Assembly: GCA_030715195.1 (NCBI GenBank)
Contig: JAUYVI010000004.1
Location: 520,845 to 584,844, forward strand
DNA from: Dongia sedimenti
Lineage (GTDB): Bacteria > Pseudomonadota > Alphaproteobacteria > Dongiales > Dongiaceae
Direction of reading: 5' to 3'
DNA length: 64,000 nt
A program made the translations under genes and the position numbers. Below the pieces are notes generated by a model. It was not told the origin of the DNA. It did no database searches and was given only the letters and a program-made list of their open reading frames with translations. Of the stretch, positions 1 to 64,000 are shown one piece after another. The first letter of the stretch is position 1, and each line of letters starts with the position of its first letter.

Positions 1-216
1 GCCAGTTCGCGCGCCGAAACCCGGCCCGTCAATGCGTTGCGGCGGGGGTTCCAGAACCTGGATCGATCCAACAGAATCGACTGTGACCGGCCGCACAGAG
101 CTTCCGGCACTATCGATTGAACCCATTCACCAGCATCATGCGCGGGCTTGACTCGCGCATCTGTCGCCGGATCCGGCTCCAGATCGCCGGGTCAGGCCCG
201 GCGATGACGATTGATC
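1..216. other. Leading intergenic stretch without a recognisable gene
   Basis: No convincing coding region was found. One plus-strand frame is open from base 1 to a TGA at 118-120, so the tail of an upstream gene cannot be excluded, but its 39 residues are arginine-rich and match nothing I know. The right half is a copy of the two-hairpin repeat listed separately. Confidence 0.4.
137..209. repeat. Two-hairpin intergenic palindromic repeat, copy 1
   Basis: Two adjacent hairpins lie here: ATGCGCG...CGCGCAT at 138-160 and ATCGCCGGG...CCCGGCGAT at 183-205. The second carries the GCCGGGTCA core seen in copies at 40491, 43040 and 54903. It lies just downstream of the amn stop codon, as expected for an intergenic palindromic element. 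Confidence 0.7.
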
Positions 217-1683
217 TTATTGGAACGCCACTTCGGCGAAGCTGCGGAGCTTGCGGCTGTGCAGCTTGTCGAGGCCGAGCGCGCGCAGGCGCTCCATGGT
301 GCGGATGCCGATCTTCAGGTGCTGGCCGACCTGCTGCTTGTAGAAGGCGTCGGCCATGCCGGGCAGCTTGAGCTCGCCGTGCAGCGGCTTGTCGGAGACG
401 CAGAGCAGGGTGCCGTAGGGGACGCGGAAGCGGAACCCGTTGGCGGCGACGGTGGCGCTCTCCATGTCGAGGGCGATGGCCCGGCTCTGGCTGAAGCGCT
501 GCACCGGCTCGCTGTAATCGCGGAGCTCCCAGTTGCGGTTGTCGATGGTGGCGACCGTGCCGGTGCGCATCACGCCCTTCAGGTCCTGGTCCTTCAGGCC
601 CGTGACCTCGCTGACCGCGCGCTCCAGCGCCACCTGGATCTCGGCCAAAGCGGGGATCGGGATCCAGATCGGCAGGTCGGCGTCGAGCACATGGTCGTCC
701 CGCACGTAAGCGTGCGCCAGCACGTAGTCGCCGAGCTTCTGGGTGTTCCGCAAGCCTGCGCAATGGCCGAGCATGATCCAGGCATGGGGTCGCAGCACCG
801 CGACATGGTCGGTGATGGTCTTCGCGTTCGAAGGTCCGATGCCGATGTTCACCATGGTGATGCCGGAGTGATCCGCCCGGGTCAGGTGATAGGCCGGCAT
901 CTGCGGCAGGCGTTGCGCGGACGGTGGGGGTGGGATCTCGCCCGGCCGCGTCACGCGATCGCCCGGCTCGACGAAGCTTTGATACTCGCCGCCGCCGTTG
1001 CGCATCAGCTCCTGGGCATGGCGCACGAACTCGTCGATATAGAATTGGTAGTTGGTGAACAGCACGAAGTTCTGGAAATGCGCGGGCGCCGTCGCCGTGT
1101 AGTGCTTCAGGCGGAACAGTGAATAATCGACCCGGGGCGCCGTGAACAGCGCCAGCGGATGCGGCACGCCCGGCGGAATCACCGCCGTGCCGTTGACGAT
1201 GTTGTCGTCCATCGCGGCGAGGTCGGGCAGATCGAACAGGTTCCGCAGGTTCTGCAGTGAATCCGGCGTCAGCTCGCCCTCGACATGGACGTCGGGAAAG
1301 GCGAAATGCACCGGGATCGGCGTCTCGCTGACCCCGACCTCGACGCCGACCCGGTGGTTGCGGACCAGCTGGCTGATCTGTTCCAGGTAATAGTGGTGGA
1401 AGAGATCGGGCCGCGTCACCGTGGTGGTGAAAGTGCCGGGCCGGTCGACGAAGCCATAGGAGAGCAGGGTGTCGCGCGGGCTGAAGCCGGACACCGTGAT
1501 CGCGACGTAAGGATAGCAGGCCCGCACCGGCCGGGCCGGCGCCTTGCCGCCGACAAAGGCGCGGAACGCATCGCGCAGCCGCGCGGTGTTGGCATCGTAG
1601 ATGTCGTGGAGCCGCTGAACCGCGGCCTCGGCGCTGTCAAACCGTTCCGGCTTGAAGGCTTCTGGAGCAATAGGACGATTCAT
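217..1683 (-). CDS. amn: AMP nucleosidase
   Basis: A 488-residue cytoplasmic enzyme that hydrolyses AMP to adenine and ribose 5-phosphate, so it helps set the adenylate pool. The length matches the bacterial Amn family (about 480 residues). The amino-terminal third is the Amn-specific domain, with the family-like stretch YPYVAITVSGFSPRDTLLSYG. The carboxyl part is a nucleoside-phosphorylase fold, with NIGIGPSNAKTITDH and DMESATVAANGFRFRVPYGT; the conserved acidic residue of that DMESAT motif is present. It starts at an ATG and ends in TAA beside a palindromic repeat. It appears monocistronic, with a TetR-family gene upstream on the same strand. The identification rests on whole-length resemblance and I see nothing unusual in it. 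Confidence 0.93.
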   Translation of the reverse strand: MNRPIAPEAFKPERFDSAEAAVQRLHDIYDANTARLRDAFRAFVGGKAPARPVRACYPYVAITVSGFSPRDTLLSYGFVDRPGTFTTTVTRPDLFHHYYLEQISQLVRNHRVGVEVGVSETPIPVHFAFPDVHVEGELTPDSLQNLRNLFDLPDLAAMDDNIVNGTAVIPPGVPHPLALFTAPRVDYSLFRLKHYTATAPAHFQNFVLFTNYQFYIDEFVRHAQELMRNGGGEYQSFVEPGDRVTRPGEIPPPPSAQRLPQMPAYHLTRADHSGITMVNIGIGPSNAKTITDHVAVLRPHAWIMLGHCAGLRNTQKLGDYVLAHAYVRDDHVLDADLPIWIPIPALAEIQVALERAVSEVTGLKDQDLKGVMRTGTVATIDNRNWELRDYSEPVQRFSQSRAIALDMESATVAANGFRFRVPYGTLLCVSDKPLHGELKLPGMADAFYKQQVGQHLKIGIRTMERLRALGLDKLHSRKLRSFAEVAFQ

Positions 1684-1728
1684 CGCGGGAGTCTTAGCAC
1701 AGCCGGATGCGTCTGCGTAGCGGCGGCT

Positions 1729-2376
1729 TCATGACCGTTTGCGGCCCGTCTTGGCCGGCGCGCCGCAAAGCATATCGACGCCGGCATCGGCCAGGCTCTC
1801 GAGCGCCGCGCGGTCTTCGCCTGCGCGCGCCCGGACCGCGAGGGCGAACATGAGCGAGGCGGCGAGCTTGGCCAGCATGGCGGGGTCCGCCTTGGTGTCG
1901 AGCTCGCCCGCCTTGCGGGCCAGTCGGAAGCGCTCCTCCAGGATCGCATTGAAGAGGGCGAGACTTTCCGCCAGGGCCTGGCGTACCCGCGGATTCCGCA
2001 CCGACTCGGTCGCCGCCGTGCCGATCAACAGGCAGCCCCGCGGCGCGGCCGGATCCGCGCAATAGACCGCGATCGCTGCGCGATAGACTGCGCGCAATCC
2101 ATCGGCCGGTGAGAGTCCAGGGTCGAGCGCGGCACGCATTGCGGCGGCGCTCGCATCGCGATAGTCGGCCAGGGCCCTGAGATAGAGCGCCTCCTTGTCG
2201 CCGAACGCTGCATAGACGCTCGGCCGGCTCATCTCCATGGCGGCGGAAAGCTCGTCCAGCGAGCTCGCGGCGAAGCCGGCCGCCCAGAACACGTCGCGCG
2301 CCCGGGCCAGAGCCGTCTCCGGCTCGAAGCCGCGCGGCCGGCCGCGCGGCCGCGCTTTGTCCTTGGTTTCTGCCAT
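1729..2376 (-). CDS. TetR/AcrR-family transcriptional regulator
   Basis: A 215-residue repressor-type protein. The amino-terminal helix-turn-helix is clear: an arginine/proline-rich leader (RPRGRPRGF), then [42 protein letters not shown]. The carboxyl part is helical, with CLLIGTAATES, as in the YcdC/TetR_C groups that sense small molecules. It is divergent from a glutathione S-transferase gene across about 90 bp, which suggests it controls that gene and its SnoaL-like partner. I place the start at the ATG at 2376; an in-frame ATG at 2394 would add six residues and overlap a 10-bp repeat that looks like part of the operator. The ligand cannot be predicted. Confidence 0.85.
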   Translation of the reverse strand: MAETKDKARPRGRPRGFEPETALARARDVFWAAGFAASSLDELSAAMEMSRPSVYAAFGDKEALYLRALADYRDASAAAMRAALDPGLSPADGLRAVYRAAIAVYCADPAAPRGCLLIGTAATESVRNPRVRQALAESLALFNAILEERFRLARKAGELDTKADPAMLAKLAASLMFALAVRARAGEDRAALESLADAGVDMLCGAPAKTGRKRS

Positions 2377-2388
2377 TTTCTTACCGTT

Positions 2389-2447
2389 TCGCATAATATT
2401 CTTGACTCAGTCCCGGCGTCGTATATTTTGTACCAACTCGCATAATA
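2389..2447. promoter_or_regulatory. Divergent control region with a 10-bp direct repeat
   Basis: The sequence TCGCATAATA occurs at 2389-2398 and again at 2438-2447, between the TetR gene and the GST gene. Both lie in the short AT-rich gap, one near each gene start. TTGACT at 2402-2407 and TATTTT at 2424-2429 form a possible promoter for the GST gene. Binding by the TetR protein is inferred. Confidence 0.45.
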
Positions 2448-2467
2448 AACAAGTCCGGGAGAAGCCG

Positions 2468-3112
2468 ATGAAACTCTACATGCACAGCGCCGCCTGTTCC
2501 CTGTCCCCGCACATCGTGTGTCGCGAGCTCGGCCTCGACATCGAACTGATCGCAGTCGACCGCGCGACCCACCGCACTGCCGACGGCCGCGACTACCTCG
2601 CCATCAATGGCAATGGCTATGTGCCGCTGCTGGAGCTAGAGGATGGCACGCGGCTGATGGAGGGTCCGGCTATCGTGCAGTTCCTGGCCGACCTGAAGCC
2701 GGAAGCCGGACTTGCGCCGCCGGCGGGCACGCTCGATCGAGCCCGCCTCCAGGCCTGGCTCAACTTCGTCAGCACCGAGCTGCACAAGCCGATGGCGATG
2801 CAGTTCTACCCCGAATACGCGGCCTCGCGCGAGGGGTTGCGTGCCCATGTCGTGAAGCGGCTGGCCTGGCTCTCGCAGCAGCTCGCCGGCGACTATCTGT
2901 TGGGCGATCGCTTCTCGGCCGCAGATGCCTATCTCTTCGTCTGCCTGAACTGGACCCAGTTCCTGAAGCTCGATCTCGCGCCCTGGCCCAACATCCTCGC
3001 CCTGATGCGCCGGGTCGCGGCGCGTCCCGCTGTTCGTGCGGCGATCGTCGCCGAGGGCCTGGTCCCCACCGATGCGGACGGCGCCTATTTCACCGTGAAG
3101 GCCGCGCTATGA
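2468..3112 (+). CDS. Glutathione S-transferase, beta-class-like
   Basis: A 214-residue cytoplasmic GST. The thioredoxin-fold half begins MKLYMHSAACSLSPHIV; Cys10 corresponds to the cysteine conserved in bacterial beta-class GSTs. The glutathione-binding stretch NGNGYVPLLELEDG and the following GPAIVQFLAD complete the N-terminal domain, and residues from about 85 on are the helical C-terminal domain with GDRFSAADAYLFV. The start is the ATG preceded by GGGAGAAG. The next gene begins in the ATGA overlap with this stop, so the two are co-translated. The divergent TetR gene is the likely regulator. Function is presumably conjugation or dechlorination of an electrophile; the substrate is unknown. 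Confidence 0.9.
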   Translation: MKLYMHSAACSLSPHIVCRELGLDIELIAVDRATHRTADGRDYLAINGNGYVPLLELEDGTRLMEGPAIVQFLADLKPEAGLAPPAGTLDRARLQAWLNFVSTELHKPMAMQFYPEYAASREGLRAHVVKRLAWLSQQLAGDYLLGDRFSAADAYLFVCLNWTQFLKLDLAPWPNILALMRRVAARPAVRAAIVAEGLVPTDADGAYFTVKAAL

Positions 3113-3471
3113 GGAGAAGCACCGCCGAGATCATGGAGCGCTTCAACGCGGCCTTCCTGAACCACGACCCGGCACTTCTGGAAGACCTGGTCGCGGAGGA
3201 TTGCGTGATCGAGAACACCGTGCCGGCGCCGGACGGCGAACGTTACCAGGGCCGCGCCGCCTGCCTGGGGCTTTGGCGCGGGATCGCCACCGCGGCCGGC
3301 CTGTGGTTCGATGTCGAGGGCGTCGAGGTCTGGCAGGACCGCGCCATCCTCCGCTGGCGCTTACATTGGGGCGAGGGCCCCGCCGAACAGGTGCGCGGCG
3401 TCAACCTGATGCGGGTCCGCGACGGGCTGATCATCGAAGCCCTGGGCTACGTGAAGGGGCCGGGGCAATAG
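3109..3471 (+). CDS. SnoaL-like (NTF2-fold) protein
   Basis: A 120-residue small cytoplasmic protein with the pattern of SnoaL/NTF2-like polyketide-cyclase-fold proteins: ERFNAAFLNHDPALLEDLVAEDC at the start, then alternating strands ending in GVNLMRVRDGLIIEALGYVKG. Family members bind small hydrophobic molecules and act as isomerases, hydrolases or non-catalytic binders. It overlaps the GST stop by four bases and so belongs to the same transcript. That arrangement suggests it acts on the same substrate as the GST, which is an inference. No catalytic assignment is possible. Confidence 0.8.
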   Translation: MRRSTAEIMERFNAAFLNHDPALLEDLVAEDCVIENTVPAPDGERYQGRAACLGLWRGIATAAGLWFDVEGVEVWQDRAILRWRLHWGEGPAEQVRGVNLMRVRDGLIIEALGYVKGPGQ

Positions 3472-3542
3472 ACTGCGCGCTTGGTCGCGACGGCCGTGGC
3501 GTGTTACGGATTGCACACGCGGCCGCGGCGACCGGGAGCTCC

Positions 3543-4193
3543 ATGAGCGCATCTCTTCAGACCTATGTGCTGGCGCTTTCCGCGCTGTTCTCGATCGTCA
3601 ATCCGCTGGGCTCGGCTTTCATCGTCAGCACGGTGATCGCCGGCCGCGCCCATGCCGAGCGCGTGCAGCTGGCCGGCAAGATCGCGTTCTATTCCCTGAT
3701 CGTGATGCTGGTGGCGCTCTGGGGCGGCGCCTATGTGCTGAGCTTCTTCGGCATCAGCCTCTCCGCCTTGCGCATCTCCGGCGGGCTGGTCGTCGCGATC
3801 AACGCCTGGAGCCTGCTGCAGGCGCCGGAGACCACCGAGGCCCGCAAGCAGCAGCAGGCCGCGGAGGCCGAGGGCATCGACGCCGTCGCCTTCTTCCCGC
3901 TGACCATCCCCTTCACCACCGGACCCGGCACGATTGCGGTCGCAATCACCCTCGGTTCCAACCGGCCTTATGCCGGCGAGGAAGCGCTCGGCTTCGTGCT
4001 CGGCGTCTCGGCGGCGGCCCTGACCGTGGCGGCGATCGTCTGGCTGACTTACTCCTTCGCCGACCGGATCGAGGCGATGCTCGGCCGCTCCAAGGCCCAG
4101 GTCGTCTCGCGCCTCGCCGCCTTTCTGCTGCTTTGCGTCGGGACCCAGATCGCCTTGAGCGGCGTCGCCGATTTCGTTCGCAGCCTGCGCTGA
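3543..4193 (+). CDS. MarC family integral membrane protein
   Basis: A 216-residue inner-membrane protein with about six hydrophobic segments. It opens with the typical MarC signature FSIVNPLGSAFIV and has the central FFPLTIPFTTGPGTIAVAI motif, which is the most conserved block of the family. The middle loop (ETTEARKQQQAAEAEG) is polar and probably cytoplasmic. MarC proteins were once linked to multiple antibiotic resistance, but their transport substrate is not established. It starts at an ATG 71 bases after the SnoaL-like gene and could be read from the same transcript. Confidence 0.9.
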   Translation: MSASLQTYVLALSALFSIVNPLGSAFIVSTVIAGRAHAERVQLAGKIAFYSLIVMLVALWGGAYVLSFFGISLSALRISGGLVVAINAWSLLQAPETTEARKQQQAAEAEGIDAVAFFPLTIPFTTGPGTIAVAITLGSNRPYAGEEALGFVLGVSAAALTVAAIVWLTYSFADRIEAMLGRSKAQVVSRLAAFLLLCVGTQIALSGVADFVRSLR

Positions 4194-4293
4194 TTCGGAG
4201 GCCGCGGCCGGTGACGTCCGTCACGCCCGAAGCCCTAGGAGCCGCCCTCCGGAGGTGTTAGCTTCGCCGCGCATTTCAGGGGGGCTCCGCAAC

Positions 4294-4902
4294 ATGATCC
4301 TGGTCGGACAGTACGATTCGCCGTTCGTGCGCCGCGTGGCGATTTCTTTGCGCGTGCTCGGCTTCCGATACGAGCACGACACCCGCTCGGTGTTCGGCGA
4401 TTTCGACTCCATCCGCAAGACCAACCCGACCGGCCGCATTCCAGCGCTGGTCCTGGACGACGGTTCGGTGTTGGTCGATTCCGGCGTCATCCTCGATTAC
4501 CTGGACGAAACGGTAGGCCCGGAACGCGCGCTGATCCCGCGGTCCGGGCTGGCGCGGCGCGAGGTGCTGCACCGCGTGGCGCTGGCTTCCGCCGCCATCG
4601 ACAAGGCGGGTGCCGCCAATTACGAGCGGTTGCTGCGGCCGCCGCAGTATCAGTGGCCGGACTGGATCGCGCGGCTCCAGACCCAGGCGGTCGGTGCCAT
4701 CGCGGCACTCGAGGATCTCGCCTGGCCGGCAGAGGCGCCGCTCGACCAGGCGCAGATCACCACGGTCTGCCTCTTGCGCTATCTGGAACTCCGTTCGCCG
4801 GATCTGGCCCCGCGCGCGCGATTCCCGAGCCTCGCGGCGCTGGCCGCGCGCTGCGAGCAACGCGCGGAATTCCAGGCGACTTATCCGCCCGACGATGCCT
4901 GA
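4294..4902 (+). CDS. Glutathione S-transferase family protein
   Basis: A 202-residue GST-fold protein, distinct from the one at 2468. The N-terminal thioredoxin-like domain opens with QYDSPFVRRVAISLRVLGF, where Ser9 sits at the position used for thiolate activation in many bacterial GSTs. It continues with NPTGRIPALVLDDG and SGVILDYLDE, and the remaining residues are helical. The chosen ATG has AGGGGGGC upstream; a GTG at 4255 would extend it without matching the family. It overlaps the convergent reductase-like gene by 22 bases at the 3' ends. Substrate unknown. Confidence 0.88.
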   Translation: MILVGQYDSPFVRRVAISLRVLGFRYEHDTRSVFGDFDSIRKTNPTGRIPALVLDDGSVLVDSGVILDYLDETVGPERALIPRSGLARREVLHRVALASAAIDKAGAANYERLLRPPQYQWPDWIARLQTQAVGAIAALEDLAWPAEAPLDQAQITTVCLLRYLELRSPDLAPRARFPSLAALAARCEQRAEFQATYPPDDA

Positions 4903-5774
4903 ATGGATTTGCCCGCCGCCTTCTGCGCCTCGAAATCGGCGCGCAGGCCGGCAATCTCATCTGCCGACAGTCCGTCGACATTGCCATAGTCGCGCTTCCA
5001 GCCGGAATCGCCGGTCCAGCGCAACGGCGATTGCAGCACCGTCCGCGGCGCCGTGGCCTGTTCCAACAGATCGAACGCCAGGCCGAGCGTCAGGTCCTGC
5101 GACGCCGGATCGTTCGGCCGGCCCGCCGCATTGCCCAGTGGGAAATCCGAGAACAGGAAGCGCGGCGCGCCCGCCAGCTCCACGATGTCCTTCGCGGCGC
5201 CCATGATCACCGTCGGAAGACCGTTCGCCTCCAAATGCCGCGCGACCAATGTGAGGCTCTGATGGCAGACCGGACAATTCGGCACCAGCACGGCCGCATC
5301 GGCGCTGTCTTCGCGGCAGCGCGCGAGCACTTCGGGTGCGTATTCATCGCGGGTCACCCGCTGACTGCGATGGGTCGGCACGCCGTGGAAACGCGGCGCC
5401 ACGCTTCCGATCCGCGTCGTCCGTCGCAAGGCCGCCCGTGGAAAGAAGCTGCCCTGGTCGGCCGCCATCGTGTGTTTGAAGTCGATCGCGACGTGGTTGA
5501 TGCCGAGCGCCGGTTCCTCCGCCAGGGGCGCCGAATAGACCTCGAGGAACTTCGCCGCCCCGTTATAGGGCGCGCCGGGTTCCTGGTTGCCCTGGCCCGG
5601 CCGCTTCAGCGCAGCCGTGGTGATCAGCGCAATCCGGCAGGCGCCGAGCGGTCTTGCCAGCGGCTGGAACGGCACCGCGGCATGCTCGGCCCAGCGATAG
5701 GGTGCCGGATAGCCCAGGGCGGCGTAATAGTCGCGCGTGCGGTCGATGTAACGGATGGGGGCATCGGCTTCCAT
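4881..5774 (-). CDS. Cysteine homologue of glycine/sarcosine/betaine/D-proline reductase selenoprotein
   Basis: A 297-residue protein resembling the GrdB/PrdB component of clostridial glycine and D-proline reductases. Family-like features are the amino-terminal ALITTAALKRPGQ and a central VPNCPVCHQSLTLVARHLE, where a CxxC pair occupies the place at which the anaerobic enzymes carry selenocysteine. No in-frame TGA is needed, so this is a cysteine form. A later segment (FLFSDFPLGNAAG) agrees with aerobic proteobacterial homologues. No partner subunits (GrdA, GrdC, GrdE) are nearby, so a true Stickland reductase is unlikely. The neighbouring divergent gene encodes a flavin reductase-like protein. 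The reaction in this organism is unknown. Confidence 0.68.
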   Translation of the reverse strand: MEADAPIRYIDRTRDYYAALGYPAPYRWAEHAAVPFQPLARPLGACRIALITTAALKRPGQGNQEPGAPYNGAAKFLEVYSAPLAEEPALGINHVAIDFKHTMAADQGSFFPRAALRRTTRIGSVAPRFHGVPTHRSQRVTRDEYAPEVLARCREDSADAAVLVPNCPVCHQSLTLVARHLEANGLPTVIMGAAKDIVELAGAPRFLFSDFPLGNAAGRPNDPASQDLTLGLAFDLLEQATAPRTVLQSPLRWTGDSGWKRDYGNVDGLSADEIAGLRADFEAQKAAGKSIQASSGG

Positions 5775-5855
5775 GCCTCAGGCTTCCGCAAATCGCCGGC
5801 TTCCGCAAGCCGCTACCGGCGGCTAGTCTCGGCGCAAACACCGAAGGACAGTATC

Positions 5856-6476
5856 TTGCCGGAATACCATAGCTACGAACCGAAGCAGGGCCACGGCCTC
5901 GCCCATGATCCGCTGAACTCCATCGTCGTGCCGCGGCCGATCGGCTGGATCTCGACCCTGGATGGACAGGGCCGCCGCAACCTCGCGCCCTACAGCTTCT
6001 TCAATCTCTATTCCTACAAACCGCCGATCGTCGGCTTCTCCTCGAACGGCTGGAAGGACAGCGTGCGCAACATCGAGGAGACGCGGGAATTCGTCTGGAA
6101 CCTCGCCACCCGCGAGCTCGCCGAAGCGATGAACGAGACCAGTGCGCCCTTGCCGCACGGCACCGACGAGTTCGCGCGCGCCAAGCTCGAAGCTGCACCG
6201 TCGCGTCTGGTCAAGCCTGCGCGGGTCGCGGCGAGCCCGGTCGCCTTCGAATGCAAGCTGACCCAGATGATCCCGCTCAGCAACCTCGCCGGCGAGCCGG
6301 TCAATTCCTGGCTGACTTTGGGCGAGGTGGTCTGCATCCACATCGACAAAAGGCTGATCGTGGACGGCGTCTACGACACGATCCGCGCCCATCCGATCGC
6401 CCGCGGCGGCGGCCCGGCGGATTACTTCGCGGTCGAAGAGAGCGTGCGCTTCCGGATGACGCGCCCCAAAGCCTGA
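5856..6476 (+). CDS. Flavin reductase-like (FMN-binding split barrel) protein
   Basis: A 206-residue protein of the flavin reductase-like/DIM6-NTAB family. The hallmark N-terminal motif is present: DPLNSIVVPRPIGWISTLD, then NLAPYSFFNLYSYKPPIVGFS and the downstream NIEETREFVWNLAT. These proteins bind FMN and either reduce flavin or act as oxygenase partners. The start is taken as TTG at 5856 because GAAGGA lies seven bases upstream and no ATG or GTG fits the family's beginning. It is divergent from the reductase-like gene, with only about 80 bp between, so a functional link is possible but unproven. Confidence 0.85.
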   Translation: MPEYHSYEPKQGHGLAHDPLNSIVVPRPIGWISTLDGQGRRNLAPYSFFNLYSYKPPIVGFSSNGWKDSVRNIEETREFVWNLATRELAEAMNETSAPLPHGTDEFARAKLEAAPSRLVKPARVAASPVAFECKLTQMIPLSNLAGEPVNSWLTLGEVVCIHIDKRLIVDGVYDTIRAHPIARGGGPADYFAVEESVRFRMTRPKA

Positions 6477-6479
6477 GCC

Positions 6480-7133
6480 TCACCCGCCGAGCAGGGCGCG
6501 GATCTCGTCTCGGCCGCAGCGCAACGAGAGCTTCACATATGCTTCGCGTGTGTCGAAGACGTCGTGCTGGCGGTTCTTCTCATCGGCGAAGGCGTTGAGC
6601 ACACGCTGGATCGTGTCGCTCATTCTTGCTTCGAGCGCCTCGGTCGATGCATCGACAGCCTTCCCGACCATTCCCTTTCGCGCCAAGCCGGCGACCGCGG
6701 CTTCGACCCGCGCCTTCACCAGCGGCAGCATCTTGCGCTCGAGATCGACATGCTGCTGCTCGTGTTCTTCGATCTCCTGATTGGCGCAGGTGCCCCGCCG
6801 CAATTCCGAGGCGTAATGCACGACCAAGCCCAGCGTGATCTCGACGGCGACCTTGCTTAAGGTGGCGCAGTACTGCTTGCCGGTCTGCACGATGACGAAG
6901 CCATAGTTGATCTCGGTCTCGTGCGAGGCTTCCGTGAGGCCAAATGCGGACCAGTTCGGCCCCACGCCGCCGACCCGGGCTGCCAATGCGCTGCGGGAGA
7001 GCGACCGGTCGATGCGGAGCGGCGCCTCCCGGACCGCGACCGTGACCGCGGGATCCTCCTCGGCCGTGCAGGCCGCCGCCGGCGCGGCCACCGCCAGCAA
7101 CAGGACGAAAGCGAGGGGGACGGCGTGTCTCAT
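6480..7133 (-). CDS. Secreted DUF922-type putative zinc protease
   Basis: A 217-residue protein with a cleavable-looking signal peptide (hydrophobic core LAFVLLLAVAAPAAA, then CTAEED). The middle contains EIEEHEQQHVDLERKM, an HExxH zinc-protease motif; an arginine-cysteine pair (RRGTCANQ) sits just before it. This layout resembles the DUF922 family of predicted periplasmic metalloproteases. A long helical segment follows, with DTIQRVLNAFADEKNRQHDVFD. It probably acts in the periplasm; the substrate is unknown. Its 3' end lies three bases from the convergent flavin reductase gene. Confidence 0.7.
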   Translation of the reverse strand: MRHAVPLAFVLLLAVAAPAAACTAEEDPAVTVAVREAPLRIDRSLSRSALAARVGGVGPNWSAFGLTEASHETEINYGFVIVQTGKQYCATLSKVAVEITLGLVVHYASELRRGTCANQEIEEHEQQHVDLERKMLPLVKARVEAAVAGLARKGMVGKAVDASTEALEARMSDTIQRVLNAFADEKNRQHDVFDTREAYVKLSLRCGRDEIRALLGG

Positions 7134-7171
7134 GGGTGAATGAATAAAGCGTTTGCGTGGTCTTTTCCGCT

Positions 7172-7222
7172 CACAAAAGAGTTGCGCCCGGCCCGATCGG
7201 AACCTCCGACCGGACCGGGCGC
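7172..7222 (-). terminator. Rho-independent terminator of the flotillin operon
   Basis: On the minus strand GCGCCCGG pairs with CCGGGCGC (7184-7191 with 7215-7222). The hairpin is extended by partly paired inner bases and is followed by a CTCTTTTG run. It lies 12 bases past the yqiK stop codon. Confidence 0.75.
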
Positions 7223-7234
7223 GTTCATGCGTCC

Positions 7235-8956
7235 TTAGTGCTGCGGCGTCTCATCCGTCGGGGCGACCGCCCCATTGGATTTCGCCGCCGAGATCAGGCT
7301 GGTCACCGGATTGCCGCCGGCGGTGAATCCCGCCTCCTTGAGCAGGCTGTCGATCACCGGCGACTGGGCGCGATAGGCGAGCAGGGCATCGACCAGGCTG
7401 TCCGCCTTGCCGCCGCCGCCTGCACCATTCGGCGCGCCGATACCGGCCAGCCCGCCACCCATATCGATGATCCGCACCTCGCCGATCTTCTCCAGGGGCT
7501 TCACCGCCTCGGCCAGCGCGATGGGAAGGATGCGCAGCCGCTCCTTGGTGATCTCCAGCTCGATCACCGCCGCGGACATCGCGTTGCGCGCCTCGTTGAT
7601 CTTGCGCTGGCCCTCGGCTTCGACCGCATAGGTCTTCTCCAAGGCATCGGCCTTGATCTTCGCCGCGTCGGCTTCCGCCTGCGCCGAGATCTTCACCGCC
7701 TGCGCCGTGTTTTGGGCGGCCTCCCGCTCCGCTTCGGCGGCGACGGTGATCTTGGTCGCCTCCTGCTCGGCCTGCTGGCGCGCCATGATCACCGCGGTCT
7801 GCCGGTCACGCTCGGCGATGGCCACCTTGCGCGCGGTCTCGACCGATTCCTGGGCCGCGGTCGCGACGGCGCGGGCTTCTTCCGCCTTGGCCTGGGCGAC
7901 CGACTGCTCCTGGCTCTTGGCCGCGACCACGATCGAACGGTCCTGGTCGGCGAGCTCGACGTCGCGCTGCTTGGCGATCCGCAGCGTCTCGGCGGTGCGA
8001 TCGGCCTCGGTCTGCTTCTGCGCGATGGCGAGCTGCGCGTCGATGCTGGCCGACTCCTGCACCTTCTTCGCCAAGGCCTGGCGCTCGGCGATCGACTGCT
8101 CGGCCTCGATCTTCGCGGTGGCCTCCGCACGCTGCGCCTCGGCCTCCTTCAGCGCGGATTCCGCGCGGGTCGTCGCCGACTTGTTGACGATGTCGCGCTG
8201 CTGATTGAGCTCCGCCTCTTTCTTCTGGCGCTCGATCTCCAGCGTCTTCTGCCGCGCGTCGAGATCCTGCTGCGCGATGTTCACCTCGGCCGCGCGCACG
8301 GTCAGGTTCCGCTCCTGGCGCTTGGCTTCGGTGATCTTGGTCAGCGCGGTCAAGCCCTCGGCATCGAACGCGTTGTTGGGGTTGAAGTACTTGGTGTCGG
8401 TCTGGTCGAGCTTGGTCAAGCTTGCGCTTTCCAGCTCGAGGCCGTTCAGCTCGAGATCGCTGGAAACCGTGTTCTGCACCGACTTCACGAAGGCCGCGCG
8501 CTGCTCCTGCAGGTCGGCCAAGGTCATGGTCGCCGCCACCGAGCGCAGGGCATCGACGAACTTCGCCTCGACCAGCTCGCGCAGCAGCGCCGCGTCATTG
8601 GTGCGCGCACCCAAGGTCTGCGCCGCGAGGGCGATCGAGGACGAGTCGGGCTTCACCCGCACATAGAACTCGACGCCGATATCGACGCGCATGCGGTCCT
8701 TGCTGATCATCGCCTCGGCATTGTCGCGCCGCACATCGAGCCGCAAGGTCTGCAGGTTGACGAAGGCGATCGAGTGGAAGACCGGCAGAACCAGCGAGCC
8801 GCCGTCCAGCACGACTTTCTGCCCGCCGAAGCCGGTGCGCACATAGGCGCGGTCCTTCTCCGAGCGGCGATAGAGCCGGGCCAGCACGATGCCGATGGCG
8901 ATCAGCGCCACCAGCACCAGCACCGCCGGAATCATCAGTTCGAAGATCATGTCCAT
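7235..8956 (-). CDS. yqiK: Flotillin/SPFH-domain membrane protein (YqiK-like)
   Basis: A 573-residue bacterial flotillin. One N-terminal membrane helix (residues 5-28) is followed by the SPFH/band-7 domain (about 30-220), with GFGGQKVVLDGGSLVLPVFH and later RDNAEAMISKDRMRVDIGVEFYVRV. A very long alanine/glutamate-rich coiled coil (about 230-480) is full of heptad-like KEAEAQRAEATAKIEAEQ stretches. The glycine-rich GGLAGIGAPNGAGGGG precedes the C-terminal tail. Flotillins organise membrane microdomains and support signalling and secretion complexes. It follows yqiJ in the same orientation, the order known from E. coli yqiJK, and has its own terminator. Confidence 0.92.
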   Translation of the reverse strand: MDMIFELMIPAVLVLVALIAIGIVLARLYRRSEKDRAYVRTGFGGQKVVLDGGSLVLPVFHSIAFVNLQTLRLDVRRDNAEAMISKDRMRVDIGVEFYVRVKPDSSSIALAAQTLGARTNDAALLRELVEAKFVDALRSVAATMTLADLQEQRAAFVKSVQNTVSSDLELNGLELESASLTKLDQTDTKYFNPNNAFDAEGLTALTKITEAKRQERNLTVRAAEVNIAQQDLDARQKTLEIERQKKEAELNQQRDIVNKSATTRAESALKEAEAQRAEATAKIEAEQSIAERQALAKKVQESASIDAQLAIAQKQTEADRTAETLRIAKQRDVELADQDRSIVVAAKSQEQSVAQAKAEEARAVATAAQESVETARKVAIAERDRQTAVIMARQQAEQEATKITVAAEAEREAAQNTAQAVKISAQAEADAAKIKADALEKTYAVEAEGQRKINEARNAMSAAVIELEITKERLRILPIALAEAVKPLEKIGEVRIIDMGGGLAGIGAPNGAGGGGKADSLVDALLAYRAQSPVIDSLLKEAGFTAGGNPVTSLISAAKSNGAVAPTDETPQH

Positions 8957-9067
8957 CGAGCTCTCCTCCGAGTCACCGGACCCATGCCGCCGGCAAGCCC
9001 CCGCGCTACCCGCGCGGGGTGTTTCAGCAATTTGCGGCGAGGGTTTGACGACTCTCGCCGAGCGATC

Positions 9068-9769
9068 TCACAGCGATTTCTCCAACAGCCGCTCTTCCGC
9101 CGGCACCACCGTCAGCGTGCCTGCGACCCGATCCACCACCAGCACCGCCGTGCCCTGCGCGATCGTGAGCCCCTCGCGCGCCGCCTTGACCCGCGGGAAA
9201 TGCGCGTTGCCATGGGCGTCCATCACCTTGGCGCGTCCGGCGGAACCCGCCTCGACCGGACCCAGGGTCACGACGCCGGTGCGCCCGATCAGCGCCTCCT
9301 CATCGACCGCATAGGTCTCGTCCCGCGGCAGGAAGGTCGCCAGCACCCGGCTCACGGTTCGCGTGGTCGGAATGACGCCGAGGAAGGCCAGCAAGGCCGC
9401 GACCACGGTCGGCAGCGGCGCGGCCACATGCATCGCCACGATCTGGATCGCGAAGCCCACCACCGCGAAGGCGCCGAGCCCGGCCATCAGCAGGATCAGC
9501 AGCGGCACCCGCCCGGCATTCAGCCAGTCGTAGAAACTCCCGAACAGGTTTCCCGCCGGTGTTTCGGCATGCAGGTCGAGCACGGAGCCGTGTGCGACGT
9601 CGGCATGCACATCCGCATCGGGATGATCGAGCCCGAGCATGGAGTCGACCGCGCCCGACAGCGAATGTCCGAGCGTCAGGCTCACCGCCTCGACGACGCA
9701 AAGCCCCACCAGCACCAGCCCCGCGATCGAAAAGGGCTGGAACCCGGCCTCTGTCAAAAAGGAAAACAT
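9068..9769 (-). CDS. yqiJ: YqiJ-like OB-fold inner-membrane protein
   Basis: A 233-residue membrane protein of the NfeD/YqiJ group. Residues 15-35 form a first hydrophobic helix, and two further helices lie at roughly 90-150 (VPLLILLMAGLGAFAVVGFAIQIV and VAALLAFLGVIPTTRTV). The last 60 residues make a small beta domain of OB type (ALIGRTGVVTLGPVEAGSAGRAKV). NfeD-like proteins pair with flotillins as membrane partners, and the next gene downstream is the flotillin. The 111-base gap before it contains two small hairpins (CCCCGCG...CGCGGGG near 8998-9018), possibly affecting relative expression. Confidence 0.85.
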   Translation of the reverse strand: MFSFLTEAGFQPFSIAGLVLVGLCVVEAVSLTLGHSLSGAVDSMLGLDHPDADVHADVAHGSVLDLHAETPAGNLFGSFYDWLNAGRVPLLILLMAGLGAFAVVGFAIQIVAMHVAAPLPTVVAALLAFLGVIPTTRTVSRVLATFLPRDETYAVDEEALIGRTGVVTLGPVEAGSAGRAKVMDAHGNAHFPRVKAAREGLTIAQGTAVLVVDRVAGTLTVVPAEERLLEKSL

Positions 9770-9786
9770 CTTCTACCCCGACGCCG

Positions 9787-10302
9787 TCACACCTCGACAA
9801 CCCACAAGTTCACGGCGATCCGCAGCTCGAACTTTGCTGCGACTTCCAAAAGCCTCGCCGGACTCTTGCCATTCCATTCCGCGCCGTAACCGGCGACGCG
9901 GAAGGGGATGGTGACGCGTCCGTTCAGGGTGGCGATCGAGACCAGCTCGATGCCTTTCAGCCCGTAGAGTTTCTCGTCGAGCGGCGCGCCCTCCACAATC
10001 TTGCCGCGCCGCCTCTGCACGAAGTCCTTGAAGGCGAGCGTCACCGCGCGCGCCTGCAGGCCGCTCTGCTTCCGTGCCGCCTCATAGAAATGGCGGTGGA
10101 TCGCAACCAGGTCGTGGCTGTGCTCCGGCGGCACATGGCCGTCGAGCCATTCGAGCAAAGTCCGGTGCGCCTCCACCGTTTGCCGCAACAACGCGGCCGC
10201 GGGTTCATCGCCCAGCAACTGCAACCGGCAGTGCCCAAACTCCCCGCCTTTGCGACCTCTAGTCACGGCAAAGAGATAAAGCACCGATCGGGTGCTTTTC
10301 AA
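9787..10302 (-). CDS. TnpB-like N-terminal protein lacking the RuvC nuclease domain
   Basis: A 171-residue protein I assign tentatively to the amino-terminal half of the IS200/IS605 TnpB (OrfB) family. Residues 25-50 (CRLQLLGDEPAAALLRQTVE) resemble the opening of such proteins. The block KLYGLKGIELVSIATLNGRV, continuing into TIPFRVAGY (residues 111-139), closely matches the conserved beta segment of the WED-like domain, which in TnpB reads like FKGIDRVSLLTLEGRVLVPF. The protein then stops after about 30 residues where RuvC would begin, and yqiJ starts 17 bases later, so no nuclease half remains. It may be a decayed transposon remnant or a domesticated RNA- or DNA-binding protein. The start is uncertain: TTG at 10302 or a GTG a few codons inside. 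Confidence 0.55.
   Translation of the reverse strand: MKSTRSVLYLFAVTRGRKGGEFGHCRLQLLGDEPAAALLRQTVEAHRTLLEWLDGHVPPEHSHDLVAIHRHFYEAARKQSGLQARAVTLAFKDFVQRRRGKIVEGAPLDEKLYGLKGIELVSIATLNGRVTIPFRVAGYGAEWNGKSPARLLEVAAKFELRIAVNLWVVEV
10277..10299. repeat. Perfect small hairpin at the start of the TnpB-like gene
   Basis: AAAGCACC, GATCG, GGTGCTTT form an eight-base perfect stem with a five-base loop. Runs of T follow on either strand, so it could stop transcription in both directions. It sits over the proposed first codons of the minus-strand gene, which makes that start doubtful. Confidence 0.5.
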
Positions 10303-10441
10303 GAACCCGTGATCCGGATTTTGTGGATAAGCCGGAAAGAGGAATTAAATCAGTGCATTGTGGCAAGAAGCGCGGCGGCACGCAGTGCCGGCCTGTGCTA
10401 CAAAGCGGTGCGGCCGACCGGGGCCGTGCGAGACCGAATCG

Positions 10442-10957
10442 ATGATGGCGAGCAGCACGTCGCAAGGCGGCAACTATCCACGCACCACATCGCTGGAATT
10501 CCTTCAGCGCTGCCGGCCATCGACGGCCGATTTCTACCGCTACTGGGATTCCAAACGCCGCGGCCGTCGGATGCCGGCGCGGTCCGACATCGATCCCCTG
10601 GAGATGAAGCCCTGGCTCACCGGCACCGCGCTCATCGACGTCAAGCGCAGTCCGCCGGGCTCGCTGGTGCCCTACGAGCTCCGCTACCGCCTGGTCGGCA
10701 TGCGGCCGACCCTGTTGCGCGGGCGGGATGTCACCGGCATGCGGGTCGAGACCGGTTATTTCGGCGCCGATCTCGCGGCGGCGCTGGAGAACTACCGGCT
10801 GGTGATCGAGCAGAAGACGCTGGTCTACGACTGGGACCGCACCCCCTCCAGCGACGGCTTCGCGCGCGAAAGCGAGACCCTGCTGCTGCCTTTGTCCTCC
10901 GACGGCGAGACCGTGGACATGGTGCTGGTCTACCAGGAAGTGGACACGTTGCCCTGA
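10442..10957 (+). CDS. PAS_5-domain protein
   Basis: A 171-residue protein with one PAS-like domain of the PAS_5 type common in alphaproteobacteria: FLQRCRPSTADFYRYWDSKR at the front, then RMPARSDIDPLEMKPWL and LRYRLVGMRPTLLRGRDVTG. It ends with LLLPLSSDGETVDMVLVYQE, as such proteins do. There is no kinase or DNA-binding domain, so it is probably a stand-alone sensor or regulator of unknown output. I use the ATG at 10442; an open frame runs further upstream but is arginine/cysteine-rich and unlike the family. Confidence 0.8.
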   Translation: MMASSTSQGGNYPRTTSLEFLQRCRPSTADFYRYWDSKRRGRRMPARSDIDPLEMKPWLTGTALIDVKRSPPGSLVPYELRYRLVGMRPTLLRGRDVTGMRVETGYFGADLAAALENYRLVIEQKTLVYDWDRTPSSDGFARESETLLLPLSSDGETVDMVLVYQEVDTLP

Positions 10958-11067
10958 CTTGACGCACGACCGGCGCAATTCTCACACCCCACGCCCCAAA
11001 TCGCCGTCAATCCCCGTTTGCCCCGCCCGCTCGAATCATCCATGGTTCGCCGTCCGCCGGGAATAGC

Positions 11068-11913
11068 ATGCCAACGCTCACCATCCGCCACCTGACCACC
11101 TACCGCTACCGCCAGCCGGTGGCGTTCGGCGAGCACCGGATGATGCTGCGTCCGCGCGATTCCGAGCGGCACCGGGTGATCGAGGCGCGGCTCACCATCA
11201 CGCCGGAGCCACTCAGCCTGCGCCACACCCAGGACGACTACGGCAACCATGTCGGCATCGCGGAATTCTCCCGCCGTTCGCGCGTGCTCAGCTTCGAAAG
11301 CGTGGTCTGCGTCGAGCACGCGCCTCACCTGTTCATCGCGGTCGAAGACGCCACGCCCGTGCCGGAAGCCGGTTTCGATCGCGACGCCGATCCCGATCCG
11401 GTCGGCGCCTGGGCGCTCGGCCTGCTGCCCGCCGACGGCGCGATCGGCAGCTGGGCACTGCTGACCCGGCTCTCCGAACGCATCCACAACGACTTCACCT
11501 ATCGCCGGCGCGAGGCGATGGGCATCCAGACTCCGGCCGAGACGATCGAACTGGGCAGCGGCACCTGTCGCGATTTCGCGGTGCTGCTGATCGACGTGGC
11601 GCGGCGCTTCGGCTTCGCCGCGCGCTTCGCCTCGGGCTATCTCGCGGTGCCGCTCACGCGCGAAGCCGGGGACGGGCCCGAGACCGGGCACGGCTCCACC
11701 CATGCCTGGGCGGAGGTCCATCTGCCGCGCCTCGGCTGGGTCGCCTTCGATCCCACCAACGGCAGCGTCGGCGGCCACAACCTGATCACCGTCGCCGTGA
11801 CCACCAGCCCGGAGGAGGCGACGCCGCTCTACGGCAGCTTCCTCGGCTTCCCCTCGGACCATATCGGCCTGGACGTCGCCGTCAGCATCACCCCCGGCCC
11901 TATCGCCCCCTGA
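11068..11913 (+). CDS. Transglutaminase-like cysteine protease family protein
   Basis: A 281-residue protein with a bacterial transglutaminase N-terminal beta domain (residues 1-90, TIRHLTTYRYRQPVAFGEHR) and a transglutaminase-like core. The triad is visible: Cys in GSGTCRDFAVLLIDVAR, His in STHAWAEVHLP, and Asp in WVAFDPTNG. There is no signal peptide, so it is presumably cytoplasmic. Homologues are predicted peptidases or amidases and often sit beside MoxR and VWA genes, which appear 3 kb downstream here. A second, different transglutaminase-like gene follows. Confidence 0.9.
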   Translation: MPTLTIRHLTTYRYRQPVAFGEHRMMLRPRDSERHRVIEARLTITPEPLSLRHTQDDYGNHVGIAEFSRRSRVLSFESVVCVEHAPHLFIAVEDATPVPEAGFDRDADPDPVGAWALGLLPADGAIGSWALLTRLSERIHNDFTYRRREAMGIQTPAETIELGSGTCRDFAVLLIDVARRFGFAARFASGYLAVPLTREAGDGPETGHGSTHAWAEVHLPRLGWVAFDPTNGSVGGHNLITVAVTTSPEEATPLYGSFLGFPSDHIGLDVAVSITPGPIAP

Positions 11914-11925
11914 TCAAAGATGACC

Positions 11926-11965
11926 CCTTCCCCCAAGATGGGAGAAGGCGGGGTAGGGGGGTGAT
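11926..11965. repeat. GC-skewed hairpin repeat between the transglutaminase genes
   Basis: CCTTCCCCC pairs imperfectly with GGGAGAAGG across AAGAT at 11926-11948 and is followed by a G-run. The composition resembles one arm of the long inverted repeat at 15966-16080, so it may be a partial copy of that element. Confidence 0.45.
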
Positions 11966-12104
11966 GCAGCCTGAGCGCCCACCACGTCGCACCGGCAGAC
12001 GATCCAGCGCTCCTACAAGCGGCCCGCGTTATGGATCGACCGCGTCGCTCGGACATTGTACCCTTGTTGCAGTGCATCAAGAGACAGCGGGGGCCACAGC
12101 GCGG

Positions 12105-12911
12105 ATGAGGATCAAGGTCGGCTACGAGTTCATCTACGACGTCCCGCAACCGACACCGATGATCCTGGTCCTGGGAACCCATTTCTCCCGCGCCTCCGAT
12201 GTCGAGGTCCCCGACCACCTGACTAGCAACCCGTCGGTGCCGATCGCCTTCTACCGCGACGGCTTCGGCAACTGGTGCAGCCGCCTGGTGGCGCCGCCCG
12301 GCCGCATCACCCTCACCGCCAGCGGCATCGTGCGCGACAGCGGCAAGCCGGATCCGGTCGTCCCCGAGGCGCGCCAGCTGGCCGTCGAGGACCTGCCGGC
12401 GGAAACGCTCGTCTTCCTGCTCGGCAGCCGCTATTGCGAGACCGACCTGCTGTCCGAGACCGCGTGGAAGCTGTTCGGCAACACGCCGACCGGCTGGGCG
12501 CGGGTGCAGGCGATCTGCGACTTCGTCCACAACCACATCACCTTCGGCTACCAGTTCGCGCGCCCGACCAAGACCGCCTTCGAGGTGTTCAACGAGCGCA
12601 AGGGTGTCTGCCGCGACTTCGCCCATCTCGGCATCGCGCTCTGCCGCGCCATGAACATCCCGGCCCGCTACTGCACCGGCTATCTCGGCGACATCGGCAT
12701 CCCGCCGCCGGAGGAGCCGATGGATTTCGCCGGCTGGATGGAGGTCTATCTCGACGGCCGCTGGTACACCTTCGACCCGCGCAACAACGTGCCCCGCATC
12801 GGCCGCATCGTGATCGCCCACGGCCGCGACGCCGCCGACGTGCCGATCACCTACACCTTCGGCCCGAACACGCTGGTCAGCTTCAAGGTCTGGACCGACG
12901 AGTTGAAGTGA
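12105..12911 (+). CDS. Transglutaminase-like domain protein
   Basis: A 268-residue protein related to the previous gene only in its core. It starts MRIKVGYEFIYDVPQPTPMI. The catalytic Cys is in ERKGVCRDFAHLGIALCRAM, and the Asp is in WYTFDPRNNVPRIGRIV. At the usual His position the motif reads FAGWMEVYLDG, where the catalytic His of the HAWxE pattern is replaced by Gly-Trp. It may therefore be catalytically altered, or the family may use another residue. The start ATG was chosen for the family-like beginning. The 191-base upstream gap contains a GC-skewed hairpin. The gene ends 26 bases before the convergent HEPN-like gene, which marks the left edge of the AT-richer island. Confidence 0.85.
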   Translation: MRIKVGYEFIYDVPQPTPMILVLGTHFSRASDVEVPDHLTSNPSVPIAFYRDGFGNWCSRLVAPPGRITLTASGIVRDSGKPDPVVPEARQLAVEDLPAETLVFLLGSRYCETDLLSETAWKLFGNTPTGWARVQAICDFVHNHITFGYQFARPTKTAFEVFNERKGVCRDFAHLGIALCRAMNIPARYCTGYLGDIGIPPPEEPMDFAGWMEVYLDGRWYTFDPRNNVPRIGRIVIAHGRDAADVPITYTFGPNTLVSFKVWTDELK

Positions 12912-12937
12912 CACCACTGAAGAGACTACGGGACCAT

Positions 12938-13822
12938 CTAGCAGGTGTCGTAATGGTCGATTAGCGCGGTGCAGAATGCCTTTGTAATATGAGTACTGAA
13001 AGTCTCAGCTATCAATTTTGAAAGCGCAATGGGTGGTAAGCGGTGGCCAAACTTGCCCCTGCGGAGTTCATCTTTAAATTCGTGATAGAGAGCGAAGATC
13101 TCAAACGAGCCGATGTGCTTAGACTTAAGCTGATTATCTATAGCCATTGCCGTTTGCTCGATTAGTGCAAGCCATTTCTTTAAGCGCTCCTCACTAAGGC
13201 GCTGCGATTGTGCAAGGACATGATCTCCTGCTCCCGGCCGAAGATGACGGCCAAACGCGTGCCCCACCGAATTTCTAAGTCTTCTAATACTCTCTAATTC
13301 CTTCAGGTTCTGCTCCAGGAAATCTGGAGCAGCGCCAAAAAGGCGCCGAAAATTCCTGAGGCGCACTTGCCAAGTTCCGCGGCAACAATCATTGACATGA
13401 TCTGCAACTATCATCTCTCGTCCAGACTTCAGCAGTTTGACGCCATCAAGCTGCTGTGAGAGGCCATAAACGAGAAAGGGGTCGGAACGCAGTGCGAGTG
13501 TAACAGCTTCCCTGATGTATACTTCGAGATAGGATGAAGCGGATAAGACCATTCCAAGCCTCACCCAATTAGAAAACTCGTTAAGACCTCGCCGCCACTC
13601 ACCGACAGTCGGAGGGGGCCGACGCGCATCGTCTCCAGAAAGGACAAGCGCTGCTTGAGTGTTCTCGCCTTTAGGTATTGCCTTTGTCGAGTATCTAACG
13701 AACTGATATGCGGGTACGTATGACCAATATAGGTCATTCAGTTCAGTGTGATGTTTTTTGAATTTGGACAGCGTGAACGTATTGAGCGGAAAGTTGAACC
13801 TAGAAAAGCTAATTCGTGTCAT
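12938..13822 (-). CDS. HEPN-like protein, putative RNase or defence partner
   Basis: A 294-residue, mostly helical protein with no membrane segment. Residues 179-190 read IRRLRNSVGHAF: Arg183, four residues, His188, the RxxxxH pattern typical of HEPN ribonuclease motifs. Upstream, ASSYLEVYIREAVTLAL (about 95-111) resembles the first long helix of HEPN proteins. The base composition is clearly AT-richer than the neighbouring genes, which suggests transfer. It is divergent from the Shedu-like gene across 114 bp. HEPN proteins cut RNA in many toxin-antitoxin and anti-phage systems. Here that role is inferred from the motif and context only; the protein could also be a non-catalytic member. I do not recognise a named family for the full length. 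Confidence 0.55.
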   Translation of the reverse strand: MTRISFSRFNFPLNTFTLSKFKKHHTELNDLYWSYVPAYQFVRYSTKAIPKGENTQAALVLSGDDARRPPPTVGEWRRGLNEFSNWVRLGMVLSASSYLEVYIREAVTLALRSDPFLVYGLSQQLDGVKLLKSGREMIVADHVNDCCRGTWQVRLRNFRRLFGAAPDFLEQNLKELESIRRLRNSVGHAFGRHLRPGAGDHVLAQSQRLSEERLKKWLALIEQTAMAIDNQLKSKHIGSFEIFALYHEFKDELRRGKFGHRLPPIALSKLIAETFSTHITKAFCTALIDHYDTC

Positions 13823-13853
13823 GAGATCCCCACACGCCTAAGCTGTTGTCCGT

Positions 13854-13868
13854 TTCCGGCTACCGGAA
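13854..13868. promoter_or_regulatory. Perfect inverted repeat between the HEPN and Shedu genes
   Basis: TTCCGG, CTA, CCGGAA lies near the middle of the 114-bp divergent gap. It is the only strong palindrome there, so it is a candidate operator for controlling both genes, or a shared transcript-end hairpin. No regulator gene was identified in the island. Confidence 0.4.
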
Positions 13869-13936
13869 GAGTTCTCCGATGTCGTACAATAAGGTCACGC
13901 TAGAGAAGATAGACCTACTCTGACTTCAACTGAAAA

Positions 13937-14971
13937 ATGAAGACAAGAGCCAGCTTCGACGAATTCCTCAGGGAGGCTATAGCTGATTCGGGCAATAAAT
14001 CGCTTGCTCAATTGGCCGAGTTTGCCAAAGACGAGGATGAGACTTTTCTGAAGAGTCCTGCGATTGGCGCGCTTATATGTTGGGGTGAACCCGGTCTGAA
14101 AGCCATAAGGCAAATCGCTCTCGACAATCCGACATCAAAAAACATTTCGGCAGCTCTAAAGGCGCTGTCGACAGTAGCCTCCGGCGTACTATTGCCTGCT
14201 TCATTGTTGTTCATCCAAGACGAGGAATTAATTCGATCTATAAACCAGCGCCTCGAAACCCGAACCCTACAATCAGCTGGGAGGCGCGAGCTCGCGGAAC
14301 TAGTGCTTTCATTATCAGAGGATGATCTGCTTATTCCTCTTGGCACTGCCTTTAGTCAGCTGTCATTTGGTGGCCAAGACCTAACTTCCGAGTTAGTCGC
14401 TGCCCTATCATCGAAGTGGCTTGGTTTCGGTCCTCCCGTGCTTCAAAGATATGAAGGCTTGCTCTTAAACGCTCCTGACAATGAGCAAGTCTTTCAGAAA
14501 TTTTTCATCGAATTTCCTCATTTGTTAGACCCCGCGGTCGTTCATATGTGGAGCGAGCCGGATTTCCATGGTGCTTTCGCTCCGGACTTTCTAATACGGA
14601 GAGCAGATGATACGTACCTCATTGTTGAGATTGAGAAGCCATCGAAGAATCTTATAACTGCAGGTGGTCAATTGACCACCGAGGCAACGCACGCCGAGAA
14701 ACAAGTGATCGAATACAAGAATTTCTTGAATGAGCGAATTCTGGAGGTCAGATCGCATTTTCCCAATTATAGAGAACCTGACTGCCTCGTTGTGATTGGC
14801 CTTGAGCGTTCTTTGATGCCTGCGAAGCGCAACGCCCTACGACAGATCAATGACTCTCGACAGAGGATAAGAATTGTTGGCTTCGACTGGCTCCTAGATA
14901 GGGCAAATGTGGTGCTAGGCAATGTCACCAGCGGTAAGGTGACTGTTGAGACCGGTTTTCGAGTAATATAA
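13937..14971 (+). CDS. Shedu (SduA, DUF4263) family nuclease-like defence protein
   Basis: A 344-residue protein. Residues 1-180 are helical with HEAT-like stretches (GEPGLKAIRQIALDNPTS, AALKALSTVAS). Residues 181-340 match the SduA C-terminal PD-(D/E)XK domain: NEQVFQKFFIEFPHLLDP (with Glu183), PDFLI with Asp217, then LIVEIEKPSKNLIT with Glu231, Glu233 and Lys234. It continues with GQLTTEATHAEKQVIEYKNF, the typical Shedu glutamine helix. The VEIEKP form, instead of EIK, is one I recall from other Shedu members. Shedu is a single-gene anti-phage system that acts as a nuclease. The N-terminal domain differs between members and probably senses the trigger. The low G+C fits acquired defence DNA. 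Confidence 0.8.
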   Translation: MKTRASFDEFLREAIADSGNKSLAQLAEFAKDEDETFLKSPAIGALICWGEPGLKAIRQIALDNPTSKNISAALKALSTVASGVLLPASLLFIQDEELIRSINQRLETRTLQSAGRRELAELVLSLSEDDLLIPLGTAFSQLSFGGQDLTSELVAALSSKWLGFGPPVLQRYEGLLLNAPDNEQVFQKFFIEFPHLLDPAVVHMWSEPDFHGAFAPDFLIRRADDTYLIVEIEKPSKNLITAGGQLTTEATHAEKQVIEYKNFLNERILEVRSHFPNYREPDCLVVIGLERSLMPAKRNALRQINDSRQRIRIVGFDWLLDRANVVLGNVTSGKVTVETGFRVI

Positions 14972-15074
14972 TCAACCGCTTCGAGGTATCTCGACGGTCC
15001 GACGCTCGACTTGGCCGCTCGGACAACGCGATGCTAAGTTGTGGCGCAGAACGTCGTAACCGTCCTGGCTCAGT

Positions 15075-15941
<867 letters not shown>

Positions 15942-15965
15942 AATGAGCGACTTCGTCGCGCACTC

Positions 15966-16080
15966 TTTGTTCCCCTCACCCTGTCCCTCTCCCACAAGGG
16001 GAGAGGGGACGCTGATGCCAACGCTCGGTCGAGAGCCCCTCTCCCCTTGTGGGAGAGGGGTTGGGGTGAGGGGTACAAAA
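15966..16080. repeat. Long inverted repeat between the MoxR and VWA genes
   Basis: The left arm is 15966-16008 and the right arm 16036-16080. They are nearly perfect reverse complements, with blocks such as CTCTCCCACAAGGGGAGAGG, and the spacer is 27 bases. Each arm itself contains a smaller palindrome. No open reading frame of note is inside. It looks like a miniature palindromic element inserted in the operon gap. Confidence 0.8.
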
Positions 16081-16106
16081 ACAAGACTCAAGCATAGCGC
16101 TATCTA

Positions 16107-17291
16107 ATGTTCGCCGGCTTCATCACCGCGCTCCGCAACCAAGGCGTCCCGGTCAGCCTCACCGAGTACCTGACCCTGATCGGCGCAATGAAGGCCGGCG
16201 TGGCGCAGCTCGATGTCGAGGATTTCTATTTCCTCGCCCGGTCGAGCCTGATCAAGGACGAGCGGCTGATCGACCGTTTCGACCGGGTCTTCGCGCTCTA
16301 CTTCCACGGCCTTGCCTCGGTCGGCGGCGATATCACCGCCGAGATTCCCGACGACTGGCTGAAAGCCCTGGCCGAGAAATATCTGACGCCCGAGGAGCTG
16401 GCGCAGATCCAGACCCTGGGCGGGCTCGACAAGCTGCTCGAAACCCTGCGCCAGCGCCTGGCCGAACAGAAGGAACGCCACGAGGGCGGCAGCAAGTGGA
16501 TCGGCACGGCCGGCACCTCGCCGTTCGGCGCCTATGGTGCCAATCCCGAGGGCATCCGCATCGGGCAGGACAAGGGCCGCAACCGCTCGGCGGTCAAGGT
16601 CTGGGACAAGCGCGAATTCAAGGATCTCGACGGCGAGGTCGAGCTCGGCACCCGCGCCATGAAGCTGGCGCTGCGCGGCCTCAGACGCTGGGGCCGCGAG
16701 GGCGAGGCCAACGAGCTCGACCTCTCCAACACCATCCGCAAGACCGCGGAGAACGCGGGATCGCTCGACATCCAGATGCGGCCCGAGCGCCGCAACAAGA
16801 TCAAGGTGCTGCTGCTGCTCGATATCGGCGGCTCGATGGATGACCATGTCGAGGAATCGGCGCGCCTGTTCTCCGCCGCGCGTTCGGAATTCAAGCATCT
16901 CGAGACCTGGTACTTCCACAACCTGCCCTATGAGCGGCTGTGGCGGAGCAACCGCCGGCGCACTGACGACTGGACCCCGACCCTGCAGGTGCTGAACACC
17001 TATGGCGGCGACTGGTCGCTGATCATCGTCGGCGACGCCACCATGTCGCCTTACGAGATCACCCAGGCGGGCGGCTCGGTCGAGCACAACAACGACGAGG
17101 CCGGCTCGGTCTGGCTCGGCCGTTTCCTGAAGCACTACCCGCGCGCCGTCTGGATCAACCCGCGCGACCGCGAGCGCTGGGATTACACGAGCTCGGTGAA
17201 ACTTCTGCGACAGCTGATGGGCGACCGCATGTATCCGCTGACCCTCGACGGCCTGGACGACGCGCTCCGGGCGCTGAAGCGACCGCTGTGA
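16107..17291 (+). CDS. CoxE-like VWA domain protein
   Basis: A 394-residue protein of the CoxE/VWA group that works with MoxR ATPases. The first 130 residues are a family-typical helical region (LTEYLTLIGAMKAGVAQLDV). A glycine-rich stretch (GTAGTSPFGAYGANPEG) follows. The VWA domain has a metal-ion-dependent adhesion site in which the usual DxSxS is DIGGSMDD, i.e. the first serine is a glycine. C-terminal features are WSLIIVGDATMSPYEI and the WINPRDRERWDYT block. It starts at the ATG at 16107, after the inverted repeat. The pair probably forms a chaperone-like complex; its client is not in the window. Confidence 0.9.
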   Translation: MFAGFITALRNQGVPVSLTEYLTLIGAMKAGVAQLDVEDFYFLARSSLIKDERLIDRFDRVFALYFHGLASVGGDITAEIPDDWLKALAEKYLTPEELAQIQTLGGLDKLLETLRQRLAEQKERHEGGSKWIGTAGTSPFGAYGANPEGIRIGQDKGRNRSAVKVWDKREFKDLDGEVELGTRAMKLALRGLRRWGREGEANELDLSNTIRKTAENAGSLDIQMRPERRNKIKVLLLLDIGGSMDDHVEESARLFSAARSEFKHLETWYFHNLPYERLWRSNRRRTDDWTPTLQVLNTYGGDWSLIIVGDATMSPYEITQAGGSVEHNNDEAGSVWLGRFLKHYPRAVWINPRDRERWDYTSSVKLLRQLMGDRMYPLTLDGLDDALRALKRPL

Positions 17292-17381
17292 CTGAAAACC
17301 CAGCCGATTAACTCTGTCGCGCGTTGTCCCGCGACGTGCGACATGTTACACGCGCATAAGTCTTTGGCGCTGGGGAATGAC

Positions 17382-18056
17382 ATGGGGATTTCGGCACTCT
17401 TTGCCCGCCGCGCGCTCGGCGCAGCGGCCCTGCTGGTGAGCTTGACCGTGTTCGGCGCCGCGCAAGCCGTGCCGATCTACACCTACACGTTCACGCAAGA
17501 CAATTACCGATACGGCGGCTCGCCGGATGGAATCTATCTCGGGACCGTGACGGGCAGCTTCAGCGGTGCGCTCGATTCCACCGGCCATATTTCGCAGAAG
17601 ACGCTGACCGCGTACCACTTCGAGTTCGGCACCACCGGTAATCCGTTATTGTCCGGGCTGAATTGGTCCAGCACCAAGTCGCCGCTTTTCCTGTCCTACA
17701 TTCCCGGGGATACCGGCTCGTTCGCTCTCATCGACCAGGGGCTCGTGGCCACAGATTTTTCGTACAATCTGTGCATCGGTATCCCGGCAGGTTTCACCTG
17801 CGACGGTGGAAATGCGCGCGGCGCTGTGGCTTCCATCGTGGGTCCGGTTTTCCAACCCGCCATGATCGTTTTCCTCGCTGCAACGAATTCCGTCCCTGTC
17901 CTGGTCGGCTCGGTGGCCGATGTCGGCGACCCGGTCTACCTGGCAACCACACCGATTCCGGCTTCGCTCCTGCTGTTCGGCACGGCCTTCGTCGGCTTGG
18001 GTTCGCTCGCCGTTGTCCGCCGACACGCCCAACGATCGACGGCTGCGGTCGGCTGA
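17382..18056 (+). CDS. VPLPA/PEP-CTERM-type secreted protein
   Basis: A 224-residue protein with an N-terminal signal peptide (ALGAAALLVSLTVFGAAQA) and a C-terminal sorting signal. The latter reads PIPASLLLFGTAFVGLGSLA followed by VVRRHAQR: a short Pro motif, a hydrophobic helix and a basic tail, the VPLPA/PEP-CTERM arrangement. The mature domain is serine/threonine/glycine-rich beta-type with few lysines. Such proteins are processed by an exosortase and associate with exopolysaccharide. No exosortase is in the window. I prefer the ATG at 17382, with GGGGA upstream, over an ATG at 17343 that adds a polar leader. Confidence 0.75.
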   Translation: MGISALFARRALGAAALLVSLTVFGAAQAVPIYTYTFTQDNYRYGGSPDGIYLGTVTGSFSGALDSTGHISQKTLTAYHFEFGTTGNPLLSGLNWSSTKSPLFLSYIPGDTGSFALIDQGLVATDFSYNLCIGIPAGFTCDGGNARGAVASIVGPVFQPAMIVFLAATNSVPVLVGSVADVGDPVYLATTPIPASLLLFGTAFVGLGSLAVVRRHAQRSTAAVG

Positions 18057-18265
18057 AAGCAGCCGCCGGCATTCACTCGCCCATCGACTTTTTGGAACAA
18101 AAAGAGTACAATCCTTTCGCGCCTGGAGACCGCGTGGCCCGGCGCAGCGTCAACCCCGACGGGACCCCGACAGAATGAAATTTGCAGGCGCGCAGGCGGA
18201 CCGGATTTCAGGAGCTTTACCAGGGAGTTGCTGCGCTTTTTCGCCTGAAAACACGGCCGGAACCG

Positions 18266-18994
18266 TCAGGGTAATCCCGCCCAATTTCCGGCTTCGAAGG
18301 CCTGCCGCAATGCCGCCTCGAACGCGTCCGCAGAAATGCCGGAAATGCCCTGCAGCGTCCCCATGCCGTCGCGCCGGAACTTGGTCGATGCGCCGGCCGC
18401 TTCGAGAAATTGCTCCAACCGATCGATCTCCGGATCGAGTGTCCCTTCGGCCCAGACCACCGCATGCACCAGCACCGCCGCCAGCAGAGTTCCGTCTTTC
18501 TGACCCTGCCGTCGGCGCTGGGCGATGCCGATGATCTTGCGGCCGCCGATCGCGATGTCATACCGGCCCGGACAACAACTGCCTGCGATCTCGCCGACCT
18601 CGGCCGTGATGCCGCAACGCTGCAAAGCGGTCAGCATCGCATCGGCGAAGCTCCGGAAGGCCGCATCGATTCCCGGCGCCCGTTCGCGTGGGACTGCATA
18701 TGCGAGCGACACGTTGAGCGTGCCCGCGGTCTGCGGCACCGGCCCGCCGCCGGTGCGGCGCACCACCACCGGCCAGCCGCGTTGCGCGGAGGCTTCGGCG
18801 GCGGCGGCGAACTCCGGGCGATGCGCCAGCAGCGGCGTCACCACCAGGCAGGGGCTGGTGCGCCACAGCCGCAGCACGCCGCGTTCCGGATGCGCCAAGA
18901 CGTCATCCAGCAGCGCCATTTCTCCGGCGATATCGCTTTCGGCGCTCGCCCCCGGCAACCCGCGCCTGATCTCGATCTCTCTCGGGGTATCCAT
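18266..18994 (-). CDS. Lipoate-protein ligase A family protein
   Basis: A 242-residue protein of the biotin/lipoate A/B ligase fold. Diagnostic stretches are RRTGGGPVPQTAGTLNVSLAY (the RRxxGGG motif), then YDIAIGGRKIIGIAQRRRQG, with the conserved lysine after GG. It is shorter than E. coli LplA and lacks the C-terminal accessory domain. It could transfer lipoyl or octanoyl groups to lipoyl domains; a free-standing lipoyl domain protein is encoded 2.4 kb further on. A GTG at 19003 would add three residues. The biological substrate is inferred. Confidence 0.78.
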   Translation of the reverse strand: MDTPREIEIRRGLPGASAESDIAGEMALLDDVLAHPERGVLRLWRTSPCLVVTPLLAHRPEFAAAAEASAQRGWPVVVRRTGGGPVPQTAGTLNVSLAYAVPRERAPGIDAAFRSFADAMLTALQRCGITAEVGEIAGSCCPGRYDIAIGGRKIIGIAQRRRQGQKDGTLLAAVLVHAVVWAEGTLDPEIDRLEQFLEAAGASTKFRRDGMGTLQGISGISADAFEAALRQAFEAGNWAGLP

Positions 18995-19039
18995 GCCGGT
19001 CACCTAGCATGTGGCGACCGACCATGCGAGCCCCCGGCT

Positions 19040-20515
19040 TTAGACCGGCAGGCCGCCGCGCGCCTTGTAGAGCTTCAGGCGTGCCTCGACCTCTTCGATC
19101 GTGACGCTGGTATCGACGATCATGCGCATGACCGCGACCGGCACGCCCTCCGCACCGGCGAAGTTCGGGACCGGTGCAGGCCCGGCAATCGTATCGGCGA
19201 TCGTCCCGATATCCGGAATGTCGGTGCGCATCTTGTCGGAGAGCACGGATTCGAAGGTCGGCGCCACCATGACCCGCTGCCCCAGCCCGGCCGAGACCGG
19301 ATCGATGCCCTGCCAGCGCAGGATGGTGCTGATGAACGAAGTATGGTCGTAGGGATAGGAGGCCGAGGGCGAGCGGAACACCGTGCCGGCCGGAATCCAG
19401 GGCGAGGCCATGATGGTGGGGACCCGCACGCCAAAACGGTCGAACTGGAAATTGTCGGGTGCCGGGCCGCTGTGGCTGTCCGGCTTCTTCGCGCCCCAGC
19501 CGGGATCGGCATGGTCGTAGGTGCCGCCATGCTCGTCGAAGGTGACAATGAGCAGCGTCTTCTGCCAAGCCGGGACATTCTTGGTCAGCGCCTGATAGAC
19601 CTCGGCGACGAACTCTTCGCCCGGGCCAACCTCGGTCGGCGGGTGATAGTCGTTGCCCTGCTTGCCGACCCAACCATCGCCCGGGATTCCCTTGCCGTAG
19701 CCCCAGGAGGGCTCGAGGAAGGTGAAAGCAGGCAGGGTGCCGGCCTTGGCGCGCTCGAGGAACGTGTCGAGCTTGGCGATCTCGGCGAACCGGCCGGGGA
19801 TGACCGCCCGGTCGATCCACGGGAAGGTGTAGTGGGTGAAGCACTGGTTGTTCTGCCAGACATCCTGGTAGTAGAGCCCCCAACTGGTCCCCGTCGGCAG
19901 GGCGTTCCAGATTGTCTTGGTGTCGAACTGCTCGATCGCCTGCTCGTTGGAGTTCTTCACCCGGCCGAGCGAGGTGCCGCAGACGGTGAAGGCGCGATTC
20001 GGATTGGTCTGGGTCGGCACCGAGGAGAACCAGCGGTCGCTGATCGCATAATCAAGCGCCAGGTTGCCCAGCACGCTCAGCTGGGTCGCCCGATAGGCGC
20101 CCATCACCTCATGGAGCGTGCTCCAGTCCTCGTAACTGGCGTCATAGTCATAGGCGAAACCCTTCATCTTCGCCGGCGTGCCGGGCTTCAAGGGAATGGG
20201 GACGTTGCCCCCGCTGTCGCCGAACAGCTGGATGGTCACATGCGCGAAGGGCTCGTGCGGATCGTAGCGCGGCACCCGCATCGGCTCGCTGAAATCCTGC
20301 GTGCCATGGGCGACGTAGAGATCCTTGCCGTCATAGCTGTTGAAGAAGGTCTTCTTGATCAATCCGTCGAAGTCCGGGCTCGATTTCGCCGGTACCAGCC
20401 GTTGCGGCTTGCCGTTCTCGTAGATCCAGCCGGTGACATTGTCGAGGGAACGGTTCTCCAGCATCAGCAGAACGACATGCTCGATCTGCGGCATGATGCG
20501 GCTGAGAGTGTCCAT
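19040..20515 (-). CDS. Phospholipase C/acid phosphatase-type phosphoesterase
   Basis: A 491-residue member of the phosphoesterase family that includes bacterial non-specific phospholipase C and AcpA. The opening IEHVVLLMLENRSLDNVTGW holds the family ENRS(F/L)D motif with its catalytic residues. The distal LIVTFDEHGGTYDHADPG is the second metal-binding block, and SYPYDHTSFISTILRW a further conserved one. No signal peptide is visible from the chosen ATG, which has GAGGAGG upstream; an upstream in-frame GTG/ATG adds 23 unlike residues. It may act in the cytoplasm or be exported by an unrecognised route. The substrate is unknown. Confidence 0.88.
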   Translation of the reverse strand: MDTLSRIMPQIEHVVLLMLENRSLDNVTGWIYENGKPQRLVPAKSSPDFDGLIKKTFFNSYDGKDLYVAHGTQDFSEPMRVPRYDPHEPFAHVTIQLFGDSGGNVPIPLKPGTPAKMKGFAYDYDASYEDWSTLHEVMGAYRATQLSVLGNLALDYAISDRWFSSVPTQTNPNRAFTVCGTSLGRVKNSNEQAIEQFDTKTIWNALPTGTSWGLYYQDVWQNNQCFTHYTFPWIDRAVIPGRFAEIAKLDTFLERAKAGTLPAFTFLEPSWGYGKGIPGDGWVGKQGNDYHPPTEVGPGEEFVAEVYQALTKNVPAWQKTLLIVTFDEHGGTYDHADPGWGAKKPDSHSGPAPDNFQFDRFGVRVPTIMASPWIPAGTVFRSPSASYPYDHTSFISTILRWQGIDPVSAGLGQRVMVAPTFESVLSDKMRTDIPDIGTIADTIAGPAPVPNFAGAEGVPVAVMRMIVDTSVTIEEVEARLKLYKARGGLPV

Positions 20516-20696
20516 GATCGCCTCCTCGCTTCGGGACCGTTGCGGAACGCCGTGCTGTGGAGCGAACCGGAACGGTATTCGCATTCTGTATTAAATACAA
20601 CCAAAAAGATTTCCACGCCACGACCGCATTTCCGCCCCGGAACCGGCGCTATCGGCTGCCATTGGAAAGCCGGCCACTTCATGGAGCCCGAACAGC

Positions 20697-21395
20697 GTGC
20701 GTCTCAACCGCGGCCTGACGATCGTGTCGCTGCTTGCCTTGATCGTCTCGGCCCTCGCGCTCTACGAGGGCTGGCTCCGCATTCCGTCGCGCCTGCTGCC
20801 CTTCGGGCCGGTCGCGCTGGATGAAGAGCCGGGCTGGTTCGCCAACCTCAAGCTGAACAGTCTCGCCGCCGACGGCGCGGCCTGCCGCGCCGCGCTCGGC
20901 CGCTCGGCCCTGAAATTCTCGGCGATGGCCGACCGCAAGATCGGCGCGGAATGCGGGTTCACCGATGTGGTGCGCGCGGATTCAACGCCGATCGCTTTCA
21001 GCCCGCGCCCCGTGGCGACCTGCAGCATGACCGCCGGCCTCTACTGGTGGCAGCGCCGTCTCAACGAGATCGCCGCCGTCGAGTTGAAGTCCAGCATCGT
21101 CAAGATCGACCAGCTCGGCACCTATGCCTGCCGCAACATCAATTCGGCGGCGGAGGGACGGCGTAGCCAGCACGCGACCGCGAACGCGATCGACATCGCC
21201 GCCTTCCACACGGCCGACGGCCGCGTCATCTCAGTGCTGAAGGATTACGGGAAGGAGACGCCGGAGGGCCGCTTCCTGGACGGCGCGCACGATTCCGCCT
21301 GCGGCCTCTTCAACATCGTGCTGGGGCCGAAGTACAATCGGCTGCACGCCAACCACTTCCACCTCGACCTGGGCGGCTTCCGCTTCTGCCGCTGA
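20697..21395 (+). CDS. Extensin-like domain protein
   Basis: A 232-residue protein with a single N-terminal hydrophobic segment (LTIVSLLALIVSALALYEGW) and an extensin-like C-terminal domain. Family blocks visible are SPRPVATCSMTAGLYWW, LGTYACRNIN, HATANAIDIAAFHTADGR and NRLHANHFHLDLGGFRFC. The histidine and aspartate positions resemble those of D,D-carboxypeptidase-like metalloenzymes, so a periplasmic cell-wall role is plausible. The start is GTG, since no in-frame ATG fits. It is convergent with the lipoyl-domain gene, with two bases between the stops. Confidence 0.85.
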   Translation: MRLNRGLTIVSLLALIVSALALYEGWLRIPSRLLPFGPVALDEEPGWFANLKLNSLAADGAACRAALGRSALKFSAMADRKIGAECGFTDVVRADSTPIAFSPRPVATCSMTAGLYWWQRRLNEIAAVELKSSIVKIDQLGTYACRNINSAAEGRRSQHATANAIDIAAFHTADGRVISVLKDYGKETPEGRFLDGAHDSACGLFNIVLGPKYNRLHANHFHLDLGGFRFCR

Positions 21396-21397
21396 GG

Positions 21398-21631
21398 CTA
21401 TTCGAGCTGCGCCACCACGTCGCCGCGCTGGAACGGCACTTCGGGCTGGACCAGGATCTTCAAGCGTCCCGCCTTGGGCGCGGTCAGGTCATAGGACGTC
21501 TTCTCGACCATCAGCTCGGCGATCAGGTCGCCTTCCTTGACCGGATCGCCGTCCTCGAACAGCCAGGCGGATACGATACCCGGCAGGTCCTCCTCCCAGA
21601 GATCCTGGGGCACCACCACCGGAACGGCCAT
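21398..21631 (-). CDS. Free-standing lipoyl domain protein
   Basis: A 77-residue protein consisting of one lipoyl/biotinyl domain. The lipoylation lysine is Lys44 in the turn LMVEKTSYDL, followed by TAPKAGRLKILV and ending with RGDVVAQLE. Normally this domain is the amino-terminal part of an E2 acyltransferase; here there is no subunit-binding or catalytic domain. It is the last gene of an operon with E1 alpha and beta, so it probably receives the acyl group formed by E1. The start at ATG 21631 overlaps the E1 beta stop by one base (TGATG). No E2 core or E3 gene is in the window. Confidence 0.85.
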   Translation of the reverse strand: MAVPVVVPQDLWEEDLPGIVSAWLFEDGDPVKEGDLIAELMVEKTSYDLTAPKAGRLKILVQPEVPFQRGDVVAQLE

Positions 21632-22662
21632 CACGCCTTCCCGAGCGTTGCCCGCGCCGCGGCGGCGATCTTCGCGGCGTCCGGCAGCAGCGGCCGTTCC
21701 AGCGCCGGGCTGAACGGAATCGGGATGTCCGGGAAGGCGACGCGGCGCGGTGCCGCCTTCAGCTGCGGGAACGCCGCCTCGCTGGCGAGCGCGATGATCT
21801 CGCCGGAGACGCCGAAGCTCTGGTAGTCGTCATCGGCGACGACCAGCCGCCCGGTCTTCCTGACCGAGGCCAGCACCGTCTCGCGGTCGAGCGGCACCAG
21901 GCTGCGGAGGTCGATCACTTCGGCCTCGACGCCGTCCTTGGCGAGCTCCGCCGCGGCATCCAGCGCGTGATGCACCGTGGCGCCGAGGCCGACCAGCGTT
22001 ACGTCCTTGCCGGAACGCGCGATCGCCGCCTTGCCGATCGGCACCAGGTATTCGTCCTCCGGAACGTCGTTGATCGCGCCCTTCACCGTGCCGAGCCAGC
22101 CCATGCCCTGCAGCGCCTTGTGGAACATATAGACGACCGGGTTGGGGTCGCGAATCGCGCTCAGCATCAGCCCCTTGGCGTCATAGGCGTTGGACGGCAC
22201 CACGACCTTGAGGCCGGGCAGATGCGCGAAGGTGCCGTAGAGGCATTGCGAATGCTGCCCCGCATCGCCATAGCCGCCGCCGACCGAAGTCATCAGCACC
22301 ATCGGCACCGGCGACTGTCCGCCGGAGAAGTAGCAGTTCTTGGCGGCGAGGTTGTAGATCGCATCCATGCAGACGCCGAAGAAATCGACGAACATCAGCT
22401 CGACCACCGGCTTCATGCCGACGCAGGCCATGCCGACCGCGGCGCCGATGAAGGCGGTCTCGGAGATCGGCGTGTCCTTGACCCGCGCCGCCCCGAACTC
22501 CTCGTAGAGGCCCCGGGTATTGCCGAACACCCCGCCGAGCTTGCCGATGTCCTCGCCCAGCACGAGGACCGACGGATCGCGCCGCATCTCTTCGGCGATG
22601 GCTTCCGCCATGGCCTTGGCGATGGTGAGATTGCGCTTGGTCCGATTGAGCGGCGCGTTCAT
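21631..22662 (-). CDS. 2-oxo acid dehydrogenase E1 beta subunit
   Basis: A 343-residue thiamine-diphosphate-dependent E1 beta subunit of the pyruvate/acetoin/branched-chain type. Family blocks are VLVLGEDIGKLGGVFGNTRGL, then ETAFIGAAVGMACVGMKPV, and the C-terminal half with EVIDLRSLVPLDRETVLAS and VADDDYQSFGVSGEI. It binds the thiamine pyrophosphate together with E1 alpha. Gene overlap with E1 alpha is ATGA, so the subunits are made in balance. The physiological oxo acid or acyloin cannot be named from sequence. The cupin upstream may point to an oxygenase-derived substrate. Confidence 0.9.
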   Translation of the reverse strand: MNAPLNRTKRNLTIAKAMAEAIAEEMRRDPSVLVLGEDIGKLGGVFGNTRGLYEEFGAARVKDTPISETAFIGAAVGMACVGMKPVVELMFVDFFGVCMDAIYNLAAKNCYFSGGQSPVPMVLMTSVGGGYGDAGQHSQCLYGTFAHLPGLKVVVPSNAYDAKGLMLSAIRDPNPVVYMFHKALQGMGWLGTVKGAINDVPEDEYLVPIGKAAIARSGKDVTLVGLGATVHHALDAAAELAKDGVEAEVIDLRSLVPLDRETVLASVRKTGRLVVADDDYQSFGVSGEIIALASEAAFPQLKAAPRRVAFPDIPIPFSPALERPLLPDAAKIAAAARATLGKA

Positions 22663-23645
22663 GCGAACACCTGTTCGAAGGCCGCTTGCGCGGCCGGGAA
22701 GGGCGCCGCGCGCGCGGCGGCGATCGCCTCGGCGACGGCGCTCTGCGCCTCGGCCTGGATGCGCACATCCGCGGCGACATCGATCGTGCCCTCCTGCAGC
22801 AGAAGCTGGCGCAGCACCGCGATCGGATCCTTGGCCTTCAAGCCCACGACCTCGCCCTCGGCCCGATAGCCTTCGGCATCGCCGATGAAGTGACCCTCCA
22901 GCCGATAGGTCTCGATCTCGATCAGGGTCGGCCCCTGTCCGGCGCGGGCCCGGGTGATCGCCGCGCCGGCGACGTCGAAGATCTTCAGCGGATCGTTGCC
23001 GGTGACGCGATGGCCCGGCATGCCATAGGCGGCGGCGCGGAGCGCGTTGTCGGTGACCGAAGTCGAGTCCTTCTTCGCGACCGAGATACCCCAGGCATTG
23101 TCCTCGATCACGAAGACGACCGGCGCCTGCCAGACCGCGGCCAGATTGAGCGCCTCGTGGAAGGCGCCCTGGTTGGCGGCGCCCTCGCCGATGAAGGACA
23201 CCGCCACCCGCTTCTCGCCGCGCTGCCGGAACGCGGCGGCGGCGCCGACCGCGGGCCCCATGCCCTCGGCGATGATGCCGGCGCAGGAGAAGTTCACCTT
23301 GGCGTCGAACAGATGCATATGCCCGCCGCGCCCGCCGGAGAGCCCGGTCTGCTTGCCGAAGATCTCCGCCGCCATGGCCTTGAGATCGACGCCCTTGGCA
23401 ATGGCGATGTGGTGCGGGCGGTGGGTCGCGGTGACGAAATCGCCCTCGTCCAGATGGGCGCAGACGCCGACGGCGCAGGGCTCCTGGCCGTTCGAGAGAT
23501 GCATCTCGCCCGGAATCGGCCCGTTGGCCATGTTGAAGGCCGGCTGCTTGCCCTCGAAATAGGCGGCGGCGATCGCCTCCTCGAAGCGGCGGCTCAGCAG
23601 CATGGTGCGGTACATCCAGCGCCGCTGCTCTTGGCTCGGAGTCAT
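22659..23645 (-). CDS. 2-oxo acid dehydrogenase E1 alpha subunit
   Basis: A 328-residue E1 alpha subunit. The thiamine diphosphate motif is present as VSFIGEGAANQGAFHEALNL (GDG...N type), and the surrounding RGGHMHLFDAKVNF and GMPGHRVTGND blocks are typical. The closest annotated relatives would be acetoin or pyruvate dehydrogenase alpha chains. It begins five bases after the cupin stop, so the two belong to one operon. The ATG at 23645 was chosen for the MTPSQEQRRWMYRTM start; a longer frame upstream overlaps the cupin gene. Confidence 0.9.
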   Translation of the reverse strand: MTPSQEQRRWMYRTMLLSRRFEEAIAAAYFEGKQPAFNMANGPIPGEMHLSNGQEPCAVGVCAHLDEGDFVTATHRPHHIAIAKGVDLKAMAAEIFGKQTGLSGGRGGHMHLFDAKVNFSCAGIIAEGMGPAVGAAAAFRQRGEKRVAVSFIGEGAANQGAFHEALNLAAVWQAPVVFVIEDNAWGISVAKKDSTSVTDNALRAAAYGMPGHRVTGNDPLKIFDVAGAAITRARAGQGPTLIEIETYRLEGHFIGDAEGYRAEGEVVGLKAKDPIAVLRQLLLQEGTIDVAADVRIQAEAQSAVAEAIAAARAAPFPAAQAAFEQVFA

Positions 23646-23650
23646 GGCGG

Positions 23651-24070
23651 TCACGCCGCCTTGGCGTCGAGCTCCGCCGCCTTGTCGGCGAAGTACTTCC
23701 AATCGAGCAGCATCAGGATCGAACCGTCGGGATTGGTGAAGGCGACCGGCCCGTGATTGGTGAACAGCAGCTCGGAATCCTCCAGGAACTCGGTGCGCTC
23801 GTGATAGACGCCGAGCGGCTCGTAGCCGTAATCGCCGGCCTTGGCGGTGCCGGCGCGATAGTCCATCAGGCCCTTGGTCATCAGGTATTCGCCGGCGCCG
23901 TGGTGGAAGTGCGGCGGGAAGGCGGAGCCCTTGGCGCAGCGGAACATCACGGTCCAGGTGCCGGTCTCGGCGCTGGTCCGCAGCACGGCATAGTCGATGC
24001 CCGGCGCGAAGTTGATCCAGCGGCGCTCGCTGTCGCGGCAGAGCAGATCGGCGGGATTGGTGTCGGTCAT
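23651..24070 (-). CDS. Cupin-domain protein, dioxygenase-like
   Basis: A 139-residue single-domain cupin. Two metal-ligand blocks are seen: FPPHFHHGAGEYLMTKGLMDY (HxH with Glu) and the later GVYHERTEFLEDSELLFTNHG (His). The resemblance is to the small cupins grouped with acetylacetone-cleaving or dihydroxyacetophenone dioxygenases, but the reaction is not certain. It is the first gene of the operon with E1 alpha, E1 beta and the lipoyl protein. If it is a C-C bond-cleaving oxygenase, its product could be the E1 substrate; that link is inference. The divergent AraC gene probably regulates it. Confidence 0.75.
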   Translation of the reverse strand: MTDTNPADLLCRDSERRWINFAPGIDYAVLRTSAETGTWTVMFRCAKGSAFPPHFHHGAGEYLMTKGLMDYRAGTAKAGDYGYEPLGVYHERTEFLEDSELLFTNHGPVAFTNPDGSILMLLDWKYFADKAAELDAKAA

Positions 24071-24208
24071 GGTGGCTCCTCCGGTTGGGCGGCTGATTGA
24101 CGAGGGCCGCCCTTTAGCGGAGGATCGTGGGGCGAATGACGGCGCGGGTCTTGCCTCAGCGTGACGGGAAGCTTGACCGAACGTGCCGCGCGCCTGGGAG
24201 AGAGACGC

Positions 24209-25162
24209 ATGGCGGCTGCCGCACCTGCGGAACTGCTGTTCACCGAGACGATGCCGCCGGCGCGCCAGTATGACACCTGGCGCGACGCGGTGAGTTCGAC
24301 TCATCTCGCCTGGGATCTGCCGCGCCGCAGCGAGAGCCGGTTCCGGGGCAGGATCCGCCGCCAGGCGCTCGGCGCCGCCGACATCATCCACTGCGTCTGC
24401 GACCCCTGCGACGGAAGCCGCGGCCGTGCGGAGATCGCCCAGTCGCCGGAAGCCGCCTACGGACTCCTCTATATCGTCGGCGGGCGCGAGCGGATCCAGC
24501 AGGACGAATCCGAGATCACACTGCGCGCCGGCACCTTCATCCTATGGGACAGCCAGCGCCGCATCGATTTCCGCGTGCCCGGCACGCTGCAGAAGATCAC
24601 GTTGATGCTGCCGCAGCGGATGTTGGAATCGGTCCTGCCCAATGCGCGCGATTTGACCGGCATCCCGGTCAACGCCCGCGAAGGGGCGGGCGCCTTGTTC
24701 GCGAACCACCTGCGCTCGCTCGCGCGCCAGGCCGCGGAGCTGCCGCCCGGCCAGCATGAGCCGGTGCTGCAGGCGACCGTGGCGCTGATGGCGACGGCGC
24801 TGGAGACGCTGGTGGCCTCCGCCGGCGCCGACCATCGGCGCAAGCTGATGGCGCGGATCAGCGGCCATATCCTGAAGAACCTGGCCGATCCCGAACTGAC
24901 GCCGGAGCGCATCGCCGACGGACTCGGGCTTTCGCTACGGCAGTTGCACCGCGTGTTCGGCGCCAGCGGCTGGACGGTGGAGCGCTGGATCTGGCAGCAG
25001 CGTTTGCTGCGCTGCCGCCAGGAGCTCGATCTCGGAGAGAAGAGGCCGATCTCGCAGATCGCCTATCGCTGGGGCTTCAGTGACGCCGCGCATTTCAGCC
25101 GCGCCTTCCGCGAGGCCTTCGGCAGCGCCCCGCGCGACTACCGGAACCGGCAGAAGGCCTAA
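24209..25162 (+). CDS. AraC-family transcriptional regulator
   Basis: A 317-residue activator. The C-terminal 100 residues carry two helix-turn-helix motifs: LTPERIADGLGLSLRQLHRVF and RPISQIAYRWGFSDAAHFSR, with the FREAFGSAPRDYR end typical of the family. The N-terminal half is an AraC-binding-like domain of the PF14525 type (MPPARQYDTWRDAVSSTHLAW; AEIAQSPEAAYGLLYIVGG). It is divergent from the cupin-E1-lipoyl operon across 138 bp and is its likely regulator. The ATG at 24209 has GGGAGAGAG upstream. It overlaps the convergent metallopeptidase gene by four bases. Confidence 0.9.
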   Translation: MAAAAPAELLFTETMPPARQYDTWRDAVSSTHLAWDLPRRSESRFRGRIRRQALGAADIIHCVCDPCDGSRGRAEIAQSPEAAYGLLYIVGGRERIQQDESEITLRAGTFILWDSQRRIDFRVPGTLQKITLMLPQRMLESVLPNARDLTGIPVNAREGAGALFANHLRSLARQAAELPPGQHEPVLQATVALMATALETLVASAGADHRRKLMARISGHILKNLADPELTPERIADGLGLSLRQLHRVFGASGWTVERWIWQQRLLRCRQELDLGEKRPISQIAYRWGFSDAAHFSRAFREAFGSAPRDYRNRQKA

Positions 25163-26034
25163 AGCGACTTCGCGTTCAGCGTGTCGCAGGCGCTGAAGTC
25201 GCCGCTTTCCATGCCGCGCTTGAACCAGCGCACGCGCTGTGCCGAGGTGCCGTGGGTGAAGCTGTCCGGCACCACAGTGCCCTGGCTCTGCTCTTGCAGA
25301 CGGTCGTCGCCGATCGCGCTCGCGGCGTTCAAGGCTTCTTCCACATCGCCCGGCTCGACGATCTTGCGTTGGTTGGCGTGATAGGCCCAGACGCCGGCGA
25401 AGCAATCGGCCTGCAGCTCGATCCGCACCGAAGCGGAATCGGCGCCGGACTGGTTGCCGCCATAGGCCCGCTCCATCTCCTCGGTGGCGCCGGTCAGGTG
25501 CTGGATGTGATGCCCGACCTCGTGGGCGATCACATAGGCCTGGGCGAAGTCGCCGGGAGCCTGGAAGCGCTGCTGCAACTCGTCATAGAAGGAGAGATCG
25601 ATATAGACCTTGGAATCGCCCGGGCAATAGAACGGGCCGACCGATGCACCCGCGACACCGCAAGCCGAGTTGACGCGGCCGGAGAACAGCACCAGGCGCG
25701 GCGGCTGATAGGTGGCACCCTCCTGCTTGAAGACGGCGCTCCAGGTATCCTCGGTGTCGGCCAGTACCACCTTCACGAAATCCGACATCTCGTCGTCCTG
25801 CGCCGAGGTGCCGGTGCTTGCCGGCTCTTCATAGCCACTGCCGACGCTGCCGCCATCGAGTTGCGACAGCAGCATGGTGGGATCGACGCCGAAGAACCAG
25901 CCGACCAGCAGGATGATCACCAGCCCAAATCCGCCGACCTTGATCCCGCCTCCGCCCATGCGACCGCCACCGAAGCCGCCGCCACCGCGCCGGTCTTCGA
26001 CATTGTCGCTGCGCCGTCCACCCCGCCAGAGCAT
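25159..26034 (-). CDS. YpfJ-type neutral zinc metallopeptidase
   Basis: A 291-residue membrane-anchored protein. After a glycine/arginine-rich leader there is one helix (GFGLVIILLVGWFFG, about 35-50). The peptidase domain contains YVIAHEVGHHIQHLTG (HExxH) and, downstream, ELQADCFAGVWAYHA with the third acidic ligand. FYCPGDSKVYIDLSFYDEL precedes the motif, as in the KPN_02809/YpfJ family. It is probably periplasmic or membrane-exposed. Its substrate is unknown. Confidence 0.9.
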   Translation of the reverse strand: MLWRGGRRSDNVEDRRGGGGFGGGRMGGGGIKVGGFGLVIILLVGWFFGVDPTMLLSQLDGGSVGSGYEEPASTGTSAQDDEMSDFVKVVLADTEDTWSAVFKQEGATYQPPRLVLFSGRVNSACGVAGASVGPFYCPGDSKVYIDLSFYDELQQRFQAPGDFAQAYVIAHEVGHHIQHLTGATEEMERAYGGNQSGADSASVRIELQADCFAGVWAYHANQRKIVEPGDVEEALNAASAIGDDRLQEQSQGTVVPDSFTHGTSAQRVRWFKRGMESGDFSACDTLNAKSL

Positions 26035-26055
26035 CTTCGCCTACTCCCTGTTCGA

Positions 26056-26340
26056 TCAGGCTTTGGTCAACCTGCGATGATTGGCCCGCACCCGCTTTCG
26101 ATAGTGCTTGGTGGTCTTGGACACAAGCTCCGGCATGGTCGAGCCGAGGGCGCCGCGCAGGGCTGCGGCCTGCAGGTCGAGGCCGGCCTGCACTTTCTCG
26201 CTGACCATCCGCTGCATCTCGGCCTCCGCCGCGGCGCCGCCGGCGGCGACCTTCAGGCCGCGCATCGTCATGACGGCGGCCGACTCCATACCCAGAACCC
26301 AGAGATCGTAGCCGGCAAACAGCCAGGCGTTTCGGCGCAT
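26056..26340 (-). CDS. Small phasin-like conserved protein
   Basis: A 94-residue helical protein: WLFAGYDLWVLGMESAAVMTMRG, an AEAEMQRMVSEKVQAGLDLQ stretch, then a basic tail (TKHYRKRVRANHRRLTKA). The pattern resembles small phasin-like proteins found in many alphaproteobacteria. I cannot assign a function. Two in-frame ATGs compete: the one at 26340 has AAGGA six bases upstream, whereas the ATG at 26346 would touch it, so 26340 is preferred. Confidence 0.65.
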   Translation of the reverse strand: MRRNAWLFAGYDLWVLGMESAAVMTMRGLKVAAGGAAAEAEMQRMVSEKVQAGLDLQAAALRGALGSTMPELVSKTTKHYRKRVRANHRRLTKA

Positions 26341-26384
26341 GATCATTCCTTCATCTCGCGTTCAGCGTAACAACAGCCCGGTCC

Positions 26385-27530
26385 TCAAGCAGTTCCGGCA
26401 CTTTCCGTGCCTGTGGCGTCCGCCTGGGCCGAGCGGCGCCAATGGCCGATCTCGACCTCGACCCGGTCCTGCGGGATGGTGTCGAAGAGATCGAGCGCGC
26501 CGCCAAGCGCCCCGGCGGCAACCAGCCCGTCCTGCGACTGGGCCTTGCGCCAGAGCAGATAGATCGTCGCGAACTCCTCGCGCGCCATGCCGATCGCGCG
26601 GGCCGCGACCGCGATGCTCTCGCCGTTGCTCTCCTTGACGAAGCGCTGCACCAGCGCGATCGGCAGGTCGGCCATCTTGGCGAACATCGCCTCGGCCATG
26701 GCACGCTCGCCGCGCCGCAGGGTCTCCACCATCAGCCGCGGCGAGAGCCGGAAGCGCGGATCCGGCAGTGGCAGGCCGCTCGCCTCCGGCGCCGGGCCGG
26801 GCACCGGCATGGCGCCGGTGAAGTCAGGCTCGCGTGGGCTTCCGCTTTCGATGCCGAGGCTCAAGAGATTGCGCAGCCGCGCGGCGATGTCGCCTTCGGG
26901 CGCCAGCTCGAAACGCTCGACCAGCGCGGCCCGCACCGCCGGATCGGCCCATTCCGACATCTCGATCCCGGCTTCTTCCATCAGCTCGGGGCGCTTGGCG
27001 ATGCGCTGCTGCAGGTCGAGATCGTCCCGCGCCATCTCGATCGCATCGGCCATGGCGGGGATCGAGAGCTTGATGGTCTCGTTCTTCAGCAGCACGCGGG
27101 CGAGATCGGGGTCGCCGCGCCGCATCAGCGCATCGGCCACCATCATCGGCAAGGCGCGCCGTGCCGCGATGATGGTCGCGCGCTCGGGATCCTCGGCCAG
27201 CGCGAGCAGATCCGAGGCTCCCAGCGATTCCGACTGGAACAGGATGAGCGAGGCGATCTCGATGTCGTCTTCGGCCAGCAGCCGGGCCAGATCGCTCGGC
27301 GCGAAGGGCGCGTTGGCCGTGGCATAGGCCAGCTCCAACCGTGCCTCGACGGTGGCGAAGGGTTTGAGAATCTCCAGCAATTCGGTGAAGCCGCGACGCT
27401 CGCCTTCGCCGAGCGATTGGCCGCGGGCCAGGAAGAGCTGGCCGAGCAGGCCGAACAGCCGCGAACGTCCTTCGGGCGTGCTATCACGCGCCGCATCCAT
27501 CAAGGCTTCGACACTGAAGACTTCAGTCAT
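26385..27530 (-). CDS. DUF2336 domain protein
   Basis: A 381-residue, mostly helical protein of the DUF2336 family, which is typical of alphaproteobacteria. It has repeated HEAT-like units (SDLARLLAEDDIEIASLILFQSESL, TIIAARRALPMMVADALMRRGD, VRAALVERFEL). A second copy of the family (29130-30263) and a sensor kinase lie directly upstream on the same strand. In other alphaproteobacteria DUF2336 proteins are linked to signalling and motility or chemotaxis, but no biochemical role is established. I infer that it takes part in the output of the adjacent kinase. Confidence 0.85.
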   Translation of the reverse strand: MTEVFSVEALMDAARDSTPEGRSRLFGLLGQLFLARGQSLGEGERRGFTELLEILKPFATVEARLELAYATANAPFAPSDLARLLAEDDIEIASLILFQSESLGASDLLALAEDPERATIIAARRALPMMVADALMRRGDPDLARVLLKNETIKLSIPAMADAIEMARDDLDLQQRIAKRPELMEEAGIEMSEWADPAVRAALVERFELAPEGDIAARLRNLLSLGIESGSPREPDFTGAMPVPGPAPEASGLPLPDPRFRLSPRLMVETLRRGERAMAEAMFAKMADLPIALVQRFVKESNGESIAVAARAIGMAREEFATIYLLWRKAQSQDGLVAAGALGGALDLFDTIPQDRVEVEIGHWRRSAQADATGTESAGTA

Positions 27531-27582
27531 GGGACCGCATCATAGCATGCGCTGCTGGATCGGCGCATGACCCCGTATGCGG

Positions 27583-29133
27583 TTACTTCACCGCCTGCAG
27601 GTGGCCGCCTTCGATCGAGCGCTCCGGCGGCAGGGTGACGGTGGCGCGGGTGCCCTTGCCGACCTGGCTCTCGAGTGCGAGGTCGCCGCCATGCAGCCGG
27701 GCGAGACCGCGCGAGAGCGGCAGGCCCATGCCGATGCCCTCGAAGCGGCGGTCGAGATCGGCCTCGACCTGGGCGAAGGGTTCCATGACCCGCTCGATAT
27801 GCTCCGGCGCGATGCCGATGCCGTTGTCCTCGACCGACAGCACGACGCCGCCATCGGCGCCGACCGAGGCGGAGAGGCGGACGCGGCCGCCGGGTGCGGT
27901 GAACTTCACCGCATTGCCGAGCAGGTTGACCAGGATCTGCTTCATCTTGCGCTTGTCCGCATGGATGCGCGGCAGGCGCGGGGAGAGGTCGGCGCTGAAC
28001 TTGATGGCGCGGGCCTCCATGCGGCTGTGCACGATGCGGCGCGCGGATTCGAACAGCTCCTCGACGTTGCAGGCCGCCTCGTGCAGCTCGACCTCGCCGG
28101 TCTCGATGCGCGACATGTCGAGGATGTCGTTGATCACTTCCAGCAGGCGCTGGGCGCTGCCGTGGATGTCGCCGACATAGGCGCGATATTCCGGATTCTC
28201 CACCGGACCCAGCAGGCCCATGCGCATCACGTCGGTGAAGCCGATGATGGCGTTCAAAGGCGTGCGCAGCTCATGGCTCATATTGGCCAGGAAGTGGCTC
28301 TTCGCGCGGCTGGCGACTTCCGCCGCTTCCTTGGCGGTGCGCAGGCTTTCCTCGCGGCGGGTCAGTTCAGTGATGTCGGTGGCGGCGCCGCGGAAGCCTT
28401 TCAGGCTGCCGTCGGTCTTGTCGAAGATCGGCGCCGCGCTCATGAGGAAGAGCTTGCGGCGGCCGTTGCTGTCATCGGCATCGAACGGCTGGTCGCGGAA
28501 CGGCGAGAGCCGCTCCAAGCGCCGACGGAGCGCCTGGCGCAACGGCTCGGAGCTCACCATGGACATCAGGTTTCGGCCGATCAGCTCGTGCGGCGAGAAG
28601 CCCAGCACGTTGTTCACCCGGTGGGTGACCATCTGCAGGTTGAAGCCGGAATCGGTCTCCCACATCCAGTCGGAGGAGAGCCGGATGAAATCCATGTGGC
28701 GCTCGACCACGACCGGATGCTCATCCGTGCGCTCGACCGTCTCGTTCGACAGGTTCAAGAGGCCGCCGAAGCCCGCGAGCTGGCCGCGCTCGTCGAACAG
28801 CGGCACATGCCGCGAGCGCAGGACGGCGCCGGGGCCGATCGGGTCCTCGCGGAACAAAGGTTGGCGCTTCAGGTCGATCTCTTCGGCGATGTCCTTGAGC
28901 GGCAACACGTTGCCGACCTGGATGCCGCCGGCCTTGGTCTCGGCGATCTTGCGATAGGCGGCGTTGCTCCAGCTGATCTCGCCGCGGGTATCGCACAGGA
29001 ACACGGCCGGGCCGAACTCCAGCAGCTCCTTGGCAAAGGCCTGTTGCAGAAGCTCCGGGCGTGGGCCGTTGGGACGTGGCCCTGCGGCCTTGCCTTTTGG
29101 GGTCGGCGTCACGACGAACGGGTTGGGCTTCAT
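27583..29133 (-). CDS. PAS-domain sensor histidine kinase
   Basis: A 516-residue soluble kinase without membrane helices. Two PAS domains (about 30-140 and 150-265) are followed by HisKA and HATPase_c. The phosphorylated His287 lies in SHELRTPLNAIIGFTDVMR; the ATP-binding boxes are NLLGNAVKFTAPGG, VEDNGIGIAPEHI, and the G-box GIGMGLPLSRGLARLHGG. It lacks a receiver domain and no response regulator gene is adjacent, which is unusual. It overlaps the upstream DUF2336 gene by four bases and is followed by another DUF2336 gene 52 bases on, so the three form one operon. Confidence 0.9.
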   Translation of the reverse strand: MKPNPFVVTPTPKGKAAGPRPNGPRPELLQQAFAKELLEFGPAVFLCDTRGEISWSNAAYRKIAETKAGGIQVGNVLPLKDIAEEIDLKRQPLFREDPIGPGAVLRSRHVPLFDERGQLAGFGGLLNLSNETVERTDEHPVVVERHMDFIRLSSDWMWETDSGFNLQMVTHRVNNVLGFSPHELIGRNLMSMVSSEPLRQALRRRLERLSPFRDQPFDADDSNGRRKLFLMSAAPIFDKTDGSLKGFRGAATDITELTRREESLRTAKEAAEVASRAKSHFLANMSHELRTPLNAIIGFTDVMRMGLLGPVENPEYRAYVGDIHGSAQRLLEVINDILDMSRIETGEVELHEAACNVEELFESARRIVHSRMEARAIKFSADLSPRLPRIHADKRKMKQILVNLLGNAVKFTAPGGRVRLSASVGADGGVVLSVEDNGIGIAPEHIERVMEPFAQVEADLDRRFEGIGMGLPLSRGLARLHGGDLALESQVGKGTRATVTLPPERSIEGGHLQAVK

Positions 29134-30263
29134 GCGCGCTGTCGTCCTTGTTGCTCTTCCACGCTTCTGATGGCGTAGAGATAGTCGGGATCGCGGCGCC
29201 AGCGGCCAATGACGGTCGCGGCGTTGCCGTGGTTGATGCGGTCGAAAAACTCCAGGGCGCGGCCGAGGTCGGCCGGGTCCAACGACATGCCGCCGGGCCG
29301 TGCCTTGCGGGTCAGCAAATAGATGCTGGCGAACTCCTCGCGGCTCAAGCCGATGCCGCGGGCCACCACCGCCAGGCCCTGGCCGCCCGGCTCATAGCAG
29401 AGACGGCGGATGAGGGCGGGGCGCAGACCGGACATCTCGGCCAGCATCGCCTCGAACAGGGGCACCTCGCCGCGACGCAGGGTCTGCATCAGCAGGCGCG
29501 GCGTCAGCTTTCGGCCTTCGCCCAGCGCCTGGGCGAGCGCGCCGGCGGCGTCGGGGTCGGCCTCCTGCAGCCGTTCTGCCTCTTCACGGGCGATCGGCTC
29601 CAAGCTGTCGTCGAGCTTGTCGACGTCGATGCTGAACCGCTCGAGCAGCGACTGGCGGATCGCGGCGGAAACCCAGAGGCACATGCGGCGCGCGAGATCG
29701 CCGGGCAGATCGCGGCGCTTGACCAGCGGCTCCTGGAACTCGTCCACCGCCTTCGATTGCTCGACCAGATAGGCCATGGTGGCACGCGAGATATGCGCGT
29801 CCTGGTTCTCCAGCAGCGTGCGGATAACGTCCTTCTCGCCGGATTCCACCAGCGCATCGGCGACCGCGGTCGAGAGGTCGCGGCGCATGGCGATCGCCAG
29901 CAGATGCTGGGTCGAGCGGTTGCGCACGATCTCGATCAGATCGGCATCCTCCAACACCTTGCTCCTGATCAGGACCGGGCTCGCAATGTCGATCTCGTCA
30001 TTGGCGAGCAGCACGGCGAGCTCGCGCGGCGTGCCGGGCGCTTCGGCGAGCTTCACCGCAAGCTTGCGGCGGATCTCGCGCGAGACCTCGCGGATCAGCT
30101 TTTCCAGGATGTCGGTGATGAGCGCGCGTTCTTGCAGCGTGAGCACCGTGTTCCGTTCCAGGAACACGTCGCCCATGGCTTCGAACAGCTGCTCGCGCGC
30201 CTGGTCCGACTTCTGTCGCGCCAGGGAGATCAGCTGCTCGGCACTGAGGGGTTCCAACGCCAT
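29130..30263 (-). CDS. DUF2336 domain protein, second copy
   Basis: A 377-residue paralogue of the protein at 26385-27530, with the same helical repeat organisation (PLSAEQLISLARQKSDQARE, ELAVLLANDEIDIASPVLIRSKVLEDADLI, AIAMRRDLSTAVADALVESG). Sequence similarity between the two copies is spread over their whole length, including a C-terminal REEFASIYLLTRKA that corresponds to REEFATIYLLWRKA in the other. It is the first gene of the operon; a 302-base upstream region with an AT-rich patch near 30330-30460 probably holds the promoter. The ATG at 30263 is preferred to a GTG at 30281. Confidence 0.85.
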   Translation of the reverse strand: MALEPLSAEQLISLARQKSDQAREQLFEAMGDVFLERNTVLTLQERALITDILEKLIREVSREIRRKLAVKLAEAPGTPRELAVLLANDEIDIASPVLIRSKVLEDADLIEIVRNRSTQHLLAIAMRRDLSTAVADALVESGEKDVIRTLLENQDAHISRATMAYLVEQSKAVDEFQEPLVKRRDLPGDLARRMCLWVSAAIRQSLLERFSIDVDKLDDSLEPIAREEAERLQEADPDAAGALAQALGEGRKLTPRLLMQTLRRGEVPLFEAMLAEMSGLRPALIRRLCYEPGGQGLAVVARGIGLSREEFASIYLLTRKARPGGMSLDPADLGRALEFFDRINHGNAATVIGRWRRDPDYLYAIRSVEEQQGRQRA

Positions 30264-30565
30264 CCCGCCCCACTTCGGCACTCCAGGCCCGATTCCCCAA
30301 TGGGACTCGGGGGCCTGTGAATCGCCTCACATTTGGATACGGTACAGTCCCGATCTCGTTAATGTCAAACCAATACGCGAAGAATCACCGCTATTGTTTT
30401 GATTCAGCACGGGAATTTAGGCTTAACGAAAGCTGAACAATCAACATTCCGCGTATGCGAACGCGGCCGACCACTAGGCGTGGGGCATTATCGCCCAAGC
30501 GCCGTGTGCGAAAGCTTAACGCAGCGATGGCCGGCCGGCCGGGCCGATACAGTTCGGATGGAAAC
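30264..30565. other. Intergenic region with an AT-rich promoter-like patch
   Basis: No gene was found. Bases from about 30340 to 30450 are markedly AT-richer than the surroundings (for example CGCTATTGTTTTGATTC), consistent with promoters for the DUF2336/kinase operon. Near 30530-30545 lies a GGCCGGCCGGCC run downstream of the FecR gene that could form a hairpin. No riboswitch or small-RNA signature was recognised. Confidence 0.4.
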
Positions 30566-31261
30566 CTAGAAGTCGGTCGCGGAGACCAGCTTGTTGATCT
30601 TCTCGGCTTTCCAGTTGATCACCTTCCCCATGTCGTTGGGGTCCATGCCGAGCGCCCGGGCCGGCTCGCCGACCGCGAGGCCCTGCTTCACGCCGAGATC
30701 GACGCCCTTGGCGATCGGGGCGTTCGGCAGATCATCGAGCGTTTCGCCGATGCCCTTGGCGTTGACCGTGCCTTCCAGCACCAGGAGCGAGGTGGTGTGG
30801 TCCTTGATCGACATGATCCATTCGGTGCCGCGCGCGGCGCTGGTCACCAGCGAGGAGTTGACCTGGAAGTTCGAGCCGGCGCCGGCCTTGGCGACGGCGG
30901 CACGCACGACGCCGTCGAGCAGGGTTGCGGCGATGTCGCGCTTCGAGCCCTCGAACTTCGCCTTGTCGATGTTGAGTTTGGAGTTCTCACCGAGGGTGAT
31001 GATCGAGCCGTCCTTGAACTGGACCTTCAGCCGGGCATCCGGGCCGGTCACCACCCCGTCGCCGGATTCGATCTTGGTGCCCTCCGCCAGCATCACGTTC
31101 TGACCGCCGCGGACGGCGCGCGCCTGCCCCCGGAGCTTGGTGACTTCGCCGACCAAGTCCGCGGCCAGCGCTGCCGCCGGCAGGCCGATGGCGGCGCAAA
31201 GGGCGGTGGTCATCCGCAAGAATAGCCGTCGGCCAAAGCCGGTGTTCCGATCGGTCGACAT
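30566..31261 (-). CDS. FecR-domain exported protein
   Basis: A 231-residue protein with a twin-arginine signal: GRRLFLRMTTALCAAIGLPA followed by AAALAAD, so it is probably exported folded by Tat. The FecR-like domain is seen in GQNVMLAEGTKIESGDGVVT, RLKVQFKDGSIITLGENSKL and the later ARGTEWIMSIKDHTTSLLVL. No sigma factor or outer-membrane receptor gene is near, so it is not a classical FecIRA anti-sigma protein; stand-alone FecR-domain proteins of this kind are common in alphaproteobacteria. Function unknown; perhaps periplasmic surface sensing. Confidence 0.82.
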   Translation of the reverse strand: MSTDRNTGFGRRLFLRMTTALCAAIGLPAAALAADLVGEVTKLRGQARAVRGGQNVMLAEGTKIESGDGVVTGPDARLKVQFKDGSIITLGENSKLNIDKAKFEGSKRDIAATLLDGVVRAAVAKAGAGSNFQVNSSLVTSAARGTEWIMSIKDHTTSLLVLEGTVNAKGIGETLDDLPNAPIAKGVDLGVKQGLAVGEPARALGMDPNDMGKVINWKAEKINKLVSATDF

Positions 31262-31422
31262 GGAGTGAAAGCCTCTCTCGGTGCGTGAGTCTCAACAGGA
31301 GACTCGGGGTCGAACCTATTGCCGCTTTCGACCCCGTCCTTGTCAATATGGCAGGGTTAACAACCCTGCCCGAAAAGCGGCGCCCACACACACGGGTGGC
31401 GGCAGGGCATAATCCCTGCCGT

Positions 31423-31926
31423 TCACGGCTTCGTCAGCACTGCGGCTCGGGCGGTGTCTGGGCAATCGAACGCGGCGAACAACTCTTCCAGCGCTTTTCG
31501 CGCCTGCTTGCCGATACCCGACTGCTTGCTCTCGCGCGGGCCCGCGACGTTCAGGGTCTCGATCCGCTGCTCGCGCAGCCAGTCGGCGAAGTCGGCGGCA
31601 TCGAGCGCACAATCGAGGTCGATGACCAGCGTCGGTTTTCCGTATTCGCGGCAGAGATAGACCGTGCGCTGGGTGCCGCCTTCCGGCCGGCCGCGGGTGA
31701 GGATCAGCGTGCCGTCCGAATGCAAGACGTTGAGCGCCGTGCGCATCGCATAGTCGGGCGAGGCGCATTCGGTCAGACGGTACTTCTTGGCGATGCGGCC
31801 GCTCTCGGAGCGCCGGCCCTTGGGGCAGTAGCCGCCATGCGCGATGCCGTGCCGGATCGCGAAGTCGAGTGCCGCCCGGTCGACCCCGGTCTGGCCGCCG
31901 GACACGATCTTTCTGACCTTGGGCAT
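31423..31926 (-). CDS. YpsA-like putative molybdenum carrier protein
   Basis: A 167-residue cytoplasmic protein with a Rossmann-like nucleotide-binding opening, [20 protein letters not shown], which is diagnostic of the putative molybdenum carrier (YpsA/SLOG superfamily) group. Further conserved pieces are [32 protein letters not shown] and [13 protein letters not shown]. The SLOG fold suggests binding of nucleotide-derived ligands, and the molybdenum role is historical rather than proven. The ATG at 31926 fits the family start; a longer frame upstream is cysteine-rich and unlikely. Confidence 0.85.
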
Positions 31927-32028
31927 TGGAGTGGCCGTCTCTGATATTCGAGGCGGTCTTTTGGCACGGCAGGAACAAAATAGCAACAATTGCCGCGGAC
32001 GGATCCGTGTGCGGACGCCGTCGCTCGT

Positions 32029-35076
<3,048 letters not shown>

Positions 35077-35261
35077 TCCGGCCTCAGAGGTGGTTGTAGC
35101 GACAGCGCTAAACTGCCGTTCAACCCTTGAAGATTTGGTTTATTTGCGGTGTTGCGATGGCCCACAATTCTTCGAAATTCGACTTAAATTACAGCGACCT
35201 GTTGTTGGTTCTCAGAGGCTTGGCGCGATGTGTCGACCATTGCGGGAATTCAGTCCCAATT

Positions 35262-35999
35262 TTAGCTGCCGTTGTGGCCGCAGGGATCGTCCTTGGGGTC
35301 CGGAATATCGAGCATCCGCGCCATGATGGTGCCGGTCCGGGACTGCACATAGGGGCCGGGCTTGGTGACCGACCATTTCAGCGGCGAGGGGAGGACGGCG
35401 ACCAGCAGCGCCGCCTCGCGGCGGGTGAGGGCGCTGGCTGGTTTCTTGAAATAGGTCTGGGCCGCCGCCTCGGCGCCGTAGACGCCGGGGCCGAACTCGA
35501 CGACGTTCAGATAGACCTCCAGGATCCGCTTCTTGCCCCACATCAGTTCGATCAGACCGGTGAAATAGTATTCCAGCGCCTTGCGCGGATAGGTGCGGTC
35601 CGGCCAGAGAAAGGCGTTCTTGGCGGTCTGGTTGCTGATCGTGCTGCCGCCGCGGATACGACGGGATTTCTGATTGCGGTTCCAGGCGTTCTGGATCGCC
35701 TCCCAGTCGAAGCCATAGTGGGCGCAGAAGCCGGAATCCTCCGCCGCGATCGCCGCCCGCGGCAGGTTGGGCGAGATCTCCTCATAGGAGACCCAGTCCT
35801 TGGAGAAGCCATAGCCTTCGATCAGCCGGATCGCCATCAGCGGCGTGAACGGGACCGGCAGCCAGGCATAGAGCGCCGTCCACATCACTGAGATCAGCAG
35901 GAAGAGACCGATCGCGCGCATGACCAAGCGCAGGAATCGCCGCAGCCGGCCGGGCTTCCGCGGCGCGGCAACGATCAATTCTGGCTCCCCCTCAGGCAT
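35262..35999 (-). CDS. mtgA: Monofunctional peptidoglycan glycosyltransferase
   Basis: A 245-residue inner-membrane enzyme that polymerises lipid II into glycan strands. One N-terminal helix (LVMRAIGLFLLISVMWTALYAW) precedes a GT51 domain. The catalytic Glu87 sits in AAIAAEDSGFCAHYGFDW, the second motif is RGGSTISNQTAKNAFLW, and the GKKRILEVYLNVVEFGPGVYG block carries the second glutamate. The length matches MtgA. It is preceded by the mmcB gene on the other strand. Nothing unusual. Confidence 0.95.
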   Translation of the reverse strand: MPEGEPELIVAAPRKPGRLRRFLRLVMRAIGLFLLISVMWTALYAWLPVPFTPLMAIRLIEGYGFSKDWVSYEEISPNLPRAAIAAEDSGFCAHYGFDWEAIQNAWNRNQKSRRIRGGSTISNQTAKNAFLWPDRTYPRKALEYYFTGLIELMWGKKRILEVYLNVVEFGPGVYGAEAAAQTYFKKPASALTRREAALLVAVLPSPLKWSVTKPGPYVQSRTGTIMARMLDIPDPKDDPCGHNGS

Positions 36000-36060
36000 G
36001 CTTGGTCATACCGGCATCGCGGTAGCTGGACAAGGTGCGGGCGAGGCGGGAAGCTGGGCC

Positions 36061-36537
36061 ATGTTCCAGATTCCGCAGCAGCTTTCGGCGCCCGAGGCGC
36101 CGTTCGAATTTCCGATGGCCGCGCAGCGGATCTGCCGCGGCGTCACGCGCCTGCTGGACGGGCTCGGATTCGCGTCGCTGCAGGAATTTCCGTTGAAGGC
36201 GCGCCGCCGCGCAGACGTCATCGCGCTGCACAGTTCCGGCGAGATCGTGATCGTCGAGGTGAAATCCGGCCGCGCCGATTTTCAGTCGGACCGGAAATGG
36301 CCGGAATATCTCGAGTTCTGCGACCGCTTCTTCTTCGCCGTCGAGCCGGATTTTCCGCGCGACATCCTGCCGCTCGATTGCGGGCTGATCGTCGCCGACG
36401 CCCATGGCGGCGAGATCGTGCGTCCCGCACCGCAGGGCAAGCTCAACGGCAATCGCCGCCGGGTGCTGACCTTGGAGATCGCGATCTCGGCCAACCGGCG
36501 GCTGGCGAGAGTCCTGGATCCCGACCTTAAGCTTTGA
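36061..36537 (+). CDS. mmcB: MmcB family DNA repair protein
   Basis: A 158-residue protein of the MmcB (DUF1052) family, typical of alphaproteobacteria. The PD-(D/E)XK-like nuclease core is seen as RRADVIALHSSGEIVIVEVK followed by SGRADFQSDRKWPEYLEF; Asp and Glu-x-Lys provide the candidate active site. In Caulobacter MmcB is induced by DNA damage and involved in repair of mitomycin C lesions. The ATG at 36061 is exact for the family start. It overlaps the convergent M24 gene by 11 bases. Confidence 0.9.
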   Translation: MFQIPQQLSAPEAPFEFPMAAQRICRGVTRLLDGLGFASLQEFPLKARRRADVIALHSSGEIVIVEVKSGRADFQSDRKWPEYLEFCDRFFFAVEPDFPRDILPLDCGLIVADAHGGEIVRPAPQGKLNGNRRRVLTLEIAISANRRLARVLDPDLKL

Positions 36538-37747
36538 GCCCGAACGGATCGTCCACCGAGGGCGAGGGTTCGGTGAACCACTTCGCGCCCTGCGCGGTCA
36601 TGTAAAAGTGGTCCTCGAGCCGGATGCCGAATTTGCCGGGGATGCAGATCATCGGCTCGTTCGAGAAGCACATGCCGGCATCGAGCGGTGTGTCGTCGTT
36701 CAGCACGAGATAGGGACCTTCATGCCCGTCGAGGCCAATGCCGTGTCCGGTGCGGTGCGGCAGGCCGGGCAGCTTGTAGCCCTCGCTCATCCCGTTCGCG
36801 ACCAGGCTCTTGCGCGCGGCGCGATCGACCTCGCCGCAGGGGACGCCGATCCTGGCGGCCTCGAAGGCGGCGATCTGCGCGTCCTTCTCGATCTGCCAGT
36901 AGCGGCGCTGCTCCTCGTTGGGCTCGCCGAAGACATAGGTGCGGGTGATGTCGGAGAGGTAGTTGTGCAGCCGGCAGCCGGTGTCGATCAGCACCATGTC
37001 GCCCTCTTTGAGGATCTGCGGATCCTTGACGCCATGCGGGAAGGCGGTCGCCGGGCCGAACAGCACGATGCAGAACGTGGAACCGGACGCACCCACCTTG
37101 CGATGCGCCTGCTCGATGAAGCTCTCGACCTCGGTGGTGCTGATGCCGGGGCGCAGGATGGAAGCGGCGGCCTGCTGGACCTTGAGCGTCATGTCCTTCG
37201 CGCGCTGCATCAGCGCCAGTTCCGCCGCCGATTTCTGCATGCGGCAGGTGCGGGTGACCTCGGAGGCATCGAAGAAGTCGTAGCGGTTGCCGAGCACGCG
37301 GATCTTGTCGAACAGGAAGAAGGGCGTACTCTCGTCGATGCCGACCCGCGCCGTGGTGTCGCCGGGGCACATCCGGTCGAGCATGGAAACGAACAGCGCC
37401 GTCGGCGCCTCGTGTTCCTCCCAGCAATTTACCTTGCCGGGAACGACCATGTAATCGTGGACCGTGCCTTCCTCGAACTTCGGCGCGATGAACTCGATCT
37501 CGCCCTCGGCCGGCAGAACGGCGCCCACCATGCGCTCGGAGGCATGCCAGCGCATGCCGGTGAAATAGAGCAGGCTCGACCCGGCATTGAGGTAGACCGC
37601 GGCGATGCCGCGCCCGCGCATCAGCTTCTGCGCCTTGGCGATGCGCGCGCGATACTCGCTCTCGCCGATCGGCACGGCGCCAGCCGTCATGTTGGAGAGA
37701 GACGCGAGCGCTTCCGCTTCGGTCTTGCCGCCGACGCCGATGGTCAT
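36527..37747 (-). CDS. M24-family metallopeptidase (Xaa-Pro dipeptidase-like)
   Basis: A 406-residue pita-bread-fold protein. The N-terminal creatinase-like domain (about 30-175) precedes the metal-binding domain. The five ligands are visible: Asp in MVLIDTGCR, Asp in YLSDITRTYVFG, His in PHRTGHGIGLDGHEGPYL, Glu in CFSNEPMI and Glu in IRLEDHFY. The family includes aminopeptidase P, prolidase, creatinase and DddP-type enzymes, and the exact substrate cannot be told. It is convergent with mmcB and close to LysR and the MttB/dehydrogenase genes, which hints at, but does not prove, a role in a methylated-amine or proline-betaine pathway. Confidence 0.88.
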   Translation of the reverse strand: MTIGVGGKTEAEALASLSNMTAGAVPIGESEYRARIAKAQKLMRGRGIAAVYLNAGSSLLYFTGMRWHASERMVGAVLPAEGEIEFIAPKFEEGTVHDYMVVPGKVNCWEEHEAPTALFVSMLDRMCPGDTTARVGIDESTPFFLFDKIRVLGNRYDFFDASEVTRTCRMQKSAAELALMQRAKDMTLKVQQAAASILRPGISTTEVESFIEQAHRKVGASGSTFCIVLFGPATAFPHGVKDPQILKEGDMVLIDTGCRLHNYLSDITRTYVFGEPNEEQRRYWQIEKDAQIAAFEAARIGVPCGEVDRAARKSLVANGMSEGYKLPGLPHRTGHGIGLDGHEGPYLVLNDDTPLDAGMCFSNEPMICIPGKFGIRLEDHFYMTAQGAKWFTEPSPSVDDPFGLKA

Positions 37748-37829
37748 GGTGATACTCCCTGGAAACCGCCTGCCCGGGCCCCCGCGGACAAATGTCCGCA
37801 TTCGCGGACGGGGCCGGGCGCCTCTTTCC

Positions 37830-38798
37830 CTACGCGGCGCCAGATTGCCGGGTCAAGCCCGGGATGGGCGATTCAGCGTTGATGACCGGGTCCTCCGCAA
37901 CCAGATCAATGACCCAGTCCCTGAACCGCCGGATGCGCGGCTCTTCGGCACGCTCCTTGAGACAGGCGAGGTACCAGCGCGCCGGCTGTTGCACGTCGAT
38001 GCTGAACGGCTGGACCAGGCGGCCGCCCTTGATGTCGGGCGCCGCGAGGAAATGCGGCACCAGGGCCACGCCTTGGCCGTCGATCGCGGCCTCGATCGCC
38101 AGCAGGTAGGAATCGTATTTGGCGGCGGTGCGGCCCTTCAACTGCGGCACGCCGGCGGCGTCGAGCCAGACATGCCAGTCCTCGACGGCGGTATAGACCT
38201 GCAGCAGCGCATGGTTCACCAGGTCCGCCGGCTGGCGCATCCCCATCCCGGCCTGGGCGATGCCCGGCGTGCAGACGGGAATGAGCTTCGCATCGAAGAG
38301 ATGGGTATAGGCGAGGTCGGGATTGTCCGGCTTGGTGGTCGAGATCATGCCGATATCGGCGAAGGCCGGGTCGAACTCCCAGTGGAAGTCGCGGGTGTGG
38401 AAGCGCACCAGGATGCCCGGATGCCGCGCCTGGAAGAGATGGATCCGCGGCACCAGCCAGCGCACCGCAACCGTCACATAGACCTGCACGGTGAGATCGC
38501 CGCCGAGCTCGGCGCGGCTGACCAGGGCGGCACCCTGGGCGATCCGGTCGAAGCCGTCGCGGAGGTAGGGATAGAACTGCGCGCCGGCCTCGGTCAGCTC
38601 GATGCCGCGCGAGACACGGCGAAACAGAGTCACTTTCAGCGCTTCTTCGAGGGCAGCCACCTGATGGCTGATCGCGGATTGGGTGATGCCGAGCTCCTCG
38701 GCGGCCCGCCGGAAGCTGTGGTGGCGGGCGGCGGCCTCGAAGCTGCGCAAAGCGGTGAGCGAAGGCAGGGCGCGCTTGACCATGCCTCGTCGTAACAT
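37830..38798 (-). CDS. LysR-family regulator (GcvA-like)
   Basis: A 322-residue regulator (317 from the alternative ATG at 38783). The N-terminal helix-turn-helix is typical: LPSLTALRSFEAAARHHSFR, AAEELGITQSAISHQVAALE, then EALKVTLFRRVSRGIELTEAG. The remainder is a periplasmic-binding-protein-like effector domain. The pattern is GcvA-like, a group often found beside glycine-betaine and sarcosine genes. It is divergent from the MttB gene, with a perfect inverted repeat between them. The carboxyl end (PIPGLTRQS) is encoded by a half-copy of the genome's palindromic repeat, so the tail probably arose by repeat insertion. Confidence 0.9.
   Translation of the reverse strand: MLRRGMVKRALPSLTALRSFEAAARHHSFRRAAEELGITQSAISHQVAALEEALKVTLFRRVSRGIELTEAGAQFYPYLRDGFDRIAQGAALVSRAELGGDLTVQVYVTVAVRWLVPRIHLFQARHPGILVRFHTRDFHWEFDPAFADIGMISTTKPDNPDLAYTHLFDAKLIPVCTPGIAQAGMGMRQPADLVNHALLQVYTAVEDWHVWLDAAGVPQLKGRTAAKYDSYLLAIEAAIDGQGVALVPHFLAAPDIKGGRLVQPFSIDVQQPARWYLACLKERAEEPRIRRFRDWVIDLVAEDPVINAESPIPGLTRQSGAA
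37841..37866. repeat. Half-copy of the palindromic repeat inside the LysR 3' end
   Basis: AGATTGCCGGGTCAAGCCCG followed by GGATG repeats the right half of the copy at 54903-54974. It falls inside the last codons of the LysR gene and supplies PGLTRQS, a peptide that this repeat type encodes in one frame. Confidence 0.6.
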
Positions 38799-38805
38799 GA
38801 ATCTA

Positions 38806-38823
38806 TTTCATCGGTCGATGAAA
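38806..38823. promoter_or_regulatory. Inverted-repeat operator between LysR and mttB-like genes
   Basis: TTTCATCG, GT, CGATGAAA is a perfect eight-base inverted repeat. It lies just upstream of the LysR start codon and about 75 bases before the methyltransferase gene. The T-rich/A-rich ends fit the T-N11-A type LysR site, so it is probably the site for both autoregulation and control of the divergent genes. Confidence 0.6.
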
Positions 38824-38895
38824 AAGCCTCTCTTGCCCGGAGCGGCTTAGGCCAGGAATATCGCCCAAAATCAGCATCCTGCGAGGATTCCAGCC

Positions 38896-40476
38896 ATGAG
38901 TGACGTTCAAGCCGAAGCGCCGCGCCCCGAGACCGGCGCCCGGCGCGGCGGGCGCGAGGCGCGGCGTGCGCTGCGGGCAGCGCCCTTGCCCCAGAACGAG
39001 CGCCCGGTGCGGGCCGGCATGGAGGGCGGGCGCTACAAGCCGCTATCCGACGGCGACGTCCTGAAGATCCACAACACCGCGCTCGACATCCTGGAGCAGA
39101 TCGGCCTCGCCGACGCGATCCCGACCGGCATCGAATACATGACCAAGGCCGGCGCCAAGCTGACCGACAAGGGCCGGCTGATCTTTCCGCGTTCGCTGGT
39201 CGAGGACACGCTGGCAAAGGCCGGGCGCAACTTCGTACTGCACGGCCAGGATCCGCGCCACGACATGGAGCCCTGGGGCAAGCGGGTCTATTACGGCACC
39301 GCGGGTGCGGCCGTGCACATGGTCGATCCGCTGACCGGCGAGTATCGCGAGTCCACCACCAAGGACCTCTACGACATCGCGCGCATGGTCGACACGCTGG
39401 ACAACATCCATTTCTTCCAGCGCTCGGTGGTCTGCCGCGAGCTGCCCGATCCGCTCGAGATGGATTTCAACACCTGCTACGCGAGCGTCATGGGCACCAC
39501 CAAGCATGTGGGCTCGAGCTGGGTGCATCAGGACCATCTGAAGAAGTCCCTCGAGATGCTGCACATGATCGCCGGCGGCGAGGACAAGTGGCGCGCGCGT
39601 CCCTTCGTCAGCCAGTCGAACTGCTTTGTCGTACCGCCGCTGAAATTCGCCCAGGACGCCTGCGGCTGCCTGGAGATGGCGGTGCATGGCGGCATGCCGG
39701 TGCTGCTGCTCTCCGCAGGTCAGGCCGGCGCCACGGCGCCGGCGGCGCTGGCCGGCGCCATCGCCCAGGAAGTCGCGGAATGCCTGGCCGGTCTCGTCTA
39801 CGTCAATTCGATCAAGCCGGGCCATCCGGCGATCTTCGGCACTTGGTGCTTCGTCTCCGACCTGCGCACCGGCGCGATGTCCGGCGGCTCGCCGGAACAG
39901 GCGCTGCTCTCGGCGGCCTCGGCGCAGCTGGCGCAGTTCTACGATCTGACCGGAGGCACCGCCTCGGGCATGACCGATGCGAAGATGCCGGATGCGCAGT
40001 CGGGCTACGAGAAGGCCTATAACCACGCGCTGGTCGGCAATGCCGGCGCCAACCTGATCTATGAATCGGCCGGCATGCAGGCCAGCCTGCTCGGCTTCAG
40101 CCTCGAGAGCCTGCTGATCGACAACGACATCATCGGCGCCGCGCAGCGCACCATCAAGGCGATCGAGGTGACGGAAGATTCGCTCTCGCTGGAGACGATC
40201 CGCGATACCTGCCTGAACGGGCCCGGGCATTTCCTGGGGTCGGAGCAGACGCTCAACCGCATGCAGTCGGAATATGTCTATCCGCTGATCGGCGACCGCT
40301 CCAATCCGAAGGACTGGGTCGAGCAGGGCCGGCCGACCATCCTCGACCGCGCGATCAAGGGCACCAAGTCGATCCTGGCCAAGCATTATCCGCGGCACGT
40401 CTCGGACGAGATCGACGACGCGATCCGCGCCAAGCTGCCGGTGCGGCTCGCCAAAGAGGCGATGCGGCCGGCGTGA
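38896..40476 (+). CDS. MttB-family (non-pyrrolysine) trimethylamine/betaine methyltransferase
   Basis: A 526-residue protein of the trimethylamine methyltransferase family. The N-terminus is a variable basic region; family-like stretches are LDILEQIGLADAIP and YYGTAGAAVHMVDPLTGEYR, and VRLAKEAMRP at the end. The reading frame is uninterrupted, so the pyrrolysine of archaeal MttB is absent. Non-pyrrolysine members are known to demethylate glycine betaine or proline betaine and pass the methyl group to a corrinoid protein. No corrinoid-binding protein or activating enzyme is visible here. The next two genes look like dimethylglycine and sarcosine dehydrogenases, so a betaine substrate is the best guess. 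It starts at an ATG downstream of the divergent LysR operator. Confidence 0.88.
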   Translation: MSDVQAEAPRPETGARRGGREARRALRAAPLPQNERPVRAGMEGGRYKPLSDGDVLKIHNTALDILEQIGLADAIPTGIEYMTKAGAKLTDKGRLIFPRSLVEDTLAKAGRNFVLHGQDPRHDMEPWGKRVYYGTAGAAVHMVDPLTGEYRESTTKDLYDIARMVDTLDNIHFFQRSVVCRELPDPLEMDFNTCYASVMGTTKHVGSSWVHQDHLKKSLEMLHMIAGGEDKWRARPFVSQSNCFVVPPLKFAQDACGCLEMAVHGGMPVLLLSAGQAGATAPAALAGAIAQEVAECLAGLVYVNSIKPGHPAIFGTWCFVSDLRTGAMSGGSPEQALLSAASAQLAQFYDLTGGTASGMTDAKMPDAQSGYEKAYNHALVGNAGANLIYESAGMQASLLGFSLESLLIDNDIIGAAQRTIKAIEVTEDSLSLETIRDTCLNGPGHFLGSEQTLNRMQSEYVYPLIGDRSNPKDWVEQGRPTILDRAIKGTKSILAKHYPRHVSDEIDDAIRAKLPVRLAKEAMRPA

Positions 40477-40490
40477 TTTTGTATTGAGGC

Positions 40491-40562
40491 GTCATGCCCG
40501 GACTTGATCCGGGCATCTCGCGCCAATTGGAAACAGATGCCCGGGTCAAGCCCGGGCATGAC
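40491..40562. repeat. Two-hairpin intergenic palindromic repeat, copy 2
   Basis: A 72-base element: GTCATGCCCGGACTTGATCC, GGGCATCTCG, a short spacer, then CAGATGCCCGGGTCAAGCCC ending GGGCATGAC. It fills the gap between the MttB gene and the dehydrogenase gene. Confidence 0.8.
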
Positions 40563-40586
40563 GAGATTTGCTTAGGGGACCACACC

Positions 40587-43010
40587 ATGTCCGATCATGC
40601 CCGCGTAGTGATCATCGGCGGCGGGGCCGTCGGTACCAGCGTGCTCTATCACCTCACCAAGCTCGGCTGGACCGATTGCCTGCTGATCGATCGCGACGAG
40701 CTCGCGTCCGGATCGACCTGGCATGCGGCCGGCAATGTGCCGAACTATTCGACCTCCTGGAACGTCATCAAATACCAGCGCTACACCTCGAAGCTCTATG
40801 CAAAGCTCGGCGCGGAGGTCGATTATCCGATCAACTACCATGTCACCGGCTCGATCCGTCTCGCCCATCGTACCGAGCGCATGGAGGAATACGGCCATGT
40901 GAAGTCGATGGCCCGCGCGCAAGGCATCGATTTCGAGGTGATCGGCCCGAACGAGATCAAGGACAAGTATCCGTTCATCGAACTGGATGACATCAAGGGC
41001 GGGCTCTGGGATCCGTTCGACGGCGACATCGATCCCTCGCAGCTGACGCAAGCCTTTGCGAAAGGCGCCAAGGACAAGGGTGCGCGCGTCCAGCGCTTCA
41101 ATCCGGTGAAGGCGATCCGGCAGAAACCCTCGGGAGAGTGGGAGCTCGACACCAAGAACGGCATCATCACCGCGGAGATCGTGGTCAACGCGGCCGGTTA
41201 TCGCGCCGGCGAAGTCGCGGCCATGGTCGGGCAGTACCTGCCGCTGGTCTCGATGCAGCATCAGTATCTGGTGACCGAGCAGATTCCGGAGCTGACCAAG
41301 CTCAAGGAAAAGCTGCCGCTGCTGCGCGATCCCGATGTCAGCTATTATCTCCGCCAGGAGCGCGACGGTCTGCTGCTGGGTCCGTATGAATGGGATTGCA
41401 AGGCCGATTGGCTGAACGGCATCCCCGAAGAGTTCTCGTTCCAGCTCTATCCCGACGATCTCGACCGGCTGGAGAAATACATCGAGGCGGCGATCGGCCG
41501 GGTGCCGATCCTGGGCCAGGTCGGCATCCAGAAGGTGATCAACGGGCCGATCCCCTATTCGCCCGACGGCAATCCCTATATCGGGCCGCAGCATGGTCTG
41601 CGGAACTTCTACAACTGCAACACCTTCAGCTTCGGCATCAGCCAGGCGGGCGGCGCCGGCAAGACCATGGCGGAGTGGATCGTCTACGGCCAGCCGGAAT
41701 GGGACCTCTGGGGCTTCGACCACCGGCGCTTCACCGATTTCGCCGACAAGGATTACGTCCACCACAAGGCGGTCGAGCTCTATCAGAACGAATACGAAAT
41801 CGGCTTCCCGGTCGAGGAACGCCCGGCCGGACGCCCGCGCAAGGTGACCGCGCTCTACGACGCGCTCAAAGCCAAGGGCGCCTTCTTCGGCGCCCGCGGC
41901 GGCTGGGAGCGTGCCGCTTATTTCCCCCGCAATGCCAAGGAAGCCGAGCAGAAGCTCTCCTTCCACCGCGCCGAGATGCGCTGGTTCGCACCGGTGGCCG
42001 AGGAATGCAAAGCGGTCAACGAACGCGTCGGCATCATGGATCTCGGCGGCTTCACCAAGTACTGGGTGAGCGGCGCCGGCGCAGAAGCCTGGCTCGACCG
42101 GGTCATCTGCGGCGCGCTGCCGAAGCTCGGCCGCGTGTCGCTGGGTTACGCATTGACCGAGCGCGGCACGATCTTGAGCGAGTTCACCGTCACGCGTGTC
42201 GCCGCGGATCGGTTCTACTTGCTCTCGGCGGGTTCGGCCCTCTGGCACGACACCGACTGGCTGCAGGCCCATCTGCCGACGGACGGCTCGGTGACGCTGG
42301 AAGAGGCGAGCGGCGCCGGTTCCTCGCTGGTGATCGCCGGGCCGAAGAGCCGGGAGTTGCTGGCGACGCTCACCGACGCCGATCTCTCCAACGCGGCGTT
42401 CCCGTGGCCGAGTGCCCGGGAGATCACCGTCGCCGGCAGGAAGGTGCTGGCGCTGCGCGTGAACTATGTCGGCGAGCTCGGCTGGGAGCTGCATGTGCCG
42501 ATGGCCGATCTGGTTCATGTCTACGACGCGATCTGGAACGCGGGCGAGCCGCTGGGCATCGCCGATTTCGGCATGTATGCGATGGAGAGCCTGCGCCTGG
42601 AGAAGGGCTACCGCTCCTGGAAGCAGGACATCACCCATGAATACACGCCGTTCGATGCCGGCCTGGAGCGCTTCGTCAAGCTGGAGAAGGGCGACTTCAT
42701 CGGCAAGGCCGCCTTGCTCGAACGCCATGGCAAGGGCGAGGCCGAGCGCTTCGTGCCGCTGATCGTCGAGACGCCGACCGCGGACGCGCTCACCTGCTCG
42801 ATCGTGTTCGACGGTGCGACCCAGGTCGGCATCGTCGGTTCCGGCGGCTACGGCCACCGCATCGGCAAGAGCATCGCTTTGGCTTATGTGCGGAAGGATT
42901 TGAGCGCACCGGGCTCGAAGCTGGAGATCGAGATTCTCGGCAAGCGCTATCCGGCGACGGTGGCACAGGAACCGATCTACGATCCGAAGAACGAGCGGCT
43001 GCGGGCGTGA
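40587..43010 (+). CDS. Dimethylglycine dehydrogenase-type FAD/GcvT protein
   Basis: An 807-residue two-domain enzyme. The N-terminal FAD domain (DAO type) opens with VVIIGGGAVGTSVLYHLTKLG, then GSTWHAAGNVPNYS; the histidine in the TWHAAG motif is the family's covalent flavin site. Residues from about 460 on are the aminomethyltransferase-like (GcvT) domain with LNYVGELGWELHVP-like sequence (here RVNYVGELGWELHVP) that binds tetrahydrofolate. Such enzymes oxidatively demethylate dimethylglycine or sarcosine and transfer the one-carbon unit to folate. Placement after the MttB gene suggests dimethylglycine. A palindromic repeat precedes it. Confidence 0.85.
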   Translation: MSDHARVVIIGGGAVGTSVLYHLTKLGWTDCLLIDRDELASGSTWHAAGNVPNYSTSWNVIKYQRYTSKLYAKLGAEVDYPINYHVTGSIRLAHRTERMEEYGHVKSMARAQGIDFEVIGPNEIKDKYPFIELDDIKGGLWDPFDGDIDPSQLTQAFAKGAKDKGARVQRFNPVKAIRQKPSGEWELDTKNGIITAEIVVNAAGYRAGEVAAMVGQYLPLVSMQHQYLVTEQIPELTKLKEKLPLLRDPDVSYYLRQERDGLLLGPYEWDCKADWLNGIPEEFSFQLYPDDLDRLEKYIEAAIGRVPILGQVGIQKVINGPIPYSPDGNPYIGPQHGLRNFYNCNTFSFGISQAGGAGKTMAEWIVYGQPEWDLWGFDHRRFTDFADKDYVHHKAVELYQNEYEIGFPVEERPAGRPRKVTALYDALKAKGAFFGARGGWERAAYFPRNAKEAEQKLSFHRAEMRWFAPVAEECKAVNERVGIMDLGGFTKYWVSGAGAEAWLDRVICGALPKLGRVSLGYALTERGTILSEFTVTRVAADRFYLLSAGSALWHDTDWLQAHLPTDGSVTLEEASGAGSSLVIAGPKSRELLATLTDADLSNAAFPWPSAREITVAGRKVLALRVNYVGELGWELHVPMADLVHVYDAIWNAGEPLGIADFGMYAMESLRLEKGYRSWKQDITHEYTPFDAGLERFVKLEKGDFIGKAALLERHGKGEAERFVPLIVETPTADALTCSIVFDGATQVGIVGSGGYGHRIGKSIALAYVRKDLSAPGSKLEIEILGKRYPATVAQEPIYDPKNERLRA

Positions 43011-43039
43011 TGCTGCTGTTGCCGCCATCCTCCATCACC

Positions 43040-43112
43040 GTCATCGCCGGGCTTGACCCGGCGATCTGGTGCCAGCCTGGCACCGGATGCCCGGGTCAAG
43101 CCCGGGCATGAC
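43040..43112. repeat. Two-hairpin intergenic palindromic repeat, copy 3
   Basis: A 73-base element between the two dehydrogenase genes: GTCATCGCCGGGCTTGACCC, GGCGATCTG, a central perfect palindrome GTGCCAGCCTGGCAC at 43069-43083, then GATGCCCGGGTCAAGCCCGG ending GCATGAC. Confidence 0.8.
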
Positions 43113-43136
43113 GCGTTTTTAGAAGAGACGAGACCC

Positions 43137-45572
43137 ATGACCCTCCCCAGCAAGGCCCGCGTCGTCATCATCGGCGGCGGTATCGTCGGCTGCTCCATCG
43201 CCTATCACCTCGGCAAGCTCGGCTGGAGCGACACCGTGCTCCTGGAGCGGAAGAAGCTGACGAGCGGCACGACCTGGCATGCGGCGGGGCTGGTGCGGGC
43301 CTCACTCTACACCGAGAACCTGACCAAGCTCGCGAAGTACACGGTCGATCTCTACACCGGGCTCGAGGCCGAGACCGGGCAGGCGACCGGCTTCGTGCAA
43401 CCGGGCTCGCTCTCGATCGCCACGAACGAGGCGCGGTTCGAGGAATTGTTGCGCGGCATGGACATGCTGCACGCCTTCGACGTGCCGGCGGAGAAGGTCA
43501 CCGCGGCGCAGGTCCAGGAGAAATGGCCGCTGATGAACGTCTCCGACGTGCTTGGCGGCGTGTTCTATCCGAAGGACGGCAAGTGCAACCCGGCCGACAC
43601 GACCATGGCGCTGGCCCGCGGCGCCCGGATGAAGGGCGTCAAGATTGCCGAGGACGTGAAGGTCGAAGAGGTGTTGGTCGAGAACGGCCGCGCGGTGGGC
43701 GTCCGCACGCCGGAGGGGACGATCCGGGCCGACTATGTCGTCTGCGCCTCCGGCATGTGGTCGCGGGAGATCGGCGCGAAACTCGGCGTCAACATTCCGC
43801 TGCATGCCTGCGAGCATTTCTACATCGTGACCGAGCCGATGGAGGGCATGACCGCGAATCTTCCCGTCATGCGCGACATGGATGCCTGCGCCTATTACAA
43901 GGAGGATGCGGGCAAGCTGCTGCTCGGCGCCTTCGAGCCCAAGGCCAAGCCCTGGGGCATGGACGGCATCCGCGAGGATTTCGCCTTCGACGAGTTGCCC
44001 GAAGACTTCGACCATTTCCAGCCGATCCTGGAAGGCGCGATCCACCGGGTGCCGAGCCTCGAGAAGGTTGGCATCCGCAAGTTTTTCAACGGGCCGGAGA
44101 GTTTCACCGCCGACCAGCGCTATATCCTGGGGCCGGCGCCGGAGCTGGAGAACTTCTTCGTCGCCGCCGGTTTCAACTCGATCGGCATCCAGTCGGGCGG
44201 CGGCGCCGGCATGGCGCTGGCGCATTGGATCGTCAACGGCGAGCCGCCCTTCGACCTCTGGGACGTCGATATCCGCCGGTTGATGCCGCATATGAGCCGC
44301 AAGAGCTTCCTGGTGCCGCGGGTCTCGGAGGCGCTCGGGCTGCTCTACGCGATGCACTGGCCCTATCGCCAGTTCGAATCCTCGCGCAACGTGCGACAGA
44401 CCGCGTTCTACGAGGACTGGAAGAGCCTCAACGCCTGCTTCGGCGAGGTCGCCGGCTGGGAGCGGCCGAACTGGTACGCGCCGAAAGGCGTGAAGCCGGA
44501 ATACCAATACAGCTACGGAAGGCAGAACTGGTTCGACTATTGCGGCGCCGAATGCCGCAACACGCGCGAGAATGTCGGCCTGCTCGATCTCTCGACCTTC
44601 GCCAAATTCCTGGTGGTCGGCCCCGATGCCGAGGCCGAGCTGCAGCGCATCTGCACCGCCAATGTCGCGGCGGTCGGGCGGGCGCATTACACGCAATGGC
44701 TCAACGACAAGGGCGGGATCGAGGCGGATCTCACGGTGACGCGCCTGCGCGACGGCCGCTTCATGGTGGTGACTGCGGCGGCGACCGCGACGCGGGACTG
44801 GCATTACCTCAAATCGGCCATTCGCCCCGAGGCGCGGGTCGATCTGATCGACGTCACGACCGCCTTCGCCGCGCTCGGCGTGATGGGACCGAAGAGTCGC
44901 GCGCTGTTGTCGAAGCTCGCCGACGCGGATCTCAGCCATGAAAGTTTCCCGTTCGGCACGACCCAGGGGATCGAGATCGGCGCGGCGCGGGTGCTGGCGC
45001 AGCGCATCTCCTATGTCGGCGAGTTGGGCTGGGAACTCTACATCCCGGCGGAGTTCGCCCGCGGCGTGCTGAAGCTGATCCTGGAAGCCGGCGCGGAGTT
45101 CGGCCTGAAACCGACCGGCATGCATGCCATGGATTCCATGCGCATCGAGAAGGCGTTCCGCCATTGGGGCCATGACATCGGCACCCATGACACGATCCTC
45201 GAGGCCGGGCTCGGCTTCACCTGCGACTTCTCCAAGGACTTCATCGGCAAGGCGGCGGTCGAGAAGCAGCGCGCCGGAAACGTCTTGAAGAGGCGCATGG
45301 TGCAGTTCGCCATGGAGGACCCGGCGCTGCTGCTCTATCACAACGAGCCGATCTATCGCGACGGCCGGCGGGTCGGCCTCGTCACCTCGGCCAATTACGG
45401 CCACACACTCGGCGCCGCGATCGGCATGGGCTACGTCTCGCACGACGCCGGCGTCGATGCCGATTTCATCAAGTCGGGGAAATTCGAGATCGCGATCGCC
45501 GGCGTGCGTCATGCGGCCAGGGCCAGTCTCCGGCCGATGCAGGACCCGTCGGGCGCGCGGATGAAGGCGTAA
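43137..45572 (+). CDS. Sarcosine dehydrogenase-type FAD/GcvT protein
   Basis: An 811-residue paralogue of the preceding enzyme with the same architecture. The FAD domain begins with VVIIGGGIVGCSIAYHLGKLG and has the covalent-flavin TTWHAAGLVRASLYTEN motif; the folate-binding domain includes RISYVGELGWELYIPAEFA near the C-terminus. HAAGLVRASLYTENLT differs from the previous enzyme and fits the sarcosine-dehydrogenase-like subgroup. It would follow the dimethylglycine step and yield glycine. A GATC-rich spacer with a palindromic repeat separates the two genes. Substrate preference cannot be proved from sequence alone. Confidence 0.83.
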   Translation: MTLPSKARVVIIGGGIVGCSIAYHLGKLGWSDTVLLERKKLTSGTTWHAAGLVRASLYTENLTKLAKYTVDLYTGLEAETGQATGFVQPGSLSIATNEARFEELLRGMDMLHAFDVPAEKVTAAQVQEKWPLMNVSDVLGGVFYPKDGKCNPADTTMALARGARMKGVKIAEDVKVEEVLVENGRAVGVRTPEGTIRADYVVCASGMWSREIGAKLGVNIPLHACEHFYIVTEPMEGMTANLPVMRDMDACAYYKEDAGKLLLGAFEPKAKPWGMDGIREDFAFDELPEDFDHFQPILEGAIHRVPSLEKVGIRKFFNGPESFTADQRYILGPAPELENFFVAAGFNSIGIQSGGGAGMALAHWIVNGEPPFDLWDVDIRRLMPHMSRKSFLVPRVSEALGLLYAMHWPYRQFESSRNVRQTAFYEDWKSLNACFGEVAGWERPNWYAPKGVKPEYQYSYGRQNWFDYCGAECRNTRENVGLLDLSTFAKFLVVGPDAEAELQRICTANVAAVGRAHYTQWLNDKGGIEADLTVTRLRDGRFMVVTAAATATRDWHYLKSAIRPEARVDLIDVTTAFAALGVMGPKSRALLSKLADADLSHESFPFGTTQGIEIGAARVLAQRISYVGELGWELYIPAEFARGVLKLILEAGAEFGLKPTGMHAMDSMRIEKAFRHWGHDIGTHDTILEAGLGFTCDFSKDFIGKAAVEKQRAGNVLKRRMVQFAMEDPALLLYHNEPIYRDGRRVGLVTSANYGHTLGAAIGMGYVSHDAGVDADFIKSGKFEIAIAGVRHAARASLRPMQDPSGARMKA

Positions 45573-45671
45573 TCGACCCGGTCGATTGCTGCGATCCGGT
45601 TTATCCGTTTCCCCGATCGTAATTCGGGGCGTAGCTTCCTGTCAGCGCAACGCTCAGGGAGAAGCTGCACC

Positions 45672-47147
45672 ATGGTCACCGAAACCAAGCCTGCCCATCT
45701 GTCCACCGCGGCGGGCGCCCCCGTCATCGACAACCAGAACAGCGAGACCGCCGGCCCGCGCGGCCCGGTCGTGCTCCAGGACGTCTGGCTGATCGAGAAG
45801 CTTGCCCATTTCGACCGCGAGCGGATTCCGGAACGCGTGGTGCATGCCAAGGGATCGGGCGCCCACGGCCATCTCACCATCACCCATGACATCTCGCGCT
45901 ATACCAAGGCGGCGTTGTTCTCGGAGATCGGCAAGCGGACGCCGGTCTTTCTGCGTTTCTCCACGGTCGCCGGCGAGAAGGGCGCCGCAGATGCCGAGCG
46001 CGACGTGCGCGGCTTCGCGCTGAAGTTCTACACGGAGGAGGGCAACTGGGACCTGGTCGGCAACAACACGCCGGTCTTCTTCATCCGCGATCCGCTGAAA
46101 TTCCCCGACTTCATCCACACCCAGAAGCGCGACCCGCGCATCAATCTGCGCAATCCGGACGCCGCCTGGGATTTCTGGTCGCTGCATCCGGAGAGCCTGC
46201 ACCAGGTGACGATCCTGATGAGCGATCGCGGCATACCGAAGAACTTCCGCGAGATCCACGGTTTCGGCAGCCACACGTTCAGCTTGATCAACGCGCGCAA
46301 CGAGCGCTTCTGGGTCAAGTTCCATTTCAAGTCGATGCAGGGCATCACCTACTACACCGACGAAGAAGCGGCGGGCGTGGTCGGCGGCGACCGGGAATCG
46401 GCGCAGCGCGATCTCGTGACCGCGATCGATGCCGGCGACTTCCCGAAATGGCGCATGCGCATCCAGGTCATGCCGGAGAAGGACGCGCTCACCTATCGCA
46501 TCAATCCGTTCGACCTCACCAAGGTCTGGCCGCATGCGGATTACCCGCTGATCGATGTCGGCGTGCTGGAATTGAATCGGAATCCGGAGAACTATCACGC
46601 CGAGGTCGAGCAGGCGGCCTTCAACCCCGCGCATGTGGTGCCGGGCATCGGCCTCTCGCCCGACAAGATGCTGCAGGGCCGGTTGTTCTCCTACGGCGAT
46701 ACCCATCGCTATCGCTTGGGCGTCAATCATGGTCAGATCCCCGTCAATGCGCCGAAATGCCCGTATCACACGGCGCATCGCGACGGCTTGATGCGGATGG
46801 ACGCGAATGGCGGCGCGCAGCCGAACTACCAGCCGAACAGCCTCGGCGGACCGGCGGACAATCCGGGCTTGAGCGAGCCGGCACTCGATTTCGGCGGGCC
46901 GATTGCCCGCTACGACCACCGCGTCGATGACGACTATTACAGCCAGCCGGGCGCGCTCTATCGGCTGATGGCCGCGGACGAGCAGAAGCGACTGGCCGCG
47001 AACATCGTGCGTTCGCTGGGCGCAGTGACACGGAAGGAAATCAAGCTGCGCCAGCTCGGCCATTTCCACCGCGCCGATCCGAGGCTCGCCGCCGATGTCG
47101 CGAAGGGCCTCGGCATCGATCCGGCGGAGCTGAAGGCGGCGGAATAG
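45672..47147 (+). CDS. Monofunctional haem catalase
   Basis: A 491-residue small-subunit catalase that decomposes hydrogen peroxide in the cytoplasm. Catalytic His58 lies in [20 protein letters not shown], Asn131 in [15 protein letters not shown], and the haem-binding Tyr in [17 protein letters not shown]. The remaining length agrees with clade-3 KatA enzymes. It is monocistronic, with a receiver protein gene convergent downstream. The demethylating dehydrogenases just upstream can generate peroxide with some electron acceptors, so the position is sensible, though a regulatory link is not shown. Confidence 0.95.
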
Positions 47148-47178
47148 GCCGAGAGAAGGGTCGACGGGGTCTATTCGT

Positions 47179-47589
47179 CTAATACACCGCCATCGCCCGA
47201 CGCTGCTGGAGCAAAGTCTCCAGCAGCTCGAGCAGCTTCCGGCGGTCGACCGGCTTGGCCATGACACCGTCGGCGCCGGCTTCGCGGGCGGCGATGTCGA
47301 CCTCGACGATGTCGCGGCCGCTCAGCATCACGATGACCGGACCCGGTGGCGGCGTGGTGGCGCGCAAGGCCCTGGCGACCTCATAGCCGTTCATGTCGGG
47401 CATGGTGACGTCGAGCAGCACGACGTCGAAGCTTGCTTCGCCGGCCAGCAGCAGCGCCTCGCGGCCGCCGCCGGCGCCAATCAGCTGGGTGCAACCGGCC
47501 TTGTCCAGGATCGCCTTGATCAGTTCCAGCGCGAACGGCGAATCATCGGCGACCAGGACGCGGCAGCCGGCAACCAGGCTCTCAGTCAA
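47179..47589 (-). CDS. Stand-alone receiver-domain response regulator
   Basis: A 136-residue CheY-like protein. The acidic pair is in VLVADDSPFALELI, the phosphorylated aspartate is in DVVLLDVTMPDMNG, and the conserved Ser and Lys are in VIVMLSGRDIVEVD and DGVMAKPVDRRK. There is no output domain, so it acts by protein contact. No cognate kinase is adjacent; either PAS kinase of this window is conceivable. It is convergent with the catalase gene. Confidence 0.9.
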   Translation of the reverse strand: MTESLVAGCRVLVADDSPFALELIKAILDKAGCTQLIGAGGGREALLLAGEASFDVVLLDVTMPDMNGYEVARALRATTPPPGPVIVMLSGRDIVEVDIAAREAGADGVMAKPVDRRKLLELLETLLQQRRAMAVY

Positions 47590-47711
47590 GACAGTTCACC
47601 CCGCAAGCGGCCAGCGCGATCCTGGCCCGAGCCGGCATCTTGTCCGCCACCGCCGCCGCTGGCAACGCCCGTGACGTCCATGGCATGCGGCTTGTTCGCC
47701 GCGAGCGCCGG

Positions 47712-49094
47712 ATGTCTAATCGCCCCGGGTTGAATTGGGGAGATGCCGCCAAAGTGCTCGATCGGTCGAAACGCGGCTTGATGGTGGCGGTCCTGCTGTT
47801 GTCGCTGGGGATCATGGTCGCGCTGGCGGCCGAAGGTCTCGACTGGCAAGACATCGGCGCGCGCCACGCCGTGCTGCTCGCGGCTTGCCTGCTCTGGCTT
47901 TGCGTCTCGGCGATCCTGATCGTCTCGATCGCGCGAATCCATGCCCGACTCGAACGGCTGCGCGGTCATGTCGCGCTCGCCGCCTCCGATACGCCGCTGC
48001 CGCCGGTCGCCCGCCAGGCGCCGGATTCGATCGACCGGCTGCATCTTGCGGTCGCCGATCTGATCGGCCGGCGCCGGATCGCCCAGGCCGAACGCGACCG
48101 GCGGTTGGAGCAGATTCTGGGCGCCATACCCGATCCTGTCCTGGTGGTGACGCCGGAGGGCCTGATCAGCCTGGTCAACGCCGCCGGCCGTGCACTGTTC
48201 GACGCCTGTGCGTCCATGGTCGGCACCAGCGTCTACGACCTGGTGACGTCGACGGCCCTGGCGGCGGCGATGGATGAAGCGCGGCGACGCGGCACGGCCG
48301 TCGATTGCCGGTTGGAAACGCCGGGCGGCGATCGGCTGAGCGCCTCGGTCAGCGCCTTTCCCGATGCCGGCGGCGCGGTCATTCGTTTCGCCGCCGGCCA
48401 AGGCGTACTCGGCACGGTGGAGCATGACCTAGACTTGCACGATCGCCTGCCGGGCACCCGGGTCACGGCCGAGACGCCGCTGGCCGAGCTGCCCGCCCTG
48501 GTGCTCGACACCGAGACCACGGGCCTCGACCCGGCGCGGGACCGCATCGTCTCGCTCGGCGCGGTGCGGCTTCAGGGCGCGCAGCTGCTGCGCAGCCAGG
48601 TGCTCGATCTGCTGATCAATCCGGGCCGGCAGATTCCGGCGGTCTCCACGGCGGTGCATGGCATCTCCGACCTGATGGTGCTGCCGGCGCCGCCCTTTGC
48701 CGAGGTTGCGCCGAAGATCACGGCCGCGCTCCGGGGCATCGCGATGATCGGGCACCACACGGTGTTCGACCTCGCGGTGTTGCGGCAGGCGTCCACCTCC
48801 GCCGGCATCGACTGGCAGGACCCGCCCTGGCTGGATACGGCGCTGCTCTATTCGGCGCTGCATCCAGAGGCGCGGGACTTCGACCTCGACGCCGTCGCCG
48901 AGGCGCTCGGCGTCGCCGTTCATGGCCGGCATACCGCGCTGGGCGACGCCTTGGCGACGGCGGCGCTCTATCTCAGGCTGCTGCCGCTGCTCGAAGCCCG
49001 CGGGATCGTGACACTCGGCCAGGCGATCGCCTTCCAGATGACCGGCCGCAAGGCGGCGCAGGCGCGCCGGGTCGATGGGACGGCCGGGTCATGA
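47712..49094 (+). CDS. Membrane-anchored PAS-DEDDh exonuclease
   Basis: A 460-residue protein with an unusual layout: two membrane helices (about 23-41 and 53-74), a PAS domain (about 130-230, LGAIPDPVLVVTPEGLISLVN) and a DnaQ-like 3'-5' exonuclease domain. Exo motifs are DTETTGLDPARDRIVSLGAV (Asp266, Glu268), GHHTVFDLAVLRQA, and HTALGDALATAAL. It overlaps the next gene by four bases. Similar PolC-like exonucleases are paired with CBS/DUF294 genes beside acetate-uptake genes in other proteobacteria, but the PAS and membrane parts point to a signalling role. I start it at ATG 47712; an upstream start would add 24 unlike residues. Confidence 0.85.
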   Translation: MSNRPGLNWGDAAKVLDRSKRGLMVAVLLLSLGIMVALAAEGLDWQDIGARHAVLLAACLLWLCVSAILIVSIARIHARLERLRGHVALAASDTPLPPVARQAPDSIDRLHLAVADLIGRRRIAQAERDRRLEQILGAIPDPVLVVTPEGLISLVNAAGRALFDACASMVGTSVYDLVTSTALAAAMDEARRRGTAVDCRLETPGGDRLSASVSAFPDAGGAVIRFAAGQGVLGTVEHDLDLHDRLPGTRVTAETPLAELPALVLDTETTGLDPARDRIVSLGAVRLQGAQLLRSQVLDLLINPGRQIPAVSTAVHGISDLMVLPAPPFAEVAPKITAALRGIAMIGHHTVFDLAVLRQASTSAGIDWQDPPWLDTALLYSALHPEARDFDLDAVAEALGVAVHGRHTALGDALATAALYLRLLPLLEARGIVTLGQAIAFQMTGRKAAQARRVDGTAGS

Positions 49095-50533
49095 CCGCCG
49101 AGGCCGCGCTCAGCCGGATCGATCCTTTCCCCTATCAACATCGCCTGAACGAGGTGATGAGCAGTCCGGTCGAGACCATCGACCCCCAAGCCACCTGCAC
49201 CTTCGCCGCGGCGACCATGCGGCGGCTGAAGATCAGCTCGCTGCTGATCCTGGGCGAGGGCGGGCGCCCGGCGGGGATCATCACCGAGCGCGATCTCCTG
49301 AATGCGATCGCCGAGCTGGGGGCGGGCGCTCTCGAGCTCCCAGTGGGCGCGCGGATGAGTGGCCCACTGGTCTCGCTGCCGCCCGACGCCTTCGTCTTCA
49401 CGGCTTTGGCCCGGATGGCGCATGGCGGCATTCGCCACATGCCGGTGGTGGATCCGGTGACCGGCCAGGCGATCGGTATGGTCACCGCCGGCGCGGTCCT
49501 GAAGCTGCGCGCGCAAGGCGCATTGGTGCTGGCCGAGGATATCGGCACGGCCACCTCGGCGGCCGATCTCGGCGCGATCCAGAAACGCCTGCCGGAAATC
49601 GCCGGCGGGCTGCTGAAGGAAGGGATCGGCGCGCGGCAGATCGCGGCGGTGATCAGCGCGGTGCTGCGCGACGTCTCCGGCCGCGCGGCCGAGCTCGCCG
49701 CCGAATCCCTGGAAGCGGAGGGCCGGGCGGCGCCGGCGCGCTGGTGCTATCTGGTGCTGGGCTCAGGCGGACGCGGCGAGAGCCTGCTGGCCGCCGACCA
49801 GGACAATGCGCTGATCCACGACGCCGAGAGCGACGACCACCCCTGGTTCGCCGAGCTCGGCAAGCGCGCCTCGGAAATCCTGGACGCCGCCGGCATCCCG
49901 TTCTGCCGCGGCCAGGTCATGGCGATGAACCGCCACCTCCGCCACAACCTCAAGGGCTGGCGCGAGGAGGTGGCGCTCTGGATCGAGCGGCTGGCGCCCG
50001 AGGCGCTGCTCAACGCCGACATCTTCTATGACTTCTTGCCCGTTGCCGGCGATTACAGCCTGGCCGCGTCCTTGCGCGATGCCGTCACCACGCTCGGCCA
50101 GGATCCCGGCTTCATCCGGGCCTTGGCCGGAACCTCGGCGCGGCATGGCAGCGCGCTCAATATCTTCGGCCGGTTCCGCGAGGAGGGCGGGCGGGTCGAC
50201 CTGAAGCGCGGCGGCCTGCTGCCGATCGTCTCCGGCGGCCGGGTGCTGGCGCTGCGGCTCGGCGTCAAGGCGACGGCCACGCCGGAGCGCTGGAACGCCG
50301 CCGTGGCGCCCGGCTTCGTGCGCCGCGAGGATTTCGCCCGGATCGACGACGCCCATGAGATGCTCCTGGAGCTCATCCTCGCGCAGCAGATCGCCGATCT
50401 CGCTTCCGGCCGGGCGCCCGGCACCGCGGTCGAGGTGCGGCGCCTGCTCGGCCTCTCGCGCGAGCGTCTGAAGCAGGCGCTGAAGATCGTCGGCGAGATC
50501 GACCTCATCCTCAATCATGTCCTGGGACCCTGA
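49091..50533 (+). CDS. CBS-domain DUF294 putative nucleotidyltransferase
   Basis: A 480-residue cytoplasmic protein. Two CBS domains occupy about residues 18-140 (VMSSPVETIDPQATCTFAAA, MSGPLVSLPPDAFVFTAL, GIRHMPVVDPVTGQAIGMV). The DUF294 nucleotidyltransferase-like domain follows, with YLVLGSGGRGESLLAADQDN and DIFYDFLPVAGD. A DUF294 C-terminal helical domain ends the protein. CBS pairs usually bind adenine nucleotides, and the domain may uridylylate or adenylylate a partner protein such as the exonuclease or a transporter. It overlaps the DUF1003 gene by one base. Confidence 0.9.
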   Translation: MTAEAALSRIDPFPYQHRLNEVMSSPVETIDPQATCTFAAATMRRLKISSLLILGEGGRPAGIITERDLLNAIAELGAGALELPVGARMSGPLVSLPPDAFVFTALARMAHGGIRHMPVVDPVTGQAIGMVTAGAVLKLRAQGALVLAEDIGTATSAADLGAIQKRLPEIAGGLLKEGIGARQIAAVISAVLRDVSGRAAELAAESLEAEGRAAPARWCYLVLGSGGRGESLLAADQDNALIHDAESDDHPWFAELGKRASEILDAAGIPFCRGQVMAMNRHLRHNLKGWREEVALWIERLAPEALLNADIFYDFLPVAGDYSLAASLRDAVTTLGQDPGFIRALAGTSARHGSALNIFGRFREEGGRVDLKRGGLLPIVSGGRVLALRLGVKATATPERWNAAVAPGFVRREDFARIDDAHEMLLELILAQQIADLASGRAPGTAVEVRRLLGLSRERLKQALKIVGEIDLILNHVLGP

Positions 50534-51078
50534 TGGCACACGCGCATGCACCGGCGGCGAAAGCCCGCTCCATCGACAGCCTGATCGACCAGATCACGGC
50601 CTTGACCGAGGAGGACCGCACGCTGTTGCTGCAGCTGCGGGCCGAGCGCGCCGGCCGCCAGCCGCCGGCGCCGCCGCCGCTCACCACCGGCGATCGGGTC
50701 GCCGATTGGATCGCCTCGGTGGTCGGCTCCTGGCCCTTCGTGATCGGGCAGTCGCTGCTGCTCACCCTTTGGATTCTGTTCAATGTCTATGCCTGGGTGC
50801 AGGCCTGGGATCCCTATCCCTTCATCCTGTTGAACCTGATGCTGTCGTTCCAGGCCGCCTATACCGCGCCGGTCATTCTGATGAGTCAGAACCGCCAGGC
50901 GATCCTCGACCGCCAGGACCAGGCCAACGACTACGACATCAACCTCAAGGCCGAGCTCGAGATCGAGCTGCTGCATCACAAGATTGACCTGCTGCGCACC
51001 AAGGAAATCCAGCTGCTGACCGAGCTGGTGAAGGACCTCTCGCAGAAGCTGGCGCAGCGCGAGAACCCGAGCGGCTGA
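50533..51078 (+). CDS. DUF1003 membrane protein
   Basis: A 181-residue protein with a DUF1003 domain. Two hydrophobic helices (about 60-80 and 95-115, WPFVIGQSLLLTLWILFNVY and YPFILLNLMLSFQAAYTAP) are followed by the conserved MSQNRQAILDRQDQANDYDIN block. The first 50 residues form a polar, helical leader. Its function is unknown. It is the third gene of the exonuclease/DUF294 operon, which suggests a membrane anchor or sensor for the same system. Confidence 0.88.
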   Translation: MAHAHAPAAKARSIDSLIDQITALTEEDRTLLLQLRAERAGRQPPAPPPLTTGDRVADWIASVVGSWPFVIGQSLLLTLWILFNVYAWVQAWDPYPFILLNLMLSFQAAYTAPVILMSQNRQAILDRQDQANDYDINLKAELEIELLHHKIDLLRTKEIQLLTELVKDLSQKLAQRENPSG

Positions 51079-51326
51079 TTCGGGCGATGCTCGAATTTCG
51101 CGATTCGTGATTCTACGTACTCCGCGCGGAAGCGGCGGATTTCCTCGAAATCTTGCATTTGCCGCAATTGCAGCGCGGGCGCGCCATAAACCGGCGCTTA
51201 AACATTGTCGCGTAGATTGACCTTGTCGCAGCCAAGTCTCCGGGTCTTGTGATCCCGGTCATAGCGATCCGGCGAACCGGGTGGCAGGTTGCAACGACGG
51301 ATTGAATACCGACCACCGAGCAGAGG

Positions 51327-51467
51327 ATGACCGCCGTGTCCGTGTCCCGACTTCGCATCGCCAGCAACGCCCTGCCGCAGATTCCGGCCGGGCTGAGCAC
51401 GTTCCTGGCCCGCGCGGCGCTCGGCGGCTTCGTCCTGTTCCTGCTGGCCCTGGCCAGCCATTCGTGA
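51327..51467 (+). CDS. Small single-helix membrane protein
   Basis: A 46-residue open frame from ATG to TGA. The amino half is polar with RLRIAS; the carboxyl half is a clear hydrophobic helix (FLARAALGGFVLFLLALAS). It is followed 10 bases later by another tiny membrane protein, and the pabB gene lies 80 bases beyond that. Codon bias is GC-ending like the neighbours. I do not recognise a family. It could be spurious, but the tandem of two such frames argues for real genes. Confidence 0.45.
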   Translation: MTAVSVSRLRIASNALPQIPAGLSTFLARAALGGFVLFLLALASHS

Positions 51468-51477
51468 GGCCCGAGCG

Positions 51478-51588
51478 ATGCTGCCCCGCCCGAGCTTGCA
51501 AACCGGCGTCCGGGCCTTCGTCGTGTTCGACGCGCTGGTCGTCCTGGCCCTGGCCTGGCTGATCGCCATCTCCGACCTGTTCTCCTGA
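51478..51588 (+). CDS. Small single-helix membrane protein, second
   Basis: A 36-residue open frame. The C-terminal half is hydrophobic (VVLALAWLIAISDLFS). A GAGG sequence lies eight bases upstream of the ATG, giving a usable ribosome-binding site. It lies between the first small frame and pabB. Function unknown; the sequence is too short for family assignment. Confidence 0.45.
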   Translation: MLPRPSLQTGVRAFVVFDALVVLALAWLIAISDLFS

Positions 51589-51668
51589 AACCGAGAAGGC
51601 GGTCCCGGGTGATTCCCGGTCGCTGATCGTGGTTTTGGCCGCCGCCCAGCGGTGCTAGCCTCCGCGCC

Positions 51669-53066
51669 ATGGCATGGCGTGAACTCCTGATCACCGAAAT
51701 CCCGGCCCAGCGGATTCCCACCGACCTGATGGATTGGGTCGCCGGGTTTGTGGATTGCCCCGGCCTGGTCTTCCTGGACAGCGCCCTCCCGCACGAGACC
51801 CTCGGCCGCTATTCCTTCATCGCCGCCGATCCGCTCCACCGGCTGGTGACGCGCGGGGATTCGACCACGATCGACGGTGCACCGTTCGCGGGCTCGCCGT
51901 TCGACGCGATCGATCATCTGCTGGCCCGCTATCCGCTCAACCAGGTCCCCGGCCTGCCGCCGTTCCAGACCGGCCTGGCCGGACAGTTCGGCTATGGACT
52001 CCGCCGGTACATCGAGACCGTGCCGGCCCATGCCAGCAGCGATCACGGTTTCCCCGATCTTGAGCTCGGCTGGTACGACACCGTTCTCGCCGTCGATCAC
52101 CAGGAGCGCCGCGCCTTCGTCTTCGCCAGCGGCGACCGGGCCGAGGCGCGCATCGAATGGGCGCTGGCGCGGCTGGACCGCAAGACACAAGTCGCGCCGC
52201 CCGACTGGGAGATCGAGCCGGAACCGGACCTGAGCGCCGACCAGTATCGCCGCGCGGTCCGCCGGACCATCGACTACATCGAGGCCGGCGACATCTACCA
52301 GGCCAACATCACCCAGCGCTTCCAGGCCGCGCTGCCGCAAGGCTTCGACCGGCTGGCGCTCTATGATGCGCTCCGGCGGCGCAATCCGGCGACCTTCGCC
52401 GCCTTCATCGATTTCGGCGAGACCGCTCTGCTCTCCTCCTCGCCGGAGCGCTTCCTCAAGATTGAGGGCGGCGCGATCGAGACCCGGCCGATCAAGGGCA
52501 CGCGGCCCCGCGGCGGCAGCCCGGCGCATGACGCGGCGCTCGCCCGGGAATTGCTGGCGAGCGAGAAGGATCGCGCCGAGAACCTGATGATCGTCGATCT
52601 CTTGCGCAACGATCTCGGCCGCGTGGCGAAGCTGGGCTCGGTCCGGGTGCCGGTGCTGATCGGGTTGGAGTCTTACGCGACGGTGCATCATCTGGTCTCG
52701 GTTGTGACGGCGGCGCTGGATGACGGCAAGACGGCGGTCGATCTCTTGCGCGCGGCTTTCCCCGGCGGTTCGGTCACGGGCGCTCCGAAGATCCGCGCCA
52801 TGGAGATCATCGCCGAGCTGGAGCCGACCGAGCGCGGGCCCTATTGCGGCGCCATCGGCTATCTCTCGGCCGGGGGCGCCATGGACACCAACATCGTGAT
52901 CCGCACCCTGCTGATCGACGGTGCGCGCATCTCCTTCCAGGTCGGCGGCGGCATCGTCGCCGACAGCGATCCCCAGGCCGAATGGGAGGAGAGCCTGACC
53001 AAGGCCAAGGCGCTGATCGAGACCCTGGCCGGTCGCGGCCAGCGCGCCGCCAAGAAGAGCGCCTGA
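51669..53066 (+). CDS. pabB: Aminodeoxychorismate synthase component I
   Basis: A 465-residue chorismate-binding enzyme. It converts chorismate and ammonia (supplied by PabA glutamine amidotransferase) to 4-amino-4-deoxychorismate for folate synthesis. Family features are the PIKGT motif within IETRPIKGTRPRGG, the EKDRAENLMIVDLLRNDLGR block, the GGSVTGAPKIRAMEII stretch and FQVGGGIVADSDPQAEWEE near the end. The N-terminal 130 residues are the anthranilate synthase/PabB N domain. pabA is not in the window. The next gene, overlapping by one base, is the lyase that finishes the reaction. Confidence 0.92.
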   Translation: MAWRELLITEIPAQRIPTDLMDWVAGFVDCPGLVFLDSALPHETLGRYSFIAADPLHRLVTRGDSTTIDGAPFAGSPFDAIDHLLARYPLNQVPGLPPFQTGLAGQFGYGLRRYIETVPAHASSDHGFPDLELGWYDTVLAVDHQERRAFVFASGDRAEARIEWALARLDRKTQVAPPDWEIEPEPDLSADQYRRAVRRTIDYIEAGDIYQANITQRFQAALPQGFDRLALYDALRRRNPATFAAFIDFGETALLSSSPERFLKIEGGAIETRPIKGTRPRGGSPAHDAALARELLASEKDRAENLMIVDLLRNDLGRVAKLGSVRVPVLIGLESYATVHHLVSVVTAALDDGKTAVDLLRAAFPGGSVTGAPKIRAMEIIAELEPTERGPYCGAIGYLSAGGAMDTNIVIRTLLIDGARISFQVGGGIVADSDPQAEWEESLTKAKALIETLAGRGQRAAKKSA

Positions 53067-53881
53067 TGATCTACTTGAACGGCGCCATCGTCCCGCATGA
53101 TTTCGCGCGCATCGATCCCGCCGATCGCGGCTTCACTTTGGCCGACGGGTTGTTCGAGACCCTGCGCGCCTATCGCGGCAAGCCGTTCCGCCTGGCCGAC
53201 CATCTCGAACGGCTGAGCGACAGCGCCGACGCCCTGGGTATTCCGCTGCTGTTCGACGTGCCGGCGATCGCCGAGGCGGTGATCGCGGTGCTGGAGGCGA
53301 ACCGGCTCGCCGACGCCGCGATCCGGATCACCCTCACCCGCGGCACCGGACCGCGCGGCCTCGCCCCGCCGGCGGATGTGAAGCCGACCCTGCTGATCGC
53401 GGCGACGCCTTACACGCCACTGCCGGATATCTGCGCGGCGGTGACCGTCGGTATCCGCCGCAACGAGGGCTCGCCGCTCTCGCGCATGAAATCGCTGGCC
53501 TATCTCGACAACGTTCTCGCCGCCGGTGAGGCCGCGCAGCGCCACGCGGAGGAGGCGATCCTGTTGAACAATGCCGGAAGGGTCTGCGGCGCCGCCCGCG
53601 CCAATCTCTTCGCGGTGATTGCCGGGAGGCTGGTGACGCCGCCGGTCAGCGACGGCGTGCTGGCGGGAATCGCGCGCCGCGTGGTGCTGGAACTGGCCGC
53701 GGTGCTGAAGATCCCGGCGGAAGAGGCTTCGCTGTCGCCGGCCGATCTCGCCGGGGCGCAGGAAATCTTCCTGACCAATTCCCTGTTCGAGATCCGTTCG
53801 GTCGCGCGGCTCGACGACCGCGCCTTTGGTCCGGGCGCGGTCGCCGCCAAGCTGCGTGCCGATTACCGCGGCCTGGTCTGA
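53066..53881 (+). CDS. pabC: Aminodeoxychorismate lyase (class IV aminotransferase fold)
   Basis: A 271-residue pyridoxal-phosphate enzyme. It opens YLNGAIVPHDFARIDPADRG and has FTLADGLFETLRAYRGKPF, both typical of PabC and branched-chain aminotransferase relatives. The PLP-binding lysine lies in SRMKSLAYLDNVLA; the CGAARANLFAVI and EIFLTNSLFEIRSV blocks complete the site. Gene order after pabB supports aminodeoxychorismate lyase, giving p-aminobenzoate and pyruvate. By sequence alone a D-amino-acid transaminase would also be possible. Confidence 0.88.
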   Translation: MIYLNGAIVPHDFARIDPADRGFTLADGLFETLRAYRGKPFRLADHLERLSDSADALGIPLLFDVPAIAEAVIAVLEANRLADAAIRITLTRGTGPRGLAPPADVKPTLLIAATPYTPLPDICAAVTVGIRRNEGSPLSRMKSLAYLDNVLAAGEAAQRHAEEAILLNNAGRVCGAARANLFAVIAGRLVTPPVSDGVLAGIARRVVLELAAVLKIPAEEASLSPADLAGAQEIFLTNSLFEIRSVARLDDRAFGPGAVAAKLRADYRGLV

Positions 53882-53977
53882 TCCCATTGGGACTGATACC
53901 GCTTCGGAGGGGGGTGACGCTCCCGGCCGATCCGGCTAGGCTCGGCCACCTTTTTTCGACTCCAACAGGGGAACACC

Positions 53978-54886
53978 ATGGCCAAGGTCTTCGAGACGCT
54001 GGACGAGCGTTTCAACAATCTGTTCGTCGGCACCGCGCAACTGGACAAGCTCTACACCGGCTGCCGCTGGGCGGAAGGGCCGGCCTATTTCGCGGCCGGG
54101 CGCTACCTGGTCTGGTCCGACATCCCCAACGACCGGATCCTGCGCTATGACGAGACCAGCGGGCAGACTTCGGTGTTCCGCGCCCCGGCCGGCAACACCA
54201 ACGGCCACACCGTCGATCGCAAGGGCCGGCTGGTCTCCTGCGAGCATGGCGGGCGCCGGGTGTCGCGCACCCAGTTCGACGGCACGGTCATAACCCTCGC
54301 CGATTCCTACAAGGGCAAGAAGCTCAACAGCCCGAACGACGTGGTGGTGAAGTCCGACGGCAGCATCTGGTTCACCGATCCGAGCTACGGCATCGATTCC
54401 GATTACGAAGGCAACAAGGCCAAGAGCGAGCAGGGCGGCTCCTACGTCTACCGCATCGATCCGAAGAACGGCGCCGTCACCGTGGTGGCCGACGACTTCG
54501 TGCAACCGAACGGCATCGCCTTCTCGCCGGACGAGAGCGAGCTCTACATCGTCGATACCGGCGCCACCCATAAGAAGAACGGGCCGAAGCACATCCGTCG
54601 CTTTTCGGTGAAGGGCGACAAGCTGAAGGACAAGGGCGTGTTCGCGAAATGCACCGCCGGCCTGTTCGACGGCTTCCGCTTCGACACCGACGGGCGAATC
54701 TGGACCAGCGCCGCCGACGGCGTGCATTGCTATGAAAAGGACGGCGCCCTGATCGGCAAGGTCCTGGTGCCGGAGGTGGTCGCCAATGTCTGCTTCGGCG
54801 GGCCGAAGCGGAACTACCTCTATATCTGCGGCACCACCTCGCTTTACGCGGTACGGCTCAAGGTCAACGGCCTGAAGACGTATTAG
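53978..54886 (+). CDS. SMP-30/gluconolactonase-family protein
   Basis: A 302-residue calcium-dependent beta-propeller hydrolase. The N-terminal GCRWAEGPAYFAAGRYLVW carries the metal-ligand Glu; the SPNDVVVKSDGSIWFTDPSY segment and QPNGIAFSPDESELYIVDTG give the central Asn/Asp ligands. Members hydrolyse sugar lactones. No signal peptide is seen, so it is cytoplasmic. It lies 97 bases after pabC and belongs, in function, with the carbohydrate genes to the right. The exact lactone is unknown. Confidence 0.9.
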   Translation: MAKVFETLDERFNNLFVGTAQLDKLYTGCRWAEGPAYFAAGRYLVWSDIPNDRILRYDETSGQTSVFRAPAGNTNGHTVDRKGRLVSCEHGGRRVSRTQFDGTVITLADSYKGKKLNSPNDVVVKSDGSIWFTDPSYGIDSDYEGNKAKSEQGGSYVYRIDPKNGAVTVVADDFVQPNGIAFSPDESELYIVDTGATHKKNGPKHIRRFSVKGDKLKDKGVFAKCTAGLFDGFRFDTDGRIWTSAADGVHCYEKDGALIGKVLVPEVVANVCFGGPKRNYLYICGTTSLYAVRLKVNGLKTY

Positions 54887-54902
54887 CGCACAACTTCAAT
54901 GC

Positions 54903-54974
54903 GTCATGCCCGGGCTTGTCCCGGGCATCTCGTGCCAATCGGCGCAAGATTGCCGGGTCAAGCCCGGCAATGAC
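54903..54974. repeat. Two-hairpin intergenic palindromic repeat, copy 4
   Basis: A 72-base element: GTCATGCCCGGGCTTGTCCC, GGGCATCTC, a spacer, then GATTGCCGGGTCAAGCCCGG ending CAATGAC. It lies between two convergent genes, as expected of such elements. Confidence 0.8.
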
Positions 54975-54982
54975 GGTGGGGG

Positions 54983-55516
54983 TCAGCGCCCGTGGCTGCC
55001 GTCGCTCACCAGCACCGCCATCAGCAGGGCGTTCTCCTTGCCGCGGTTGACCCAGGCATGGTTGGTGCCGCGCTGGATCACGCAGTCGAACGGCTTCAGG
55101 GTCCGCTCCTCTTTCTCGAGGACCAGCGTGATCTCGCCGGAGAGCAGGATGATGTAGTCGGTGGTCGGCGACTTGTGCATGGCCGGGTGCTTCGAGGTGT
55201 CCGGCTGCAGATGCGCGCCGTTCATCGCGGCGAACCATTCGGCGTTGGCCTTGCGCTTCTCGTCGTCGGAGAGATGCGCAAACTCGGATTCCGGCAGGAT
55301 CTCAAAATAGCGGAACAGGGTGCCGCCTTCCGGCGGCTCGAGCTGGGTCGACAGCGCACCGTGATCGATGCCGTCGGTGTGATTGACCTTGCCCTTGCCG
55401 GTGATCCAGAGCTCGGTCAGGACGGTGATGATGTTGTCGGCGATGCCGTCGATCATGACGCCGGATTTCCCTTCGGCGTCATTGGTGGTCACGATGCGGC
55501 GAATCTGTCTCAGCAT
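54983..55516 (-). CDS. Cupin-domain protein
   Basis: A 177-residue single-cupin protein. The N-terminal part is MLRQIRRIVTTNDAEGKSGV and the cupin blocks are MHKSPTTDYIILLSGEITLV and FDCVIQRGTNHAWVNRGKEN, with the metal-ligand histidine and acidic residues. The catalytic role is unknown; similar proteins are found beside sugar-acid and aromatic degradation genes. It is followed on the same strand by nothing close, and the SMP-30 gene upstream (55563-56465) reads in the same direction and is 46 bases away, so the two may be co-transcribed. Confidence 0.8.
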   Translation of the reverse strand: MLRQIRRIVTTNDAEGKSGVMIDGIADNIITVLTELWITGKGKVNHTDGIDHGALSTQLEPPEGGTLFRYFEILPESEFAHLSDDEKRKANAEWFAAMNGAHLQPDTSKHPAMHKSPTTDYIILLSGEITLVLEKEERTLKPFDCVIQRGTNHAWVNRGKENALLMAVLVSDGSHGR

Positions 55517-55562
55517 GCTGGTCTCCGGATTGGACGAGAAGGGGAGGGACGGCGTTCTTCGT

Positions 55563-56465
55563 TCAGCCGGCGAAGCGCGGCTCCGGAATGCCCTTCACGC
55601 CGAGACCGGTGACCGCGAACACGCCGCCGGCGGTCGCTTCCTTCTGCGGCACGCCCTTCATCGGGCGGCCCATCGAGGTGCAATAGAGGACGTCGAGATT
55701 CTTGCCGCCGAACATCACGCTGGTGAGGTTGCGGACCGGGAACTCGATCATGCGGTCGATCCGCCCATCCGGCGCGTAGCGGATGATGCGGCCGCCGAAC
55801 ACATGCGCGTTCCAGATGAAGCCCTCGGAATCCACGGTCGAGCCGTCGAACGTGCCGGGATGTTCCCAGGCGGTCAGGAATTTCCGGCGGTTCGAAACAT
55901 TGCCGGTCTCGATGTCGTAGTCGTAGGCGTACATCACCTTGTCGTAGGAGTCGCAGAAGTAGAAGGTCTTGTTGTCCGGGCTCCAGCACGGCCCGTTCGA
56001 GCACTTGATCCCGGAATCGAGCTTGTGGATCGAGAGGTCCGGATCGAGCCGGTAGAGCGCCGAGTTGCGCACCGGCCGCTGGCCGCGATTGGCGTCCTCG
56101 CGATCGTGGTCATAGGCCATGTAGCCGGCGAGGAAGCGGCCGCGGCGATCGACCTTGCCGTCGTTCAGCCGGTTCTCGGGCTCGTCGGCCTCGGGATCGC
56201 CGATATGGGTCAGCTTCTGCGTTTCGAAATCGTAGAGGCTGAAGCCGTTGGCGAGCGCCAGGACCGCGCCGCCTTTCTCGCGCAAAGCCATCGAGCCGAT
56301 ATGGGTCGGCACGAAGTAGCGCTTGACGTCGCTGCCGTCCTCCTTGGCGCTGTAGATCTCGGCCGCGGAACTGTCGATCCAGTAGAGCCTCTGCTCCTTC
56401 ACGTCCCAGAGCGGGCCCTCGCCCAGATGGTTCTTGGCGTCGACGATGCAGCGGATCTCGACCAT
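55563..56465 (-). CDS. SMP-30/gluconolactonase-family protein, second copy
   Basis: A 300-residue beta-propeller lactonase-like protein. Conserved segments are KNHLGEGPLWDVKEQRLYWI with the metal-ligand Glu, LNDGKVDRRGRFLAGYM with Asn/Asp, and CSNGPCWSPDNKTFYFCDSY. It is clearly a different subfamily from the SMP-30 protein at 53978. The divergent GntR gene (56671) and a TGTGATCACA palindrome in the gap suggest control by that regulator. Likely role: hydrolysis of a sugar lactone produced by oxidation of the sugar imported by the ABC system to the right. Confidence 0.9.
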   Translation of the reverse strand: MVEIRCIVDAKNHLGEGPLWDVKEQRLYWIDSSAAEIYSAKEDGSDVKRYFVPTHIGSMALREKGGAVLALANGFSLYDFETQKLTHIGDPEADEPENRLNDGKVDRRGRFLAGYMAYDHDREDANRGQRPVRNSALYRLDPDLSIHKLDSGIKCSNGPCWSPDNKTFYFCDSYDKVMYAYDYDIETGNVSNRRKFLTAWEHPGTFDGSTVDSEGFIWNAHVFGGRIIRYAPDGRIDRMIEFPVRNLTSVMFGGKNLDVLYCTSMGRPMKGVPQKEATAGGVFAVTGLGVKGIPEPRFAG

Positions 56466-56552
56466 GGCGTTCTCTCCCCAGAGCGGCGTTTGTCAGAGCG
56501 GTTTCTCGTTGCCACCGAGGATAGCCGGGCGCGGCCGGATGGCAATCCATTT

Positions 56553-56562
56553 TGTGATCACA
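56553..56562. promoter_or_regulatory. TGTGATCACA palindrome, probable GntR site
   Basis: A perfect 10-bp palindrome in the gap between the SMP-30 gene and the GntR gene. The same ten bases occur at 57488-57497 upstream of the first sugar-binding-protein gene, which suggests one regulator for both. Confidence 0.55.
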
Positions 56563-56670
56563 TATCGAAGATAGACAGTGTTTCAAACCGCGGCCGGCTG
56601 CTGTAGGCTCGTGCCCGAGGCTCTATGATGGGCCGGAGGCCGCGATTCGGCTGGGGTTTGAGAGAACGAG

Positions 56671-57405
56671 ATGGACGACAGGGTCAGACCGATCGACGTC
56701 ACCACCGTGCAGGAGCGGGTCTATCAGGAGCTGCGCAATGCGCTCTACCAAGGCCGTTTCATGCCGGGCGAGGTGCTGACCATCCGCGCCCTGGCCGCGG
56801 CGCTCGGCACCAGCCCGATGCCGGTCCGCGAGGCGATCCAGCGTCTGGTCACCGAGAACGCGCTGACCCAGCTGCCCAACCGCACCTTCCAGGTCGCGGC
56901 CCTGACGCTCGAAAATTACGACGAGTGGATCCGGGTCCGCTGCGAGGTCGAGGGCTATGCCGCGCAACGCGCCGCCCTGCGGGCGCGGCCCGGCATCTGC
57001 ACCGAGCTTCGCAAGATCAACCGCATCTTCGGCCAGGCGATCGAGGCGCGCGATGCCGGCGGGATGCTGGAAGGCAACCAGCACTTCCATTTCGCGGTCT
57101 ATGAAGCCGCGGATTCCGATGCGCTGCTGAAAATCATCGGCTCGCTCTGGCTGCGCTTCGGCCCGGTCCTCGCCTTCGTGCAGCATATCGAGGGCTCGAT
57201 CGAGATGTTCCGCCGCGGCGTCGCGGTGCATGAACGGGTGATCGCCGCCATGGAGCGGCATGACGCCAAGGAAGCGCGCTTCGCCCTGGCGCTCGACATC
57301 CGGGCTGCTGCCTCCTGGTTCCGCCGCCATCATTTTGGCGCCGGCGAAGAATTGCAGCCGGAGCCGCTGCAGCGCCGCGGCCTGGGTCAGGCCCGACCGC
57401 GCTGA
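56671..57405 (+). CDS. GntR-family (FCD) transcriptional regulator
   Basis: A 244-residue regulator. The N-terminal winged helix is VYQELRNALYQGRFMPGEVL, TIRALAAALGTSPMPVREAIQ, RLVTENALTQLPNRTFQV, typical of GntR. The C-terminal FCD effector-binding domain follows, with metal-site histidines in NQHFHFAVYEAADSDALL and VHERVIAAMERHD. FCD-type GntR proteins usually respond to organic acids or sugar acids. Its likely targets are the divergent SMP-30 gene and the downstream binding-protein gene, both with the TGTGATCACA palindrome. Confidence 0.9.
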   Translation: MDDRVRPIDVTTVQERVYQELRNALYQGRFMPGEVLTIRALAAALGTSPMPVREAIQRLVTENALTQLPNRTFQVAALTLENYDEWIRVRCEVEGYAAQRAALRARPGICTELRKINRIFGQAIEARDAGGMLEGNQHFHFAVYEAADSDALLKIIGSLWLRFGPVLAFVQHIEGSIEMFRRGVAVHERVIAAMERHDAKEARFALALDIRAAASWFRRHHFGAGEELQPEPLQRRGLGQARPR

Positions 57406-57486
57406 GCGCGGCTTCCTCCGCTCAAAATCACGACGTTGTCTGAATGACGGGTGCCGCCAAAGCAGCACAAGAGACTTTGATCCTAA

Positions 57487-57498
57487 CTGTGATCACAG
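57487..57498. promoter_or_regulatory. CTGTGATCACAG palindrome upstream of the first binding-protein gene
   Basis: A perfect 12-bp palindrome, extended by TAAC at 57484-57487 and GTTA at 57501-57504 as weaker outer arms. It contains the same TGTGATCACA as the site at 56553. It lies about 137 bases before the gene start, in a region with AT-rich promoter-like sequence. Confidence 0.6.
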
Positions 57499-57634
57499 AT
57501 GTTAGATAGAATATGTTGACGTCTGAAGTCGGGCTGGCATACTGGCGGGGACGCGGCCTCCAGGGTGAGACCGCGCAGGGGTGACGGACGGCCAGCGAAA
57601 TGAGCCGCCGTAACGACGAACCGGGAGGAATGCG

Positions 57635-58765
57635 ATGAAGCTTCAGTTTAAGTCGAGGATCGCGGCTGCCTGCGTGGCGGGCGCGATGGGTCTGGCGGCG
57701 TGGAACGGCGCGGCCGAGGCAGCCGACAAGTTCAAGATCTTCCTGTCGATGTCCTACATCGGCAACGATTGGCAGGCCGAGGCCGCCAACATGATCAAGG
57801 CCATGGCCTTGAGCAAAACCTATCGCGACAAGGTCGATCTGCAGGTCCAGGTCGCTGGGCCGAACGCGCAGCGCCAGATCCAGCAGATCAACGCCATGGT
57901 GCAGGCCGGCGCTCAGGCGATCATCGTCTATCCGATCTCGCCGACCGCGCTTAATCAGGTGGTGAAGAATGCCTGTGCCAAGGGCGTCGTGGTGGTCGCT
58001 TATGACTCGATCATCGAAGAGCCTTGCGCCTACAACGTCCATATCGACCAGAAGGCCTGGGGCAAGCAGTCGGCCGAGTGGCTGGTCGACAAGCTCGGCG
58101 GCAAGGGCAATGTGGTGATGGTGACCGGCGTGCCGGGCACCACGGTCGACACCCTGCGCAACGAAGGCGCCAAGGAAGTCTTCGCCAAGCATCCCGGTAT
58201 CAAGGTCATCGCCGAGGCCAACGGCATGTGGAGCCAGGCGGTCGCGCGCACCGAGCTCTCCAAGGTGGTGGCCACGCGGCCCTGGGACCAGATCGACGGG
58301 CTGTGGATGCAGGCCGGCTGCTACACCGCGAACTCGATGCAGAGCGAAGCCGGCATCGCCGACGACAAGCTCCGGCCCTGCGCCGGCGAAGCCTCCAACG
58401 GCGGCCGTATCCAGATGCTCCCCGTGGGCACCGAGGTCGAGGGCGCCAGCGGCACCTATCGGCCGATGGGCGCCAAGCGTTGGTCGTCCGGCTCGCAGAA
58501 CTTCACCGGCGCGCTGGCCTTGTCGCTGGCGGTGAAGAAGCTCGAGGGCAAGGAGATCCCGGCCCTGACCGACGTGCCGCAGACCATCGTGACCAACGAG
58601 AACATCAAGCTCTGCAAGGAAGGCTCCTGGGCGGAGATGAAGGCGGGCTGCAACGTGTTCCAGCCGGCGATCATCGCCAATCCGGGCTGGTTCGCCTCGG
58701 TCTATTCCGAGACCACGCCGGAGATCGGCCTGAACGCCGCGCTGGTGGGTCAGCCGGAAGAGTAA
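57635..58765 (+). CDS. Periplasmic sugar-binding protein of a ribose-type ABC transporter
   Basis: A 376-residue substrate-binding protein. A signal peptide with a hydrophobic core (IAAACVAGAMGLAAWNGAAEA) ends before ADKFKIF. The mature protein is the two-lobe sugar-binding type: SMSYIGNDWQAEAANMIKAM, VQAGAQAIIVYPISPTALNQ, DSIIEEPCAYNVHIDQKAWG, and GKGNVVMVTGVPGTTVDTLR. It is very similar to the protein at 59779. No transporter genes follow it directly; a GntR gene on the other strand intervenes. A hairpin follows the stop. The substrate is probably a sugar or sugar derivative. Confidence 0.9.
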   Translation: MKLQFKSRIAAACVAGAMGLAAWNGAAEAADKFKIFLSMSYIGNDWQAEAANMIKAMALSKTYRDKVDLQVQVAGPNAQRQIQQINAMVQAGAQAIIVYPISPTALNQVVKNACAKGVVVVAYDSIIEEPCAYNVHIDQKAWGKQSAEWLVDKLGGKGNVVMVTGVPGTTVDTLRNEGAKEVFAKHPGIKVIAEANGMWSQAVARTELSKVVATRPWDQIDGLWMQAGCYTANSMQSEAGIADDKLRPCAGEASNGGRIQMLPVGTEVEGASGTYRPMGAKRWSSGSQNFTGALALSLAVKKLEGKEIPALTDVPQTIVTNENIKLCKEGSWAEMKAGCNVFQPAIIANPGWFASVYSETTPEIGLNAALVGQPEE

Positions 58766-58772
58766 GTTGTGA

Positions 58773-58807
58773 GTTGGTCCCGTCGCGATGATCTCGGCGG
58801 GACCAAC
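58773..58807. terminator. Hairpin downstream of the first binding-protein gene
   Basis: GTTGGTCCCG (58773-58782) pairs perfectly with CGGGACCAAC (58798-58807) around a 15-base loop. No clean T run follows, so it may be a weak terminator or a transcript-stabilising end. Confidence 0.5.
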
Positions 58808-58816
58808 AAACTCTTA

Positions 58817-58847
58817 CGTCATGCCAAGGCTTGGCCTTGGGATGACG
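58817..58847. repeat. Small single-hairpin palindrome related to the repeat family
   Basis: CGTCATGCCAAGGCTTGGCC continued by TTGGGATGACG is a near-perfect hairpin with the same CGTCATG...ATGACG ends as the two-hairpin elements. It lies between the convergent binding-protein and GntR genes. Confidence 0.55.
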
Positions 58848-58888
58848 ACCGAGTGAGCGGAGATGGCGAGTTTCGAAAGATGCGCCGC

Positions 58889-59593
58889 TCAGGGCAGCAG
58901 TTTCAACAATCCCGCGGTGGCGGATTCGATGTCGCCGCGCAGATGGGCCGCGCAGGCTTCGGCGTCGCCGGCGCGGATCGCCTTGAGGATCAGCTTGTGC
59001 TCATGGTTGGCGTTGTCGTAGTTGCCGGCGCCGCGCACGCCATGCAGCAGATGGAAGTAGGGACTGACCTGCAGCCACAGGCCTTCGATCAGGGAGAGCA
59101 GGGTCGCCGATCCGGACGCGGCGTAGATCGTGAAATGGAAGTCGTGATTGCCCCGGACATAGGCCCTTGTGTCGCCATCCTCGACCGCCTTGGTCATGGT
59201 CTCGACCAGGGTCTCGAGCTTGGCGATCTCTTCCGGACCGATGAGCGGCGTCGCCCAGGAGGCGGCGAGGCTCTCGATCTCGACCCGCACCTTGGTGAGG
59301 TCGGTGAGGCGATCGGACTCCAATTCCGGGATGCCGACCGAGCGGCCCGAGATCACGCGCAGGGCGCCTTCCGCGGTCAGCCGCTGCAAGGCCTCGCGCA
59401 CCGGCATCGCGCTGACACCGAAGGCACCGGCCAGGCCCTGGATGGTGACGAGCTCGCCCGGCATCAGGCCGCCGTCGAGAATCATGGTCTTCAAGCGTCG
59501 ATAGATTTCCTCAGGCAGGGTCACACGCGCCACCTGCATCTGAGGCAGTGCGGAGGTGCGTCGTTTCGATCGCTGAGTCGTATCCATGGACAT
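58889..59593 (-). CDS. GntR-family (FCD) transcriptional regulator, second
   Basis: A 234-residue regulator. The winged helix is seen as EIYRRLKTMILDGGLMPGEL, VTIQGLAGAFGVSAMPVREA, LQRLTAEGALRVISGRSVGI; the FCD domain has NHDFHFTIYAASGSATLLSL and NANHEHKLILKAIRAGD. It differs from the GntR at 56671 though it is of the same family. It is divergent from the second binding-protein gene, so it probably controls the transporter there. A tandem TGATCA motif in the gap is its candidate site. Confidence 0.88.
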   Translation of the reverse strand: MSMDTTQRSKRRTSALPQMQVARVTLPEEIYRRLKTMILDGGLMPGELVTIQGLAGAFGVSAMPVREALQRLTAEGALRVISGRSVGIPELESDRLTDLTKVRVEIESLAASWATPLIGPEEIAKLETLVETMTKAVEDGDTRAYVRGNHDFHFTIYAASGSATLLSLIEGLWLQVSPYFHLLHGVRGAGNYDNANHEHKLILKAIRAGDAEACAAHLRGDIESATAGLLKLLP

Positions 59594-59669
59594 GCGTCGC
59601 TGCGGGTATCGCCTGGCTGAAAGTGCGTCAAGGAGGAACGCACTTGCTCGGCAGATGATATCTGATTTA

Positions 59670-59683
59670 TGATCAAATGATCA
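59670..59683. promoter_or_regulatory. Tandem TGATCA motif upstream of the second binding-protein gene
   Basis: TGATCA occurs at 59670-59675 and 59678-59683, two bases apart, between the GntR gene at 58889-59593 and the binding-protein gene starting at 59779. Each unit is a palindrome, so it is a plausible GntR operator. Confidence 0.4.
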
Positions 59684-59778
59684 AAAAGAAGTTTGGGCTC
59701 CGCGCCGATGTGGCCGCGGTCGGGGTCCTGGGCGCGCGACGCACCCGACGCAACCGGCTACGCGATGGGAGAGTGACT

Positions 59779-60912
59779 ATGAGATCCTGGAAAACGGGGT
59801 GGCGATTCGTTGCGGCTGGCGCCTTGGCGCTGGGCGTGATGGCCCAAGCGGGCTCCGCCGACGCAGCGGACAAGTTCAAAGTATTCCTGTCGATGTCCTA
59901 CATCGGCAATGACTGGCAGGCGGAAGCCGCGAACATGGTGAAGGCCATGGCCGCGCATAAGGATTTCGCCGACAAGATCGACCTCCAGGTTCAGGTCGCC
60001 GGGCCGAATGCCCAGCGCCAGATCCAACAGATCAACGCGATGGTCCAGGCCGGCGCCAAGGCGATCGTGGTCTATCCGATCTCGCCGACGGCGCTCAACG
60101 CCGTGGTGAAGAACGCCTGCAGCAAGGGCGTTATCGTCATCGCCTATGACGCGGCGATCGAGGAGCCCTGCGCCTACAACGTGACGATCGACCAGGAAGA
60201 GGCCGGCCGCGTCACCGCCGAATGGCTGGTGAAGAAGCTGAACGGCAAGGGCAACATCATCGCCATCACCGGCGTGCCGGGCACCTCGGTCGATACCTTG
60301 CGCACCAAGGCGGCCAAGGAAGTCTTCGCCAAGAACCCGGGCATCAAGATCGTTGCCGAAGCGGTCGGCATGTGGAGCCAGGCGGTCGCCCGCACCGAGC
60401 TCTCGAAGATCCTCGCCACCCATAACTGGAACGAGGTCAACGGGCTCTGGATGCAGGTCGGCTGCTACACCGCGAACGCGATGCAGCTCGAGGCCGGCAA
60501 GAAGATCGAAGAGCTGCTGCCTTGCGCGGGCGAAGGCTCGAATGGCGGCCGCATCCAGATGCTGCCGACCAGCGCCAAGGTGGAAGGCGGCGACACGCCG
60601 CCTTATGCGCCGCTGGGTGCCCCGCGCATCTCCTACGCCTCGCCGCCCTATTCGGGTGCCTTGGCGCTGAAGCTCGCGGTGCAGAAGCTGGAGGGCAAGG
60701 ACATTCCGAAGCTCACCACCTTGCCGCTGCCGATCGTCACCAACGAGACCATCAAGTATTGCGAGACCGGTTCCTGGGAAGAAATGAAGTCCGGCTGCAA
60801 CGCCTTCCCGCCGTCGCTCGTGCCGAATCCGGGTTGGTTTGCGTCGATCTTCTCCGACCAGACTCCGGAAGTCGGGTTCCAGGCCGCCCTGATCGGACAG
60901 CCTGAGCCCTAA
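59779..60912 (+). CDS. Periplasmic sugar-binding protein, second paralogue
   Basis: A 377-residue paralogue of the binding protein at 57635, with long identical stretches (SMSYIGNDWQAEAANM; VDLQVQVAGPNAQRQIQQIN corresponds here to IDLQVQVAGPNAQRQIQQIN). A signal peptide (RFVAAGALALGVMAQAGSADA) precedes ADKFKVF. It lies upstream of the ATPase and permease genes, so it is the natural binding partner of that transporter; the first paralogue may share it. A strong terminator separates it from the ATPase gene, so binding protein can be made in excess. I start it at the ATG at 59779 rather than the longer upstream frame. Confidence 0.9.
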   Translation: MRSWKTGWRFVAAGALALGVMAQAGSADAADKFKVFLSMSYIGNDWQAEAANMVKAMAAHKDFADKIDLQVQVAGPNAQRQIQQINAMVQAGAKAIVVYPISPTALNAVVKNACSKGVIVIAYDAAIEEPCAYNVTIDQEEAGRVTAEWLVKKLNGKGNIIAITGVPGTSVDTLRTKAAKEVFAKNPGIKIVAEAVGMWSQAVARTELSKILATHNWNEVNGLWMQVGCYTANAMQLEAGKKIEELLPCAGEGSNGGRIQMLPTSAKVEGGDTPPYAPLGAPRISYASPPYSGALALKLAVQKLEGKDIPKLTTLPLPIVTNETIKYCETGSWEEMKSGCNAFPPSLVPNPGWFASIFSDQTPEVGFQAALIGQPEP

Positions 60913-60928
60913 GTCGACCTCGACCTGT

Positions 60929-60962
60929 GCTGGGCGGCGCGCGCTGCGCCGCCCAGCTTTTT
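60929..60962 (+). terminator. Strong rho-independent terminator
   Basis: GCTGGGCGGCGC, loop GCGCT, GCGCCGCCCAGC gives a perfect 12-bp GC stem, followed by TTTTTC. It lies 17 bases after the binding-protein stop and 123 bases before the ATPase start, so partial read-through is likely to feed the downstream genes. Confidence 0.9.
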
Positions 60963-61084
60963 CTTCGGGAATGCGTGATGCTAGGCAGTGGATTTACAAT
61001 GTTGTCGTCACGGTCGGCCTTCGCCGACCATGACGGTCATAAGAGTGGCCCCGGCAAGTCCATTTCCAATGCGAACGCCACAGC

Positions 61085-62608
61085 ATGACGCAGCCCATCG
61101 CCATCGAAGCCGACCACGTCCGCAAGGCCTTCGGCGCCACGGTTGCGGTTGACGACGTTTCGTTCCAGGTGCCGGAAGCCAGCGTCCATGCCTTGCTGGG
61201 CGAGAACGGCGCCGGCAAGTCCACCATCGTCAAGCTGCTGAGCGGCCTGGTGACGCCCGACCAGGGCGGCTTCCGCGTGTTCGGCGAATCGGTCGCCTTG
61301 AAATCGCCGCGCGCGGCGCATCGCTGCGGCATCCAGACCGCCTTCCAGGAAATGACCCTGGTGCGCGACCTCACCGTGCTCGACAACGTGCTGCTGCCTT
61401 ACGCGCCGGCCAACCTGCTGGGCCTGGTCAAGCGCCGCGCCGCTCAAGATGCGGTCGCCAGGCATTTCGCCGAGCTCGGCCTCGAGAATATCGACCTGCA
61501 GGAAGAGGTCGGCGGACTCGATCTCGCGATCAAGCAGAAGATCGAGATCGCGCGCGCCATCTTCCGCAAGCCCCGGATCCTGCTGCTGGACGAGCCGACC
61601 TCGTCGCTGTCCGGCGGCGACGTCGATTGGCTGGGCGCGGTGATCGCGCGGGAGAAGGCGCGCGGCGCCACCGTCATCTTCATCTCGCACCGCCTGAAGG
61701 AAGTGCGCGACTTCTGCGATTCGCTGACCGTGCTCCGGAACGGCCAGCACATCGCCACCGGCAAGGTCGCCGATTTCGACGACGAGGAAGTGATCCGGAT
61801 GATCGTCGGCCGGTCGATCGGCCAGGCCTTCCCGGAGAAGCCGGCGAAGACCCATCAATCCGGCGCCGAAGTGCTGCGGGTCGAGGGCCTGGCGACTCTG
61901 GGCAAGCTGACCGACGCCTCCTTCGCGCTCCACAAGGGCGAGATCCTCGGCATCGCCGGGTTGCAGGGCATGGGCCAGCTCGAGCTCTTCCGCGCCTGCT
62001 TCGGCGCGGCGGAGATCACGGCGGGCGAGATCGCGGTGGACGGCAAGCCGGTCACCATCGCCAGCCCGACCGATGCGGTGCGCGCCAATATCGGCATCAG
62101 CCTGGTGCCGGAAGATCGCAAGACCGAGGCCCTGTTCCTGAAGCTCTCCGGCACCCAGAACACCTCGATCCCGGTGATCGAGCGCTTCTCCAAGTTCGGC
62201 TTCATCGACGTGAAGAAGGAGCAGGACGCGGTCGCCGCCGTGTTCCAGCGGGTCGAGGTCGCCGAACGCGCGCTCTGGACCCGGGCCGGCGCCTTTTCCG
62301 GCGGCAACCAGCAGAAGATCGCCATCGCGAAGTGGCTGCTGGCGGAAAGCCGCGTCCTGCTGCTCTACGATCCGACCCGCGGCATCGACGTCGGCACCAA
62401 GCACGAGCTCTATCGCCTGATGCGCCAATACGTCGAGGCCGGCGGCAGCATCCTGCTCTACTCGACCGAGATCCCGGAGCTGGTGCATCTGGCCGATCGC
62501 GTGCTGGTGCTCTATCAGGGCCGCGTGGCGAAGGAAGTATCCGGCAGCGAGCTCAACGAAGACTCGATCATGCGCGCCGCGCTCGGCCATGAGGGACGCG
62601 CGGCATGA
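61085..62608 (+). CDS. RbsA-type sugar ABC transporter ATPase
   Basis: A 507-residue protein with two tandem ABC ATPase domains, as in RbsA/MglA. The first has Walker A GENGAGKST (near residue 39) and Walker B RILLLDEPTSS, with a signature in LDLAIKQKIEIARAI. The second domain has no classical Walker A (IAGLQGMGQLELF) but keeps a signature GGNQQKIAIAKWLL and a Walker B-like VLLLYDPTRGIDVG, a normal asymmetry of this family. It energises sugar import with the permease encoded next, whose ATG overlaps its stop by four bases. Confidence 0.93.
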   Translation: MTQPIAIEADHVRKAFGATVAVDDVSFQVPEASVHALLGENGAGKSTIVKLLSGLVTPDQGGFRVFGESVALKSPRAAHRCGIQTAFQEMTLVRDLTVLDNVLLPYAPANLLGLVKRRAAQDAVARHFAELGLENIDLQEEVGGLDLAIKQKIEIARAIFRKPRILLLDEPTSSLSGGDVDWLGAVIAREKARGATVIFISHRLKEVRDFCDSLTVLRNGQHIATGKVADFDDEEVIRMIVGRSIGQAFPEKPAKTHQSGAEVLRVEGLATLGKLTDASFALHKGEILGIAGLQGMGQLELFRACFGAAEITAGEIAVDGKPVTIASPTDAVRANIGISLVPEDRKTEALFLKLSGTQNTSIPVIERFSKFGFIDVKKEQDAVAAVFQRVEVAERALWTRAGAFSGGNQQKIAIAKWLLAESRVLLLYDPTRGIDVGTKHELYRLMRQYVEAGGSILLYSTEIPELVHLADRVLVLYQGRVAKEVSGSELNEDSIMRAALGHEGRAA

Positions 62609-64000
62609 CCAGTCTTTCCGCCACGACTCCGCCGACCCGCGCGCGCCGCGGCCTCCGCATCGGCCGCTATCAGGGCGTCCTGGTCGCGCTCGGCGTCTTC
62701 ATCCTGCTGCTGCTCATCAACGATTGGATGAGCGTGGGGCCGATGAGCTATTTCGAGGTGAGCTCGCTCTCGACCGGCGGCGCGCCGCTGGCCATCGCCG
62801 CGACCGGGCAGACCCTGGTGATCCTGACCGGCGGCTTCGACCTCTCGGCCGGCGCGGTGATCTCGCTGGTCAACGTGGTGGTCGCCACCAACATGCCGGA
62901 CACGCCCGGCGGTATCCTGCTGTGGTCGCTGCTCGGTGTCGGCGTCGGCATGGCGACCGGCGCCTTCAACGGCATCTTCGTCGCCTTCTTCCGCCTGCAG
63001 CCGATCGTGGTCACGCTCTCGACCATGTTCATCGTCCAGGGCCTGACCCTGCTGGTGCTCGACAAGCCCGGCGGCATGGTGCCGATGGGCCTCAGCAACG
63101 CGCTCGCCCTCGATGCCGTGCCCGAACTCGTCCCCATGGCGCTGGTGCTGCTCGGCATCATCGTCCTGCTCTGGCTCTGGCTGAAGAGCACGCGGCTCGG
63201 CACCGCGATCTATGCGATCGGCAGCGACATGGAGGCGGCGCGGGCCCGCGGCATCTCGGTGCGCCTGGCCCAGTTCACCGTCTATGTGCTGGCCGGCGGC
63301 TGCTACGGCTTCGCCGGCGTGTTCGTCAGCGCGCAGACCGGCGCCGGCGATCCGCTGGTCGGCAATTCCATGCTGCTGCAGATCTTCGGCGCGGTGGTGG
63401 TCGGCGGCACAAGGCTGGGCGGCGGGCGCGGCGGCGTGGTCGGCTCGATCATCGGCGCCTATATCCTGATGATCATCGTCAACATCCTGCTGGTGCTGAA
63501 CGTCTCGGCCTATTACTCGACCGTGGTCGAAGGCTGCATCCTGATCCTCGCGGTGCTGGCGGGCGCGATCAGCCGCCATTCGCGCGCCGCCAAGCATCTG
63601 CGCGCCGGCTTCGTCCGGTTCCAGGCCTGGCGGCGCGGCATGCTGCCGCGACAGGTCAGCCGCGCGACCCGCCGGCTGGTGCTGCCCGGGATCGAAGCCA
63701 GGCCGCACAAGACCCCGGCGCCGTCCTTCCTGGTGCGCAACGCCGAATCGATCCGCTATGCGCTGCCGGCCTATGTCTGTTTCCTGATCGTGCTGGTGAT
63801 CACCGAGCTCACCGTCGGCCGCGCGCTCACCAGCTGGAGCTATTTCAACTCGATCCTGGTGCTCTCCTCCTTCCTGCTGATCCTGGCGCTCGGGCAGGGC
63901 ACGGTGATCCTGACCGGCGGGCTCGATCTCTCGGTGCCATGGACGATCGCGCTGGCCGGCATCCTGCTGGCCGGCATGGTCAACGGGCAGAACGGGCCGA
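62605..64000 (+). CDS. Sugar ABC permease, two fused permease modules (3' end beyond the window)
   Basis: The frame is open from the ATG at 62605 to the end of the window, 465 codons without a stop. A first RbsC-type permease module (about residues 15-330) contains GQTLVILTGGFDLSAGAVIS and GAVVVGGTRLGGGRGGVVGS. After a basic linker (residues 320-370) a second module begins, with AYVCFLIVLVITELTVG and GQGTVILTGGLDLSVPWTIA, a clear repeat of the first module's motif. A single RbsC protein is about 320 residues, so this is a fused double permease. It follows the ATPase with an ATGA overlap and would form the membrane channel. Confidence 0.85.
   Translation, partial: MTSLSATTPPTRARRGLRIGRYQGVLVALGVFILLLLINDWMSVGPMSYFEVSSLSTGGAPLAIAATGQTLVILTGGFDLSAGAVISLVNVVVATNMPDTPGGILLWSLLGVGVGMATGAFNGIFVAFFRLQPIVVTLSTMFIVQGLTLLVLDKPGGMVPMGLSNALALDAVPELVPMALVLLGIIVLLWLWLKSTRLGTAIYAIGSDMEAARARGISVRLAQFTVYVLAGGCYGFAGVFVSAQTGAGDPLVGNSMLLQIFGAVVVGGTRLGGGRGGVVGSIIGAYILMIIVNILLVLNVSAYYSTVVEGCILILAVLAGAISRHSRAAKHLRAGFVRFQAWRRGMLPRQVSRATRRLVLPGIEARPHKTPAPSFLVRNAESIRYALPAYVCFLIVLVITELTVGRALTSWSYFNSILVLSSFLLILALGQGTVILTGGLDLSVPWTIALAGILLAGMVNGQNGP

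Follow-up and report, generated by a model that had tools for sequence, protein, structure and literature searches.

An AT-richer, probably acquired island carries a Shedu-type nuclease gene and a HEPN-type gene back to back, as two candidate single-gene anti-phage systems

The window analysed here (the whole 64-kb stretch of DNA, from a genome of 6.1 Mb in 26 contigs) contains an AT-richer segment that we consider likely to be a 2.1-kb laterally acquired defence island, in which two independent single-gene anti-phage systems would have come to lie back to back by chance. One gene encodes a protein with the SduA_C nuclease domain of Shedu, and the other encodes a HEPN-type protein predicted to cleave RNA. 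The segment and its parts are:

12912..15010, no strand: AT-richer segment, defined by composition; it starts directly 3' of the transglutaminase stop codon, and its right border is approximate
12938..13822, minus strand: HEPN-type protein of 294 aa, predicted metal-independent endoRNase (open reading frame, motif, weak Pfam match, all-helical model)
13823..13936, no strand: gap of 114 bp common to both divergent genes (from the ORF coordinates)
13937..14971, plus strand: SduA_C (Shedu) protein of 344 aa, above the Pfam SduA_C cut-off; nuclease domain at about 182-320, with D217, E231, E233 (replacing K) and Q256

The two divergent ORFs, 114 bp apart, fill the AT-richer segment, as described in the initial annotation. 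The G+C content of 12912-14971 was 48.5% (0.485), compared with a mean of 66.2% (0.662) elsewhere in the window. Among 1157 windows of the same length outside the segment, taken in 50-base steps, the minimum G+C was 0.625, the mean 0.662 and the standard deviation 0.017. The difference, first estimated at about 50% against about 67%, is thus real and well beyond chance. The 1-kb bins covering 13001-15000 had values of 0.487 and 0.486, compared with 0.616 for the lowest of the other 62 bins. At 12900 the G+C fraction, taken in 100-bp steps, dropped from 0.69 to 0.47; 0.67 was regained by 15101-15200. On the left, the segment is bordered by a transglutaminase stop codon; on the right, the border lies within the 103 bp preceding a MoxR-type AAA gene. 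The GC3 values were 0.492 for the HEPN-type gene and 0.487 for the SduA_C gene, compared with 0.89-0.94 for four flanking genes. Judged by its composition, the segment 12912..15010 was probably acquired laterally. Only short, imperfect pairs of direct repeats flank the segment, and no tRNA gene was found at its border or elsewhere in the 64-kb window. No sigma-70-type promoter-like site was listed inside the gap between the two genes, and the two promoter-like sites in 12850-15150 represent no excess over the shuffle mean of 1.8.

The initial annotation described the island as splitting a transglutaminase/MoxR neighbourhood, which the relatives do not bear out. Among 17 genomes of the family, with the window's genome included, MoxR was found in 11 at E ≤ 1e-60 and the transglutaminase in four at E ≤ 1e-40, and the three relatives with both genes (G003, G006 and G015) carry them on different contigs. 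In each of seven MoxR stretches compared at the nucleotide level, the VWA gene follows MoxR, and no transglutaminase match lies beside MoxR. Because the relatives carry the transglutaminase and MoxR genes apart, no empty site can be demonstrated, and the relatives seen do not conserve the junction at which the island sits. A search of 96 genomes with the window protein P0001 found the HEPN gene only in the window's own genome. In the class, where 385 genomes were searched, the five-row HEPN profile A1 matched the window's genome and gave one further, weak match (59 positions, E 6.9e-4), and the Shedu protein matched the window's genome and, at low similarity, two more, of which one belongs to the same genus. 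The island is therefore specific to the window's genome among the sampled genomes. Beyond the island, palindromic repeats (CCCTCTCCC...GGGAGAGGG) are present at 15954-16087 between the MoxR and VWA genes, with two exact copies compared with none in 100 shuffles. Weak Rfam matches to six microRNA families and one frameshift element fell on this repeat and were taken as spurious.

The 344-aa protein matched Pfam SduA_C over residues 182-320 with an E value of 3.2e-16 and 60.3 bits against a cut-off of 27, and 17 PADLOC SduA models were listed at E ≤ 1, the best at 4.7e-16. The SduA C-terminal nuclease of the initial annotation is thus supported as a domain. Its reading of 'VEIEKP' as the canonical motif is not, as this stretch is E-x-E followed by K and the canonical motif is E-x-K. 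When 14 SduA_C proteins chosen from the collected loci were aligned, D217, E231 and the helix glutamine Q256 were found in all 14, and the third active-site position was E (E233) in 10, including the window's protein, and K in four. E-x-E looks like a clade feature because this glutamate is common to 10 of the 14 proteins. A similar active-site arrangement is found in the restriction enzyme BamHI. The E-x-E group comprises the window's gene at 13937-14971 and those of L020, L049, L050, L051, L054 and L055-L058. A second, higher-scoring SduA_C protein is encoded in the window's genome (L018, contig 26, 63806-64267), in an open frame of 440 aa with E-x-K at the nuclease centre.

The glutamate at the third catalytic position bears on whether the two genes are inactive passengers, the nuclease being dead through E-x-E in place of E-x-K or the HEPN protein being non-catalytic. 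A Vibrio SduA whose N-terminal part is an ATPase protects alone, and its nuclease lysine is essential (PMC12137116). The nearest HEPN relative has an internal stop. However, both frames in the window are intact, the glutamate is an apparent clade feature and the HEPN motif is invariant; we regard inactivity as very unlikely.

The N-terminal half of the SduA_C protein (residues 1-176) matched no Pfam family at E ≤ 10, a null result of limited reach because HMMER filters remove most matches above about 0.1. A single-sequence structure model had a mean pLDDT of 36.3, too poor for judging the N-terminal half or for a fold search. This half may be HEAT-like, as was proposed at first, a proposal to which the profile searches lent no support. 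For both the SduA_C protein and the HEPN-type protein, NCBIfam listed no family at E ≤ 1 and a PDB sequence search returned nothing meaningful.

The 294-aa protein carries the motif R180-x2-R183-N184-x3-H188-x-F190-x-R192. Residues R180, R183, N184, H188, F190 and R192 were invariant in all 11 aligned family members (alignment A5, which holds 11 of 13 sequences including the window's, those of L014 and L016 being omitted as partial). The RxxxxH HEPN-type motif recognised in the initial annotation is thus R183-N184-x3-H188 and belongs to a conserved block. This RNxxxH motif contains the Rx4-6H signature, with a polar residue after R, which is described as the mark of active HEPN RNases (PMC3710099). 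Pfam HEPN_RiboL-PSP matched the window's protein with an E value of 1.9e-4 and 21.8 bits, under the curated cut-off of 28.4; it matched six of the 11 family members at E ≤ 0.01 (best 4.3e-7), and HEPN_Cthe2314 matched one of the 11. The PADLOC model RTasHEPN also matched six of the 11 at E ≤ 0.01 (best 3.8e-5), the value for the window's protein being 0.02. No model scored over its cut-off when four profile libraries were searched with the window's protein. Because the profile score is under the cut-off, we call the protein HEPN-type by motif and do not file it as a PF18735 member. A structure model built from seven sequences was all-helical with a mean pLDDT of 82.5. A Foldseek search with this model returned nothing at E ≤ 0.001, whether from the PDB or among viral entries, and so did not confirm the HEPN fold independently; a Csm6 chain at rank 5 had an E value of 2.2, which is not significant. 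The predicted HEPN assignment stands by the motif and the weak profile matches, not by fold.

Homologues of the HEPN-type protein were found in 12 plasmid records, four of which were examined, and at eight genomic loci, a scattered set that includes several Proteobacteria and a Paenibacillus. Nine of the 12 plasmid records are from Enterobacterales and show an identical 32.4% identity; one of these nine was examined. Identity reaches only about 53% even with the closest relative found, whose copy has an internal stop. In the L012 genome, the gene copy has one internal stop and the frame used lacks the N-terminus, and in the L014 and L016 genomes the gene lies in two pieces at contig ends.

Considering that the RiboL-PSP HEPN family is described as distantly related to AbiF/AbiD (PMC3710099), and that an antitoxin RNA adjoins AbiF (PMC12373285), the HEPN protein could be the toxin of a toxin-antitoxin module, with either an RNA, as for AbiF, or a small protein as antitoxin and with the Shedu gene as an accidental neighbour. 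However, nucleotide similarity between HEPN loci, compared together with flanks of up to 3 kb, was confined to the HEPN coding region. The informative pairs were six among four loci (L005, L010, L011 and L014), in which the gene is 69-76% identical in DNA and the 3-kb flanks gave no reported match, although a faster-evolving RNA could escape such a comparison. One L012 match starts 39 bases before the frame used. Rfam gave no credible match near the HEPN gene, and a conserved RNA partner was rejected because no nucleotide similarity was reported outside the HEPN coding region. On balance, the toxin-antitoxin module appears unlikely. In favour of independent genes, a comparison of 880 stop-to-stop frames of at least 80 aa, drawn from 12 kb of the window and the 12 other HEPN loci, showed that apart from the HEPN gene only two locus pairs have genes in common, none of them shared with the window.

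Integrase or insertion-sequence genes were found nearby in three of the four plasmid loci examined. On an Enterobacter plasmid (L003), two annotated integrase genes are situated about 1 kb from the HEPN family gene at 5980-6873. Carriage by phages or viruses was rejected, since no relative of the window proteins P0001 or P0002 was found in phage records and none was confirmed in viral contigs. The HEPN stretch was AT-richer than its own locus in 12 of 12 cases, by 0.4-16.5 points and by at least 5 points in eight, with only part of the HEPN gene measured in L014 and L016. Low G+C is therefore usual for the HEPN gene, and it is by itself no proof of arrival together with the Shedu gene. The matching GC3 of the two genes is compatible with a single arrival.

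The initial annotation suggested that the two genes could form an undescribed two-component version of Shedu. In such a system, the nuclease would act on phage DNA, and the HEPN RNase would be a linked back-up effector or would be controlled through the gap. The genes are indeed divergent, 114 bp apart and alike in GC3, and they share one sharply bounded AT-rich segment. Moreover, standalone HEPN RNases and Shedu-type nucleases both appear among the auxiliary effectors of BREX-type systems in a review (PMC12839542), so that both kinds of protein gather in defence islands.

However, the two genes were not found together in any other record searched. SduA_C was absent from all 12 other HEPN-bearing records, comprising eight genomes and four whole plasmid records; for the plasmids the search covered the plasmid record alone, not the host's other replicons. 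The window's genome, as the positive control of this search, matched twice, and the 12 HEPN loci gave no tblastn match at E ≤ 0.01 to any of 14 SduA proteins. In the reverse direction, the A5 profile found no HEPN family member in the 10 other Shedu-type genomes (nine with an SduA_C match, two of these under the family cut-off, and one matching the window's Shedu protein), and the nine HEPN-bearing genomes used as the control all matched. At the level of neighbourhoods, the HEPN profile had no match within up to about 1.5 kb of the 11 other genomic Shedu-type sites, which include the second SduA_C copy of the window's genome, the window's own site serving as positive control. The HEPN gene was likewise absent from nine of nine plasmid Shedu neighbourhoods examined, namely those in four of the seven records matching the window's Shedu protein and in five more among the 73 matching a broader Shedu query.

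SduA_C matches were found in 10 of the 385 genomes of the class; about 0.3 chance co-occurrences are therefore expected in 12 records, and the observed zero fits independence. With zero in 12 independent records, the true rate of co-occurrence would be at most about 22% (95% bound); because some of the records are close relatives, the bound is weaker. The zero counts speak against an obligate pairing but do not speak against a rare one. We therefore rejected the two-component Shedu-HEPN system on co-occurrence and consider it extremely improbable. The initial annotation had itself named near-absence of co-occurrence as evidence against its proposal, and this is the pattern observed. Lying side by side in a single genome thus says little about whether two defence genes form one system.

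The near-equal GC3 and the short divergent gap do count against independence, as a co-acquired unit would show both. The remoteness of the closest HEPN relative found and the interruption of its copy leave a small probability for a pairing formed in this lineage. Such a lineage-specific divergent pair would consist of an E-x-E nuclease and a HEPN RNase co-regulated via the 114-bp gap, too recent or too rare to be seen in the sampled genomes; if true, it would mean a layered attack on DNA and RNA, but we give this reading very little weight.

Two Rhizobiaceae plasmids (L056 at 4043-6275 and L057 at 3929-6394) carry a Shedu gene convergent to a HEPN/Toprim-associated gene, with ABC-three-component genes alongside. 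This pair was rejected as a parallel, since the genes are convergent and not divergent and the HEPN-named protein is HEPN_Toprim_N, as seen in the one of the two copies that was scanned; the R[NDH]xxxH motif is absent from both the L056 and L057 copies. No description of a Shedu-HEPN pair was found in a full-text literature search and listings whose coverage excludes the main Shedu mechanism papers.

We favour two separate systems, each of which may act by itself. The N-terminal half of the SduA_C protein would sense some feature that accompanies phage, possibly a DNA end, and would thereby release the C-terminal PD-(D/E)xK-fold nuclease, which would cut phage DNA. In E. coli SduA, an N-terminal clamp binds DNA ends and the protein nicks near the end (PMC12904381). 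The HEPN protein would act as a dimer whose composite RNxxxH site cuts RNA, and this cleavage may halt the growth of infected cells (abortive infection). Domains resembling HEPN were present in six of the 21 systems of one E. coli screen (PMC9519451). The more useful by-products of the analysis are a HEPN-type family without an over-cut-off model in the four profile libraries searched and a Shedu clade in which E-x-E replaces E-x-K.

Among known systems, the RT-associated HEPN of DRT systems (PADLOC RTasHEPN) resembles the HEPN-type family in that six of the 11 members match it, but the match of the window's protein reaches only E 0.02; no reverse transcriptase beside the HEPN family genes was named in the plasmid annotations or in a Pfam scan of eight proteins. 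HEPN_RiboL-PSP (PF18735), the distant relative of AbiF/AbiD, shares the R-N-x3-H motif, the helical character and a weak profile similarity in six of the 11 members. The window's protein differs from it in scoring under the cut-off and in having no L-PSP domain, and no antitoxin was seen. Shedu proteins are described in two studies as single-gene nucleases with diverse N-terminal domains (PMC12137116, PMC12904381). The 344-aa protein differs from known Shedu (SduA; PF14082 SduA_C/DUF4263) in an N-terminal half without a Pfam match and in the E-x-E found in 10 of the 14 proteins compared, whereas the genome's own second SduA_C copy has E-x-K. It resembles Shedu in its C-terminal SduA_C domain over the cut-off, in its unrelated N-terminal half and in being encoded by a single gene.
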